A model generated the notes under the pieces. That model was not told where the DNA came from. It saw nothing but the letters and a program-made list of their open reading frames with translations, and did no database searches. The position numbers and the translations under genes are program-made. Of a DNA stretch of 64,000 bases, positions 1 through 64,000 are shown in pieces (within the stretch, counting starts at the first letter, position 1; each line of letters begins with the position of its first letter). Source of the DNA: Lasiodiplodia sp. COLG20 (taxonomy: Eukaryota > Ascomycota > Dothideomycetes > Botryosphaeriales > Botryosphaeriaceae); contig VNWV01000007.1 in the NCBI GenBank assembly GCA_009801085.1, positions 1,550,001-1,614,000 of the forward strand, in the 5' to 3' direction.

Positions 1-1759
1 GTGTACTCGCTCATGTCACCAAGCTGAGGTACCTTCTTTCGCGGCTTTTTCTTCTTCGGACCGCCATTGGCCTCTTCCAACGCCTTTTTGAGCATTTTGG
101 CTTGCTGCTCGCGCAGCCAGTCGTGGTTATGGGTGACCCAGATGCGCTCTTTGATGGCGATCTCGGCAGGACTGAGCAGACAATTTGCGACCTCTGGGTC
201 GTCGTCGAACTCATGGTCCTCAACAATCTCTGTTTCAGGCGCTCTTTGCTCTCCCCTCATTTGGTTGGCCAGTGCCTTCGAGCGTGCTTCCACCAGAGCG
301 AAATTGACATCTTCTACATTATTCACCTCCGGGTCGTGGAGGATATTCTCAATCTCCTCTTCGATTTCCTGTTCCACGGCCAAATCTTCGTCAGCAACCT
401 GCGGGGGTGGGGCTTTCTTCTTCCTCGGCCGCCCCGGCTTCTTTTTCTCAGGTGAGCCTTCGCCAGCTTGTAGCTCCTCCACTGCAAGATTTGTGGCGGC
501 AAGAAGACTTGGGTCGATGGGCATTGACGCCGGAACGGTGGGGATGAGGAAGCCATCGGCATCGCGGCGAGGTTCTTGAGAAGGATCCGGCGCAGCAGAG
601 GCTTGCCGAGAACCAGATTCCGAGAGGTTCTCTGCTTCCGCCTCTGCGCTGGTCAACTTGCGCCGTTTCGCCGCCCGCTCACGCGCTTGGTACACCGATG
701 GAGGCTCGCTCTCGTCTGGAAGAGCATCGTAATTCGTTCGAAATTCGTTGACGGTAAGCTGGCCACTCTGGGTCCGCTTGAATTCGACAAGGCGCTTGGC
801 GATAGTCATGTCGGCGACCTTGACTACGTATACAACTTCGCGAACAGTTCGCCGGAAGTTGTTCATGCGGGCAGCAAGGATGATACATGCGCCGCAAACT
901 CCAGCTGGCTGTCTTCCTTCCACCATCCAGTCTCGCTTCATCCGTTTTAGGATCTTCACCGCGTCCTCTGCTACCTTTCTGCCGCCGACCTCTCCGAACT
1001 CCAATTTATCCACGTATTTCTTGATGAGCGGTTCTGGCTCGAGTGCTGCATACTGATCCTTTTTCGAGGGGTCTGAGATGAACAGCTTGCCGAGGAGTTC
1101 CTTGTAGGTCTCTCCAAGCTTGAAGACGTTGAGCTACGACCAGATCAGCAAACACACAAATGTGCCAAATGGACCAAACAGAATCTCACCTTGATCTTCT
1201 CGGCGAAGTCGATGAGGAGATATTTGTTGTCCCTTTTGGTCCTGCATACATAGTAGAGGCAGCAGGCCGCGATGACGATGGGGCGACGGCCGTGTGTGAA
1301 CCTCTCCTTCGCGGCTAATCTGTAGATGTTCATAGCCTGGCCCTCGAGGCCCTCACCAGTCATGCGAAGTGCATTCATCAGGCCTCTAATTGCGTCTTGT
1401 CCGTTCGACTCAGCTGTACTCCTACCATCACTACCGCCCAAGCCCAAGCGGCGGGCAGAAGAGCCCATAGTGTTCGCATGTCTCTGCTCGTCCCCGACAA
1501 AGCCACCCTGCACCATGGCAGCTCCCGAGGAAGTCTCGCCGAAGGTGACCTCGGAAACAATGTGGGATTCGTTTATGACGTTGCCGCAGCTGGTGCAAAC
1601 CATGACTCCGTCCATGTCTTCCGGCGTGGGATTGGAACAACAGGTCTGACGCTTTGGTTTTTGGCGTGGCGGAAGCGTGCCGACAGATCGAGTCTTCCCA
1701 GCATCTTTAAGTGAGGACAGACGCTCCCGTGGAGGCCGTGGGCGCGGTATGGAGCTCAT
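1..1759 (-). CDS. BRF1: TFIIIB subunit Brf1, 3' end cut by window edge
   Basis: Brf1 is the TFIIB-related factor that, with TBP and Bdp1, recruits RNA polymerase III to tRNA and 5S genes. Two exons are visible: 1190-1759 and <1-1133, separated by a 56-bp intron (1134-1189). The N-terminus has a zinc-ribbon-like Cys set (C40, C41, C55, C58; first pair adjacent rather than CxxC). Two cyclin-like TFIIB repeats follow; the first holds GEGLEGQAMNIYRLAAKERF and CLYYVCRTKRDNKYLLIDF. After an acidic/basic linker, the Brf1 homology block (SPAEIAIKERIWVTHNHDW) lies near the left edge, so only the extreme C-terminus is missing. The start is the ATG at 1759. It is divergent from the P450 gene. Confidence 0.93.
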
Positions 1760-2765
1760 GTTGGAGAGAGTGTTTGCGGAGGATGGAGCGCAATGAGCTG
1801 TGGAGCGCGGTGCGCGAAACTTTTGCGGGCGCGTTTGGAGAGTTGGTAGAAGCTTGGGTTACGACTTGAGCGCGTCATCTTGTTTGACGAAGCCTACAGC
1901 TGGCGGGCAGAAGTGCAGAGGAGCAGCGACATGGCGGGCGACTTTTTTTGGCGGCGATAAGGTCGATAGGCTGTTGCGCAGGGTCTCTGGGTTGGGTGCC
2001 ACGGCAAATGCGCGACGCGGAGTGAGGTGGTCGGCAAAAGTCGCGGCCGGAGCGCTCGGCGGCGGGGTTGGCGCTGTGGTGAAGCGCTGCTCGCTCAACT
2101 CAGCAGTCCCCCCAGTTCGAATCGCACAGCAGGCGTCACCCGCGGGCCTTTTTCTCACATCTCGCCTACAAGACGCCGCCCAGCCCCTCCTTCATTTACG
2201 GCAGTTTCGGGAAGTATGCGCCCCACGACCTCCCTGGATCCTGGCTGCTGAAAGCGAAAGCGAACATCAAACTCAGAGACCGCCATTCTGCGCCATGCAC
2301 TGAACGAGACAGCCACGCAGCAGAGAACGAATCAGAGTACCTTTGCTTCACCGGCGCCACCACTGACATGCCGCTCCCGGCCTGGTTGATGCCAGCGCTT
2401 GCACGCGACCAGTGCCTCGCCGCAATGGCTTTCGGCTCTGGGCTTTCCGGTCGCTCGTCGTAGGACTTGCCAATCAGAGACCTGCAATTGCGAGTCCGGG
2501 TTGTTGCTCGTCTGAGCTTTGGGTCAGCTCCTGACCTAAATAAGATGGATTCGCGCCGATCCTCGTCCTGGTAGCCCGCAATCTGTTGTTAGTTCACGAG
2601 TCCGAGCTTTCCAAGCTTCTGCGAAGCGTCTTTATCTTCTCACAATCCTCGCGCTTTTCCCCTCTTCAGTAGAATCCCTGGCTCGCGTCCTTCTCTTCTC
2701 TTGCCCTCTTCTTCGTTCATCTCGCAGTCCAATCTTTTGCGCGCAGCGCCCCCTCTCACGGGACC
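1760..2765. other. divergent intergenic region BRF1 / P450
   Basis: This is about 1 kb of non-coding sequence between divergent genes. The last ~130 bp before the P450 start (about 2635-2760) is strongly pyrimidine-rich on the + strand, as is usual in fungal core promoters. ORFs crossing it are open by chance in GC-rich DNA and show no recognisable protein. No RNA gene was seen. Confidence 0.6.
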
Positions 2766-4319
2766 ATGGAGAGCATTCGCAACTTTCCCACAGTCATCCC
2801 CAGCAATATGCAGGCAAAAATGGCTGGCTACAGGGACCTACAGAACGTCCCAGTGGTCTCAATAGCCGCCATTGTACTTGCTTTCTCCTACTTCATCTTG
2901 CTTTCATTCCAGCGCGGGAAGCTCCAGGCGCCCCTCGCCGCTGGACATCTTAACCAAAAAGAACGCCAGAAGAAGTTCCTTGGAGACGCCATGACTCTCA
3001 TTCAGGATGGCTATGCAAAGTTCAAGAATGGTCTTTCTATGTACCGCTTGACCACATCGGACGGAAGTGAGACGGTCATCCTCAGCCCAAAGTACACCGC
3101 CGAGCTCAAGAACCTGGGAGACGATGCACTTAGTTTCAACACTGCGGTGGAAAAATCTCTTGCTGGCAAGTACTGTGGCATTGGTGACAAGGATGTCCCT
3201 GTCGCTATCCATGTGATCAAAGCGGACCTCACTCCCGGCCTCCCTCGCCTCATGCCCGTGATCTCCGAGGAAATCGACCTGGCGCTTGAGAGAGTCCTAC
3301 CACCTTCTGAGGACTGGACACCCGTTGTCGTCTACTCAAAGCTGCTTGACATCGTCGCCCAAGTCTCCGCACGCGTATTCGTCGGCGAACCACTCTGCCG
3401 CGACCCGCGCTGGCTGCAGCTCTCCAAGGACTACACCCTCAAGGCATTCCAGGCTTCCCGCGCAATCAAGCAATGGAAGCCGTGGATGCGGCCCCTGGTT
3501 CACAGATTCGTTCCGGAAATGCGCGAACTCTACAGGGTCAAGGCTGAGGCTATCGAATTCATGAAGCCCGTGTCCCAGGGACGCCAGGAGGCCGAGACCA
3601 AGCGCGACGACTTCACCGAGTGGATGAAGCAGAAATCAAGCCCCGAATTCGCCAAAGCATACGAGGAGCAAGCCTATGTTCAGATACAGCTAGCATTGGC
3701 CGCCATCCACACGACCACCATGAGCGTTACCCACATGATCTACGATTTGGCGCAGCACCCTGAGTGCGTGGAGCCGCTGCGCGAAGAGCTCGGTTCCGTT
3801 CTCGCCGAGACGGGCGGGTACCAGCGAGAGACCATGGCCAAGCTCAAGAAGCTCGATAGCTTTATGAAAGAATCTCAGCGTTGCAACCCGCCGGGACTTA
3901 CTTCATTCAAGCGATACTGCAAACGCGACATCACACTTTCGGACGGCACCTTCCTGCCCCAAGGCACCATCATCGAGATCGACAGCTCACAGGTGTATTT
4001 CGACCCAGAGCACTTCCCGAACCCCGAGACCTTCGATCCTTCCCGCTTCCTCCGCCTGCGCTCTGAGGGTGACAAGAACTCACACCAGTTCGCCACCTCC
4101 AACGTCGACTACCTGCACTGGGGTCAGGGCCGCCACGCGTGCCCCGGCCGCTTTTTCGCCAGCAACGAGATCAAGACCATCCTCTCCAAGCTTCTGCTCA
4201 ACTATGACTTCCAGCTCGCCGACAAGGAGGCAGGAAGGCCGAAGAACTTCGTTTTTGGAACTTCCATCAACCCTAACCCCATGGCTGAAGTGCTGATCAG
4301 AAGTCGTGGGACCGATTAG
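2766..4319 (+). CDS. cytochrome P450 monooxygenase
   Basis: An intronless 517-aa heme-thiolate monooxygenase, probably ER-anchored by the hydrophobic segment at about residues 29-49. The I-helix region reads AAIHTTT. The K-helix ExxR is ESQR in MKESQRCNPPG, the PERF-like motif is FDPSRF, and the heme loop is WGQGRHACPGRFFA with the Cys ligand; Trp replaces the usual Phe at the first position. Overall layout resembles the fungal ent-kaurene-oxidase-like/CYP68-CYP503 group, but the substrate cannot be read from sequence. The start ATG at 2766 sits just before the membrane anchor. No terpene cyclase or other cluster gene is adjacent (BRF1 on one side, PHD protein on the other), so a lone xenobiotic or lipid hydroxylase is also possible. 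Confidence 0.95.
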   Translation: MESIRNFPTVIPSNMQAKMAGYRDLQNVPVVSIAAIVLAFSYFILLSFQRGKLQAPLAAGHLNQKERQKKFLGDAMTLIQDGYAKFKNGLSMYRLTTSDGSETVILSPKYTAELKNLGDDALSFNTAVEKSLAGKYCGIGDKDVPVAIHVIKADLTPGLPRLMPVISEEIDLALERVLPPSEDWTPVVVYSKLLDIVAQVSARVFVGEPLCRDPRWLQLSKDYTLKAFQASRAIKQWKPWMRPLVHRFVPEMRELYRVKAEAIEFMKPVSQGRQEAETKRDDFTEWMKQKSSPEFAKAYEEQAYVQIQLALAAIHTTTMSVTHMIYDLAQHPECVEPLREELGSVLAETGGYQRETMAKLKKLDSFMKESQRCNPPGLTSFKRYCKRDITLSDGTFLPQGTIIEIDSSQVYFDPEHFPNPETFDPSRFLRLRSEGDKNSHQFATSNVDYLHWGQGRHACPGRFFASNEIKTILSKLLLNYDFQLADKEAGRPKNFVFGTSINPNPMAEVLIRSRGTD

Positions 4320-5131
4320 GTGGAGAGAAATCTGCACCTATAGCACGCATCTATGCCTTGATGATTACTATTCCCTAGATACCTCAGATTACTATATACA
4401 TTTCAGAATCGTAAAGTGCGAGAAGAGCAACCCGTGTGATTGTTCATCATTCATGAAATGAACACACGTCCGCTATGCTCAAGCCACGTGGTTGACTTTG
4501 GCTCGGTTGGCGCTCATCCCATCACCCAATTGGGCGACCAGCGGTACGGGTGGGATTCTACCAAATACGGCCTTGGCAGCCAATCGGTCTTGCGGAGACT
4601 GGCGAAAGCATCGTATGGTTGGTCAGGCTTTACGTGCTGACCGCCGTCAGCTGCAATATCACATGCGCAGGACCTTGCAACCAACAAAGAGGAGAAGAGG
4701 GCCGGAGCTGGCTGAATGGTTGCCACTTCTTTACTAGTTGACGAAGGTGGGTGCAGTCCAGCACTCCAACGTGAGGGCCATTGCAGTCTCCCTGTTTCAC
4801 AGCAAGGCCACCGGGTGGGCCAGCTAGACGAAATAGTTACAGCAGGAATAGCACCAAACCAAGCACCTGCAATGACAAGGCCCATAGTCTCGCTGTCAAG
4901 CCCCCCGATGAAATCCTTCCGCGCTGTACTCAGCCCCTTTCATCAGGTCTTACCTTCAGGGCCACCGACAGCCGAGAAGGGGGAAATATGAAACATAAGA
5001 ATGCAAAAACATCCTATACGCCTTCGCATTCCCGCCCTGCCTGTTGAGTAGGAGTCCCCGAGATTAACCAGGATCTAATAGCTTTTTTTTCGATTCATGC
5101 CTGCATCTTCAAGAAGACTAGTGCAAAGACC
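4320..5131. other. convergent intergenic region
   Basis: About 0.8 kb between the P450 stop and the stop of the PHD gene on the opposite strand. Short ORFs occur on both strands but none looks like a protein; I see no RNA gene or repeat. Confidence 0.55.
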
Positions 5132-6864
5132 TCAGGGCGCCGCAGCCGCCTCGGCGCCCGCCAAGTCAATGGCACCATCCGGCCCGAATCCATTTAGCCC
5201 GCTTTGCCCGTCGTTGGTATAGACGTGGCTGAATACTTCGAGATTATCGTCGACAAGCCATTGCAGATCCTCACTCTCGGGCCGCAGGGTGCGTGCCAGG
5301 CCATGCCCTGGCTTTGGATAGTGAGCGGGCGGATCCGAGTCGTATCCGTCGCCATACGGATCGTCAGCATCGTCTATACCTGCGTCATCTGGCTCCGGTG
5401 CAAGAAGGGTGGATGGTGAATGACTCTGATTCAAGGTAGTAGCAGCAGGAGTTATGGAGGAGGTTGTGCTCGAATTCGCTAGCGTTGAAGGCGGCGGTAC
5501 AGAAGTCGTAGTTGCGGGGTTAATGGTCTGGGTCTGGGTGTGGTTGGTGGAGAAGTTGGTGTTGTTGAGGGCAGAATTGTGGTTCGTGTGAACGGTTGGA
5601 CCGTCGGTTGTTGCGTTACTCGTCATAGTGGCGCCTAATGGTCTTGGTAGAGCTCCCGTAGCACTGATAAGAGCCCTAGAATTCGGTGCAAAGACTGGAA
5701 GATCATGATGTATGTCGGTGGCGTGGAGTAATAGCTCCGTAAGCTTTGCTGTCGATAGCGTGGAGAAGTAGGCCCGCTTCTATCGCTTCTGTTAGAACAT
5801 GCGCGGGTCAAATGCAGCAATGAGACCTACTTCTTCCCTAGTCAGACCCTGGCCTGAAACCAACTCGTTCAGGTCGGGTATTGCCTCGTCTTGCTTTTTC
5901 CTCGAAGCAGCGCAAGCTCCGCAAAACCACTCCTTTTCGGCCACTTGCACAACTTCACGATCAATAGGGGGATGATGGCAGTATTGGTGGTAGCCTGAGT
6001 TGCACCCATCGCAGAAGACTATCATGTTGCTTATGGGACTGTGACCCCGCTGGCACACTTTGCAGACGCTCGTCTCGGCGGGGCGGCGATGCGGGCGCTT
6101 TTTCCTGGAAGCGGTCGAGGGGGAGGGGAGAACAGGCATGAACTGGGCAGGCTTCGTAACATTGCGGCCTGATTTCGTTTTTGTAGGTAGCGGAGTGTAG
6201 GAGGAAGAAATGTCCGAGTCGTCCTAAGTATGGTAGGACGGTTAGATTCCGCCATGGTGCAGCGTGACAGCAAGCTCACCTCACTGTCCGGCGTGTCTGC
6301 CCTTTTCCTCTTGCCTCCCCTCGAACCCCCGCGTCCACGCCCTCGGCCACTGCCTCTCCCTCTCGCAGATGTGGCACTCGCAGCAGACGCGGGCGTTGCG
6401 CTACTCTCCCCCGCACCAGCTGCGCTCTCCGGGCGCGGCGTGGACGAATTCGCCAGGGCGGTCCTGGGAGCGCCGCGGGATCCTCTCTTGGCAGTCGACA
6501 TTGGCGGCGGGGTGGGGATCTTGTCACTGGTGACCATGCTCTTCAGAACCTGCTCGCGCGCGGCCTCGTAGCCCGGAGTGCCAACATGCGCCGAGGCGTT
6601 TGCGCTGACGCGCCGCAGGATCTCTTCGGTGGAGGCGGAGAAGCCGGAGGGGATTCGCGAAAAGCCGACGGGGGAGGCGGAGGAGGCAGCGGTCGAGGTC
6701 GCCGGGGTGGCAGCTGCGGGCTTGAGGGAGTGCAGCGATGTGGTGGTGCTGGCGCTGGTTGCGGCGGGCAATGGGCGCGAGCTGGCGGGCGCAGAGTCGC
6801 CGTTGTTCTGGCTCACGGCGGCATTGGCAGGCGCAGAGGCGCCGGGCGGCTGCTCAAGCGACAT
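5132..6864 (-). CDS. PHD-finger protein (chromatin-associated, predicted)
   Basis: Three exons (6280-6864, 5831-6223, 5132-5779; introns of 56 and 51 bp) give 541 aa. The N-terminal 195 residues are Ala/Ser/Thr-rich and end in a GR-rich and KRKR-type basic stretch (RGRGSGRGRGRGGSRGGKRK), a likely nuclear signal. Exon 2 encodes a PHD zinc finger with the Cys4-His-Cys3 order: C in SVCKVC, FCDGCNSGYHQYCHHPP, then FCGACAAS. Exon 3 resumes with a conserved block reading LTELLLHATDIHHDLPVF and has a low-complexity Asn/Thr tail ending in an acidic region. PHD fingers of this kind commonly read histone H3 K4 state; that is family knowledge, not shown here. The second intron is needed to restore the conserved block after LTREE. 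Confidence 0.9.
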
Positions 6865-7270
6865 TTGGGCCCTAGAGAGGAGTGCGACGGGTTTGCTGGG
6901 GCAATGGATGCATGCGAGCTTCTGTCTGCTGCGGAGGCTTGGGTGCTCGCGGGACGCGCAGACTCGAGCGAGCTGCCCGTTGAACTAACCACCGCGCTTG
7001 GGCCACTATGATCTCCGCCTAGCCGTCATCTTTCCGCTCAGGCGCCCGCTCCCCTGTGCTTGGCATCATACTTTGCGCGCGTCCGACCTCTGCATTGTTC
7101 CTACGCTAGATGGGTCCCCAGCAGTGCCGCGGCACTGCCTTTCTACGCTTGCTACAGAGCTGGTTTGTGTCTAATTATTGATTGCATGCCGACAACGCCC
7201 GGCTCTTGGCTGGCGCTGCCCAAGCTTCCCAAGTCTATCGGCGCTGCGATAAACGAGCCAGATCGTGGGC
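6865..7270. other. upstream region of the PHD gene
   Basis: About 400 bp between the PHD gene start and the stop of the CoA-transferase gene, both on the minus strand. Presumed promoter plus 3' UTR; no specific element recognised. Confidence 0.5.
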
Positions 7271-9045
7271 TCAAGCAACGACTCCTTCGCTCCGCAGGCT
7301 TTCAATCTCCGACTCGCTCAGACCGACCATTTCCCTCAAGACCTCGTCCGTGTGTTGGCCTTTTCCCCAGTCCGTCAGCATAAGCTCAGCTGCATGTTCA
7401 ACTTGTAACTCACCGAGTGTTGGTGGAGGGGTCCGGATACTCGGCTCGGAGAAAGAGTACTTGACCGGAGTGTTGACTAGTTTGATCGGCCCGCATTTCG
7501 GGTGCTCCACTTCGGCAACCATGTTGCGCGCGAGGACTTTGAGGCCGTCAGCTGACTCCCTGTCGCGGATCTGGGGCATCGTTACCATGGTCGTGGCTCA
7601 AGGTTCCTTGGATATCGTTGATCGCTGCATATGGCATCCCGCATCCTTCCAGGATCTCGAGCCATTCTTGTGTCGATTTCTTCTTCGTCTCCGTCTCGAT
7701 CATATCCTCGAGCAGGTTCCTGTGCTTCACTCGGAGCGCATTCGTCACAAACCGCTCGTCTTTCGCCCACTCCGGCCGGCCGATCCTCTCAACGAGAATG
7801 CCGTACAGACGGTCATTTCCTCCGCCAAGGAGGATATCTCCATCGGCAGTCTTGAACGCCTTGTATGGAACGATTGAGGCTACAAGTTGTTAGGTCTCTC
7901 AATCAAAGCATCGTTGGTCGGCTTACGGTGTGCGGTGCCCCACCGGCCCGAGTCTTTCTTTCCACTGATCAGGGCAGAGCTGGCAATGTTTGCCAGCGTT
8001 GCAACTTGGCAATCGCTGAGTGCCACGTCGATATGCTGGCCCTTCCCCGTCTTTCCGCGCCCGATGAGAGCTGCCATCACTGAGTTCGAAGTGTAGAGTC
8101 CAGTGGTCAAGTCCGTAACGGCCACACCAACCTTAACCGGAGGCCCATCTCTGGAGCCAGTGATGTGCATGAGGCCCATCTCCCTACCGACCGTGAGTAG
8201 CTGAAGCTGAAAAGGCCACAGCCATCCAGAAAGGTGCAGGTATCACTCACGCTTCCACCATGACATCGTAGCCGGCGCGGTTGCTGTAAGGGCCTGTTTG
8301 GCCATAACCAGTGATGCTGGCATAAATCAGGCGCGGATTGATCTTTGAGATGGTCTCATAGTCCATCCCGTACTTCTTTAGTCCACCCGGAAGATAGTTC
8401 TCAACGAGGACATCGCAATCCTTGGCCAGCTTGTGCAGAACCTCAACACCGACCGGGTGGGCGAATGAGAGACCCAGGGATTTCTTATTGCGATTGACCT
8501 ACTCTGAGTCAGCATCGAGGTGGTCTTTTCCCTTGCAAAGATAAATTCGCCCGTACAGAGAGGAAGTACGCAGACTCGCCCGGACCTTGTGCGTCGCCGG
8601 AGGTATATTCAGCGTAGGGAGGACCCCAAGCTCTCGTGTCATCTCCACGAATGGGATGCTCAATTTTGATTACTTCAGCCCTGCAGTGGTTCCTGGTCAG
8701 CATGTACAGGTGCAGCGCTGACGACCTCAGAGGAGGTGGCCCGTACTGGGTGCCCAAAGCCGGCGTACCCTAAGTCGCCCAGAATTTGTGTGCAGTAAGG
8801 CTTCATAAAATGATCAGCTCGTGCAGTTGGGTCCATGATTCAAAGCGCGAACCTACTCCAGCGAGGACTCTGGTCATGTCAAGCACACGGATGCCTGCCA
8901 AGGGAAGAGTCGCTGCTCCGGCAGCCGTCGCTAGGGACCTGCTCTTCAAGCCATTGCAGCCAATTGGACGGTATGGCCGGCAAAAGTGGCGGGCGAGCGA
9001 TGCACGGGAGATAATGTTCGACATGTTTCCGGCTCTGCAGGCCAT
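7271..9045 (-). CDS. CoA-transferase family III (CaiB/BaiF), SUGCT-like
   Basis: Eight exons: 8857-9045, 8769-8800, 8557-8680, 8251-8498, 7927-8183, 7586-7879, 7414-7536 and 7271-7359, giving 451 aa. Seven introns of 47-88 bp include a 32-nt second exon and several AAG acceptors. The N-terminal ~45 residues are Arg/Ser-rich, like a mitochondrial presequence. Family landmarks are [41 protein letters not shown], a Gly-rich [13 protein letters not shown] block and [16 protein letters not shown], whose last Asp aligns with the catalytic Asp of formyl-CoA transferases. The closest animal type is succinate-hydroxymethylglutarate CoA-transferase; the exact acyl donor is inference. I prefer the ATG at 9045 over one at 9195, which would lie only 13 bp from the divergent RIB5 start. 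Confidence 0.88.
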
Positions 9046-9208
9046 TGCACGTCTTCCAGGCGCCGGGGCTTTTAAGAGGTAGAGATGGCGGTTCAGACGG
9101 CGCCCCGCGAGAGGCCGACAGCCGGGGCAAGTGACGCCGACGACGATCGCGGGGTGACGCAGCAGCCTCGGCCTAAGCTTCCCTCTTGTCCCCAAGCCAC
9201 CTTACACC
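9046..9208. promoter_or_regulatory. short divergent promoter CoA-transferase / RIB5
   Basis: Only 163 bp separate the two divergent start codons, so the two genes must share control sequence or have overlapping 5' ends. No TATA box is evident. Confidence 0.5.
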
Positions 9209-10031
9209 ATGTTCACCGGCATCGTTGAGATTATCGGCAGTAAGCAACACAGCAGAGCTCAGCATGCATCGTCACAAGAGCCGCGCTAACCCGGTCAGCC
9301 GTCTCCTCGCTGGAGAAGCAAGATGACACCGCCAGCGGCGGGGGTGGCACCTCCTTGACCATCTCTGGTGCTGAGGAGATTCTGGGCGACTGCCACTTGG
9401 GCGACAGCATCGCGGTCAATGGTCAGCCTGCCGCTCATCTATCTCTCTGGAGACGCCGTGTTGACGCTTCGCAGGCACCTGCCTGACCGTCACCCACTTC
9501 GACAAGTCCTCGTTCAAGGTCGGCGTCGCTCCTGAGACGCTCCGCCGAACGAACCTGGGCGCTCTCAAGCAGGGCTCCAGCGTCAACTTGGAGCGTGCCG
9601 TGTCTGCCTCGACCCGCATGGGCGGCCACTTTGTCCAAGGCCATGTCGATACCGTGGCGACCATCGTGTCAGTCACTCCTGACGGCAACGCTAAGACCTT
9701 CCGCTTCCAGCCGCGCGACAAGTCGATCCTGAGGTACATTGTGGAGAAGGGCTTCATCACAATCGACGGCGCAAGCTTGACGGTGACAAAGGTGCAGGAC
9801 GGGCCGGACGGCTGGTGGGAGGTCATGCTCATCGCCTACACGCAGGAGAAGGTGGTGACGGCGGGCAAGCAGCCGGGCGAGGAGGTGAACGTCGAGGTGG
9901 ACCAGGTCGGAAAGTACGCCGAGAAGAGCGTGGTCGGGTACTTTGAGGACAAGGCCAGCGGCGACATTGCCGTCCTGGAGAAGATGGTCACCAGGCTGGT
10001 GGATGAGCGGCTGAAGACGATTGGCAAGTGA
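9209..10031 (+). CDS. RIB5: riboflavin synthase
   Basis: Riboflavin synthase condenses two 6,7-dimethyl-8-ribityllumazine molecules to riboflavin, the last step of vitamin B2 synthesis. Three exons (9209-9239, 9299-9421, 9475-10031; introns of 59 and 53 bp) give 236 aa, the usual family size. The N-terminus MFTGIVEIIGTV is diagnostic. The protein is an internal duplication of lumazine-binding domains: the first has GDSIAVNGTCLTVTHF and the second GFITIDGASLTVTKV, each followed by its own barrel. MGGHFVQGHVD is the conserved linker motif. Joining exon 1 to exon 2 restores GTVSSLEKQ, and exon 2 to exon 3 restores VNGTCLTV, which supports the splice choices. Confidence 0.97.
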
Positions 10032-10930
10032 TCCGAGACACCGCACGTGCGGCCACGGAGGTGTCCAATCACCACGGCCATCACCCACATGATAGCGCGC
10101 TTACGGTCGTTCCTGGGGCGGAATTGTACTCGTGAAGGAGGACGCTTGGACAGTGATTGCACGAATGCCCTGCCGCCGTGGCGCAGCCCGGCCTCGTGGG
10201 AGTGAGGCGGAGCGCAAGGCGGGCCTGCAGTCACAGTGTAGGCTCCCATCACGTATATAAAGCTGGTAGGCGTCCTCAGACGTCTGCTCCACTGTCTTTC
10301 AAGCTATACAGTCTCCCAAAGTACTCGATGCTACTCCTCGGCCGGCGGTGGGCCCGGCCGCAGCCGCAGGCTCGCTCTATTCGTCTCGTCTTATCAGGAC
10401 TCGCCAGCACACAGCATGCGCGTCTACGCCACTCCGCGACTAGAGACGCGCAGCGCGGCAACCGTCGCATTGTCGCCGCGGCGGCCTTGATGATGGCCTC
10501 GGCGAGCCAGACTGCAGCTCTCTAGGCAACACTGCAGCGGCGATGATCCCGGCAGCGGCGGCCGCGGGAGTCGGGCTTAGGGACGTGCTGCGTAACCCTG
10601 CCCGCCCAATGGCCCGCGACGCAAGAGATGCATTGTCATGCAGAGGGCTCCTCGGTGGTTTGACTGCGCCGCTGGTCACGTTCGTGGGATCAGCGGCATG
10701 CGAGTAGGATGCGCATGCGGTCGCCTTCGATTGGTCTGCCCTGCCATTGACAGCTCATCAACGGCGGTAGAGCCTCAGAGCAGCTGCTCATCTCTTGTGC
10801 CGCCGTCGGGGGTTTGCCCCGGATTTCTGCCAGAGCCAGCTCGCGATCCTCATGTGCACAAGCGTTGTTTTGACCTCCCCGCTACACAGACTCCCGCCCT
10901 CGCCCTCTCCCGCCCGTCACGCCATGCGCA
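10032..10930. other. intergenic region with a TATA-like element
   Basis: About 0.9 kb downstream of RIB5. It contains a TATATAA at 10254-10260 but no convincing coding sequence behind it; the many short ORFs on both strands look like GC-rich background. The TATA could serve a long 5' leader of the next gene or an unannotated transcript. Confidence 0.4.
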
Positions 10931-12674
10931 ATGGACTGGTCGCTGCTTGACCTGGCCAAAGACGCCGAGGACGTGGCGTCTGGCCTGCAGGCCTTCATCG
11001 ACGCTCTTCCCGGCTGCGAGCGCGACTTCTTAGCCCACATCAGCGCCCTCTTCGCCATCAGCGCCGAGCTGAGGCGGCTGGACGAGCTCGTCGCCCATCG
11101 ATCCTTCCGCCGCGCCGCCGCTCAGGTAACGCCTGAGCTGGATCTCCTGTGCCCAAGCCTGGAATTGACGCTGGCGACGGTGAAGTCTGATCTCTTCGGC
11201 GTGAAAGCTACAGCAAACCCCCGCCGGGCTTACGAGCGCCTGTGCGGCCAGTTCGACCGTGAAGGTCGATCATTCGGTGGCCGCCTCGTAGCATACCACG
11301 ATCTGACCATGGGTATTTCTGACGTGCTGCAAGGGTACGGTCTGCGCTTCCCGTTCGATGGATAGCCGTACTAACGTCCGTCAAGCGACAAGGAAATTGA
11401 CGACTTGGCCGTCGTAACGTCGGTCGTCAAACGCCTAAAAGCCCGCCAGGCTTTTCTCGATACCAAGCGCCATGGTAAGCCGGAATGCTAGATGTCTACG
11501 AACCCCGGGGGGCAGACCGCTGACGCCCCACCAGAATCTCCACCAGCACCTCTCAGGCCGTCACCAGTGAGACCTCCATTGCGGGCCAACCCACAGTATA
11601 TTGCCCAGTCGCCAGTCGCTAGCCCAGATGATTGGGATAGCGATGGCGTCTATCCAGCAGTGCCTCAAGTGCCCTTGTCGCCCACTTACTCCAATTCATC
11701 GTTTGACACATTCGCGTCTTTTCCGACGTCGCCGAGTCTGGAGTCCACTAGCTCGTATAGCCCTATTCATTGGGCTCAGAAGATATTCGACGGAATGCAT
11801 CCCGTGACGCAATTCCTTGGGCACCTAGGCCAACCGTAAGAACTTGTAGATGAAGCCCCACCCATCAATTGTGCTAAGCATGCTCTAGAACAAGATGTCT
11901 TGGTAGGGATTATCCTGAAGCCGTGAACAGGCTCTTTGCAGAAGGGTTCCAAAAGGTTGTGGAGCAGTAAGTATGCTACCATGTTATCGCCTCCGCTCTG
12001 CTGATTGGATAAGGCCGTTTGACGCAGCCGATGCTTGGGTCAGGCTGTACTGGAGGCCGGCCGATCACCGCGCCAGGCTTCTTTTCCTCACGAAGGACCC
12101 ACTAGGCCGACGGTATCGCCACTGCATACCGCTCACTTTGCTGAACATCCGACGGGTCGGCACTTGTCTGCAGCTGTCAAGAGGGAACCAGTACGATGGC
12201 CGCATGGATCTCTGGGCAAATCTCCGGTTCACCTGTTACGAGAGGATGGTGCTGTTCTTCTGTACCGCCGTGGCCATAAAACGCCAAGACGGGATCGAGA
12301 GCCCCCTTCGAGTCGAAGACTACTTCCAGACGGGCGAGGACACGGAGTTCTCGGGCGAAATCGAGGATGACCATTACCTGCATGCTTTCCGGGTGTTCAA
12401 GGATCGGAATACCGGTGCTGTCCGTTTCGAGGCTACCGCACGCCGCGGGCCGATGCAGAAAACGCCGATCTGGACGGCGTTTGTCACGCAATACATCGGC
12501 CGCAAAGGCTGGATGCGTCGAGTAGGACCGAGGATCCTGTCTCTGAGCGTGTTGCATCCGTACGTCTTCTGCGACAACTACTCGCCGCCAAAGGGCAGAG
12601 ATAGCCAGTTCGAGCTGCGCTTCACGACACGAAAAGGTGCGTCGTTCGAGCGAGCCTATCGCATCAAAAGCTAA
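10931..12674 (+). CDS. hypothetical fungal protein (510 aa)
   Basis: Five exons are inferred: 10931-11334, 11386-11474, 11535-11835, 11889-11966 and 12014-12674, with introns of 47-60 bp, most showing CTAAC/CTGAC-like branch sites. The N-terminal ~130 residues (MDWSLLDLAKDAEDVASGLQ and onward) resemble the helical N-terminal region often placed ahead of fungal signalling or NACHT-type proteins. A Pro/Ser-rich linker follows (about 165-265), then a compact C-terminal domain with alternating strands (DAWVRLYWRPADHRARLLFL, VLHPYVFCDNYSPPKG). No catalytic motif is recognised. Acceptors of introns 2 and 3 have close in-frame alternatives (11546, 11894). Function unknown. Confidence 0.75.
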
Positions 12675-13143
12675 CTCGGCAAAGATTGCGAAGATTTTCT
12701 CGCTGTTTTCCCGACAATAAGGGTTCCATGAAGCCCTCATGATTACGACTGACGACTACGACTTACGACTGACGATTATTATGGTCATATACCCTATGGA
12801 CTGGCAGGGCGGAAAGCGTTCATTTGAGCTACTCATCCTGGAGGGATCTATAGCGGTCGTTTATATAGTCTCTGTGTTCAATAGTGTGATAGCCAATAAT
12901 ATGTCATTACCTCAACAAGCAGAGTCGGCGGGGGTTTTGCGGCGAAATGGCACGTTTGTGCGGTGGCGGCCGGGCATGTCAGCGCCGCCGGGTGAGTAGC
13001 CGGCGCAAGCGCGATCGCACGGACGTCGGGCGCGACGCGAAAGTTGTCCAGCGACAGAAAAGTCTACCCGGCGGTCTGCATTTTCTTTACCACCAAGTCC
13101 CTACTTGCTACTCCGAGCATTTCTTCCCCAATCCTCAGCAGCC
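12675..13143. other. intergenic region upstream of the arginine methyltransferase gene
   Basis: About 470 bp. Its first half is AT-richer, including direct repeats of the type ACTGACGACTACGACTTACGACTGACG around 12747-12775. The second half is GC-rich promoter-like sequence. No gene seen. Confidence 0.45.
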
Positions 13144-14438
<1,295 letters not shown>

Positions 14439-15704
14439 GCCCGATGGCGATGCGAAGGATTTTTTGGAGATGACGCTAATCCCGTGCCAGGTGCTAATTG
14501 AACCGTTGCAAACTCTGCGTGTGACGGTCGACTCCGCTCCGCCTGACTGAACAGGCGTCGATGGCTGGAGCAGCTTCGACAAGCTGGCAACCAGGCAAAA
14601 ATAACGGCCTATGTGATTAGACTCAATAGATGCACGGCAAACCGGGAGTTCTTTGATGAGCATTCGGCGACGGTGTTTCGTGCCATCTGGGCCGTCATCC
14701 AACTGAGACGAGGGGGCCCGCAAGGGGGGTCGGCGCTGAGGGATTTGAAAAAGATGGGCTGTATTTCGGTTGGTTGGACACAAAAGCGGTTTCTCGCGAG
14801 ACCAGCAATGCATTTCTTCATGACAACGTCTCTTCGAATACGGCCCGTGAGGAAACCCGCCGTTGTTCGAAGAGTCAACGGATGACGTGGTTCGTCAACG
14901 CTCGGGGACCAAGGCCTGGGCATAGAGTTCATGGTGAAACTCCGCACTCTGGACTGCTAAATTCGGAACGGCAGCGCGACTCGGGCATGGGCGAGTGCAC
15001 GCGCGCCCTGCGTTTCGGAGAGCTGATGCGGCAAGCGACAGGAGTTTGCTGATACAACGTCACTGGCGAAAATAAGATTGCGACCAGGGCAGCCCTCGGT
15101 GGTACAATAACTGACGGCGCCACGTGCAGAGGCTGACTGGGCAGGGGAACCGTGCCCCAGGCGGCCGACGTTTCTCAGGGCGCCGTCTCCTTTCTTCGTG
15201 ATGGTGGGTGGGGGTCCGAGGCCAAAGGACGGCAGGAACGGGCTAGAGGACTGCGCCGGTGGCGTGCCATCTCGCCGGAGTTGATTTGGAGTCGAGCCGC
15301 GGACAGCAGGAGCACGCCAACCGGATCGGCAACTGGGGAAGAATTGAGCGATCGCTGAGTAGGTCGCGGATCTCCGGGCGAGCCTGGCCACGCGTGATGA
15401 ACCCGGATCTGCAACCCAATCTCAGGTTCCCTCATGCTGGGTCGCTCCCACGCGACTGCGCAGCCCGCCCAAAAATTCCGATCAGCCCATCATTGGCTGC
15501 CGAATCGGTAGTGCTCCCTTGCAGATGGCGCTATCGCCGCCGGCGCAGCCCTGCTATCCCTGGCCCGCGGCGCGAGGTACAGCATGGTTCTGCCTGCCAG
15601 TGCCACCACACGAGCCAAGCCAGCCCTTCTCGCGAGGCCCATATTCTCCTCGCATCTCCCCAGTTTTTGCTGGCTGAATGCTGCCTGCCTTCCCCCAAGA
15701 GACC
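14439..15704. other. intergenic region
   Basis: About 1.27 kb between the methyltransferase and the F-box gene. Short overlapping ORFs on both strands carry no recognisable domain. Presumed 3' UTR and promoter; nothing else seen. Confidence 0.5.
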
Positions 15705-18074
15705 ATGACGAGACCCTCACACTCCCCCCAGGACACTCTGTCCGTGCAGAACACGCCCTACGGCCATCCCTACGAGTGCGTCGAGCCACCATTCTTCGCC
15801 TGTGCTTTGCTAACATGTCGCGCCGGCAGCATATATGACACAGCCCGGCCCTGTGTGATCGACGAGGAGGACGAGTCCCACGCCTACGACACTGACGACG
15901 CCGCGCCCTCGGTGAACATCCCGCGGTTTAGCAGTAAGGATGCCACAGACCGCGCGAGAAAGCGCTCCTCCCTTCCCCCGGCCTTTAGCAGCGCGACGAC
16001 CTCGATCTACCGCACCGCCAATTCCATAATCTCGCAGCGCTCTACCGTCAGCAAGCTGCCGGCTGGGATGCAGGTCCGCACGCAGTTCGAGAGCGTTCCC
16101 GCCTTTGAGAAAGCGCCATGGGAAGTCCACGGCCAGCCCGAGCGCCCGCTCTCAATGTTCTCCATCCCCTCTGGCGGCCTTCGTTTCCATTCGAAAACCA
16201 AGAGCGTCATGCAGCCGCGCATCTTCCAGATCCTGCCGCGCGAGGTGTACGCATGTATTCTGCAACAGTTGGAAGTGCTTCACTTCGGCAAGGACGCCCA
16301 GAGCTGCACCACCTGCTACTTGCGGGACCTGTACAACCTTGCGCTGACGAATCGGGCCTGGGACAAGGCCGCACGGAACAAGCTGTAAGCACGTCCAGCT
16401 GCTACTGTGTCCAATTGGTGCTGATTGTTCTCGTCAAGCTATTCCAAACTGTGGCTGCCGCCAGCCGACGCCTCGGACCCCCGGCAGTCCAAGTCGAAGG
16501 CCCCTAGCCGCTTGAAACAGCTTCGGAAAACACTTCGAGAGAGGAGCGCTGTGGCGAAGCTGGTGGTCGAGATCAAGGCAGCCGAGATGCAGCAGGTCAT
16601 GCTGCGGGCGAACTATAACGAAGGGCAAGCAATCATCAATGATTTGGCATCCATAGTCATGGCCTGCCCGAACCTGGAGAAGCTCGCCGGCTTCTACAGA
16701 ATCTACAACCACGAATTCGACCGCCTCAACCACGCCCTGTCAACGAGACCAAACCTTAAAGAACGGGCGTGGATAATAGGGAAGCCAATTAACCACGGCG
16801 CAGGCCATCTGACGCAGCAGCAAGCCTTCGAGCTCTACCCAGGCCCGACGGAACTGTTCCTGCACCACCAAGACATCGCCACCAATTTAGAGACCCTCTT
16901 CCTCCACGGCCAGGACTCAGGGGCCATGGACTTCCGCGCCTTCGTCGCAACCTTCCGCAAGCTGCCGCGCCTCCGTCGCCTCCACATCTCCAACTTCTCC
17001 GCCTCTGACTTCAACGACCGCACCCTTGCCGCCCTGCCCCCGACCCTGACCTCGCTCCGCCTCGAGGCCCTGGACGGCGTCACCGACAAGGGGCTCCTCC
17101 GATTCGCCCAGTCGCCCGTGGCGGCGGGCCTGACGTCGCTCGCACTCGTGCACCAGGAGATCGTTGACCTACTCATCGTAATCGCCTTCCTCAAGTCGTG
17201 CACGCGCCTGGAAAGCTTCGCCATTGTGCAGGACGGATCCCCGGGTGTCAACAGCAACGTGCCGCTGTTCCGGCCCGTGTTCGCGTCAAACTCGCTGCGG
17301 AATTTGCACTGGGACATCCTGATGCCGGCACCGGCCACGGACGAGCTGGCCATCAGCGTCGCGGGTGGCGCTTTCCCGTTGCTCGAGCGCCTGCGCGCGC
17401 CTTGCGACTACGACGGCGTGCTGCAGGACCTGTGTCGTCCGCGCGGCTGCGTAACCTTGCTGGACGACGAGTATTACTTCTACGTCAAGAACAGCGGCAA
17501 GAGGAGCGACAGGCACAACGACATGCGCGACTCGATGAGTCCGCACGACGGCGGCCCGGTCGGCGGCGGCAGGCCACCCTCGTCCGTGTCCTCGTCTTCG
17601 CCGATGGGCAGGACTGAGTACACTCGAAACTTGGCCAAGGCACGGCGCAGGTCACAGGCGCGGATCGACGCGCGCGTCGAGTGCTACTCGCCACGAACGG
17701 ACCGCATGCGCGGCTTCTCCGGGTCCTGGCGGTCCTGCTCGTCGTCAACCTATTCCTCGTCGACGCACAGCGCCAACAGCAACGGAATCCAGATCGTCGT
17801 CGAGAACGAGGACAACGTCGTGACGGAGCGCTTCTCGTTCGACTACGTTGGTACCATCGGCAGCACCATCGACTACGTGCTCGAGCCTGACGTCGACGAC
17901 AGCTTGGACGCAGTCATCGGCGTGGGGGATCTGATGCTGGGGGCGCCCGTGAGAGGTCTGGGCGGGGGCGTGGGTTTCAAGGCGAAGGACTTGTGCGTCG
18001 GGGGCTCCGCCCCTGGCATGTGGCACAGGTCGAGAGCGAGGGTCAGGTTGATTGAGATTGGAGACTTCTTTTGA
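15705..18074 (+). CDS. F-box / leucine-rich-repeat-like protein
   Basis: Three exons (15705-15775, 15830-16384, 16439-18074; two 54-bp introns, both with in-frame length) give 753 aa. The F-box lies at about residues 155-215 (QPRIFQILPREVYACILQQL, then LYNLALTNRAWDKAARNKLY), the Skp1-binding module of SCF ubiquitin ligases. The middle region (about 240-440) has irregular leucine-rich repeats (LRRLHISNF, LTSLRLEALDGVTDKGLLRF, LTSLALVHQEIVDLL), a typical substrate-binding scaffold. The C-terminal third is Ser/Arg-rich and low in complexity. The first intron is supported by a textbook donor, GCTAAC branch and CAG, but because it is a multiple of three it could also be retained. An alternative upstream ATG at 15678 exists. 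Confidence 0.87.
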
Positions 18075-18210
18075 TGACCTTTACCATGGGATTTCTTCTG
18101 ATGATCTTCACACCCCTTCCCTCAGGATTTCCTTTCATGACCTTGCACGTTCGTTTTGATTTTTCTTTGATGATCTTGCACGTTCTTTTCGGGATTTTCT
18201 GTTTTTGTTC
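18075..18210. repeat. imperfect tandem repeat downstream of the F-box gene
   Basis: Two to three degenerate units of roughly 35-45 bp, each with GA(T/C)(G/C)(A/T)(T/C)CTT(G)CAC(G) between T-rich stretches, such as TGATGATCTTGCACGTTCTT and its neighbour. Non-coding; origin unknown. Confidence 0.45.
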
Positions 18211-18894
18211 TTGGGATGAAAGAGGGCGTTTGAGGTGTTTAGCACGGGAGTTGAGGGGTTTTGGGTGATTGATTTCTTGCATCGTATGGTGTTCTGGTTG
18301 GTGGTCCGTTTTTATGCACTGAGTGGGCGAGCTTGCGCCGTACGGTTGCCTCGAGTGGGCGTTTGAAATGTCGGTTCTGGCTGCAGACGATATGTGTTGA
18401 CGGAAACCCAGGTGATGTGTGATTTATCACTAGCTTTTTCGTCTGTTCTTTGCGTGCTTTCCCGCCTATACCAATTAACGCTCGCCGGTGACAGGCATAC
18501 TTTGGCAGCGGGAGGGCCACTCTGATGTGGGGAGAAGATCGAGGTTTACTAGATGCCGTAGAATAAGATGTAAGATCAATTATCGATAGTGTACAGCTTT
18601 TCTCATTACAACACGAATGGCTGAATCACTGGCATTTGGTTGGTTATCGAGCTGTCCAGGGTGACAAGGCTGGACTGCACTTTTGCTGACATGCATTTTG
18701 CACGTTTCATCAGGCTGGATTGCATTTCTTAGGCTTCCACACACTTAAGAACACCATGGGCTCCACTTCTGTGCCACTTGCCTGTCTCTGACTCCAACCC
18801 TATTACCACTCACACATCGATTTCCGGCGCCCATGCGGAACTGGGTCGCGTACTGTCCCCAGCTCAATCTCGGGTGGCCACCGACCTCAAAAAC
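18211..18894. other. AT-richer intergenic region
   Basis: About 680 bp between the F-box gene and the small Clr5-domain gene. Base composition drops relative to neighbouring genes. No gene or RNA recognised. Confidence 0.45.
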
Positions 18895-19757
18895 ATGCGC
18901 AAAGGCAAAGAAAGGCTCGCATGGCATAAATACAAGAACATCGTCATCGGCTTGTATGAGCGAATGACTGTTGAGCAGATGATGACGGTGATGTCTGCTT
19001 TGGGGTTTCGCGCATCGTCAGTATCACGTTGCACTGCCAGAGACATCGTCAACAGAGACGCTGACCTATCTGCAGAAAACGACAGTATCACAACAAGCTT
19101 AGAGAGTGGAATATACGGAAAAACAGGGCAAGACCCGGGACAGTGGAGGCTGGGTCCACGGCTCGGGTAGCCTGTGAGAATGTCCCTCCTGAACACCAGA
19201 ACATTCAGGGCTCGATTGTCCAAATATCTGACTCGTTTTATCGTCTCTCAGCTACTGGGGGAGAGCTTTTCGTGAAGGCGTCTGACCACGAGACAGCTAC
19301 GAGAACAGATGTTCGTGAGCTTAGACAGAATAAGCTGCAGATCCGACGATCGGAAAGTGAAACCTTTCCGCTGATTTCGCACGATAATGCTCCCTGGATA
19401 TGGACCACTGAGGATTTTCGATGGATTTCGCGCGACCGAGCTCCCGGAGTTTTAGCCAATGAGGGTATTGCCAGGATTTGGCCTGATTCCACCTCAAGGA
19501 TGACCCCAAAGGAACCACCATCTTGTTTTACATCCACGGATTTCTTTGGTGGACCTTTAATACGATATGGTAATGAATCCGAGGGCTGCCTTGGCGTACC
19601 ATTCCTTCCAATTTCCGAAGAAGACCAGTTTCAATTGTCGCCCCAGGGTTCCACGGATCCACAGAGTTTCGAGACAGGTAAGTATAACGAAGATGAAGAA
19701 CTGTCAAAGTTCTTTGCTTTCGCAACAGATGTGAGTGTAGAGATGGGTATCCCGTAG
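18895..19757 (+). CDS. Clr5-domain protein, hypothetical
   Basis: Two exons (18895-19016 and 19076-19757; 59-bp intron with a GCTGAC branch site) give 267 aa. Splicing creates a Clr5-like N-terminal domain: WHKYKNIVIGLYERMTVEQ, then GFRASKRQYHNKLREWNIRK, matching the pattern W..YK..I..LY....L..VM..M...GF.AS.RQY...L..W. The rest is polar, without a known domain. The conserved block appears only when the intron is removed, which strongly supports a real gene. No in-frame ATG lies between the upstream stop (18730) and 18895, so the start is there or in an unseen upstream exon. The domain is named for S. pombe Clr5, which acts in silencing. Function unknown. Confidence 0.72.
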
Positions 19758-20506
19758 CATTGCTGAAATCCAGCTTGTTACGGCCATTTCAACGGCACTG
19801 TCGGAGGACACGAGATGATCTCCACAATTTGTCTTTATTTTCATGTTGGATGTATTGGTGTCCCCTACGCGCAGGAAGGCAAGATTTCGATTTCATTGAC
19901 CTAAGTCACATCGTTATTTTCGTATCCATAGCACCCTTCTTTACTGACTGTATAAGGAGAGGGGTTTGGAGGATCTTCTAATGTCATGGTTTCCCTTGTC
20001 AGAGAGCGAAATGAGGGGCTTTCGTATCCGTAATTCCTATTTAATCTACACCGTATTGAACTGCAAGCGGAGACAACATACGCAGAACAGAGAATCCCAA
20101 ATGACGTAAAGTCTGATCTACAGTCCCCGCTCGTGGCCGATGGTTAGCGTGGATTTGGTTTTTGCTCATTTCATGGGTAGTTGAAGCTAGCGTCTGGACA
20201 AGAATGTGGGATTAAAAATTCTACATACACGTCCGGACAATAGCCTCAGCTACCCACATTTGTAAATTTTCTGAGAAAAAGCCAAGGCATAGCTACGCCT
20301 GGGGTCTTACTATTCTTCATGCTAGCCGTCGACTACGACACCCCCTGTAGTAGCTTGAAAGTCACTTCTAAACCCGGGGGTCTAACACCCGGCGTGCCTC
20401 TTTCTATATTACCGTATATACACCGGCCCAAAAAAATTTATCCAGAAAGTTGCTCAAACGTACGATCATGTCGACGTAATATCCGTCTTGAATATCCATG
20501 CAAGCC
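19758..20506. other. AT-rich intergenic region holding a foldback element
   Basis: About 750 bp of low-GC sequence between the Clr5 gene and the stop of CYB2. Apart from the palindromic element at 20174-20256, nothing is recognised. Confidence 0.5.
20174..20256. repeat. foldback (MITE-like) element, copy A
   Basis: An 83-bp imperfect palindrome. The left arm begins TGGGTAGTTGAAGCTAGCGT; the reverse complement of the right arm begins TGGGTAGCTGAGGCTATTGT. The arms agree at roughly three quarters of positions and flank an A/T-rich centre (ATTAAAAATT). It is related to copies at 49257-49349 and 57815-57901. Confidence 0.75.
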
Positions 20507-22180
20507 TTACAACTTCGCTTTCTCTTTGACAACGCTCTCCTTGGGCCCAGCCAGCGGGTCGTACACGTTCAAGCCCAGGGTGTCCGACGGAACGGCTGCG
20601 CTGTGCATGCTAAGGCTTCGAGTGTCGATCAAGCTCGGGTTGAGTTGATCGATGCTAGAGCAGCCGATGAGACGCATATTCATCTCCATCTCGTCCCTCA
20701 GCAACTGCATAGCGCGGTCGACACCAGGCTGTCCGTAAGCAGACATGGCGTACAGGAATGGACGGCCGATACCAACACCCTTGGCACCCAGACAGAGTGC
20801 CTTGAGGATGTCGGTTGCACGACGAACACCGCCATCAATGTAGACCTCGATCTTGTTTTCCCAGCCCCTTTGCCGCAGGATCGGCATGACCTCCGCGAGA
20901 ACTTCGACACCGGAGCGGGCGAAGTCGAGCTGGCGGCCACCATGGTTGGACAGAACGACACCCTGGACACCAGCCTCAACGGCCTTGAGCACGTCCTCGA
21001 CACACTGCACGCCCTTGAGAATGATGGGCATCTTGGTGATGGACTGGAACCAGGGGATATCCTTCCAGCTGAGGGCAGGGTCTATGAAGGATGAGATGGC
21101 ACGCGCCGCCCCCTGAGAGCGGTCTACGCTGTCGCCTGAGCTGCTTTGGACACTGGTGCCGACGTCGTCGAATTTGCTGCGCATGTCCTTCTCGCGGCGG
21201 CCAAGCTGAGGGGCATCGACGGTAATGAAAAGGCCTTTGCAACCACGTCTCTCGGCATGTTCCACGATACCCTTGGTGATTTCACGGTTCTTGTTGACCT
21301 GCGGAAAATGTCAATTGAATGTCCTGAATTACAGGATCCCATTGGACTTACGTAGAGCTGTAGCCATTGTACCTGATCACCCTCCTTTGCGTCGACAATC
21401 TCGTCAAAAGAGCAAGAGGCCAGCGTGGGGATCATCTGAATGACGTTGTGCTTTTTCGCGCTGCGTGTGAGGACCACCTCACCCTCAGGGTGGCCCAGCT
21501 TGCCGAGAGCAGTCGCAGTGACGTAGAAGGGCATGTCGACCTTGGTGCCAAGCATTGTTGTCGAGAAGTCGACCTTCTCCACGTCGACGAGGATTCGGGG
21601 ACGGAACCAGATTTTGTGGAAGGCCGAGTGATTTTCTCGTAACGTCTGTAGTGGGTGTAAGCCAGTCGTTCATTTACGGTGTGGCGCCTATACAGTGGAA
21701 CCAGACGAAGTGGAATCACGCCACAGGAATGCTTACGATTTCATCATCAGCACCGCTCGAGTAGTACGCCCACGCGGTCTTCTTCATGACATTTCGCGCC
21801 ACTGCTTCGAAATCCATCAAGTTGTAGCATTGCTCCAGGATGGGCTTCCTCGCAATCCTCTCCTGCCGCGCCTTCTCATCCGGATCCTCGGCCTTCTCCT
21901 CCTGCTGCACCGTGTTCATATCCACCTCGCCCAGATGTTTCGAGTGGTCGAGGTACTTGTCGAGAGTGTCGGGCGGGTGGATTGGCTCGTACTCCTCGGT
22001 AGCATCCTTGCCGGCATACTTGAGGATAATCTTCATGCCACCGGGGTGCTCGGGCAGGAATTCGGTGACATCGTATGCGCGGCCGTGGACGATGACCCAA
22101 CAGCTCTCGGCGGAGTTGTGCTTGGCGACTTCTTCGCCGGTTATTTTCACCGGCTGGCTGTTGTTGCTGTTGCGGTTCAT
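20507..22180 (-). CDS. CYB2: flavocytochrome b2, L-lactate dehydrogenase type
   Basis: Three exons (21737-22180, 21352-21645, 20507-21298; introns of 91 and 53 bp) give 509 aa. The N-terminal cytochrome b5 domain has axial heme ligands H45 (EHPGG) and H68 (EPIHP). The C-terminal part is the FMN-dependent alpha-hydroxy-acid oxidase barrel, with AYYSSGADDE, FYVTATALGKLGHP, GLFITVDAPQLGRREKDMR, the catalytic SNHGGRQLD and YIDGGVRRATDILKALCLGA. It oxidises L-lactate to pyruvate and passes electrons through the b5 heme to cytochrome c. The only in-frame ATG is at 22180, which leaves no mitochondrial presequence. The frame stays open for about 90 codons upstream but without ATG. A related 2-hydroxyacid could be the real substrate. 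Confidence 0.95.
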
Positions 22181-23120
22181 GGCGGCGGGAGGGACTGGGC
22201 GACGGCAGAGGGAGAATGGAGCGGCGCGGGGAGGGGATTTGTAGTGCCCGTTGCGTAGGAAGATATTGCAGTTTTGGTCTAGATTAGCCCGGCGCTCCCT
22301 GGGATTTCCGAAGCGGCTATCGTAGGGGCTCAAGCCCTGGGGCGTCGGTTCAAAGGAATACCGAGCGAGTGTGGGGTAAGCTTTGAGGCGTGGGCGCGCC
22401 AATGACAGGGCGGCGCTTGCTAAGCACGGATGGAAGCGCCGGTCCTTTGCTGGTGCCACTCGCTGGATCGAGTAATGCAGCTCGCCAGCCTCGGGTCCAC
22501 AGCAGATTGCAGAATATTTGAGACATCGGTGCCCCGCAGTTCATCGAGACAGCCGTAGAGTGGGATTTGCACCAAAACGTCAGACAGGCATAAGCGTGGT
22601 GCGGCAAAGTATGGAAGCCGCGGCGATGCAACGGCGGTTTCTTTCGTCACCGCGCGCCGCGCAACTGCCGATCTGGTCGGTGTGGTGCCTCAGGCAACAC
22701 GGCACGCGGGCCGGGCACAGCAGCCACCGGCCAAGGCTCCGAGCGGCGTAGTGCACGAGGACCACGATCCACTTGGGCGATGATTGTCACGCTGCCAATC
22801 TAGGCTGATCGCCTCTCGTCATCGCTGCTCACCACCACGCGCCGACGTCCAATCCGACTGCCGTATCTCTCGCTGCACGACCAGTACCGCCCTCGCCCTC
22901 GCTCCCCTCGCTCATGGCTGCGTCGCGGCAAGCCTCTCCAACCACGCCGGCAATCGCTCAGCGCCGATCTTAACCGCCGCGCGTTTCGCACGTCGCAGCT
23001 GTACCGCAACCCGCAGCTGTCGTTCAGCACAATCCTTGAACCTTAGCACACGGGCCTCCGATCATCAACGTCTGCCAATCTCCCTACGCACCTGCCTCGC
23101 TTCTCCTGTAAACCATCGAC
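22181..23120. promoter_or_regulatory. divergent promoter region CYB2 / Rab gene
   Basis: About 940 bp between divergent starts. The last ~300 bp before the Rab ATG is C/T-rich on the + strand. Several ORFs cross it without recognisable products. Confidence 0.5.
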
Positions 23121-24299
23121 ATGGCCGGCTCAGACGTCGAGGCAAAGGTCGTAGTGCTCGGCTCGCAGGTACCCGCCGTTTTACCCAAACACCAGCTCTT
23201 TCGCGCGTCGCTGACCCTAGCAAGGGCGTTGGCAAAACCAGCCTGGTGCATCGATACGTCAAGAACGCCTTCGCAAACACCACCTCCACCGTTGGCGCCT
23301 CGTTCTTGACCAAGAAGGTCGTCGACATCGATACATCCACCGTGGTTCGCCTCCAAATATGGGACACTGCTGGCCAGGAGAGATATCGCAGCATTTCCAA
23401 GCTGTACTACCGCGGTAAGTCATGGTCCCTGCATACCTTTCCCACGGCGCAAGTACCAAGAGATGCGCGCGACACTCGGCATGCGCTTGACGTTCGCGCC
23501 GGAGGCAATATTGCAAAGCTTGCCGTCTTCGGCCGGAAGAGCGGAGAAATGCAGACAAGCGGAATGCTGACGGCATATCCATGCAGGCGCTAATGCAGCA
23601 GTCCTCTGCTACGACATCACCGATCCGAAGTCCTTTGAGGAAATGGGCCGCTGGCTCATCGAGCTGAAGAACAACCTGGGCGACGATATCATCCTTCACG
23701 TCGTCGGCACCAAAGTTGATAGGGTGGCCGAAGACCCTTCGGCCCGCAAGGTTCCTTTCGAGCGATGCATTGCCTACGTCGCCGAGAACTTGTTTCCGCA
23801 GCAGACGCAGCAAGACAAGCAAACCACGTCGGTCCCGAAGAGTCTCTGGGGCGTCGCCGGCGTAACGGGCGGCGCTAAGGATGACAGCGGCATGGCGAGC
23901 CCACAGAGTAACAGGAGCAGCGGCTTCTGGGGCCAGGACGTGGGATGGGACTGCTGTCACGAGATCAGCGCCAAGGATGGTGAGGGTGTCGAGGAGGTTT
24001 TTCGAGTCATCACTCGCAAACTGGTCGAGCAGCGCAATAAGAGCATGGAGCAGGACTTTCTCAGCTCAGGCGGCGTGACACCTGCAGTGAACGGCGGGCC
24101 CGGTCAAGGTGGTTACTTCGACTACTCATCAGGGAGCGCGAGCGGCAGCTTTAGAGTTGGCATGGGAGACAAGCGCCGGAGTTGGCTAGGCTTTCCCACC
24201 CCTTCACCGGGGATCGGCGGCCCAATACAGACTCCCGGCGGCGAGGAATGGAGTGCTGAGATCGAGAGGACGGAGAAGAAAGGTGGCAGATGTTGTTGA
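23121..24299 (+). CDS. atypical Rab-family GTPase
   Basis: Three exons (23121-23168, 23225-23414, 23587-24299; introns of 56 and 172 bp) give 316 aa, long for a Rab (usually 200-230). G1 is LGSQGVGKTSL, switch I has the conserved Thr in TTSTVGASF, and G3 is WDTAGQERYRS. G4 reads GTKVD where most Rabs have GNKxD, and G5 is SAKDG. About 50 extra residues rich in Ser/Gly and Gln lie between G4 and G5, and a Gly/Ser-rich tail of about 90 residues ends in GGRCC, a double-Cys geranylgeranylation signal. It therefore should act on membranes in vesicle traffic. Which compartment it marks cannot be said. Confidence 0.92.
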
Positions 24300-25337
24300 G
24301 TGCCGACTGACCCCAAGCCAAAATTGACCTGGTCCCCAGGGAGATCCATGCGGCTTTTACGATTAGGTCCGCTAGCGACAGGGCGACCCCGATCACAGTA
24401 AGACCATCACAACATCATTTTCTATCAGTCGGCACCGGTTTAGACTTGATTTTCCTTTCTGGTCGAATTCTCTTGGCAGCGACAGGGTTTCATTGGTCAC
24501 TATTTCTTATTGTTTGTGCTTCCCTTTCATTGATTCTTGGTTCGATTTGCTGTTTGCCAGACTGTCCTTTTCGTTTTGGCATAATGTTTGCATAGTAATA
24601 GCGTGCATGTCCTTGGGTATTTCGTGTTCCAGAGATTCCATTTCTTCCCTTTTTCCTTTCCTCGATTTCCTTGGGTTGGCAGCAAAGGGAGCAAGCAGGC
24701 ATATGGCGTTTGTCTTGATTTCGAAAGAAGACAAAGAGATGACGTCGCCCACACGGGTTGTGCTTCTTAATTACGAAAGTTCTATCAGAATAAAGATACC
24801 CGATTGACTTCTCATGAGAATGTTGTTGCTTGGTCTGGATATGCTGCGAGAGGACATTGCCGTGTTTTACAACGCCGGTCAGGTGCTTGAACATAACTAG
24901 GAAAAGTGTAGGCATAAGTCGTACGAGCAAGGCTCTTCGCGTCAACATGTTCGCTCGGTTGGTAACCCTGAAAATCCACTCTGTTCGTTCCACTTGGATC
25001 ATGCTCAAATGTCCTATTCCTTGCAGCATTTCCGTCGGTTTTGGTATGCCAAAATCACAGCCGTAGGCTCGGGTGCTGTCCGCATACTCTCCCGGAGCTG
25101 CAACTACTCTTCGGCCCAAAGCTTCTGTTTCCAAGCCATCCAGGAAGCCAGCGGCGTTTTATTTGTGAGCAGTTGACAGAAGATCAGTACCTCTGACAAA
25201 AACAAGCTCCTGTTAAGTATGGAAATCCGGGCCAAATGTCAACATCAAGGTAAAAGAAAAGGCGCTTGAACATGTCGCGTCTTTCCTCCTACACGATCCA
25301 TCATCGATAGAAACCGTCTCTCTAGACTGGCTCGTGC
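24300..25337. other. convergent intergenic region
   Basis: About 1 kb between the Rab stop and the EMC10 stop. The 24.4-24.75 kb part is T-rich on the + strand, consistent with 3' UTR/terminator sequence. No gene recognised. Confidence 0.5.
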
Positions 25338-25990
25338 TTATTCTTTTCCACCGGCGAAGAGCTGGAGCACTACAAACAATGCGATGGCCCACCAGTACCT
25401 ATGGTTGGCATTAGTACAAGTCCGGTAGCACGGGTGCAAGCCATCACTTACTTCTGCAAGAACGTCTTCTCCGGCTCTTCCTGCCCAGCAAGTTTTCCCT
25501 TCTCGTCCAACACCACGGGCTTGTTCAAGAACGGCGCGGGGCCTGCCTGGACTTTCTCGACCTTCACTTCAACGACATCCTCATCCTCGACGGCGCCATT
25601 CTTGTTTCTGCTCTGCTTCTCCGCTTCCGAAGTGGCACGAGGCTCGGCGCCGAACCCGATGCCGTAGATGGCACCCTGGGCATCGGCATGCAGGACGAGT
25701 GTCTTCTTATACTCGGGACTAAGCGCGGCAGCCGACGTCAGAATGCCAGTCCAGTCGGGCTTCTGCAGGCCAATGCGGAGGAGGGCATTGTCAGCGATAG
25801 AGATGCTCGGGGCTTTCCAGGACACGACGGCAGCACTGGCATTGGCGGCATTGTAAGAGATCTGGGCAAGGTGCTGCGGGGCGGAAGCGTCGAGGGGCCA
25901 GGCGTGGATGTTGAGGGTCTTGTCGGCGGCGAGGGCGGTGGTAAGAAGGAGGGCGAGGGTGGCGATGATGCAGTGGACGAGGGAGGCCAT
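25338..25990 (-). CDS. EMC10: ER membrane protein complex subunit 10
   Basis: Two exons (25452-25990 and 25338-25398; 53-bp intron) give 199 aa. A cleavable signal peptide is clear (MASLVHCIIATLALLLTTAL, cleavage near ALA-AD). A lumenal beta-rich domain follows (LRIGLQKPDWTGILTSAAAL, YKKTLVLHADAQGAIYGIGF), then a charged linker. The small second exon supplies the C-terminal membrane anchor (YWWAIALFVVLQLFAGG). This order is that of the EMC10 family, part of the insertase for multipass and tail-anchored ER proteins. Without the intron the anchor would be lost at an in-frame stop. It is divergent from the FGGY kinase gene. Confidence 0.88.
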
Positions 25991-26624
25991 GGCGGGCGGG
26001 AGCGACTCCGGGTGGAGGAGAGGCGGAATTGAGCGGTGTGCGGCCGCTGCGGGCGTCGTGCAGGAGAGTTGCAGGTGTAGGTAGCTGATTCCCAGCTCGT
26101 GGCGCGTCGGGGGTGGCGGAACGTTAGCCCGGGCTCGGGGGCAAGTCCGCCGAGACCGGGGCCACGGGAGGCATGGGGCAACACAGGCGGCGCGATAAAG
26201 CTCTGATGAGTCGTGCAACGTCAACGTGGTCCATCGGCGCCCCTCGGATGCGTAAGAAAACCGGCATTGCCAGTCCAGGGCCAATGATGACGAGGGCGAG
26301 AAGACGGGCCAAGAGCGGGCTGGGCAAATCGTAACTTGTCCGGGGCGCGCGACCCACATTTTGATTGTGGAGGACCCCTCGAGCTAGCCGGGGTATGAAG
26401 TCATCCGCAGAGCTCTGGACGATCGTGAGATTCTGAGGCAGAGCTAGGAGCTGCGTCTCAACAGCTTTTCCCGCGCCCCTCCCCCGCCGGACACTCGTCT
26501 TCAGCATCTCTTCCACCTCACAAACACTGCCCTCAATCAGCCCAATTCCCTCCTTCATTGATCCTCACCCTCAAGCAGAGCACTTCGATCGTGAGACCGG
26601 CTCAGGCAGCAATTGTTGCCCACC
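25991..26624. promoter_or_regulatory. divergent promoter region EMC10 / FGGY kinase
   Basis: About 630 bp between divergent start codons. The 90 bp before the kinase ATG is C-rich with CAATCAG and CTC blocks. No TATA box is obvious. Confidence 0.45.
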
Positions 26625-28579
26625 ATGTCGTCCCTGCCCTACAGAGCTCCCCCCTCGCGCAAGCAGTCGCGCCAGATGTCGACTGACCCGCGCAATGAGC
26701 TCCACCCGCACGTCGACCACTACATTGGTGTCGATGTCGGCACGGGCAGCGCGCGTGCCTGCATCATGAACGACCATGGTGACATTGTCGGTCTTGCCTC
26801 CGAGAACATTGGCCTCTGGCAGCCGCAGACCGGCTACTACGTGAGCTCGCCCGTCTCGCCCCCCTCTGCTTTGCAGCCGCTGACGCATTGATGCAGGAGC
26901 AATCCACCAGCGACATTTGGCGGTGCATCTGCTCATCCATTCGTCGCGCTCTGGACCAGCACAACATCGACGCTGACACCGTCCGCGGCATTGGCTTCGA
27001 TGCCACCTGCTCGCTCACTGTCTTCAACTCCGAGACAGACGAGCCCGTGTGCATCACCGGCCCCAACTTCGACAACCGTGAAGGCCATGACCGTAACGTC
27101 ATCCTGTGGCTTGACCACCGCCCCGTCGACGAGACGGTCAAGATCAACAACACCAACCACAACCTGCTCCGCTATGTCGGTGGCAAGATGTCCATCGAAA
27201 TGGAAATCCCCAAGGTCCTTTGGCTGAAGAACAACATGCCCAAGGAACTGTTTGACAAGTGCAAGTTCTACGACTTGACCGATGCTCTGACTCACATGGC
27301 TACTGGCAATGAGACCCGTAGCTTCTGCAGCGTCGTCTGCAAGCAGGGATTCGTCCCTGTTGGTGTGGACGGCAGTGTCAAGGGTTGGCAGGAGGATTTC
27401 CTCAAGGAGATCGGCCTGGAAGAGCTTGTCGAAGACAACTTCAAGCGCATGGGTGGTGTCAACGGGGTGGTTAGCCTTCACATCCCCCTCAGCGGTACAG
27501 GTCGCAGCTAACGATAACTACAGAACGGTGAATACTTGACCGCTGGTGAGCTTGTTGGTACCTTGAGTGAAAAGGCCGCCATGGACATGGGTCTGCCCGC
27601 TGGCATCGCCGTCGGCAGCGGTGTCATCGATGCGTACGCTGGCTGGATTGGCACGGTCGGTGCCAAGGTCAAGCTGTCCGACGAGGAGCTCAACGCCGAT
27701 GTGCCCAAGAACGACGTTTCCCAGGCCTTCACCCGTCTGGCCGCCGTTGCCGGTACCTCCACCTGCCACTTGGCCATGTCTCGCGATCCCGTTTTCGTCA
27801 ACGGTGTGTGGGGTCCATACCGTGACGTTCTGCTTCCCGACTACTGGATGGCAGAAGGTGGACAGAGTGCCACCGGTGAGCTGCTCAAGCACACGATTGA
27901 GACTCACCCTGCTTTCAACGAAGCCATGTCTGTGGCTGAGACGTTCAACACGAACATCTATGAGTACCTGAACGAACACCTCCGTGAGATGGCTGAGAAG
28001 CAGGACGCGCCCTTCATCAGCTGGCTCGGCAGGCATCTGTTCTTCTACGGCGACCTGTTCGGTAACCGCTCTCCAATTGCCGACCCCAACATGAGAGGCT
28101 CGTTCATTGGTCTCAGCAGCGACAAGTCGCTGGACGCTCTGGCACTGGCATACTTGAGCACCATGGAGTTTATTGCTCTACAGACCCACCAGATCATTAC
28201 TGCGATGAACGAGTCTGGCCACTCGATCTCATCCATCTTCATGTCCGGCTCGCAGTGCCAGAACGACATCCTGATGCACCTGATCGCCGCCGCTTGCGAC
28301 ATGCCGGTTCTCATTCCCCGCTACGTCCACGCTGCCGTCGTCCACGGTGCGGCCATGCTTGGTGCTAAGGCCGCTTCGACCGATAAGGAGGGTAAGAGCA
28401 CCCCGCTGTGGGAGATCATGGACCGCTACAGCAAGCCCGGTAAGGCTATCAAGCCTACCAAGAACGAGGGTGAGAAGAAGCTGCTGGCGACCAAGTACAA
28501 GGTCTTCCTTGAGCAGATCGAGAACCAGACGCGCTACAGGAACCTGGTCGACGAAACCGTCGCGAGCATCAAGGCTTAA
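26625..28579 (+). CDS. FGGY-family carbohydrate kinase (D-ribulokinase-like)
   Basis: Three exons (26625-26840, 26897-27466, 27524-28579; introns of 56 and 57 bp) give 613 aa. The phosphate-1 loop near the N-terminus is YIGVDVGTGSARACIMNDHG. GIGFDATCSLTVF and WLDHRPVDET follow, then the C-terminal ATPase lobe with GLPAGIAVGSGVIDAYAGWI, AGTSTCHLAMS and SIFMSGSQCQND. This layout fits the FGGY/YDR109C group, whose human and yeast members phosphorylate D-ribulose; substrate assignment here is by family resemblance. The second intron uses a GTGGTT donor but has two good branch candidates (GCTAACGATAAC) and restores VNGNGEYLTAGELVG. Confidence 0.93.
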
Positions 28580-29178
28580 TTTACGAGATGAACGTGTCTA
28601 TGTACAAGACGTGCAAAAGACAGGGTTACGGATATGACTTCACCAAAAATTTCTTCATTACGTAGTTGAGAATAGGACTAGAGCGATAGAGTCCAAATGA
28701 TATTGCCTTTCATGATTCTAACGACTAAACTTTGATCATTCTGCAAGAGTTCATCTCAGGCCAAGATATTGAACCTATGATATGAGAGAAAATAAATTCA
28801 CAACCGTTGGCTGCAATACCTTGTAATTGTCTGAACTGCTCAAAACTGGGATGTTGCCACACGAATGCGCCCTTCAATGTGCCCGTTTTGCCACTCGTGC
28901 AATCTCCTAGCCAGGGGAACATCTTGTTGATCTCCAGCCGCTCCTCAGATGACGAAAGATGAACTTCCTTGTGGGCCGTTCGGAAGCACCCTGAATGATG
29001 ACGAAATAGCAGCAATCGATAAGGACTCACGAACACTACCGCCATCGGCCCGAGCGGCGAGCAAATCCCGACTACCTTCGCGACTTCTCGCGTCCGCCGA
29101 GCGGGAGAAAAGCCATCAAGTACTCTCCAATTCCGGTCCTCTTCACCCCCAATTCCCCCGCGTACACGTACCAACACA
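28580..29178. other. intergenic region
   Basis: About 600 bp between the kinase stop and the MGM101 start. The first ~250 bp is AT-rich 3' UTR-like sequence and the rest promoter-like. Nothing else seen. Confidence 0.5.
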
Positions 29179-30078
29179 ATGAGTGCGGTACACGCCAGGC
29201 AGACCTGTGCGTGCTTACGCCGCTGCCTTAATGCTCCGCGTCTCCCTCGGCCGCCGGTTAGCTGGCACGCGTACGCCACCACAGCCCGCCATAGCAGTAG
29301 CACCTCTAGCACCACGGCGCCCAAGCGTGTCTTCCGTGCTGCCAGCACCAGCACGACCTCCACCGCTCCTCGCACCACCACAACTACCAATACCGCGCCG
29401 CCCACCCGTAGCAGCACCGCCTCCGCTTCCGCACCGCCCACGACCGCGCGCAACTCAGCCGCCGCCAGTCCTCCCACGCCGATCCGCGACCTCGAGGAGG
29501 GTCTCTCGGACAACCCGCTAGACCTGGACCAGTCAGACTCGTCGCTGGACTGGTCGCGCAGCTTCCACGGGCTGTCGTCGGAGCGGTTCAGCGAAGCGGC
29601 GGCCGCGGCGCTGCTCGAGCCAATCAACGCCGACGACATCGAGATCAAGCCCGACGGTATCATCTACTTGCCCGAGATCAAGTACCGGCGCATCCTCAAC
29701 CGCGCCTTCGGCCCGGGCGGCTGGGGCCTGGCCCCGCGCGGCGAGACGATTGTGACCGGCAAGACGGTGACGCGCGAGTACGGCCTTGTGGCGGGCGGTA
29801 GACTGGTGAGCATCGCGCGCGGCGAACAGCAGTACTTCGAGCCCGAGGGCATCCCGACGGCGACTGAAGGGTGCAAAAGCAACGCGCTCATGCGCTGCTG
29901 CAAGGATCTGGGTGTTGCCAGCGAGCTGTGGGATCCGCGCTTCATCCGCCGCTTCATGAAGGAATATGCCAAGAAGGTGTGGGTCGAGCATGTAGCGACG
30001 AAGAAAAAGAAGCAGATCACCATCCGTAAGGATGACGAGATCCCCTATCCGTGGAAAGAGAGCAAGTTTGGGGCTTAA
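29179..30078 (+). CDS. MGM101: mitochondrial genome maintenance protein Mgm101
   Basis: Intronless, 299 aa. Mgm101 is a Rad52-like single-strand annealing protein that protects and recombines mitochondrial DNA in nucleoids. The first ~35 residues are Arg-rich and free of acidic residues, as in a mitochondrial presequence. A low-complexity Thr/Ser/Pro stretch (about 36-100) follows, with the conserved core at about 145-290: [60 protein letters not shown] and [11 protein letters not shown] at the end. The ATG at 29179 gives the presequence directly. Confidence 0.96.
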
Positions 30079-30866
30079 AGAAGTGCGGAAGATCGGGTGC
30101 AAGAGAAGGTGCGACGACCATGGCACCTTTTTTTATTTTTTGTTTTCCCTTTGATATCTTGCTGCACGTGCGCATGGGACCCCGCCGATACGGATACCCG
30201 GGATGGAACGGAGAGGAGACTTCTGTATATGTATTAAACTTCTGGGTTTGAAAATCCGAAAACACCATAGGAAGCAGGCTGTGGTTATATGCTCAGTGGC
30301 ATTTTCGTAGACTGTGGGGTGGCAATTTGGGGTGAAAAGGACAAAGTAGAAAGTGATCATGAACCGTTGGCAAAGGCAATAATCAAGACATCTCCACCTC
30401 ACAAGTTTGCAAATCAGCGTGTCTGATTCCTAACATAACTCAGGAGAAATGAACTAGACATCAAGACTTTTTGGAGTCGCTCGAAGCATATGGTTGATGC
30501 CCTTGCATTGGTGGACCTCCTCATCATACTCGACGCGGTCAAACTCCAGACAGCTATATCAGCGTATCTTCTCTCGTTTGTATCTTTCAGCACGGGAGAA
30601 ACACCGTCGGTATATGATCTCAGATGCTTTTATTGCGGTCAGCTATGAGGTCGCGAGACATGTATGGTTATTCTCAGAAATTTGTTCTGAAATACCATAG
30701 AGGAAGTTAGCCTCTCTGGCATAAGCGCAGCAGAGCTGACAGTGCCGCCGTCAGCCTCAATGGCTTTGTGGAGTGTAAAAGCAAAAGCCCAAACGCCGGA
30801 AGATTTCCCTAATGATGTGAAGAGATCTATGCAATCAGGGAACAAGGTGTAAACTCGAATCCCTCC
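30079..30866. other. intergenic region with a short gene-fragment duplication
   Basis: About 790 bp between the stops of MGM101 and the REEP gene. It contains a 26-bp sequence (30524-30549) identical to part of the REEP gene's coding region (31111-31136). Otherwise AT-rich with no gene recognised. Confidence 0.5.
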
Positions 30867-32085
30867 TTAGTACGCCAGGTCGTTGCTCGTCGCCCTTGCC
30901 CTGTCCTCACGCGACGGCGTGCGCGACCTCGACGGCGGTTGCGGTGACAGCCTCCCCTTCTCTGGCTGTTGCTGTTGCTGTTGTAGTTGTTGTTGTTGCT
31001 GCTGCTGCTGCTGGCCCCACTGCCACGGCATCCAACCGGTACTGGTTGTCCTGCCGCCCATGCGGCCGCGTGCGCTACCGCCACTGTTGCTTCCTCCCTC
31101 GAGCGCCTCGTCATACTCGACGCGGTCAAACTCCAGCTCGCTCTTGCTCTTAGTCAGACTACCGCCAGCACTGCGGTCCCTGGACGGGTCTCTCGAAGCA
31201 TTGGCGGTGGCAGCCTCGCGGTCGAAGGCGGTGAGCAGCGTCTGCAGACGGTCGCGCTGCGAGGCGATGTAGTTGGCGCGGTCCTCAGGGCGGCCACGGG
31301 CGATTTCGTCTGGGATGAGGGCGCCGCTGGCGGAAAGGGCGGTGGCGGCATCGTCGCGCGAGGCGCTGCCCTGCTTCTGCCACTGGGCGGCGCCCTGCAG
31401 GGCACCCGAAACCAGGCCGTAGAAGTCGCCGGCGGGTGCGGCAAGCCCCTGGGAGGCCGAGGGTAGGTTGAAGCGTGCGAAGAGGTTTTGGGCGTAGGTT
31501 CCACCCTGACCGGGGCGGCCAGCCGGGGGCGGGGTGGGCTGGCGCGGCGCCATGCCCAGGATGTTGACCTTGACGTACTCGATAGCCTGGTTGAGATACT
31601 GCAGGCCCACGCGCTTGCCGTTTTCGTGCGCATCGCTAATGAAGCGCTCGATCTCATGCTCGTGCTGTACCAGGAAGGGGTGCACGTGCGTCTGGTAGAT
31701 GTATGGGGCCCCCTGGACGAGGTACAGGTAGGCACCAAAGCGTATCCACGCGTAGAAGGGGACCCAGTCAACCGCCCACGAGAACCAGTATTCGGCTGTC
31801 TGGGCGATGGTGAAGCACACCCAGAACATCAGCCATGGCGTCAGCTGCTGCGGGTCGCCGGTGCGCAGCGCTTTGTACGAGGCGAAGATGGGGAAGAGGG
31901 TGGTGAGCCCCGTGCTGCGGGAATGCTGTCAGCGAGACGGCCAGGAGAGAAGTTTCTGCAGGTTACGAGCTCTGTGCCGGGTTCCGGCGCTGAAGCCTGA
32001 GCTCCGGAAGCTGGAGGAAGCGCTGGGCAGAGGCAGACACGTACGTGAGCAAATTGGGGAAGATGTTGAAGATTCCAAAGAACAT
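30867..32085 (-). CDS. REEP/Yop1 (TB2/DP1/HVA22) ER-shaping protein with Gln-rich tail
   Basis: Two exons (32045-32085 and 30867-31914; 130-bp intron) give 362 aa. The short first exon encodes MFFGIFNIFPNLLT. The TB2/DP1 domain follows: TLFPIFASYKALRTGDPQQL, TPWLMFWVCFTIAQTAEYWF, WVPFYAWIRFGAYLYLV and YIYQTHVHPFL. These are the paired membrane hairpins that curve tubular ER. Beyond residue ~130 there is a long cytosolic tail, unlike the ~180-aa Yop1. It ends in a poly-Gln tract encoded by CAG/CAA repeats (about 30980-31015) and an Arg/Ser-rich end. The tail is typical of the longer fungal HVA22 proteins. It is divergent from the TANGO2 gene. Confidence 0.92.
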
Positions 32086-32846
32086 GGCGGCGGCGTTCCC
32101 CAGGCGCGGGAGTCTGGGGCAGGGCGAGAGAGGAGTTGTCGAGAGAAGAAGCTCGGGACGGAGGTGAAAGAAAGCAATGCAGCTCTCCCAGGCCCCGCAG
32201 ACGAGCTACCTAGCAGCTCCGCTTTATCGGGCCGCGGGAGGGGCTTGCGCAGGCCGCGCTCGGAAGTCCGCCCCCGTCATGCTATTTTTGCCGGCAAGGT
32301 ACAGCACGGAGTCCGGCGGCCGGGGCAGCTTGGCTCTCACGTTACCTTGTCACAAGGTCGCGTGTGCGCCAGTGGCGCTGAGTCCATTGCCTCTCCAAAC
32401 GCCCGCCCGCAAGCCGACGCAAAGCGGCTGTGAGTCGGGCAGGGGTTTGGCGGGCTTATCTGTCTCAGGCCGGCCGCCGCCTTGAGCGCCTTGCCAGCTC
32501 GTCATCTGCGTGTCCGTGCGGCGCTGTGCGTTCGCTCTGCTCAATAGTCCGGGACTTGGTCGCGCACGGTAGGGCTGCGTGGCTCGGGGCGGCGCCTGCG
32601 CCACAGCAGATCGATCCCTGGATTGCCCGGCCTCCACGTCAACGGTCGGCTGCCCGCGCGGAGGCCCAGCCTCAACAACGCGTGAGGTCTGTCCACACCC
32701 GCAACTTTATCTTGCGTAGATCCCGCTGTCGTGTACGCGTGCTTTTTATTATTTATCAGTGCTCTTCACGCCGCGACGAAACCTTCTGCTTCTGGCAAGC
32801 GCTTTTTGCATTGCATCATCATCCGCCTCTCTCATTTGCCCGCATA
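32086..32846. promoter_or_regulatory. divergent promoter region REEP / TANGO2
   Basis: About 760 bp between divergent starts, GC-rich, with open ORFs in several frames that carry no recognisable product. A short AT-rich patch (TTTTTATTATTTATC, about 32744-32758) lies 90-100 bp before the TANGO2 ATG. Confidence 0.45.
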
Positions 32847-33891
32847 ATGTGCATCGCTATCATCACCACCGCCCACCCGCAGTACCCCTTCATCCTTCTT
32901 AACAACCGAGATGTGCGTCGTTGCCCCAGACCCCCGCGCGATCCCCCGCTGACCCCTTCTTCCCCAGGAATATCTCCACCGCCCCACCGCTCCCGCCCAG
33001 TGGTGGGCAAAGCCGCACTCGCACGTCCTGGGCGGCTACGACCTGCACCGGCCCGTCCACGGCACCTGGCTGGGCATCACGCGCCAGGGCCGCATCGCCG
33101 TGCTGACCAACTTCCGCGAGGAGGGCGCCGCCATCATCCAGGACGAGCGCAGCCGCGGCGCCATCCCCATCGCCTGGCTGACCACGCCGCCGGACTCCGA
33201 CGAGAGCACCGCCGACTTCGCTCAGCGTCTCGTCGATGAGGGAACCCTCAAGCACGTCGGCGGCTTCAGCATGCTGTATGGCCGCCTGCAGGACGTTGTG
33301 AAGACCCCTGCCCAAACAAACGGCAATGGCCCCGTCCACAACAAGGGTCTCGCCATCGTCTCCAACCGCACGCCCGATGTCAAAGGCCTGATCTGGCTGG
33401 CCGCTGAGCCCGGTGAGACGCGCGCTCTGAGCAACTCGCACTACGGCGACAACTCGTGGCCGAAGATCGTGCAAGGCGAAGCCAGCCTGCGCGCCGCTGT
33501 CGACGACAACGTCAGCGCCGCCGGCGAGCCGCAGGAGGCACTGCTGGAGCGTCTGTTTGCTGTGCTGAGCGCTGACACGATGCCGCGCCAGCGCAACGGC
33601 GAGGAGTGGGAGACGTACCTGCGCCAGCTGCGCAACAGCATCTTCATCCCCGGCATCGGCCACGACGCCACGGTGGACCAGAAGCCGGCAGACGCCGTGG
33701 CGGCCGCGACCGGCGTAGAGTCGGTCAGCGCGACAAGTGGCATCTATGGCACGCAGAAGCAGACGGTCATTCTGGTGGATCGGGAGGGGAAGGTCACGTT
33801 CGTGGAGAGGACCTTGTACGACCACGAGGGGAAACCGGTGAAGGGCGGGAAGGAGGACAGAAGATTCGATTTTCAAATTGAAGGATGGTAA
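32847..33891 (+). CDS. TANGO2 / NRDE-family protein
   Basis: Two exons (32847-32912 and 32968-33891; 55-bp intron) give 329 aa. The start MCIAIITTAHPQYPFILLNN places Cys2 as the potential N-terminal nucleophile, and the splice joins to the diagnostic NNRDEYLHRPT. WLGITRQGRIAVLTNFRE, the family glycine-rich GLAIVSNRT segment and the LSNSHYGDNSWPK block follow. The family is linked to Golgi organisation and, in more recent animal work, to mitochondrial lipid or heme handling; the molecular reaction is unsettled. Confidence 0.94.
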
Positions 33892-34475
33892 CCCTGCTGA
33901 TGGCACCCTCTTTGATGACTTTTCACGAGCAGGTGACGGCGTTGGAGTGGGATCGTTTGGAGACCAACTCTGCATAGAAAAAGAAAGCAGTAGTGCTCCA
34001 TGTTGGACTAGGATGCATCCGGCGGAACGGCTTATGACTTAAGCAGGGCAGCGAATGGCGTAAATAGCTGAACAGCACAATTTTGTTTCAGGACATGCAT
34101 GCACAACATAGATGGCGCATAGCATATTTTCGGTATTATTTCTCAAGAACATTGATCCATACCATCGTCGCTTCTTCTTCTTCCAGCCGCGATTGCATAT
34201 CTCTCAGAGCCGAATACTTGTACATACCTAACGAAGTTTCTTGTGTCTATCAGCTGCAAGCCAAGTGAATACATAAGCAGTCACACATTTTCCCTTACAC
34301 TCACCGCAACTCCTCTACGCAGCATGCAGGCAACAACCAGCGGCACGGCACGGCACGCTGCATGTCACATCTCATCACAATCAGTTTTGACATGACACAC
34401 GCGTCTGGAACACATCGCAAAACGACCAGTCACCCCATATTAACATTGTAAGCAACCCGCTCTTGCATCAATCTG
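33892..34475. other. intergenic region upstream of the split tRNA
   Basis: About 580 bp between the TANGO2 stop and the interrupted tRNA-Gly. It has no recognised coding sequence. An imperfect inverted repeat (ACGCAGCATGC against ACGCTGCATGT) lies at about 34316-34365. Confidence 0.4.
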
Positions 34476-34679
34476 GCGGGAGTGGCCTAGGTATGTTGAC
34501 ACACAATTCCCACTGTCTTCGTTCTGCGAGAATATTCAAACGCTAATCATCACCCGCTACAGTGGTTAAGGCGCTGCTTTCCCAAAGCAGAAATCGCGAG
34601 GTAAGATGGAGAAAGGAGAGCCACCCATGCACAACAGCAGACTGACTAATTGCAAATAGTTCGAACCTTGCCTTCCGCA
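34476..34679 (+). tRNA. tRNA-Gly(CCC) interrupted by two GT-AG introns
   Basis: Three segments, 34476-34490, 34563-34600 and 34660-34679, join to a 73-nt cloverleaf. Acceptor stem GCGGGAG pairs with CTTCCGC (one G:U). The D-stem is GCC/GGC with A14, G15, G18G19; the anticodon stem CTGCT/AGCAG holds loop TTCCCAA (anticodon CCC at 34581-34583). The variable loop is AAATC, T-stem GCGAG/CTTGC, T-loop TTCGAAC, discriminator A. G1:C72, C2:G71, G3:C70 and A73 fit glycine identity. Intron 1 (34491-34562, 72 nt) starts GTATGT and ends CTACAG; intron 2 (34601-34659, 59 nt) starts GTAAGA and ends AATAG. Both have a CTAAT branch-like site. They lie after positions 15 and 53, not 37/38. It could be functional or a decayed copy, but every paired position is kept. 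Confidence 0.8.
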
Positions 34680-34690
34680 TGATACAAGTC

Positions 34691-34701
34691 TTTTTTTTTT
34701 T
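34691..34701 (+). terminator. Pol III-type T-run after the split tRNA
   Basis: Eleven consecutive T residues start 12 nt after the tRNA discriminator base. This is the form and spacing of an RNA polymerase III terminator. Confidence 0.7.
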
Positions 34702-35109
34702 AGTTGCTCCTCTTTTGGTCTACGACGCTTTGGTGCGTAATGGCTAGACTCACAATGCTGTGGCCAAGGCGCATTCTTTTTGGTTCCTTTGCTCACCTAC
34801 ACTTGGCGTTTATGGCGAATTGCTTGGGACGTGGCCTGCTTTCTCCCGTACAGTGGTGACAGTCACTTCGGAGTGTAGATGTGTTACTGAAAATAATCAA
34901 TTGATGCCTAATGCCATGAGCACCGTTGCTGCCACTGAACGACCGTCTCTTTCTCCCTTGACGCACACGGTGCTTGTCAGAGCGAAATGAATGAAAGCTC
35001 CGGGTATCTCAACGAACAAGCGATGATTTTTTCTTTTAACTCCTTTTCTTTCTGCGAACTTCTCTCTATCCTCCTGCTTCAAATGTCGTGGGACCATTGA
35101 AATTGAAAT
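34702..35109. other. intergenic region
   Basis: About 400 bp between the split tRNA terminator and the repeat-bearing minus-strand ORF. No gene or RNA recognised. Confidence 0.45.
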
Positions 35110-35895
35110 TTATGGTAAGTAAACCGTTAAACGAATCTCCAACAGCAACACCAGCAGCAGCAGCGGTATCAGCGGTAGCAGCAGCAGCAGCAGTAGCGGT
35201 GGCACCAGCGGCAGCAGTAGCGGTAGCAGCAGCGGTAGCATCAGCGGTAGCAGCAGCGGTGGCAGCAGCGGTAGCAGCGGTAGCAGCAGCAATAGCGGCG
35301 GTAGCAGCAGCAATAGCAGCGGTAGCAGCAGCAGCGTCATTAGAAGCAGCATCGGAAGCAGCATCAGAAGTAGCATCAAAAGCAGCATCGAAAGCAGCAT
35401 CAGAAGCAGCGAGCGGGTCCGTAGGACTGGCATGGCGGGTTGAGGAGCTGTACGCAGAACGAGAGGGTCTTCTCCGCGAAGCGCTTGGGGATGGTTCCAT
35501 CGACAGATATGACGAATCCAGTCCCTCTGACGAATCAAGTAGCGGTGGACCCAGTTGACGATAATCGGGAAATAATAGAAGAAAGCACCGTATAACTGGT
35601 TCAGGAGAGTTTTGAGCAGTTGAGAAAATCGTAGTGTAAGATCATAAAGCCCGTCGCAGTAACCCCGAATATGCCGGCGTAACGAGTTCGGCAGAACGAC
35701 CTGGTTTCCATACAACCGAGCAAAGAAAAGTGTGACCCATGTCAGAACCACGATGTAGCGGTAGAGTAGAAAAAACTTGGCTACTAGTTGAAACAGACTG
35801 AGACCATCCTGGGCCAAAAGCGTGTATGCGCTCTCTCGATCACACTGCCCAGTAAAGGATTGGCCATTAAGGAGTCCAGTGGAGCAGGCTCTCAT
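35110..35895 (-). CDS. doubtful ORF, membrane-like, ending in a triplet repeat
   Basis: A 261-codon open frame from the ATG at 35895, which overlaps the SEC11 stop by four bases (ATGA). Its first ~150 residues look protein-like and hydrophobic in places ([40 protein letters not shown]) but match no family I know. The last ~100 residues are Leu-rich and come entirely from the triplet repeat at 35142-35410, which is open in several frames on both strands. It may be a real lineage-specific gene, a 3' exon of a neighbour or chance. Confidence 0.3.
35142..35410. repeat. imperfect trinucleotide/minisatellite repeat
   Basis: About 270 bp built from AGC/GCA/GGT triplets in variable order, such as GGTAGCAGCAGCGGTGGCAG. 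It reads as Ala- or Ser/Gly-rich on the + strand and Leu- or Ala-rich on the - strand, with no stops in several frames. Confidence 0.85.
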
Positions 35896-36506
35896 TCCCT
35901 CTGCAGCACAACAGTCAGCCCCATCAAGCCGAGCATGACTGTCTTGAGCCACGGATATTCACTCAGCAGGATCGTCACATAGCCCACGAAGGGGATGTAG
36001 CCGAAGACACTGCCGATGACGTCGCGTTCGCGGTTCAGGAATGACTGGCCGCGCGCGTAGAGCTCCGTATCGTCTGCGACATTGTTGTCGCCCTTGGTGA
36101 GAAGGTGGAGTGGGTTCGGTCTGGTACAACAAATATCATTCGCGTTAGTCAAGCCGCTGCCAGTATCCTAAGACAGTATAAGTGTGAGGGGAGACACTCA
36201 CCCGCCACCAAACCTCCTCACAACCCTGTGCACAATCGGGATATCTTTCCCTTTCACGCTGTACACCACCACCTCCCCAATCTTCGTCTCCTTCGCGCGG
36301 TTCCATAGGAACAGTAAGTCACCGCGCTGGAAAGCCGGCTCCATGGAGCCCGAAAGCACGACGACGATAGGGCTCTGCGAATCGGTCACGACAGAAAGAC
36401 CCTTCCAGAGCATGAAGGCCGTGCTCAACACCAACGCGAAGTTCAGGACCTGTAGCGCGACCTGTCGTGGCTGCATTCCGGCAAGGGGCCCCAATAGCGA
36501 GTCCAT
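35892..36506 (-). CDS. SEC11: signal peptidase complex catalytic subunit Sec11
   Basis: Two exons (36202-36506 and 35892-36120; 81-bp intron) give 177 aa, the usual length. Sec11 is the ER serine protease that cleaves signal peptides. One N-terminal membrane segment lies at about residues 18-40. The catalytic set is S54 in [12 protein letters not shown]93 in PIVHRVV and D113 in TKGDNN, the Ser-His-Asp arrangement of eukaryotic signal peptidases. The C-terminus has a second hydrophobic stretch ([20 protein letters not shown]). The intron joins FGGG to [13 protein letters not shown]. Confidence 0.97.
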
Positions 36507-37150
36507 TGTTGTGGTGAGAGTTGGTCGGGTGGATTGGTTGGGCTATGTGTAGTCTGCAGCTTCTGTACAGCACGGGTCGGCGTGGGACGCGGCGGGCGGC
36601 GACGAGTATCTTGCGCAAGGTGAGGCAAAAATGGATGAACTTGGTCGATGAAATGCGCTGTGATAGAATGGCGGTTGGATTAGTGGAGCTCTGCGGGAAG
36701 GTTGTTTTGTTTGCTGTGATTGGCGTGAGAAGGTGCGAGTTGATGAAGCCACCTTGGTGTTCAGTGGAAGCTGCGGCCCGGAGCTCCCTTCGGCAAAAGC
36801 TCCCCCGGATGTCGCCGCGTCTCTCAGGCACACGCATCGCCCCGGGCGCCATTGAATCACCAGCAACGATTGGTTGGACAGAGAGGAGTGTAACTGAAAA
36901 TGATTGTTCCGTCTTTCAATTACATCTCTAGAGCATGGCTGACATTGCCAAATTCCATGCCAACTGCTGTGTGCGGCCAGCAATAATAAAGCACATATGA
37001 TGACCGTGAATTCTCCCATGCAAAGGTATCTTCTTTTCGTGAACACGTCCAAGCCCAATTGCCCAGCCGCGCAAATTATGCTAGAAATTCAGCATTCCGC
37101 CCATTGTGCCGTCGCCATCCATCCCCACGCAATTATATCGAAGATGTCCA
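36507..37150. promoter_or_regulatory. SEC11 upstream region
   Basis: About 640 bp between the SEC11 start and the stop of the ChAP gene, both on the minus strand. It holds the SEC11 promoter and the 3' end of its neighbour. Crossing ORFs look spurious. Confidence 0.45.
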
Positions 37151-39553
37151 TTACTCCGATCCAGGGTTGCGGAAGGAAGCCACCAGGGCCGTGTATTGAT
37201 GTGTGAGTTCTAGAACATGTTGAGGAAGGCTCGTACCCTGGATTATGCTGCGCACTTTGAGAGTGCCCTCTTCCTCGATGAGTCTCCGGATTGTGAAGAG
37301 TAGCGGGGGAGAAAACTATTAGACGTGTCAGCAATGCACACTTATCAATCAATGCGACTACAATAAACTCACCTCAGAGTACCACCTGTATTGCCAACAG
37401 ACAAGACGGATGAGCGCTCCGAGCATAGCCCTCACGTCTGCCACCTGCTCATACATCTTGAGACAGCCGCGCATCGCCTTGGGTGAGAAGCGAATGCTCA
37501 GACAGGCTTGGTACGCCTCAATGCCCTCATCAAAATGATGCAGGCGCTCTGCGAGTTCTCCAAGAATCTCCCACTCTTCGGCTGTTTTCTTGTAAACCAG
37601 TTGTTGTTGGCGGTACTGGGCCATCTCCGTCCGCCAGATCGTGTAGACACGCAGATCCTCGTAGAGAACCATGAACAGGTTGTCGAGCCAGCGCTCGCAT
37701 AGACGCTTGTTCTGGAATTGCGTGTACGCCGTGTGTGAGGGATCCGGCTCATCACTTCCAGCTTTGACTTCCTCTGAAGCGACGGTAGTTGCGGGCCTCT
37801 CCACAGAGTCGCCCGCTCCATCGGTTTCGGTGTTGGCTTCTCCATCCGGCTTGGACGACTCGCCGTTCTCGCCGGTCAACTCAACTTCTCCGTGGCCATT
37901 CTGCTGCGGACTCGGCGACCGAATGGCGCTCGTACTGGCATTACGGCTAGTCGGTTGCTGTGATACCGTCTGCTTCTCGTGCCTGTACTCCTCCTCCATG
38001 ACGAAGACCTGGCTACGTATCCTCAGCAGCTGGTCCCACCCTATCTTTTTGGTGATTTTGGTGAGAAGCATGTACGCCTTCAGAAAGGTGCCCTTGAATC
38101 CGGCAGCGTGCAGCTTGCGCAGCGTGGGATGCACCATGTCGACGTCAGGGACACCTGCGCTGTCATCAATCTCGTCGCAGACACTCTCAGACATCACAGG
38201 CAGAGAGACACGAAGCGGCTCCGGCATGCGCGGTGCGTCCTTGTCTTGATAGGTGAACATGGGGCAAGAATTGAGCGTCAAGAGTGCCATGTCCCATTGC
38301 TCGAGGCTGACGTATATCTCCGCTAATCTCGCCCACGTGCCAAATTCGCTGGGGGCAGAAATGACGCTTCTCTTGGCAATTTCAAGCGCCAGTTCCGGAT
38401 GGCCCTTTCGGTTCAGGAATTCCGCCTGACAATCCAGCAAAGAATAGTCCATGGGAAGCTCTTGGATCGCATCGTGGAGCAGTCTCACTGCCTTGACTTC
38501 TTCATCTGCCGAGATGTACACGTGGGAGAGCAGCGACGCGATTTCCGGGTCCCGTGTGCGCAGTTTTTCGAAGAGGTTGATTCCAGATGCGTAGCGGCCA
38601 GTGGTGTGGATGTAGTTCAACAGGCCTGTAGTCAGATGGTTGGATACCAAGTTCGGGACCTGAATTTCTGGATCGGAGCCAAGTTGCCAGCCATTGAAAA
38701 ACAGGCGCTCCGCAGCGTCCAGAAATTTGTGCTCAGACTCGGTGGTCGTGATCGGGTTGAATCTCCGAACGCCGACGATCCTCTTGATAGTATCGCCAGA
38801 GCCATCATCTGCGTACGAGTAGGCGCGCAAGACGCTGCAGAGATACGTCTCGAGCCACAACTCGTCCGAAGCAACACGCTTCTCGCCGCGCTCGTCGATG
38901 CAGTAACTCTCGACCGTGCCAGGAATGGCTACTTGGACGCGCATATCCAGCCTCGAGAAGGCATTGTAGCAGCTAAAAAGCGTCAGTGGAGCCTTGGGAA
39001 ACAGACAGCGTGTCCCATTCCGGCCTTACCAGTATAGCCCCGAAACGACCTTGTTCGTCTTGTCATTGGGGTTGTATGTAAGAGTGTTGATGTAGGCGGC
39101 CAAACTGGCGGAAGAGGACGCGTCGACTCCGGTTACGTGGTGGTATACGCCAACCTAATCCATCTCTTAGAGGGTGTCTGCCCGACCAAGTGTTTTGGAG
39201 GCCAAGGATGCCATGTCCCTTCTCACCTTGTTCGTGGTGCCTTTGGGTTGCTTGACCAGATGGACGAGATCTGGGGGGCCTAGTTCACGCAGCGACTGGA
39301 GCGTTTCTGTGCGGGCGTCAACGACGGATTGTATCTCATCTTCGAAGATCCTAGGCAACAGAAGACACGTCAGCACCTCGGTCGCAGCAAGTGCGCACGA
39401 AAGCAGTGGGGGAACGCTGGCAGGCGACGAAGAATTGGACCAAGACAAGGCGATGCGGGCGGGCATAGCGGACATGCATCCAGTCCATAAGGAGACAGAT
39501 GCAGAGACAAATAAATGCGGGACCTACTCCGGGACTGCTGGCTGGGGAACCAT
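37151..39553 (-). CDS. exomer cargo adaptor (ChAPs family, BCH1/BUD7 type)
   Basis: Five exons (39528-39553, 39227-39350, 39030-39154, 37373-38972, 37151-37315; introns of 177, 72, 57 and 57 bp) give 679 aa. ChAPs are TPR-containing subunits of the exomer coat that carry selected cargo such as chitin synthase from the trans-Golgi to the plasma membrane. Conserved stretches include SLRELGPPDLVHLVKQPKGT, GLYCCYNAFSRLDMRVQVAI, PGTVESYC, a run of TPR-like helices (LFEKLRTRDPEIASLL, AEFLNRKGHPELALEIAKRS) and HTAYTQFQNKRLCERWLDNL. The last exon supplies FSPPLLFTIRRLIEEEGTL. A Ser/Glu-rich insert lies at about residues 385-470. The start is uncertain because the frame stays open upstream. Confidence 0.92.
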
Positions 39554-40131
39554 GGTGGAGGCCGGGGCGAAAAAGGGCTGGATTAGCGCAGCAGCATCAA
39601 TTGTGTTGGATACAGTTGCAGCCCGGAAGGAGGAGATTGCGGCGTGCGGGTCGGAGTGAGAACGGGTCTGGTGGGAGGTGGTGATCGTCGACCGCACCTG
39701 AGCTCCCGGCCGGTCGTTGCCAGCAGCAGGGCACGCACCGCTCTCCCCAGCCCTGTAGCGCGCCTGAGTCATGCAGCAAGCGCGCGCGATTCGTGCGTGC
39801 CTACCCTGCGGGAGCTGTCGCGCAGCATCACCGCATTGTCCGCAGCCGCGTCGCAGGTGCCCGCGACACTTCATCCGCGCCCACCACCGCTCTCTCACGC
39901 CCTCTCGCTGCTCTTACCGTCGCGCCTCCACTTGCCGCCGCCTCGGTGTCTCTGATGGCGTAGACAGCTGCCGACGCGCTTCTCCCGCAATTCGCGCCTG
40001 CAATTACCGCTGCGAACCCGCGCAGCTCGGAAGCTGTTATTCCCCGATTAGCTGCGCCGCACGCATCCTGCCACAATGGTTAGCATGCGCGCTGAGCGAG
40101 GCTGTCCCAAAGCTAATGTGCTGATTAGTCC
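39554..40131. promoter_or_regulatory. divergent promoter region ChAP / HIR3
   Basis: About 580 bp between divergent genes. It includes a possible one-codon first exon of HIR3 (ATG at 40076-40078) followed by a 50-bp intron (40079-40128). Confidence 0.5.
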
Positions 40132-43100
40132 ATGTTCAAAGCCATCAACATCGAGTCGGACGTCGAGTCCGACGAGGAGGTCGATGATACCAAGGAAATC
40201 CAAATTGAGGAAGCTTTGAAACTCTACCAGACCGCCCTGAAGTACCACTCCGAGGGACCCAAGTCCTACCGCGACGCCATCGACGCCTACAAAGCTCTGT
40301 TTGAATCCGACATTTTCAAATACCCGGAATCGCTCTCCGAATACCGTCGTACCGAGCTCCACGGAGACCCCGATTATGATTTCATATTCCAAGAAGACCA
40401 TGAGGCTGGTCCGACTCAGTTGGGCGGTGCTGCAGATAGTGCACCCAACACTCTCCCCCAAATATTGCACTTGTCTTACAAAAACCATGGTCAGTTCATG
40501 CTGGAGGTGGTGCAGCACAGTCTACGGGAGCGACAGCAAGCTCTCCTTGTTCTAGATGCTGCTGCGTCCACAGCCGCTGTAGATGTGCCCCTTCGCTACT
40601 TTGCCGAGGCTCTAGATAAAGACGACACGGACTTGGACCTATGGGCGCGCACTGCTTCGGTTGCTGCGCTCACTGGAAGCAGCAGGATAACGAGGTTTTG
40701 CCTTGAGGCCGTCTTGGACGGCGACGACGAGGGGCTGGACAGTATCATGCGTCTTCCAGGCCTAGAAGAAGGGTTCGCTGGCCAACAACTGCGGGAGCTG
40801 GTGGAAAAGTTGCAAGACACTTTGTCGTTGCTACAAGAACCACTTTCCGACCTGAGGCGAAGGAAGCTGTCCGCTGCATTGAAAAGACGACTAGCTCCCT
40901 TCTCATTTGCCCCTCTTCCAGCAGATGTGAAGCAGCGTGAGGCTCTGGAACAAGCTTTAAGTCGCCCGTCGCCGCACATTGCTCTGAATCCCGTCAAATC
41001 CGATTGGACGCATGTGGGTGACGCAATCTTGAACGAATTCCTTCAAGAACAACAACGACTGGTCGATCCCGGTCCAGGGATACTCGTAACGCTGAGTCTT
41101 TCTGATTTGCCACAAGACACTGTTGAGTCTCAGCAACCTTCGACGAACTCAGCACCCGAGGGGACTCCAGCGGAGCAATCTAAACACGCCACTGAAACAC
41201 AGGCAAATGACGAAGAGACCGATGGAAAGGCCTTGGGTGAGACTGGCGAAGACACGGAGATGAAAGAGGCTGCCGATGACAAAACAGATCAAGAAGGCGC
41301 GAAAAATGGTGAAGGAGCTTCTGTAGAAGCCTCCGATCGGCCAAACGCACCATCGCGGAAGAGATCGACGGAATCCGCTGGTCTTCCGGAGTCTGCTGAG
41401 GGTGGACGTGGAAGAAGCAAACGGATTCGAGCGCGTGAATCGATTGGCGATGCTAGCTTGGGCAACGTTGTCGCCGCAGCGGACGCATCTCTACAGCAGG
41501 TAGAGGACGAGCTGCGCCAATTCCATGAAGCTGATGATTGGTTGTATGAAGTCGTCGGGGATATGTTGGCAAAGTTGGAGGTAAAGGGCTTGCGGTCTCC
41601 AAAGATCTTGAGAGACACGCTGCGCAAAAAGAGGACGGAATGTACCAAGATGGAAGAATCGGGGTTTAAAGCAGCTTCCGAAGACCTCTATACGATACTT
41701 CAACAGCTCATACCACAGGCGGTTCCGATACTTACAGGCCCTGATACTATCGACATGCTAGGAAGCGCTTCTCGCGAAGCCGGGCTCAACGCTTTCCTAG
41801 GATACACGAAGCCATCAGGCTCTGAGAGGATGAACCGACCAATCCTTGATTCCGACTACCTATCTAAATGGCCGCCACTTACCGACACCGAAGGCATGCC
41901 GATCAAAGAACTAATGTGGTTGTGGCTCCAGAGCATGCTCAGGCCGGGGGCTTTTCCCGATTCTGAAGACCGGCGATCAAGTTACATGAGACATTTGTGG
42001 TCCGATGACCTGAAAAGAATCGTGGTACAGGCAGTAGTCAACGTGGATGACTTTTTGTACGGACGTGTGCACGAAGAGTTGTCCGCCCTCGACACCAGGA
42101 TTCTGCACCAGCAAGCGGCAGGCAAGAGACAACCCGTGAACGAGGAGGATTCACATTTGATCGAGATGGTGCAAACCATCTTCGAACTTCATCTTGACGT
42201 CTATTCGTTGATCAAGCATCCGACCAGCAGTGTTGACGTTTCTACCCAGATTCTTCAAAGAGAACGGCTGGAGCGGTGGTCGAGATTGGCCCGAGATGCC
42301 ATGGCGTACCGAACCACGGATGAGCAAACTCCGATCATCGATGAACTGGATTTCAGACATCTTTGGACATCGACCTTTCACCTGAACGTGTCCGATGATG
42401 TATCCCAGGAATACGTCGTCACCTGCATCGAGGAGCTGAAGACTATTGCAAATCTCCTGCCTGGTCCTGCAATTCACGTCCCCAACAATGCCGTCATGCC
42501 GGAACTCTCCGCAGATGCGGCGGAGCGAGAGCTGACGAAGATCAACATGAAAGACTGTTTTATGAAAGTTTTCCAGCATGATGAACAAGACCCGGTGTCT
42601 GTCATTGAGAGTCTCGAACCGATACTAGAATCTACCAACCAGGACGATAACCAACCGACATCCCGGACGGAGGTTGGCGACAGCCAAGAAACAGAGGGAG
42701 CCTTGACGCCAGATGCCGAAGAAAACAGCACACCAATCGATGCACACCAAGACCCCCGACCTTCGCCGCTGAAAGCAATGACACAGTTCGTCTCAAGCGC
42801 TGACGTCTCATTACGTTTATCTCTGTGGCAACGTCTCCGACAAGCGTATGAGGCAATTGACTATCCCCCTAAAGCTGTCTCATGCTACCTCCGGAGCATC
42901 GAGATTCTCGTCAAGGACATCAAAAGCAAAGCATACAGTGAAACTGGCTTCGAGCAACGATCAGCTGAGCTGCTCAAGTCGATTAAAATCATCGATGAAA
43001 TTTTCGACAGGATCCTCAAGGTCGCAACTGTTGAGAATGTATTCGAATGCATTGATGAGGCACACATGCGGTCGTCCCTGGATGCGATTGGCGAACTCCT

Positions 43101-46100
43101 CTGGCTTCTGAGTACTGTCACTGTCTTTGAGGATTTGATCCGCGTGGGCCAGATCCCTCAGCCAACATTTGAAGGCCGTTTCAACTCAGCATTTACTGCG
43201 TTTATGGGCAAACTACACGACACCATGGTACGTGGCTGGTTGTTGCAATGGCGTCTTCTTAGCGACGCTATGGCACAAGACAGTCAACTTTTCCCAAAGC
43301 CAACCGAGGATAAATTTGAATATCTTCGCCATGTCCATTACGCTTTCGGCATCCGTGGTTTCTGCTCCGCCTCCACCAAAGCGCTACTTCGCTTGATGAA
43401 GGATGAGCTTTTGAAATGGTTCAAGACAGATGATATTCCTGACATAGAGACCCGAGACACGGTGATTTGCCAGGTCCTTTATGATCTGTACGGTCTCTTC
43501 TGCTTCACCAATGCCGATGACCTGACCGAGTATCCGAGCGATCACGACATGATGGACCAAAAGACAGCTCTCAAGATAATCGACTTCGTCATGTACCAAG
43601 CACGAAAGATGAATGTCAAAGATCTGCACAAGACTCAGCTCGGATCGACGATTGATGTTGTCCATGGGTACTTGGCGCGAACCAAACCTTCTGGTGCAGA
43701 GGACTTGCTTCTGAACAAGATGAAGTACCTCTCCTTTATCAAGTCCCCCATCAATCCCTTGGACCTCTACAGGTGTGTTAACGGCGTTGGCGACTTGTCA
43801 ACCAAACCGATACCAGTGAAAAATGCACGCATTGCGGCGCGAGGCTGGTACTTCCTCATGGGAAGCATTGCATTGAATCGATTTAGATCTCAAAACCAAA
43901 AGCGGCAAGCACCCGTGCCAACAGAGGACATCAACATCGCGTCAGCCTTCTTCGGTCAAGATTTAGAGTACGACTCGGAAAGATGGGAAACATGGTATTC
44001 ACAGGCACAAGCATATGACTACCAGGTCGATGAAATGGTGGCATGGTCCGCTGAAAAGGTCAACAAGGGAGATCCAGAGCTCGTTCAGCATCAAAGGACA
44101 GCCATCCACTGTTACTCGATGGCGGTCGCGACAGCTATTAGGAACGCGGATGCTTCGGAGGACACGGCCAATAAGATGGCGCAACTCTACGCTGATTTCG
44201 GCATGCGTATCTACTCATCTTCCCGCGATCCGCTTTCCATGAAAGCTTTTGCACTCAAGGAAAATGAGGAGCGGTTTTACAGCACCAATCAGGTGATGAA
44301 ATCGGCTCCTTTTGCACTCATGACGCTTGTGGCTACGTGGAAATTTGCCAGTGGGCTATTCAGACGAGCGATCGCGAGGAAGCCCGACAACTGGTTGTCC
44401 CACTTCATGCTCGGTAAATGTCTGTGGAAGCTTTACGAGGCCGACGAAGAAGCAATCCCAGCCAGAAACCGTCCAAGTGCCGAGGAGGTTGTGGCTTGCT
44501 TCACAAGGGCGATCGAGGAGCTTCCAGGCAAAAAGGGAAGCCGTGGGGAGCCCATACTTGAACCTCACTACAAACTTTTGTCCATTCTCTACAAGCTGGT
44601 ACAGAAAAGAGAGCTTGAGCCCCGAGAAGCAAGCGAAAAGCTTCAAGCCACTCACTACGCCAGGCAAGTTCCAGTCTTCTCAACAGATGACACCGAGAAC
44701 CCGGATGAATGGGACGACTACGTGCTGAAGGTCTTAAAAGTGCTTCGCTCTGCAGATAAGGCTAATTGGCACCATCGTATGACTGCAAGGGCTGCCTACA
44801 TCCACTATGGTGACCCGTCCCCTGCAGACAAGTACATGGCAGCACTTACTGCCAAGAGCGAGTTCTCGCAGCAGATATTCACTAAGACCATGCAACTGCA
44901 GGTTTGGAAGCCCGAGTATGAACGTTTGGGTCGACATTTTGTCTACACGACGCGTTATACCCAGTTCTTCATCCAGCTGCTTTCTGAGACAAATGACAGA
45001 GCTGGTATGGAGGCTTTGGCGAAAAGAGTCAGGCGAAGGAATCACGAGTTTTTCGAGCACACCAAGCTGTGGCAGACTCTGTGCCAGTCATACCTCAAGA
45101 TGCTCCGACGTGCAGGGCAGATTCCAGAAGGACACGAAGACGCCGTCTTCAAGTCAATCAACCATGAAGAATGGACGTCCGCTGCCGCACGCCTTGAAAC
45201 CTGGTGCCATGACCCCGAAACCAAATCCAGCATCCTCGACGTCCTGCGTGAGGCGATGGAGCTCCGTCGCCTTAACAACAACCTTATGAAGGCCACCCTT
45301 ATTGATGACCTGATCGGAGACACCTACGCTCTTTTGTACCAACAAGTGGTCCCAACTCTCCAGCCGGAGCCCGAACCGCCTGCACCACCTGCAGCACCGG
45401 CTGCCCCACCGGCTGTCCCTGCTCCCGCACAACCACAAGCGCCTACTTATGAACGCACAAATATGATGTCCATGCAGAACATCATGAATATAGATGGTGC
45501 TGGTGCTAACGAGCCGCCGCCGCCACCGCCGCCCACAGCAGCAGGTGCGTTCGGCGTCTTATCCATGAACAACAGTAACAACCCACCCACGACCGCTCCA
45601 ACAACGGGCACCACCACCCCCGCTGCTATACCCGAAACTGCTGCTGCTATACCCGAAACTGCTGCTGCTGCCGCCGCCGCGGCGCCGAAACCGCGCGCCA
45701 AAGGCGTTGGCCGTCGCGAGCTCATGCGTAAGGCAGATGCGGCGGTCACGAGGCCAGTCGCTGCACCCACGACGCCGGTCACGAACATGCCGATCCGCGC
45801 GAGCCCGGCGAGGCCAAGCGTTGCCGAAGGTGCGGGCATGCCCGGGGCTTCTGGGCCTGCGGCGCAAGCGGGTGATGCGGAGAATGCGCGCACAGTTGGC
45901 GAGGTCCCGGTTGCTGTTGGTGCAAATGGAGACGGTGCAGAGGTTGGAGTCAAGAGCGATGCGATGGATGTGGACGCCACAGATGCCGGGGCGGACGCAG
46001 ACGTGGAAGGAGAGGGTGAAGCGGACGGCGACAACGAGGGAGAGGGCGAAGGTGAGGGAGATGGCGAGGAGATTGAGGCCGATGGCGAGCAGGAACCAGA

Positions 46101-46872
46101 AGCGGATGTCGAGAACGATCTGGATGTTACTGAGCAAGATGATCCAGAAGCCGACGCTGGAGATGATACAATGGTCACGGCTGACGAGGGCAACGGGACG
46201 GCTGATGAAGCAGGAGCCGTTGACGCAGAGGACGATGAGGAAGAAGCTGCTGACGACGATAATGATACGTTGGTCACCGCCAAGGAAGAGGAAGAAGGCG
46301 ATGATGATGAGAACGAGGAGGTGCCGACAAGCCAGCAGTCCGCTACGATAGGCGAGGTCAAGCCTCCGTCATCATCTTCCGAACTTCCTTCTGCCGACGA
46401 TTCCTCCAAGCCTACTGCGACTAGTCCTACTACTAACGCCATCACTTCCATCGCTGCGGCCTCCGCGCCCACTGGGACCACCGCAACATCGACGGCTCCC
46501 GCCAGCATTCATGACTCCGCCGATGACGAGAGCGAGCTCTCGGAAATCAATGACGATTCAGACAACGAGGATATGGCGGAGGGTGCGAGAGCGGCACAGC
46601 AGGCCGCGGCCGCTGCCGCTGCCGCCAAGGAGGAAGAGGAGCGCAGGGCGAAGAAAGAGGAAGAAGAGAAGGCGAAGGAGGAAGGAAAGAACGGAAAGAA
46701 GAAGAAGAAGGGGGATGAGGAGAAAAAGGCGACACCGGCGAAGAAGACGAGGGGTGGTGGACCGGGATCGAGGGGCGGTGGTAAGGGGAGGGGTAGGGGT
46801 GGCAGGGGAAGGGGACGAGGAGGCGCGAACGCGAACGCTACGGCGGGAGGGGAGGGTGCTGGTGCGGCTTAG
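40132..46872 (+). CDS. HIR3: histone transcription regulator 3 homolog (HIR complex, CABIN1-like)
   Basis: One 6.7-kb exon encodes 2246 aa. Hir3/CABIN1 is the large scaffold of the HIR histone chaperone complex, which deposits H3-H4 independently of replication. The N-terminus (MFKAINIESDVESDEEVDDT) leads into TPR-like helices (IEEALKLYQTALKYHSEGPK). An acidic region follows at about 345-430, then long helical repeats (AARGWYFLMGSIALNRFRSQ, KPDNWLSHFMLGKCLWKLYE). From about residue 1745 the protein is low in complexity: Pro/Ala-rich, then Glu/Asp-rich, then Lys-rich, ending in an RGG tail, which could be a target of the methyltransferase in this window. An upstream ATG at 40076 could be spliced in (GTTAGC...GATTAG) to add Met-Ser; both starts are plausible. 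Confidence 0.93.
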   Translation: MFKAINIESDVESDEEVDDTKEIQIEEALKLYQTALKYHSEGPKSYRDAIDAYKALFESDIFKYPESLSEYRRTELHGDPDYDFIFQEDHEAGPTQLGGAADSAPNTLPQILHLSYKNHGQFMLEVVQHSLRERQQALLVLDAAASTAAVDVPLRYFAEALDKDDTDLDLWARTASVAALTGSSRITRFCLEAVLDGDDEGLDSIMRLPGLEEGFAGQQLRELVEKLQDTLSLLQEPLSDLRRRKLSAALKRRLAPFSFAPLPADVKQREALEQALSRPSPHIALNPVKSDWTHVGDAILNEFLQEQQRLVDPGPGILVTLSLSDLPQDTVESQQPSTNSAPEGTPAEQSKHATETQANDEETDGKALGETGEDTEMKEAADDKTDQEGAKNGEGASVEASDRPNAPSRKRSTESAGLPESAEGGRGRSKRIRARESIGDASLGNVVAAADASLQQVEDELRQFHEADDWLYEVVGDMLAKLEVKGLRSPKILRDTLRKKRTECTKMEESGFKAASEDLYTILQQLIPQAVPILTGPDTIDMLGSASREAGLNAFLGYTKPSGSERMNRPILDSDYLSKWPPLTDTEGMPIKELMWLWLQSMLRPGAFPDSEDRRSSYMRHLWSDDLKRIVVQAVVNVDDFLYGRVHEELSALDTRILHQQAAGKRQPVNEEDSHLIEMVQTIFELHLDVYSLIKHPTSSVDVSTQILQRERLERWSRLARDAMAYRTTDEQTPIIDELDFRHLWTSTFHLNVSDDVSQEYVVTCIEELKTIANLLPGPAIHVPNNAVMPELSADAAERELTKINMKDCFMKVFQHDEQDPVSVIESLEPILESTNQDDNQPTSRTEVGDSQETEGALTPDAEENSTPIDAHQDPRPSPLKAMTQFVSSADVSLRLSLWQRLRQAYEAIDYPPKAVSCYLRSIEILVKDIKSKAYSETGFEQRSAELLKSIKIIDEIFDRILKVATVENVFECIDEAHMRSSLDAIGELLWLLSTVTVFEDLIRVGQIPQPTFEGRFNSAFTAFMGKLHDTMVRGWLLQWRLLSDAMAQDSQLFPKPTEDKFEYLRHVHYAFGIRGFCSASTKALLRLMKDELLKWFKTDDIPDIETRDTVICQVLYDLYGLFCFTNADDLTEYPSDHDMMDQKTALKIIDFVMYQARKMNVKDLHKTQLGSTIDVVHGYLARTKPSGAEDLLLNKMKYLSFIKSPINPLDLYRCVNGVGDLSTKPIPVKNARIAARGWYFLMGSIALNRFRSQNQKRQAPVPTEDINIASAFFGQDLEYDSERWETWYSQAQAYDYQVDEMVAWSAEKVNKGDPELVQHQRTAIHCYSMAVATAIRNADASEDTANKMAQLYADFGMRIYSSSRDPLSMKAFALKENEERFYSTNQVMKSAPFALMTLVATWKFASGLFRRAIARKPDNWLSHFMLGKCLWKLYEADEEAIPARNRPSAEEVVACFTRAIEELPGKKGSRGEPILEPHYKLLSILYKLVQKRELEPREASEKLQATHYARQVPVFSTDDTENPDEWDDYVLKVLKVLRSADKANWHHRMTARAAYIHYGDPSPADKYMAALTAKSEFSQQIFTKTMQLQVWKPEYERLGRHFVYTTRYTQFFIQLLSETNDRAGMEALAKRVRRRNHEFFEHTKLWQTLCQSYLKMLRRAGQIPEGHEDAVFKSINHEEWTSAAARLETWCHDPETKSSILDVLREAMELRRLNNNLMKATLIDDLIGDTYALLYQQVVPTLQPEPEPPAPPAAPAAPPAVPAPAQPQAPTYERTNMMSMQNIMNIDGAGANEPPPPPPPTAAGAFGVLSMNNSNNPPTTAPTTGTTTPAAIPETAAAIPETAAAAAAAAPKPRAKGVGRRELMRKADAAVTRPVAAPTTPVTNMPIRASPARPSVAEGAGMPGASGPAAQAGDAENARTVGEVPVAVGANGDGAEVGVKSDAMDVDATDAGADADVEGEGEADGDNEGEGEGEGDGEEIEADGEQEPEADVENDLDVTEQDDPEADAGDDTMVTADEGNGTADEAGAVDAEDDEEEAADDDNDTLVTAKEEEEGDDDENEEVPTSQQSATIGEVKPPSSSSELPSADDSSKPTATSPTTNAITSIAAASAPTGTTATSTAPASIHDSADDESELSEINDDSDNEDMAEGARAAQQAAAAAAAAKEEEERRAKKEEEEKAKEEGKNGKKKKKGDEEKKATPAKKTRGGGPGSRGGGKGRGRGGRGRGRGGANANATAGGEGAGAA

Positions 46873-47510
46873 GTATTGATAGCGGCGGCCTTTTTTGTAC
46901 CTATGTGTTTTTCGAAAATGGACCTGGGAAAACAGGAAGAACGGAAACGATGTGGGTAAAGGATAGCATTACGAGCGCGTTGCACACGGGTGGCTGTTAC
47001 AGTGGAGAACTCGATGGCTATATTTTGCAGCTGGACCAGAAGCGATTTTCTTTTCATTTTGATATTATCCTTCATGAAGCAGGGGCCTGAAAGAGGCGTG
47101 GCACGATGATTGATTCATGCCGTCTAGAATGCAGCCAGTAAGCGTCCGAGATGTGGTAAATAAGTTTCACTCCAATGACCGTTAGTACATGCTGCACAGA
47201 CTTCAAAGGGGGGGACGAATCGAGTTGTATTCATTCCCAGCTACGAAACCAGCAATCAGCGTTTCATGAGACAAAGAGCAACATCAAAAACTTGCTGGTA
47301 TTTGCCATACTCGGGGCGGTGAAAAGTAAAAAGCCGTCTCAAAAGGAGCAACGCAATGTAAATAGGAAAAATCCATCTTCTTGCTCAAGGGGAATCGCTC
47401 TCAACCACGACGCGGACCATCAACTTCCTTCATACTCGACAATGTCTGGGTATCACAATATGCCCGCCTTCCTGCAATCGGAATTGCTGTTTCTTCCTTT
47501 CCTTTATCCC
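46873..47510. other. convergent intergenic region
   Basis: About 640 bp between the HIR3 and vip1 stops, AT-rich, 3' UTR-like. Nothing else seen. Confidence 0.5.
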
Positions 47511-48480
47511 TTACGCAGAGGCAGCCGGTTTCTCGGAGGTTGCCGCGGCCGAGGCGGCAGCCGTCTCAGTGCTCTTAGCGCATCCGGCGCAGGCGCACTT
47601 GCCCGGTTCACAAGGGCACTTTCCAGCCACAGAGCTGCAGTTGCACTTGGTCTTGTCGGTACCAGGGACGATCTCGAGCTCGGCCTCCTCGGCGCTGGGG
47701 ACCTTGGCCTCGCCAGTGGCAGACTGGGCACCTTGGGCCTGCTGCTGCTTCTTGAGATCTGCAAGGTGGCGGGCTTCGTTGTGGACGTCAATAACCTGCT
47801 TGTTGCCCTGCTCGTAGAACTGGCGCAGCTTCTGGCCTGTCGGGGTGCCGAGCGCCTTGTCAAAGTAGGAGTTCAGGCTACGCCAGCCGGCGCCGGCCTT
47901 CTGCGAGATAGCGTATTTGGTGTCGACGGCGGCAGCCTTCTCCGAAGCTTTGTAGCGCTCGTCAAACGTCTTGAGCGCCGAGGTAAAGCGGTTCGACACG
48001 CCGTGCTGCTTGTCGAGCTCGAGGGCGCGTTCGATGGCCTTGTCGCTGATGACGTAGCCGTGCGCCAGGTACTCGGCGACGATACGGCCGCGGGGCTTGT
48101 CTTCCTGCGGGATGTTGTGCTCCTCCTTGCCTGCCTCGCCACCTTCGGGCGAAGCCTTGCCGCCAGCCAGCTCGTCAAAAGACTTGGTAGCCATGACCTT
48201 GACCTGCGCGGGTCCAAGCTGCGTGTTGTCGAGCAGCAGCGCCGTCTTCGCAGCCGTCTCCTTCTCGAATGTCACGGTCGCAGATTGCGTGCCTTCGGCG
48301 GTGGGAGTCACGGAAAGCGATTGGATCTTGCCACTGTGAAAGAGGAATGTTAGCTTCGGGGTTGCTTGACGGCGCTGAGGGGGCCGATGGCAGCAGGTGT
48401 ACGTACCAGAAGCTGAAGAAGTCGCGGACCTCCTTCTCGGTGGTCTGAGAGGCAATGTTCTCAACGTGGACGGAAGCCAT
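47511..48480 (-). CDS. vip1: RRM protein of the vip1 family with Cys-rich tail
   Basis: Two exons (48407-48480 and 47511-48333; 73-bp intron) give 298 aa. An N-terminal RRM starts MASVHVENIASQTTEKEVRD, and the splice completes FFSFCGKIQSLSVTPT; the RNP1-like strand is TQSATVTFEKETAAKTALLL. The middle is a conserved helical region typical of fungal vip1 proteins (GYVISDKAIERALELDKQHG, SYFDKALGTPTGQKLRQFYE). Near the end a 20-residue segment carries seven Cys as CxC, CxC, CxC, C (CNCSSVAGKCPCEPGKCACA, then GC), the spacing of small fungal copper metallothioneins. The last ~20 residues are Ala/Ser-rich. Its role is unclear; it probably binds RNA. Confidence 0.9.
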
Positions 48481-49256
48481 TGTTGCGGTAATGCAAAGGT
48501 TGTGGAGATGTCTGTGTGTGGAGGGTGGGTATTGAGGAGTGGTGGATGGAAAGCGGCGAGGGGCGTTGACGTCGTTGAGCTTATGTACTGGGAGTGGGTA
48601 AAGTGCTGGGGGGCGGCGGGGGGCAGGCGCACAGGCGCAGGGAATCATCGAGACGCTCATGCACCGTTGACGTCGCGGCCCGTTGCGTCATTTTGTGTGG
48701 CTGTGCGCGTGGCGAAATTCCGATGGCCGCCACGGAACGGGTAGCGGGGCGGAGACTGCGGCCACGACTACTTTCCAGCATGTGATTGCTGCGGCGGCAG
48801 CTGGATGCGAGAAACGAGATTCCAGCCTGTCGCGTTCTCGTTTTCGCGGCTGCCTGCTCGCGAACGTGCAGCGCGACGCCAAGCCATAGGGTGAACGTCG
48901 CTCCGCCCACCTCCATGGTCACAGTTGACTTTTCGTTGAGTGTGGCTAAGTCGCCCAGAACTTTCAGAAATCTCCAAGGTGGAAGCCAGCCCCGCTGTTA
49001 TACGGCAGGCTTGTTGAGGGTTGCATCCCACGTCCTCGTTCTGGTGTGCATCTCAACTACCTCCCTGTATTGCACATCCTCTTAGGGTACCAACAGACCA
49101 AAGTCATGGCGTATGAGCTTCTTTACAGGAGAGAGGATTGTGTTGGTCGGTATGAAACGGTGAGTAGTGGTACTTCCCTGGACGTACTGTTGCCGCCACG
49201 TAGGTGTCAAAAGAAAGGATCCTCCGCAATTATCTTCGAAAACAACGGCACCCGAC

Positions 49257-49349
49257 TTACGTAGGTAGTTGAAGTTACCATCCGGACGTAGATGTATTTT
49301 TACAAATTCCACATCTGCGTCCGGATGGCAGCTTCAACTACCTACGTAA
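49257..49349. repeat. foldback (MITE-like) element, copy B
   Basis: A 93-bp near-perfect palindrome: two 39-nt arms, 49257-49295 and 49311-49349, agree at 36 of 39 positions around a 15-nt AT-rich loop. The arms start TTACGTAGGTAGTTGAAG and hold CATCCGGACG. It is the best-preserved of three related copies. Confidence 0.88.
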
Positions 49350-51356
49350 TGAGCTTAGATGCATGTGGAAATCGGTTCCGATGGCTCAAATCTTTCCGCA
49401 CTTACTGTGGATCCCACGGTATGTTCACAGGTATGCACATCAGGGTTCAAGCAATGATTGTGCGAAAAAACCGCGACACATGCGGGGTTGAGATTTGGAT
49501 AAGCACGATGATCTTAGGCTCACGTGGTGTATGATGTTGAGAGGGATTTTTGACAAGATCAGTTCTGATGTCTCAGTGGAGTGGATCTCTTTGAGTGAGG
49601 CCAGGAGCAGGAGGTGCAATTGACGAAGTAAAGCCGGTCTGGTCATGCTAACCAAAGTTGCATCTAAGTCTGACAATCGCAGGCAACCGAACAGCGCACT
49701 GGTCATTCAGGGGAAGAAAATCATGGGGTAGATGCGGCGCAGACGCGTCACCGGATGACAGCCGAATGCGGAATGTTTGAGAAAAGCTGAGGCAAAGCGG
49801 AGCCTTCCCTGGATGGGACGATGCTCGCGTGCTGGAATGGATGGCCGTTTCAACGTCGCGCGTGCAGCGAAAGATGAGGCGGTGGTTGCGATCGAAGCTA
49901 AAAAGAAGGTAGTGGTGGACAGACACGGTGGCCGGAAGCTACTGGTTAGTTCAACGCTAAGGAAGCGGATTCGCGGGCGTGAGCGTAATTTACCAGACAG
50001 ACACGGCTTCCCTTATCTCAGGCTGCTGGCAAGCGGCTCCGCGGCAAGTGGGAGCGTGAGCCAGCGGTGAGCAAGCGCAAGCGCCTCGCACCACCTGGCC
50101 ATGGCTGGAACCATCTCTGTCCCTTTTTTCCCGCGAGATCGCCGATGTCAGGCGGGCAGAAGTAATAATATCGAGGCTGGAGTGAGGGGTAGAGGCAGCG
50201 CATGCGACTCTCCCTGGGTGCAATTTCCGAAGCAGTCGACCGTGGCTGGACCTCCGCTAGACTGGCTCCCTGCATCAGCATCCTGCCGAGCAACAACCGT
50301 GGGCAGCCGAACCGTAAGGCTGGCGCCGGGTGGTGCGGAGGAGGAAGACAGGACAGGCGGAGCCGAGGGCGGCGCCTGCGCCTGCGGCTCTTCCGGCAGC
50401 ATTGACAGTGTCGCAAGTCGCACATGGCAAAATACGGCCTGTGGTGAGGACGGAAGGGTGTGCTTCTGCGGTGCGCGTCGGGTCGATTTGCCGCCTGAGC
50501 GCGATGGTCGGCTGCAGCGTCGCACTTGCCCAGGCGCAGTCCGTGCCAGACGGCCAACCAACGGCGGTGCAGGCAAAAAAATCGACGAGAAGGCCGGTGG
50601 AGTGTGCGCGACGGAGGACTAGCAGCGGCAAGTCAGACCGCTCCTTTCTGCGCGCACTCGCGGCGGGTGACTGCCAGCCTGCCCCGACAACGACAACACA
50701 AACAGCCGCCGGAAATGGCGCTGCGAAGGCGCTGCGTCGTCGACTCGAGGCACGTCGTCGACTTTGGCCCGGCGGCGGAGCGGGCACGGGCTGCACGGGC
50801 ATGCAGGTGTAGCCCCAGCCGACATCGGATTGTCCTATCAGCCGACGCGCTGCGGTGAATGCTCGTCGGCGCTAACGGTATACGACATGGCACTGCCGTC
50901 GGATGCTCGACACTGGAAGATCATGGGCATGGGCCGCACAAGGCCACGCCCGGCGCTGGACGTCGTCGCAATGCGCAACAGCGCGCGGCCACGGTCGTCG
51001 ACGAGCGCGCGTGCCGGACGGCGGGCGTGAAGCAGCGGCGACGGCGGGCGGGCGAGGCGGTCGGAGAAGGGGCGGCGATCTGCTGACCCCGGATTCGTGA
51101 ACGTTCGGCGGGGGCTGCTGGCTGGGAGACTCGGGCGCACAGGCCAGGCTGGTCGCTCGCACCGCATTTGCACGGCGCTGATCTCGGTGCTTGGCCGTGT
51201 TGTGGCGCCTGCGAAGGATAAAACCTTGAGGCCGCTTCCGTCTCCTGTCCTGCATCTTCTCACCTTCGTCAGCTATCGCGCAATCGCTATAGAACTGATA
51301 GCTCGTCTCTCTCAGCAGCTCCCCCGTCAAGCGTCGACACGTGCCCGGCTCGCTGC

Positions 51357-51363
51357 TATAAAT
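51357..51363 (+). promoter_or_regulatory. TATA box of the MFS transporter gene
   Basis: TATAAAT lies 74 bp before the start codon, a normal spacing for a TATA box giving a short leader. Confidence 0.55.
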
Positions 51364-51430
51364 CTGCGAAGAGCCTGGCCCTCGTCAAGCGCTGGCAGAA
51401 CCGTAAGATCAAAACTGAGTTGAAGAGAAC

Positions 51431-53180
51431 ATGTTTCTTACCCACCAGAGAAGATATCCTCGCGACCCGAGCAAGTTTCCCACCTCGCAGCTCTTTGTGC
51501 TTGGTACGTCGCCCGCCTCTTCTGTGCCGCTCGCGCTGACCCTTTCCGCCAGCACTTGTCCGAGTTGCCGAGCCCATTGCCCTCACTTCCATCTTCCCCT
51601 ATGCCTGGAAGCTGGTCCTGCACTACAAGGCCACCGACGAGAACAATGCCGCCTTCTACTCGGGCATCCTCATCTCGGCCTTCGCCCTCGCCGAGGCCCT
51701 CACCGGCATGTACTGGGGCGGCCTGAGCGACCGCATTGGCCGCAAGCCCGTCCTGCTGCTGGGCTGCGCCGGCACGCTTCTCTCGCTCCTGGTCGTCGGT
51801 TTCGCCACAAACTTCTGGATCGCCCTGATCGGCCGCGCCCTCGGCGGCATCCTCAACGGCAACATTGGTGTCATCCAGACCATGGTTGGCGAGATTGTCC
51901 ACAAGCCCGAGCATGAGCGTGAGTCCTGCAACCCCCTCCTGAAGCGGAAGAAATGCTGATGTTGGTCCAGCGCGCGCATACGCCGTCATGCCCTTCGTTT
52001 GGTCCGTCGGAACTATCGTTGGCCGTAAGTACTGCCTCGAGAGCATGTGAATATGCCGTGCTGACGACCCCCAGCCTCGATTGGCGGATACTTCGCCGAG
52101 CCCTCGAAGAACTTCCCCGCTCTCTTCCCCCCGGGCTCGCTCTTCGACAGGTTCCCCTATCTCCTGCCAAACCTGATCTGCGCTCTTATGCTTTTCGGCT
52201 CCATTATTGCTGGCTATCTGTTCTTGGAGGAGACTCACCCGGATATGCAGCCCTGGAGCACTGCCGAGGACCTGCAAGACACGCATGCCGAGACGCCTCT
52301 CATGCCCACTGCTGGTGCCACGGCCCACGCAGCCGCCAACCTGGCAACCGAGTCCTACGGCACCTTCGACAATGTTGACGTCCAGCGCGAAGAAACCTGG
52401 ACCGTGAAGGCCGACGGCGCCGACGCCCCCGTCTCTCACTCTGTCTTTTCGAAGAATATCATGATGCTCGTCATTGCTCTTGGTATCTTCACCTACCACA
52501 GCATGACCTATGATGTGCTGCTTCCCATCTTCTTGCAAGACCATCGTGCCCACCACACCAAGGCTCTCAGCGTCCCGCTGGCGGGTGGCCTGGGAATGAC
52601 AATCCAGCAAGTCGGCCTGATCCTCAGTATCAACGGCATCATCGCCCTGGTCATCCAGGCCGTCATATTCCCTCTGATGGCCGCCTGGTTGGGCGTTTGG
52701 CGCCTCTTTGTCGTCGTCACCGTCGGCCACCCCATCGCCTACTTCATCGTGCCGTACCTGGTCATCCTGCCCGAGCATTTGCTCTACCCGGCCCTTTACG
52801 GCTGTCTCACCGTCCGCAACTTCTTTTCCATCCTCGCCTACCCTCTTCTTCTCATCCTCATCAAGGAAGCCTCGCCATCGCCTTCGGTCCTGGGCAAGAT
52901 CAACGGCTTGGCCGCAAGTACTGGCGCCGCATGTCGCACTGTCGCTTCTCCGATCGCAGGTCTGCTGTACGGAGCCGGCGCTCATGCAAGCTTCACCGCT
53001 CTGCCCTGGTGGGTCAGCGCTCTGATCGCCGTCGTTGCCTCGGCTCAGATTCCGTTCATCAAGCGTGAGAACAAGCGCGAGACGCACGTGAAACCCGTTG
53101 CGAAGTGCCGCCTCATGCCTGCCGAAAGCCCGGATTGGAAGCAGGAGATTGTCCACATTACCGTCGAGGAAGAACCTTGA
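51431..53180 (+). CDS. major facilitator superfamily transporter
   Basis: Four exons (51431-51503, 51553-51918, 51971-52024, 52075-53180; introns of 49, 52 and 50 bp) give 532 aa. About 12 membrane segments are visible in two halves. The MFS signature between TM2 and TM3 is GMYWGGLSDRIGRKPVLLLG, and the second conserved arginine site reads GRALGGILNGNIGVIQTMVG. Splicing restores LALVRVAEPIALTSIFPYAW, KPEHEPRAYAVMPFVW and GPSIGGYFAEPSKNFP. A polar cytosolic loop lies at about 270-320. The overall pattern resembles the YCR023C / zinc-induced-facilitator-like fungal group. Substrate unknown. No partner gene is adjacent. Confidence 0.93.
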
Positions 53181-55783
53181 ATTAATAATGAGCTCAACGA
53201 AAACTCGCTGGACGAAAGAACAAAAAGGAGCAAAAAAAGTGGATAAATGACGAATTTTCAAAAAGAGAGTCAATGGTGTTGGGACGAAACGGTTTCTTAG
53301 GGTTGCTTTGCGGCTACCATGGATGCTCTGTTTCTTGTTCATGCTTGTTCATCCTTCGATTCGCTTCTGGAGTAGAAGGAACCGGAGTTTTTCGAGGTGT
53401 TGGCGTTTCATACGAAGCCAGGTTGTGGAGTCTGATTGTCCTTGGTTTTTCGGAGTCTGCATCTCTTCTCGATGGCAGATTAGATGGTTGAGCGTTGAAG
53501 CGTGTCCTCTAGCGTTCAAAGCGATGTTGATGTGAATGGTTCGAGAGCACGACTTAACGCCTGGTTTGCTTGTCTGTTGGCGTTTGTTTTTGTTGGCTTG
53601 GGCTTTCTGTCTTCTTCTCAGTCTTTCTGTTTGTATTGTTCATAATCCCGGTCGGGAGTTATCCCAACTGGCGCCGTACATAAATGAGTGTAAAGGTTAA
53701 TGGGAGAATAAATCATGCAGAAAAACACTCGCTGTCGTTCCAAGAGCAAGCCGAAACAGGTTGAACAAATCTGGGTCTGATGTGTATATATTAAGGCAAC
53801 CCGCATCACGTGCAATTGCCTCACTGTGGGCCGAAATGGTGTTGGAGCGTTGGCAGATGATGAAAATGGTCGCGTGGCCACATTGTTTAATTTCAAGACG
53901 CAGTTTGCTTTTCGCCCTCGTTCCACAGCATGCTACGAGATCTACGTTGCTGAGACGCACCGGTTGTTTTTCGTGGTGGGGTGTGAGTGGGTGCGGCCAC
54001 CGCCTTTTGCGATAGATATCCACAGAGAAGGGATCTACGGTCCGTCTTTAAAGTTAGGATGCTCAACCTAACCAATATCTCTTCTCTCTTGCAAGAGTAC
54101 TGTTAATTCAACAGTTCGCCTAACTCTGTCTCCTTTTCCTTTGCCGTTCACCGCTCTTCAGCACGTTACACGCCACCTTTTCGCTGTGCATTGTATTCGC
54201 ACTCGTATCCGTCAGATCGTCTTCAATAGCAGTGTCGATCCAGCTGACGTCCAAATAACCTTTGTTTCTCTTCAAGTCCGCGCGCCGAGCCACGCCAAGG
54301 AAGGCGAGTCCCAATGGTAATACGATTCGGCCGTAGGACAACCAGTCACCAGTCATCATTCTTTTCGTACCACTTTCATGAATCGCCGCAGTAGTCGGCC
54401 GTATGAATGCTATGTTCGAACATGGCATGGATTCGGCGCCTTTTTGCAGGATCGAAAGGGGTCTGGAGCGCAATCGTCGGATAGCTAGGAATTGGTTCGC
54501 AGGCAATGGGCTTTCAAGATGGTGCTAAGGAATAAAGAATATTCAGTTGTAGCAACCGTAGAACAGTTATTCTTCTGTATATACACTGCACATTCTGAAT
54601 AGTTGTGGGTCAGATTTGCTCCTCGAGCGCGCGGTTTCAGCTCAAGGGTTGTCTGCAGGAACGAGAGAAACGGCCGTACGCCTTCAGACGTTCGACGTTG
54701 ATGCTTTCTTTCAGAAAGAGAAAAGGCGAGGCTCTTCTTCTTTTCCTGACACGGCCGTAAGCAGCGTACAAAAGTAGAGATGTGCAGAAACCAATCGGCG
54801 ATCACTCGCCTACTCAGACCATCCCAACTTCGCCATATGCCGCACGGCCATAGAGAGCCAGACGTTTGAAGTTGTGTGCAGCCTTGCTTTCCATTCCGCC
54901 TTGCCTACGCCTCAGCCTTGTTTTTCACGAAATCAGATCTTATTGTACGCCGCAACTGCGTTGAACCCCCGTTACTGGCATTTGAGAAGGTGGGAAGGGT
55001 CAAGTCTTCACTCATCCCTCTCCCCGTGCACCAACCCCAAAGCAAAGACCCACACAAGCACCCACCACCGTCCGTAACCAAGCGCACGCACAGAGTAGTT
55101 ACTCGGTCGCGTAGACATGCTTGTATCACACCCCTCGACTCCCATTGGCCACCCCTTCTGCGCGCATCCCGATGAAGCATTCCGGCCCCCAGCCCAGAGC
55201 AACAACTTCAAACATCTATAGAAAGGGCGACTGCGTTGCATGGTGCAGATACGGCGGGGGTGGAGGGCAGGTGGTGCGACATCTGTGCGTAAGACAGAAA
55301 GGTGGAGGGGGGTTGATGGAGCTGGTTGGTTGGAGAGAGAGCGCTAAGAGGTGAATGGCCGCCCTTTCTCAGGCGAGGTGAGACAGACCTACTTCACGCA
55401 TATGTGCCTGTGTGATTGGAAATTCCTTAATCGATTGGTTCCCGATCTCCGTGAAGGTTACTGTGCAAACAACCGGCTAGGCTTGCCTGCCCTTCTTTTT
55501 TGCCCCTCTCTACAAGATTCCAAAAAAAAAAAATAGCCACTTCCGCTACCATGATACCAGCGACGCCAACGCTCGTGTAGCAGAACATGGAACAATGCTC
55601 CAAACCACCACGCAAAGGATCGCAAACCATCTTATTTTGAACGTCCATCCTTTACTCATCCAGTTGCTAGGTATTCCCGAGCAAACTACATGCTCATAAG
55701 CACAAGCAAAGAAGCTTTGAGCGCGCTTGTGCCTGTACGGCTTCGCCGCTAAATCTGAGCTTTCCGATGTTCATGCTCTTCCT
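53181..55783. other. long intergenic region
   Basis: About 2.6 kb, AT-richer than its surroundings. Minus-strand ORFs of 128 codons (54120-54506) and 106 codons (54485-54805) show no domain or family resemblance, so I do not call them genes. An A12-13 run lies near 55519-55532. No RNA gene seen. Confidence 0.5.
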
Positions 55784-57006
55784 TTAACGCCTATCCCGTC
55801 CCCTGCTCCTGCTCCTACTCCTCTCACTGTAGCTGCTGTAGCTACTGTAGCTCGGGCTTCTCCTTCTACGCCCACCAGAGCCGCTCCCGCCTCCACCTCT
55901 AGGCGGCGGAGGGCTATCCCTGTAAGGTCCTCCTCCCCTGATACCACCGCTGCCCCCGGCACCCCCGCCGCCGCCTCTCCTTGGCGGTGGGCTCCTCGAC
56001 AACGACCGGGAAGAAAACGACCGACTCCTGCTTCTGCGCGGGCTCCGTGATCTCGAGTAAGACCTAGGTCTGTAGGAGTAGTCGCCGCGGCCACCGCCAC
56101 GTCCAGCACCGGCGCCACCGTAGCCACGGGGCGGTGGAGGCGACCTACCGCGACGGCCCATCGGCGGGGAGCGATAACGTCCAGATGGACCGCCAGGGTA
56201 AGGGCCTCCCGGAGGAGGGCCACGGCCGTAATTGCCGCCCGGTGGTGGTGCGCGTGGCGGTGGGCCATCAAAACGGTCATTGTAGGACTGGGGAGGTGGC
56301 CGACGGGCGGGAGGAGGTGAGCGGCCTGGTGAGAAGCGGCGGCGCGGCAAGACGATGGAGACGGTGAGGACAGCGCCGTCGAGCTGTGCTTCGTGCATGT
56401 GTGCGATGGCGGCCTCGGCGGCGGCGGGTTCTGCGTACATGATGTATGCGGTGCCGCGGTTCGTCATGACTATGCGGGGGTCAGGGTTGTCGCAGCTCTA
56501 GTGGGGGGGAATTTGGAGCTTACATTGGCGGTTGATGGGCATGTCCAAGTCCTGTATCCGGCCGTAGGTGCCGAAGATCTCACGCAAGTGGTCTTCATTG
56601 ACGTTCTTTGTAAGCTTCTCGACGACGATCTAAAAGAGTGTCAGCGGAGCATGGCCCAATTGCTACTCGTCATGCACACCTTTGAGCTCCGCGGTGGCGA
56701 TCTGTCCCTGCTGGCCCTGCTGTCGCGACTCAAGCTCCGGCTGTAGCTGCGCCTGCTATACCGCCTCGCCGCACGGTCAGGCGTCGGGGTCCTGGAGGCG
56801 CTGCGACTGTAGCTGCGATCCCGGCCATTACGTCTACTGTACCGGTCGCTGCGTGGGGTCGGGGTGCGGCTTGGGGAGCGCGTGCGCGAAGCTGAACGCG
56901 GTGTGATGGAGCGGCGCGGAGAGCGCGACTGGGCGGGCGACGGCGAACGCGTGCGGGAACGGCCGCGCGAGCGACTGCGCGATGCAGAGGGCGATCGCGA
57001 CGGCAT
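55784..57006 (-). CDS. RNPS1-like SR/RRM splicing-associated protein
   Basis: Three exons (56680-57006, 56524-56629, 55784-56469; introns of 50 and 54 bp) give 372 aa. The N-terminal ~105 residues are an RS domain (MPSRSPSASRSRSRGRSRTR onward). A single RRM follows: IVVEKLTKNVNEDHLREIFG, then RQFMTNRGTAYIMYAEPAAA as the RNP1 region, and AVLTVSIVLPRRRF. The C-terminal half is Pro/Gly/Arg-rich with further RS repeats. This domain order (RS, RRM, P/RS-rich) matches RNPS1, a component of the ASAP/PSAP and exon-junction-associated complexes. Each splice restores an RRM strand. Confidence 0.93.
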
Positions 57007-57814
57007 CTTGTGCGCGCGATTGGGTGTGGGCGTAGTGTGGTGCGCGAGGAAAGGCTGGAGACGGAGCTTCCGACTGGAGCTCGAAGCTTTGAACGGGAGC
57101 GCCGACTTCTTGGCGTCCATCGGCCGTCGGAACACCACCACTGCAGAACTTCCGAAAGCAGTTAGCGCCGACCACCTTGAACTCTCATACGACGCTGCGC
57201 TGCATTGGACAACATGCCCACAGTGGACCAATTCGCAAGCTATGCAAGCAAAGCCATCTACAACTACACTAAAGCGCCCGTAACCGCCATCGACGACCCC
57301 TTTACCACCACCTTCACCCCTGCCTACGTCCGCGTTAGATCCACAATTTGAATTTAAATAGCTAATAACTCCCATAATATATTTAAACCCAAACCAATTC
57401 ATTCGCTCCCATTATAGAGCTACCGCTAAAACTAAGAAGTTACTAAAACTCCTTCATAGTTGTCTCCTCCGTAAACGCTTCTTTCTTAACCAGCATGCGC
57501 GCCTTCATATAAGCCTCGAGACCCTCTAGAGGGATCAAGTAATAGATGGTAGAGGTTACATCGAAAGGAAATGTCTGCTGTTTAAATGAAGCGGCTTGAG
57601 ATGATGCTTTTTTCCTCCTCCTTCTGGCGCTTATCCTCCTGGCACTCATTATTACTTAATTTTCTTCTTTGGCGCCTCGTTCTGTTTGTTCTTTGCGTCC
57701 CGAAGAATAGAAAGTAGGATCTCAATCTTATTCTGTTTGACGCGGCGAACCCTCGTAGTTGATGGCTAGCGCGAACAGCAGGCTCCCCAGCTCTGCCTTA
57801 GAAAAATTAACATA
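57007..57814. other. intergenic region entering the repeat-rich island
   Basis: Composition shifts from GC-rich to AT-rich at about 57330. A 68-codon minus-strand ORF (57443-57649) is Lys/Arg-rich at its start and may be a transposon remnant, but I cannot support a call. Confidence 0.45.
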
Positions 57815-57901
57815 TATGGGTAGATGAAGCTATCGTCCTTACGTGTATGTAGAATTTTTAATTCGACATTCTCGTCCGGATGATAGCTTCAAATACCCAT
57901 A
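57815..57901. repeat. foldback (MITE-like) element, copy C
   Basis: An 87-bp palindrome. The left arm starts TATGGGTAGATGAAGCTATC; the reverse complement of the right arm starts TATGGGTATTTGAAGCTATC. The arms agree at about 32 of 40 positions around AATTTTTAA. It shares arm and centre sequence with copy A and arm sequence with copy B. Confidence 0.82.
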
Positions 57902-58078
57902 ACATAAGAAAAGAAAAAACAAATCCACGCCAGCCATCGGCCGCGAGAGGGGACTGTACATTGTTTTCAAGCAATGGACAGCGCACGGGCTATACGAAGT
58001 CATGTCTCTAATGATTGTTCTCAAGATCTTTTTCCCCCTTAAACAGTAAAGCGAGCAAACCACTGTAAATATGTCTCT

Positions 58079-59620
58079 TTACTCATTAGCATTGCCCAGC
58101 TCCTCGACATTGCCCAGCTCGAATAGCCGACACTCCTTCTGATGCTCCTCAAGCTCTTGAAGTGTCTTGAACCTCCTCATAGGGGCTCTATTTTGATTAA
58201 TGCCGCAGAAAATATAGAAGTAATCGGCATGATTAGACGCCCAATGACTCTTTAGGTCTTCCACGTCCCTACTTGTACATAGGCACATCCGGCACTGATG
58301 ACGCTTCGTATTCCATTCCACCCAGTCTTTCCCCATATCGTTTCGTCCACGCGTGTTGATGCCAAGCCCTTTCTCGAAACTGGTGCCTGCTTGATCGTAC
58401 TTTTTGGCAGTCACAATCGCCCAAACTGAGAGAAGCTCCGCGGCTCCTGGAGACACTGAGGTTCGACGGGCAGTATTGGCAAGCTCACTAAGCTGGTAAA
58501 AGCCGTACGCGAATCTAGACTGTGAAGAGATTTCCCAGTCTTTAAGCACTGGATTCGTTGGGTTGGTTAGTTGGCGCCAACCGACCATTAAGACTATGGT
58601 GATTGAAAGTTGAGGAAACTGCTCTTCGAGAAAGGGGAAGTTGAAGGGGTTTGTAGTCAGGCCATCAAAGCCCAAGTCAAGAATCGTAAGCTCCAGTTTC
58701 TTGCCTTTCGGGATAGACTCATGAAGGTCGGCCAGTTTCCGGAACATCTCCTTAATCTTTTCGGCGGGTCCAGTAGTCGTTTCTGGCTGAGTCATACTCT
58801 TCCAGCTCGTGGCGCTTGGGACTTTTGGAGCCAGTACTGCATCTTCGGACGATGCTGGATCCACCTCAACGTGAAAGTCTTTTAAGAAAACCCCTCGACA
58901 GATCCTTAAGTTTTCTCGGAGGCCTTCTTCGCCGCCGACTGGATTGGTCTGAGAAACCCGACAGACTGTCAGCAATGCGTCCATCTGGATAGGACCTCTG
59001 GTGAATTCTGCCACGCCCGAACGAAGGTCGGTGACGATCTGGGGCGTGTTTCTGAAGGTCTCGTATTCATCATCGTCTGGTCTTGGCCAGTCCAGAAGTT
59101 GAGCATTGAGCTTCGATTCGTCCGTGCTCTTAACGGTCTTGGAGAGCTTTTGTAATTGCATTCGGATAGCGTCTGGGGTCCGGTTGGTAAGGATGTTGGA
59201 TATAGTGCCATCCTTGCCGTGCTTTGGAAGAACTTCGTTTTCAACAAACCACTTCGTAGCAATGTTGTCTGATGATTCTTGTATCATCTGCCGCAGTACG
59301 TCCTCTTCCTCGCTAGACCAAGCTTTTCGCTTTCTTCCAGCTTCTTGGGGTTTCTCTTGTAGAGACGTTGTTAGTTGAAATAGATCTTTTACAACGCCCT
59401 CATAATTGAACATCATGCCCTCAGCCTCAAGTGCGTCGAAAGCACCGAACTTGTCTTCATTCTTGATGCCGTTGAAAGTCTGAACGACGTCCTCTTGATC
59501 CCCCCCCTCTAGTAGATGACGAGCGGCGATCTTGCCGAGGTCAAAATTACCGATCGAATCTTGCTTCTGCTTCTTCGCGACATGCTCGTCCGAGCTACCC
59601 TTCTTTTTTGCGGGAGCCAT
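58079..59620 (-). CDS. SANT/Myb-like and zinc-finger protein, unknown function
   Basis: A single-exon gene of 513 aa. A basic N-terminus (MAPAKKKGSSDEHVAKKQKQ) looks like a nuclear signal. At about residues 95-160 there is a SANT/Myb-like helical domain (AWSSEEEDVLRQMIQESSDN, then NILTNRTPDAIRMQLQKL). The long middle part is not recognised. Near the C-terminus a Cys2-His2-type pattern is visible (HQCRMCLCTSRDVEDLKSHW, then ASNHADYFYIFC, with a further EEHQKEC). Coding quality is good: no stops, balanced composition. It lies in a repeat-rich, AT-shifted island between a foldback element and retrotransposon debris, so it could be an accessory or mobile-element-derived DNA-binding protein. Confidence 0.72.
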   Translation of the reverse strand: MAPAKKKGSSDEHVAKKQKQDSIGNFDLGKIAARHLLEGGDQEDVVQTFNGIKNEDKFGAFDALEAEGMMFNYEGVVKDLFQLTTSLQEKPQEAGRKRKAWSSEEEDVLRQMIQESSDNIATKWFVENEVLPKHGKDGTISNILTNRTPDAIRMQLQKLSKTVKSTDESKLNAQLLDWPRPDDDEYETFRNTPQIVTDLRSGVAEFTRGPIQMDALLTVCRVSQTNPVGGEEGLRENLRICRGVFLKDFHVEVDPASSEDAVLAPKVPSATSWKSMTQPETTTGPAEKIKEMFRKLADLHESIPKGKKLELTILDLGFDGLTTNPFNFPFLEEQFPQLSITIVLMVGWRQLTNPTNPVLKDWEISSQSRFAYGFYQLSELANTARRTSVSPGAAELLSVWAIVTAKKYDQAGTSFEKGLGINTRGRNDMGKDWVEWNTKRHQCRMCLCTSRDVEDLKSHWASNHADYFYIFCGINQNRAPMRRFKTLQELEEHQKECRLFELGNVEELGNANE

Positions 59621-60056
59621 CAGCAGGGAGGCGAAGACAGGGACCAGCAGATAAGAAAGCTGAGCATCGGATGGTGGTGAGACAGTGAGCCGTCAACGGA
59701 GCGGCGAAGGCGAGGACCAGCAGTGCGGAGGGCTGAGGAGTAGAAACCTGGGCCGTTGGCAAGACGGTACCGTGGCTACAAGCGGGGTGGCTGCGAGAGG
59801 TAAGAGAGGCAAGAGAGGCGGGAAAGGTAGCGACAAAGGCGAGGCTGCTGAAAGAAGTCTGAGGTGGCGTTGCGGCTGCGAACAGCGTAATGAGACGGCG
59901 AGGAAGGCGGCGCCAAGGCTACGAGCGGCGTGGCGAGGAAGGTGAGGAAGGCGAGAAAGGCAGCGACGAACGCAAAGATTAGTGGCCTAATGTGGTAACC
60001 AACCCGCCGACGATAGTAAATGGCAGCAAAGTAGGACATGGGGTATGATATTAAGT
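59621..60056. repeat. degenerate repeats upstream of the SANT gene
   Basis: GC-rich, purine-biased sequence in which a segment near 59810-59845 (GGCGGGAAAGGTAGCGACAA) recurs in altered form near 59945-59980 (GGCGAGAAAGGCAGCGACGA). ORFs crossing it look like repeat artefacts. Confidence 0.5.
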
Positions 60057-60275
60057 AAGACGTTTCTCGCATTTTAGGACGACGTGGGACGTGGGGTGGG
60101 ATTTTAGGGCGACGCAGGACGTGCGGATGGACACTTATATTTTGGGACGACGCGGGGCGTGGGGCGGGATCTCAGGGCGACGCGGGACGCTTATATTCTA
60201 GGATGGTATAGGACGTTTCTCGTATTTTAGGACGACGTAGGACGTAGGGCGGGATTTGGGGCGGGATGTGTCTTT
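60057..60275. repeat. degenerate GACG-rich tandem repeats
   Basis: Repeated phrases of the type GGACGACGTGGGACGTGGGG and TTTTAGGACGACG. A block starting near 60059 recurs near 60211, about 150 bp later, with only a few substitutions, mostly C/T or G/A transitions. Confidence 0.65.
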
Positions 60276-60281
60276 AGACGA

Positions 60282-60593
60282 CCTAGAGGGGAGATAGCAC
60301 CGTATTCGGGCTACGACCACGCTATAGAACTGGAGGAAGGTAAGACGCCACCCTAGATGCCCATTTACAACCTCTCCTAGAAGGAGCTGGTTACTTTCCG
60401 GGAGTACGTAGACTCCGCGCAGGCGAAGGGCTGGATATGCCCTAGCAAATCCCCCGCGGGAGCACTAGTGCTATTCGTGCCTAAGGCGGATGGGACCATG
60501 CGCCTGTGCGTGGACTATCGGGGCCTGAATCGAGTGACTGTGGAGGACCGCTATCCATTACCCTTAGTAGACACGCTGGTAGTAAAGCGTTAA
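60282..60593 (+). pseudogene. Ty3/Gypsy reverse transcriptase fragment, broken
   Basis: The + frame through 60309 reads an unmistakable retrotransposon RT start: YDHAIELEEGKTPP, stop, MPIYNLS, stop, [19 protein letters not shown], then [19 protein letters not shown] and [20 protein letters not shown], before a stop at about 60591. Two internal TAG codons stand where the family usually has a sense codon. The homology ends abruptly before the catalytic YxDD motif. No LTRs were identified nearby. It is a dead relic, described as found. Confidence 0.85.
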
Positions 60594-61565
60594 AGGATGT
60601 GGTGGGCGTCAGGGTGAGGAGGGATGTCGGAGGATGCGGTAGGTGCGCAGACGGTTAGTGACGAATTAGGGAGCTGGAGGACGTGGTGGGTGCTACTACT
60701 TAGTAAAAAAGAGAGACAATAACGACAGTGAAGATTAGAAAATGCGTCGTCTAAGTTATCTATGTCTTCCCACCGAGTGTTCCCAAATCTCTGCTGCTCT
60801 TAATAGAGGAAGGAAGGGCGGCATCGTCGTTGATCCCGCTTGCAGTGGTGAGCATTTTATACTCGTGTGGACTGGGTTGTACGATGGTGTCTGTGCAGCC
60901 CAACCCGCCAGCAGTGCGGAGCAGTAACGAAGGAGGATGCTAGTAGTCAGCGCCGAGCGCAAAGTCTCGTCTTTATCCGGAAATGAAATTGTTGCAAGAG
61001 AAAGATCAAGAATCACGAGGGTACAATTCTACCAAGCAGCCATGAGAATGTTCGATCTTTGCATTCTCGTATCGTTTAACTGACGTCAGGGAGCCGGCAA
61101 GGTGAGCTGAATGATCTCAGTTTGGGACCTATGAAAAAAGGTGCTACGAGGAGAGCAGAGAGCTCGAGCAGAGAGCCTCTTGACCACTCAGTCTTAGCGT
61201 TGGTGCCTAAGGCATTCAATGCCTGATTACTAATCAGGCAGCTCCAGGACCTTGAGAACTGATCTGCGCCCCTAAACGTAGATCGGACGGAAGGCCGCTC
61301 TTCTCTTTCGTTTTTACATCTCACAGAAAGGTTTTTAACCTGCGACAACCCTACAACTCCTTCAACTTGCCATCCACTGCGCTTTCACACATTTTGCTTA
61401 GATGCAACATAATCCAACTGTTCTGCGACAAGGCCCATCTCTTACAGTACATTACTAGTCCTTCCTTTCGAGCTGAAAAGGAGTGCTCTGTGTGGTGAGC
61501 GGTGAGGACTGCTGAAGATTTGATATAATCCATGCCGTCTGCAACACCTCACATCCACCCACCTC
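60594..61565. other. intergenic region
   Basis: About 970 bp after the retrotransposon relic. It includes a perfect 21-bp palindrome at 61220-61240 (TGCCTGATTA, C, TAATCAGGCA). No gene recognised. Confidence 0.5.
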
Positions 61566-61637
61566 GCGTCGATGGTCTAATGGTTATGATTCAACCTTCC
61601 CAAGGTTGAGAACCGGGTTCGATTCCCGGTCGTCGCA
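61566..61637 (+). tRNA. tRNA-Gly(CCC), uninterrupted
   Basis: A 72-nt cloverleaf without intron. Anticodon stem CAACC/GGTTG with loop TTCCCAA gives anticodon CCC at 61599-61601. T-arm CCGGG-TTCGATT-CCCGG; A-box-like TGGTCTAATGG and B-box GGTTCGATTCC are intact. Discriminator A73. The acceptor stem GCGTCGA/TCGTCGC has a T4:T69 mismatch at the fourth pair; all other pairs are Watson-Crick. It decodes GGG. A second, sequence-divergent tRNA-Gly(CCC) is split by introns at 34476-34679. Confidence 0.93.
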
Positions 61638-62302
61638 TGCTTTCGTTTTGCTCTGCTTTGCTTGGGTATATTGAGTGGTTTTTTTGGTCCATGAGGCCTG
61701 GTGGGCTAGACACTTCGATAGGGGATGATGGGGCTTGATAGACCAAGTCTAAAAGTATACTTGGAGCAGTCAGCGCATCAAGAACCTTCACATTACAAGA
61801 GGGTGTGGGCGTAGGAAGTCTTGTTGTGCCTGTGTCATGGTGGGGGAAAGCTGCGGGGAAGCTCGGGGCCTGGAACCATTCCTCAGGTGGGTCGGCCCGG
61901 AGCGCCGCACAGAGCTTTTGGCATGCGTGTTTACTTGTTCCAGATGCTGTGCAATTCTACCTAAGGCAAGGAGTAATGACATTCAAAACAAGGTTTTCAA
62001 TAAAGGGTTTCCTGAGGAGATGATCAATTAGAACAAGAAGAAATGGATATAACACCACGTCACTAACTTCTATGCTGTCTCGGAAGACTTGGTTACGGCG
62101 GGATGCGCGAAGGCTACCAAGAGTGGTAGTATCTTTAAGGACTGGAGCGCAATGCTGAAGATTCAGTCAGGACTGTGGTTCGAGTACAATGATCCAATTA
62201 CTTATCTGTACAATGTGTATCATCCCACCAAGGACGAAGCTCGGTGGAAGCTTGGGCCACCACTTAGGCCAAGTTCTCTCCATCGCAACTCTCCGACCCT
62301 CA
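61638..62302. other. intergenic region
   Basis: About 660 bp between tRNA-Gly and the pterin-dehydratase-like gene. No protein-like ORF is recognised. Presumed promoter at its end. Confidence 0.45.
61646..61649 (+). terminator. Pol III terminator of tRNA-Gly
   Basis: TTTT nine nt after the tRNA 3' end, preceded by a TTT. Minimal but usual for Pol III. Confidence 0.5.
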
Positions 62303-63286
62303 ATGGTCCCCATGCAGCCCTGCGCCCGCTCGCTCCGTGCTGCCATTCCCAATGGCTTACCGCGAATAGCACCACTTCTCCGCAGCCGTCCATTGTCGAC
62401 AAGCAGACCCTCGCTCTACTCAGCAGACAACATCTTACTGCCGCAGATACCGGTTGACGTCTACGACCCCGCCGCCGATATTCCCAAAGACCCGTACATC
62501 GGCGCCACCAGCCCATACGATCTGCTCCCTCCAGGCACAAAGATCCTCAAAACCCCGGGCGATAACCAGCTGCATCCTGACCGCGTTCTCTGCGACGCGA
62601 TCCAAAAACTACAAACAACGCCCTGGCGCGTAAAGACGCAGCCTGTCAGCCACCTCGAGCGCGGCTATGTCTTCCCCACGCCCGCCCTCGCCTTCGACTT
62701 CGTGAGCCGCGTGTGGAGCAAGACCAGGTCATCATGGAGGCACTATCCGATTTGGGCCGGCTGCGGACGTCGCGTCTACGTGCGCTGGCAATCGAGGCAG
62801 AACAATGAAGTAGGCCTCACCACACGCGATATGACCCTCGCCGAAGCGTGCGACACGACGGCAGCGAAGCTCGTTGGTGCCGCCGTCGGCTCCGATTGCG
62901 GCTGGGAGAAGCCCAACCGGCTGTTTGGGCCCAAGGAACTGCCAGTGCATCCCTTCTATCCGAAGCAAAGGCAATTGGCCAAGAACATGGCCGATTCCCC
63001 CCCCTTAACCAAATGGGTCAAGGACACGGCCTTCGTCCCAAAGGTGGCTGCGGGCGAGCATCATTACCGCGTGTGGAGCTTGATACACGGTGCTGCTTGC
63101 GTCAGTCAGACCTACTGGAGGCTTGTCGATGGCCCTGATGAGACTACGCTTCTTCTGCCCCCCAAATCCCGCTCTGGGTGGGAGCCGAAGAAGCCCGTGT
63201 TGATGAAGAATAACGCCCGCAGCAGCTTCTTGATAAACCTGCTTCACCGAGTCGCGCCTCGAAACAAAAAGATCGGGGAAGTGTAA
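62303..63286 (+). CDS. pterin-4a-carbinolamine dehydratase-like protein, probably mitochondrial
   Basis: Intronless, 327 aa from the ATG at 62303 (a second in-frame ATG lies at 62312). The first ~40 residues are rich in Arg, Ser and Ala without acidic residues (CARSLRAAIPNGLPRIAPLL), like a mitochondrial presequence. The middle part fits the PCD/DCoH pattern: ALAFDFVSRVWSKTRSSWRH, YPIWAGCGRRVYVRWQSRQN, then EVGLTTRDMTLAEACDTTA. This is close to F..A......HHP.......V.V.L.TH...GLT..D..LA, though the first His of HHP is here in HYP. The flanking regions are unrecognised. It could keep dehydratase activity or be a structural relative. Confidence 0.7.
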   Translation: MVPMQPCARSLRAAIPNGLPRIAPLLRSRPLSTSRPSLYSADNILLPQIPVDVYDPAADIPKDPYIGATSPYDLLPPGTKILKTPGDNQLHPDRVLCDAIQKLQTTPWRVKTQPVSHLERGYVFPTPALAFDFVSRVWSKTRSSWRHYPIWAGCGRRVYVRWQSRQNNEVGLTTRDMTLAEACDTTAAKLVGAAVGSDCGWEKPNRLFGPKELPVHPFYPKQRQLAKNMADSPPLTKWVKDTAFVPKVAAGEHHYRVWSLIHGAACVSQTYWRLVDGPDETTLLLPPKSRSGWEPKKPVLMKNNARSSFLINLLHRVAPRNKKIGEV

Positions 63287-63972
63287 ACAATAATTTGAGA
63301 GCACCAAGTGTTCAATTACCAGAAAGTCTGTTAAAACCTATGCGTAATACTCAATTTATTTCCTCCTTGTGTGTGTACCTTTGTGGTCTGTTTCTTCGTC
63401 GCCGCGGCGCATACAGCCAGAACTTCGGATTGGCAGAAACCCCGGGCTTCAATGCCACGCCATAGTGTGCAGATACACAATGCAGATGATTGTGATCACT
63501 TTCTTGCTGTGCTAAAGAATACACGAACTTGATGCGCCGTGGAATGGCGAGGTGCTCGCTGAGTGTGGGGCCGTCTCCCAACACTCCTCGGCTTACCACC
63601 CAGTCGCACCAAGAGTTTCAAAGCTTCCCACGCCCACAAGAGAAGGCTGAGCACACGCTCTTGCTTTCCTGTTATCCAAAAAGCTGCCCGATCATCGCCA
63701 TCTGCTACAATCGCCAACTTTCGCACCCACCAGCCCCCTTTCCAGCCATCAAAAGGTTCCTCAGTGTGTCTATGATGTCCGCCATACGTTTGAGAGGCAA
63801 AATGAAAGTTGTTTACGTCTCCGCAGGGTCGAAAGCGGAGCTCTTGCACCGCTGCAGGCCTCAACTTAGCTGCAGTAAGGCTGGATGAATCCGAGGTGTA
63901 GAAGTGGACAAAAGCAAAAAAAGATGAGGTGGTACCGGGCTTCTGAGTGTGCTCAGAAGAAGGAAGAGTCCT
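63287..63972. other. intergenic region at the right edge
   Basis: About 690 bp between the pterin-dehydratase-like gene and the partial tRNA. ORFs of ~120 codons occur on both strands around 63.5-63.9 kb but show no recognisable domain. A T7 run on the minus strand (about 63915-63921) could end the tRNA transcript. Confidence 0.45.
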
Positions 63973-64000
63973 TGGCGGTGCTGGGAATCGAACCCAGATT
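63973..64000 (-). tRNA. partial tRNA, 3' half only (window edge)
   Basis: Read on the minus strand, the last 28 bases give a complete T-arm (CTGGG-TTCGATT-CCCAG), an acceptor 3' strand CACCGCC and discriminator A. The anticodon lies outside the window, so the amino acid cannot be named. Confidence 0.8.

Follow-up and report, generated by a model that had tools for sequence, protein, structure and literature searches.

Candidate spliceosomal introns in a tRNA-Gly(CCC) gene and in other tRNA genes of the fungus Lasiodiplodia sp. COLG20

To our knowledge, the textbook view is that the mRNA-splicing machinery does not splice tRNA. A locus in Lasiodiplodia sp. COLG20, at positions 34476-34679 of the forward strand of the 64,000-nucleotide stretch of DNA that was analyzed (the window), raises the question whether this also applies to this fungus. 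When two segments with GT-AG ends, 34491-34562 and 34601-34659, are taken out, the joined 73-mer is a tRNA-Gly(CCC). A search of the open PMC literature turned up no description of tRNA genes with spliceosomal introns.

The locus consists of alternating exons and introns of 15, 72, 38, 59, and 20 nt, all on the + strand. Exon 1 (34476..34490) encodes tRNA nt 1-15, comprising the 5' strands of the acceptor and D stems and the start of the D loop. Intron 1 (34491..34562, 72 nt, GTATGT...CAG) lies between tRNA nt 15/16 and is followed by exon 2 (34563..34600), which runs from the D loop to the 5' strand of the T stem and includes the anticodon CCC. Intron 2 (34601..34659, 59 nt, GTAAGA...TAG) separates tRNA nt 53/54, and exon 3 (34660..34679) contributes the T loop, the 3' strands of the T stem and acceptor stem, and A73. 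In the joined molecule all stem positions pair (21/21; 19 Watson-Crick and 2 G-U), the conserved T8, A14, G15, GG, TTCGAAC loop, and A73 are present, and ARAGORN assigned a score of 118.8 and the label tRNA-Gly(ccc). Coordinates and cloverleaf of the original prediction were thereby borne out. The unspliced locus gave no gene with ARAGORN and no Rfam match at the gathering threshold.

A CTAAT branch-like site, predicted 12-22 nt before the end of each intron, was indeed found in both, slightly nearer to the 3' end than this range suggests: in intron 1 (34543..34547) the presumptive branch A lies 16 nt from the intron end, and in intron 2 an overlapping CTGAC and CTAAT (34642..34650) place it at 14 or 10 nt. 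The claimed likeness to mRNA introns of the window could be compared with 13 candidate coding introns, a weak check since the rule that selected them itself requires GTRNG and CTRAY. Intron 1 interrupts the A box of the putative Pol III promoter after 8 nt (TGGCCTAG, 34483..34490; score 11.3, intact-gene median 10.3) and displaces its remainder. The B box (AGTTCGAACCT, 34658..34668) straddles the 3' end of intron 2, where the AG of the intron and exon 3 together restore it. This B box scores 14.0, and the weakest of 90 intact genes scores 8.8. A terminator-like run of 11 T follows at 34691..34701.

Within the reach of the genome searches the split Gly(CCC) gene is a single copy, without a relative for comparison, and it is the sole gene with two GT-AG introns among the 14 split genes described below. 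A second tRNA-Gly(CCC), intact and different in sequence, lies at 61566..61637 (+ strand) and accounts for the only match to Rfam in the window. A repeat search, performed for the Gly locus alone, showed that 34300-34760 matches only itself in the genome; an introner-type repeated intron was rejected for this gene on the ground that the locus has no copies elsewhere. Shortly downstream, at 35140-35290, the window contains an imperfect CAG/GGTAGC trinucleotide-type repeat. The product of a neighboring gene is a ChAPs protein, which among the best 120 of 2718 matches shares 94% identity with a protein of Diplodia seriata, a genus of Botryosphaeriaceae (Dothideomycetes), and approximately 85% with Phyllosticta proteins.

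GT and AG might be common enough for two choices of intron to leave a tRNA by chance, and two free choices do allow many combinations. All GT-AG segments of 40-130 nt in the window were therefore removed, singly and as neighboring pairs on both strands, and the products were analyzed with ARAGORN. The 882,125 products yielded 19 tRNA matches, all of which represented either the split Gly gene, the one new gene found, or the intact tRNA at 61566; no other new tRNA appeared among them. Twelve dinucleotide-shuffled windows (4,684,774 products) gave 17 matches, the best of which scored 105.9 versus 118.8 for the Gly gene; the ten matches listed of these 17 span 83-99 nt. In a splice-and-test scan of the genomic loci, a complete tRNA was recovered at 14/15 real loci versus 0/900 shuffled loci. 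An origin by coincidence is vanishingly improbable on these figures, and the Gly(CCC) find is not a chance result.

The genome searched comprises 43.5 Mb in 88 contigs. Loci for a census of split tRNA genes were taken from searches with B-box plus T-run patterns, one of which gave 189 matches that entered the census in part, and from an Rfam tRNA search. The patterns require a contiguous GTTCRANYC and a T-run, and thus under-sample genes with a different T loop, with a split B box, or without a T-run; the absence of GT-AG introns from acceptor and anticodon arms may partly reflect these requirements. The Rfam search, with 63 of 1009 candidates scored, missed many intron-bearing genes that the B-box patterns caught. 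Without removal of GT-AG introns, ARAGORN resolved 90 nuclear tRNA genes in the examined loci and the window. Among these, 68 were flagged with an anticodon-loop intron or were longer than 86 nt; anticodon labels given by ARAGORN to intron-bearing genes are not all correct. Upon removal of GT-AG introns 14 further complete genes emerged, corresponding, in this partial census, to 14/104 resolved genes being split.

Besides the Gly gene, 13 complete genes are interrupted by a single GT-AG intron that lies outside the anticodon arm: four initiator tRNA (iMet) genes (contigs C4, C12, C45, and C67), two Trp genes (C23, C88), two Pro genes [Pro(TGG) on C1, Pro(CGG) on C23], two Arg(TCT) genes (C1, C34), and three Ala genes [two Ala(TGC) on C1, one Ala(AGC) on C45]. 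A fifteenth locus (L168, C78) has an Ala(AGC) 3' half with the same T-loop intron as the Ala(AGC) gene L167, and no complete gene was found in its 341 nt by the splice-and-test scan. Numbered on the joined sequences, the introns of the split genes occupy nine sites: 9/10, 10/11, 11/12, 13/14, 15/16, 24/25, 53/54, 55/56, and 57/58. ARAGORN additionally flagged an anticodon-loop intron in eight split genes [the Trp, Pro, and Ala genes and Arg(C1)]. The examined loci L114, L119, L126, L134, L150, L153, L162, L171, L172, and L177 gave no resolved tRNA.

Two further observations were made during the census. L120, L124, L128, L135, L137, L142, and similar places share a repeated tRNA-like gene, GAGCCGA...TCGGCTCA. 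Its intron measures approximately 44 nt, and its anticodon was read by ARAGORN as Lys or Arg. Three tRNA-like 3' ends (L170, L171, and L172) lie inside 3 kb (C12:3364900-3368150), and a long insert is present in at least one of them (in L170, ARAGORN reports a 77-nt intron). Among other Pol III RNAs, a single U6 match exceeded the cut-off in the genome search; it is full length and has no intron. The 35 5S matches were all reported over the whole model and show no introns either. Introns throughout Pol III RNAs were thereby ruled out.

The case for function is strongest for iMet; for the Gly gene it is an argument from anatomy. When the whole genome was searched for the iMet core, allowing up to three mismatches, four places were returned, all of them exact; a gene further diverged in the core would escape this search. 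All four genes are cut between nt 24/25 by introns of 54-59 nt. Apart from a shared GTAAGC, a CTAAC whose A lies 12 nt before the end, and YAG, these introns have diverged. The exons are of two types. Their six differences fall on the paired positions of three base pairs, and each of these pairs still forms in both types. Two of these pairs are in the acceptor stem and span the intron [6-66 (C-G to A-T) and 7-65 (G-C to A-T)] and one is in the T stem [49-63 (A-T to G-C)]. Such compensated changes are, as read from the sequences, a trace of selection on the joined product. A T-run follows each of the four genes, which were found by a search that did not require one. In the genome search with Rfam (63 of 1009 candidates scored), a 22-bit piece of one of the four was all that was reported. 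The introns at L155 and L157, which belong to one exon type, have their first 21 nt in common and then diverge, a pattern that suggests duplication of an iMet gene after intron gain.

In other families, junctions were fixed by comparison with relatives. The Trp genes L173 and L174 have a GT-AG intron within ..GGTAGCG^CGTCAG.. (nt 24/25) that is absent from the Trp gene L178. Compared with L178, the joined sequence of L173 is identical at 36/36 of the first and 28/32 of the last nt, and that of L174 at 34/36 and 27/32, respectively. The ARAGORN labels Arg(cct) and Gly(ccc) for the split Trp genes, which result from the extra anticodon-loop intron, were set aside because L178, labeled Trp(cca), agrees with the joined sequences. 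Pro(TGG) and Pro(CGG) are both split at ..GTGG^TCTAG.., where Pro(AGG) (L179) is uninterrupted; a genome search for the split Pro family (up to three mismatches) returned only these two places. At GGGTTCG^ATTCCC, the Ala(AGC) loci L167 and L168 have an intron, whereas L038, L042, and L169 are uninterrupted. The two Ala(TGC) genes have introns at 9/10 and 55/56, respectively, each without that of the other, and the two Arg(TCT) genes are also interrupted at different sites (11/12 versus 13/14). L032, proposed by its ARAGORN label as an intron-free Ala(TGC) relative, was dropped, as its anticodon loop reads Thr(TGT).

The Ala loci showed additional features. At the Ala(AGC) loci L042, L167, L168, and L169, each gene is followed within approximately 40 nt by a second 3' half resembling a T arm plus acceptor strand (e.g., CTGGTTCAATTCCGGTATTATACC), and these extra 3' halves have no visible 5' half. 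In the Ala(TGC) gene L151 (C1:657900-658600), the T-loop intron starts with GTAAGTTCGATCC, which resembles TTCGATCC of the exon, as though a local duplication had given rise to the intron.

All 15 introns begin with GTRNG and end with YAG, although for nine of them the scan itself required GTR and AG. Their lengths range from 52 to 72 nt. CTRAY occurs near the end in 14/15, a count that is partly built in, and whose P value is inflated, because nine introns came from the scan that required a branch-like motif; the remaining intron has TTAAC. Across the introns, the presumptive branch A lies 10-16 nt from the end. Among the introns found without requiring the motif (two Gly and four iMet, the latter four homologous), CTRAY was present in 6/6, versus 18% of shuffled introns. 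Ends and branch motif agree with those of U2-type spliceosomal introns, for which a 5' site near GTRAGT, GT-AG ends, and a CTRAY close to the 3' end are characteristic. Other intron classes were considered. Group I and group II introns have a catalytic core and normally exceed 200 nt. The introns found here are only 52-72 nt long and Rfam matched nothing in the window except the tRNA at 61566, which argues against self-splicing. Nor do the introns fit the tRNA endonuclease class in position or strict structure: none of them is at 37/38, and a strict bulge-helix-bulge at the exact junctions (four central pairs) was found for 0/15, the best having 3/4 pairs.

Consequences of the introns for the Pol III promoter elements differ between families. 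Three Ala genes have a B box that is cut at 55/56 or 57/58, and in each of them (3/3) the sequence that best matches a B box is located inside the intron. These intronic sequences (GTTCGATCC, GTTCGAATC, and GTTCGAATC) score 8.9, 9.3, and 12.5, versus 8.8 for the weakest of the 90 intact genes, and were equaled or exceeded by 15, 11, and 6 of 5000 shuffled introns, respectively. Since two of the three genes are homologous, they represent two independent cases rather than three. Alternatively, an intronic B-box-like sequence could have been left behind when the intron was gained through local duplication. In the Pro and Arg genes the intron disrupts the A box, and no good replacement is present (best scores 1.6 to 4.7 versus an intact minimum of 5.5). 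The B boxes of iMet and Trp are whole but score 2.9 and 7.3, below the intact minimum. These disrupted or weak boxes count against easy transcription.

Three other accounts of the split genes were weighed against removal by the spliceosome. The tRNA splicing endonuclease might remove introns at unusual positions via bulge-helix-bulge structures, with GT-AG ends being incidental. A precedent for the positions is provided by the red alga Cyanidioschyzon merolae, in which nuclear tRNA genes have introns in D and T loops like those of COLG20 (PMC3978253). Moreover, the flagged anticodon-loop introns imply that this enzyme would act on transcripts of eight split genes anyway. However, the C. merolae introns are tied to bulge-helix-bulge processing (PMC3978253), whereas in COLG20 the motif in its strict form, the form that was scored, is absent and spliceosomal signals are present. 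GT-AG ends and CTRAY would serve no role for the endonuclease, and what the iMet introns have kept is GTAAGC, CTAAC, and YAG rather than a structure. Removal by the endonuclease is accordingly considered highly improbable. Alternatively, Pol II might make longer transcripts that undergo normal Pol II splicing and are then trimmed to tRNA. Spliceosomal removal is indeed usual for Pol II RNA, and the broken A boxes of the Pro and Arg genes would fit this scheme. Against it stand the T-runs after 4/4 iMet genes, the B boxes that are kept or replaced inside introns, and the absence of five consecutive T from all introns (0/15), and a Pol II origin is therefore judged very unlikely.

A third account concerns the Gly gene by itself, which could be a recent casualty of two introns and unused even if the other split genes work. 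Its single copy, the interrupted A box, and the intact Gly(CCC) in the window are compatible with such a fate. A dead gene should decay, however, and here the 21 pairs, conserved bases, splice signals, B box, and T-run are all intact, while other genes with introns of this kind look maintained. Loss of function of the Gly gene is unlikely on this balance. The original prediction had named a gene killed by double intron gain as its alternative: the genome-wide evidence favors maturation, and the single copy and intact isoacceptor leave room for that alternative. Given the intact isoacceptor at 61566, the Gly gene may not be needed or may be dead.

The sequences directly establish the anatomy of the introns and their exact junctions, the retention of splice signals, the compensated pairs in the exons, and the presence or absence of introns among relatives. 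Together these findings favor, with a probability of roughly 0.87, the interpretation that the Gly segment represents a tRNA gene interrupted by two ordinary spliceosomal introns with GT-AG ends and a CTRAY branch, and one of a set in this fungus. The spliceosome-matured tRNA precursor of the original prediction gained support from the 13 other complete genes, the interruption of 4/4 iMet genes, the compensated exon changes, and the intron-free relatives. The mRNA-splicing machinery thus probably also has to splice tRNA in Lasiodiplodia sp. COLG20. That Pol III transcribes the genes, that the spliceosome removes the introns, and that the product functions is deduced from sequence. In the proposed sequence of events, Pol III would transcribe a split gene from its internal A and B boxes to the T-run, after which the spliceosome would take out the GT-AG introns. 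An anticodon-loop intron, where present, would be removed by tRNA splicing endonuclease and ligase, and the joined RNA would be processed as a normal tRNA. Two splicing systems would then act on one transcript in the Trp, Pro, Arg(C1), and Ala genes. A more far-reaching proposal, which is considered likely, is that the spliceosome constitutes a second, obligatory tRNA-splicing pathway in this lineage, through which all iMet supply would pass, with some pre-tRNAs also needing the endonuclease and with B-box-cutting introns having brought or evolved a replacement B box.

The split tRNA genes can be compared with several known systems. Canonical eukaryotic tRNA introns at 37/38 occur in the same gene class, and several of the split genes have one too, but the GT-AG introns differ from them in where they lie, in their ends, and in the branch motif. 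Fungal rRNA genes, too, are known to contain spliceosomal introns, and one study reportedly described an mRNA intron in fungal 18S rDNA; as here, an mRNA-type intron interrupts a gene for a translation RNA, but those genes encode Pol I rRNA rather than tRNA. An mRNA-type intron in a Pol III RNA is found in fission yeast, whose U6 snRNA has a spliceosomal intron (PMC10484740); COLG20 differs in that tRNA is affected and its best U6 match is full length. Fungal U3 snoRNA is a further structured RNA gene with ordinary spliceosomal introns, gained in many fungi; they concern one RNA and mostly one region, whereas in COLG20 several tRNA families and nine sites are involved (PMC5832005).

GT-AG introns in tRNA genes would extend the occurrence of spliceosomal introns in structured RNA genes and, for tRNA biology, would be a new splicing route. 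They open several questions to experiment: by what route a Pol III transcript gets to the spliceosome, how a new gene class acquires introns, and whether a B box can act from within an intron. Standard tRNA searches would miss essential genes, since ARAGORN and Rfam were blank at the unspliced Gly locus and Rfam retained no more than the 22-bit iMet piece. If the proposed pathway operates, tRNA supply would respond to splicing factors and, because every iMet gene found is split, the fungus would rely on a spliceosomal step to initiate translation.
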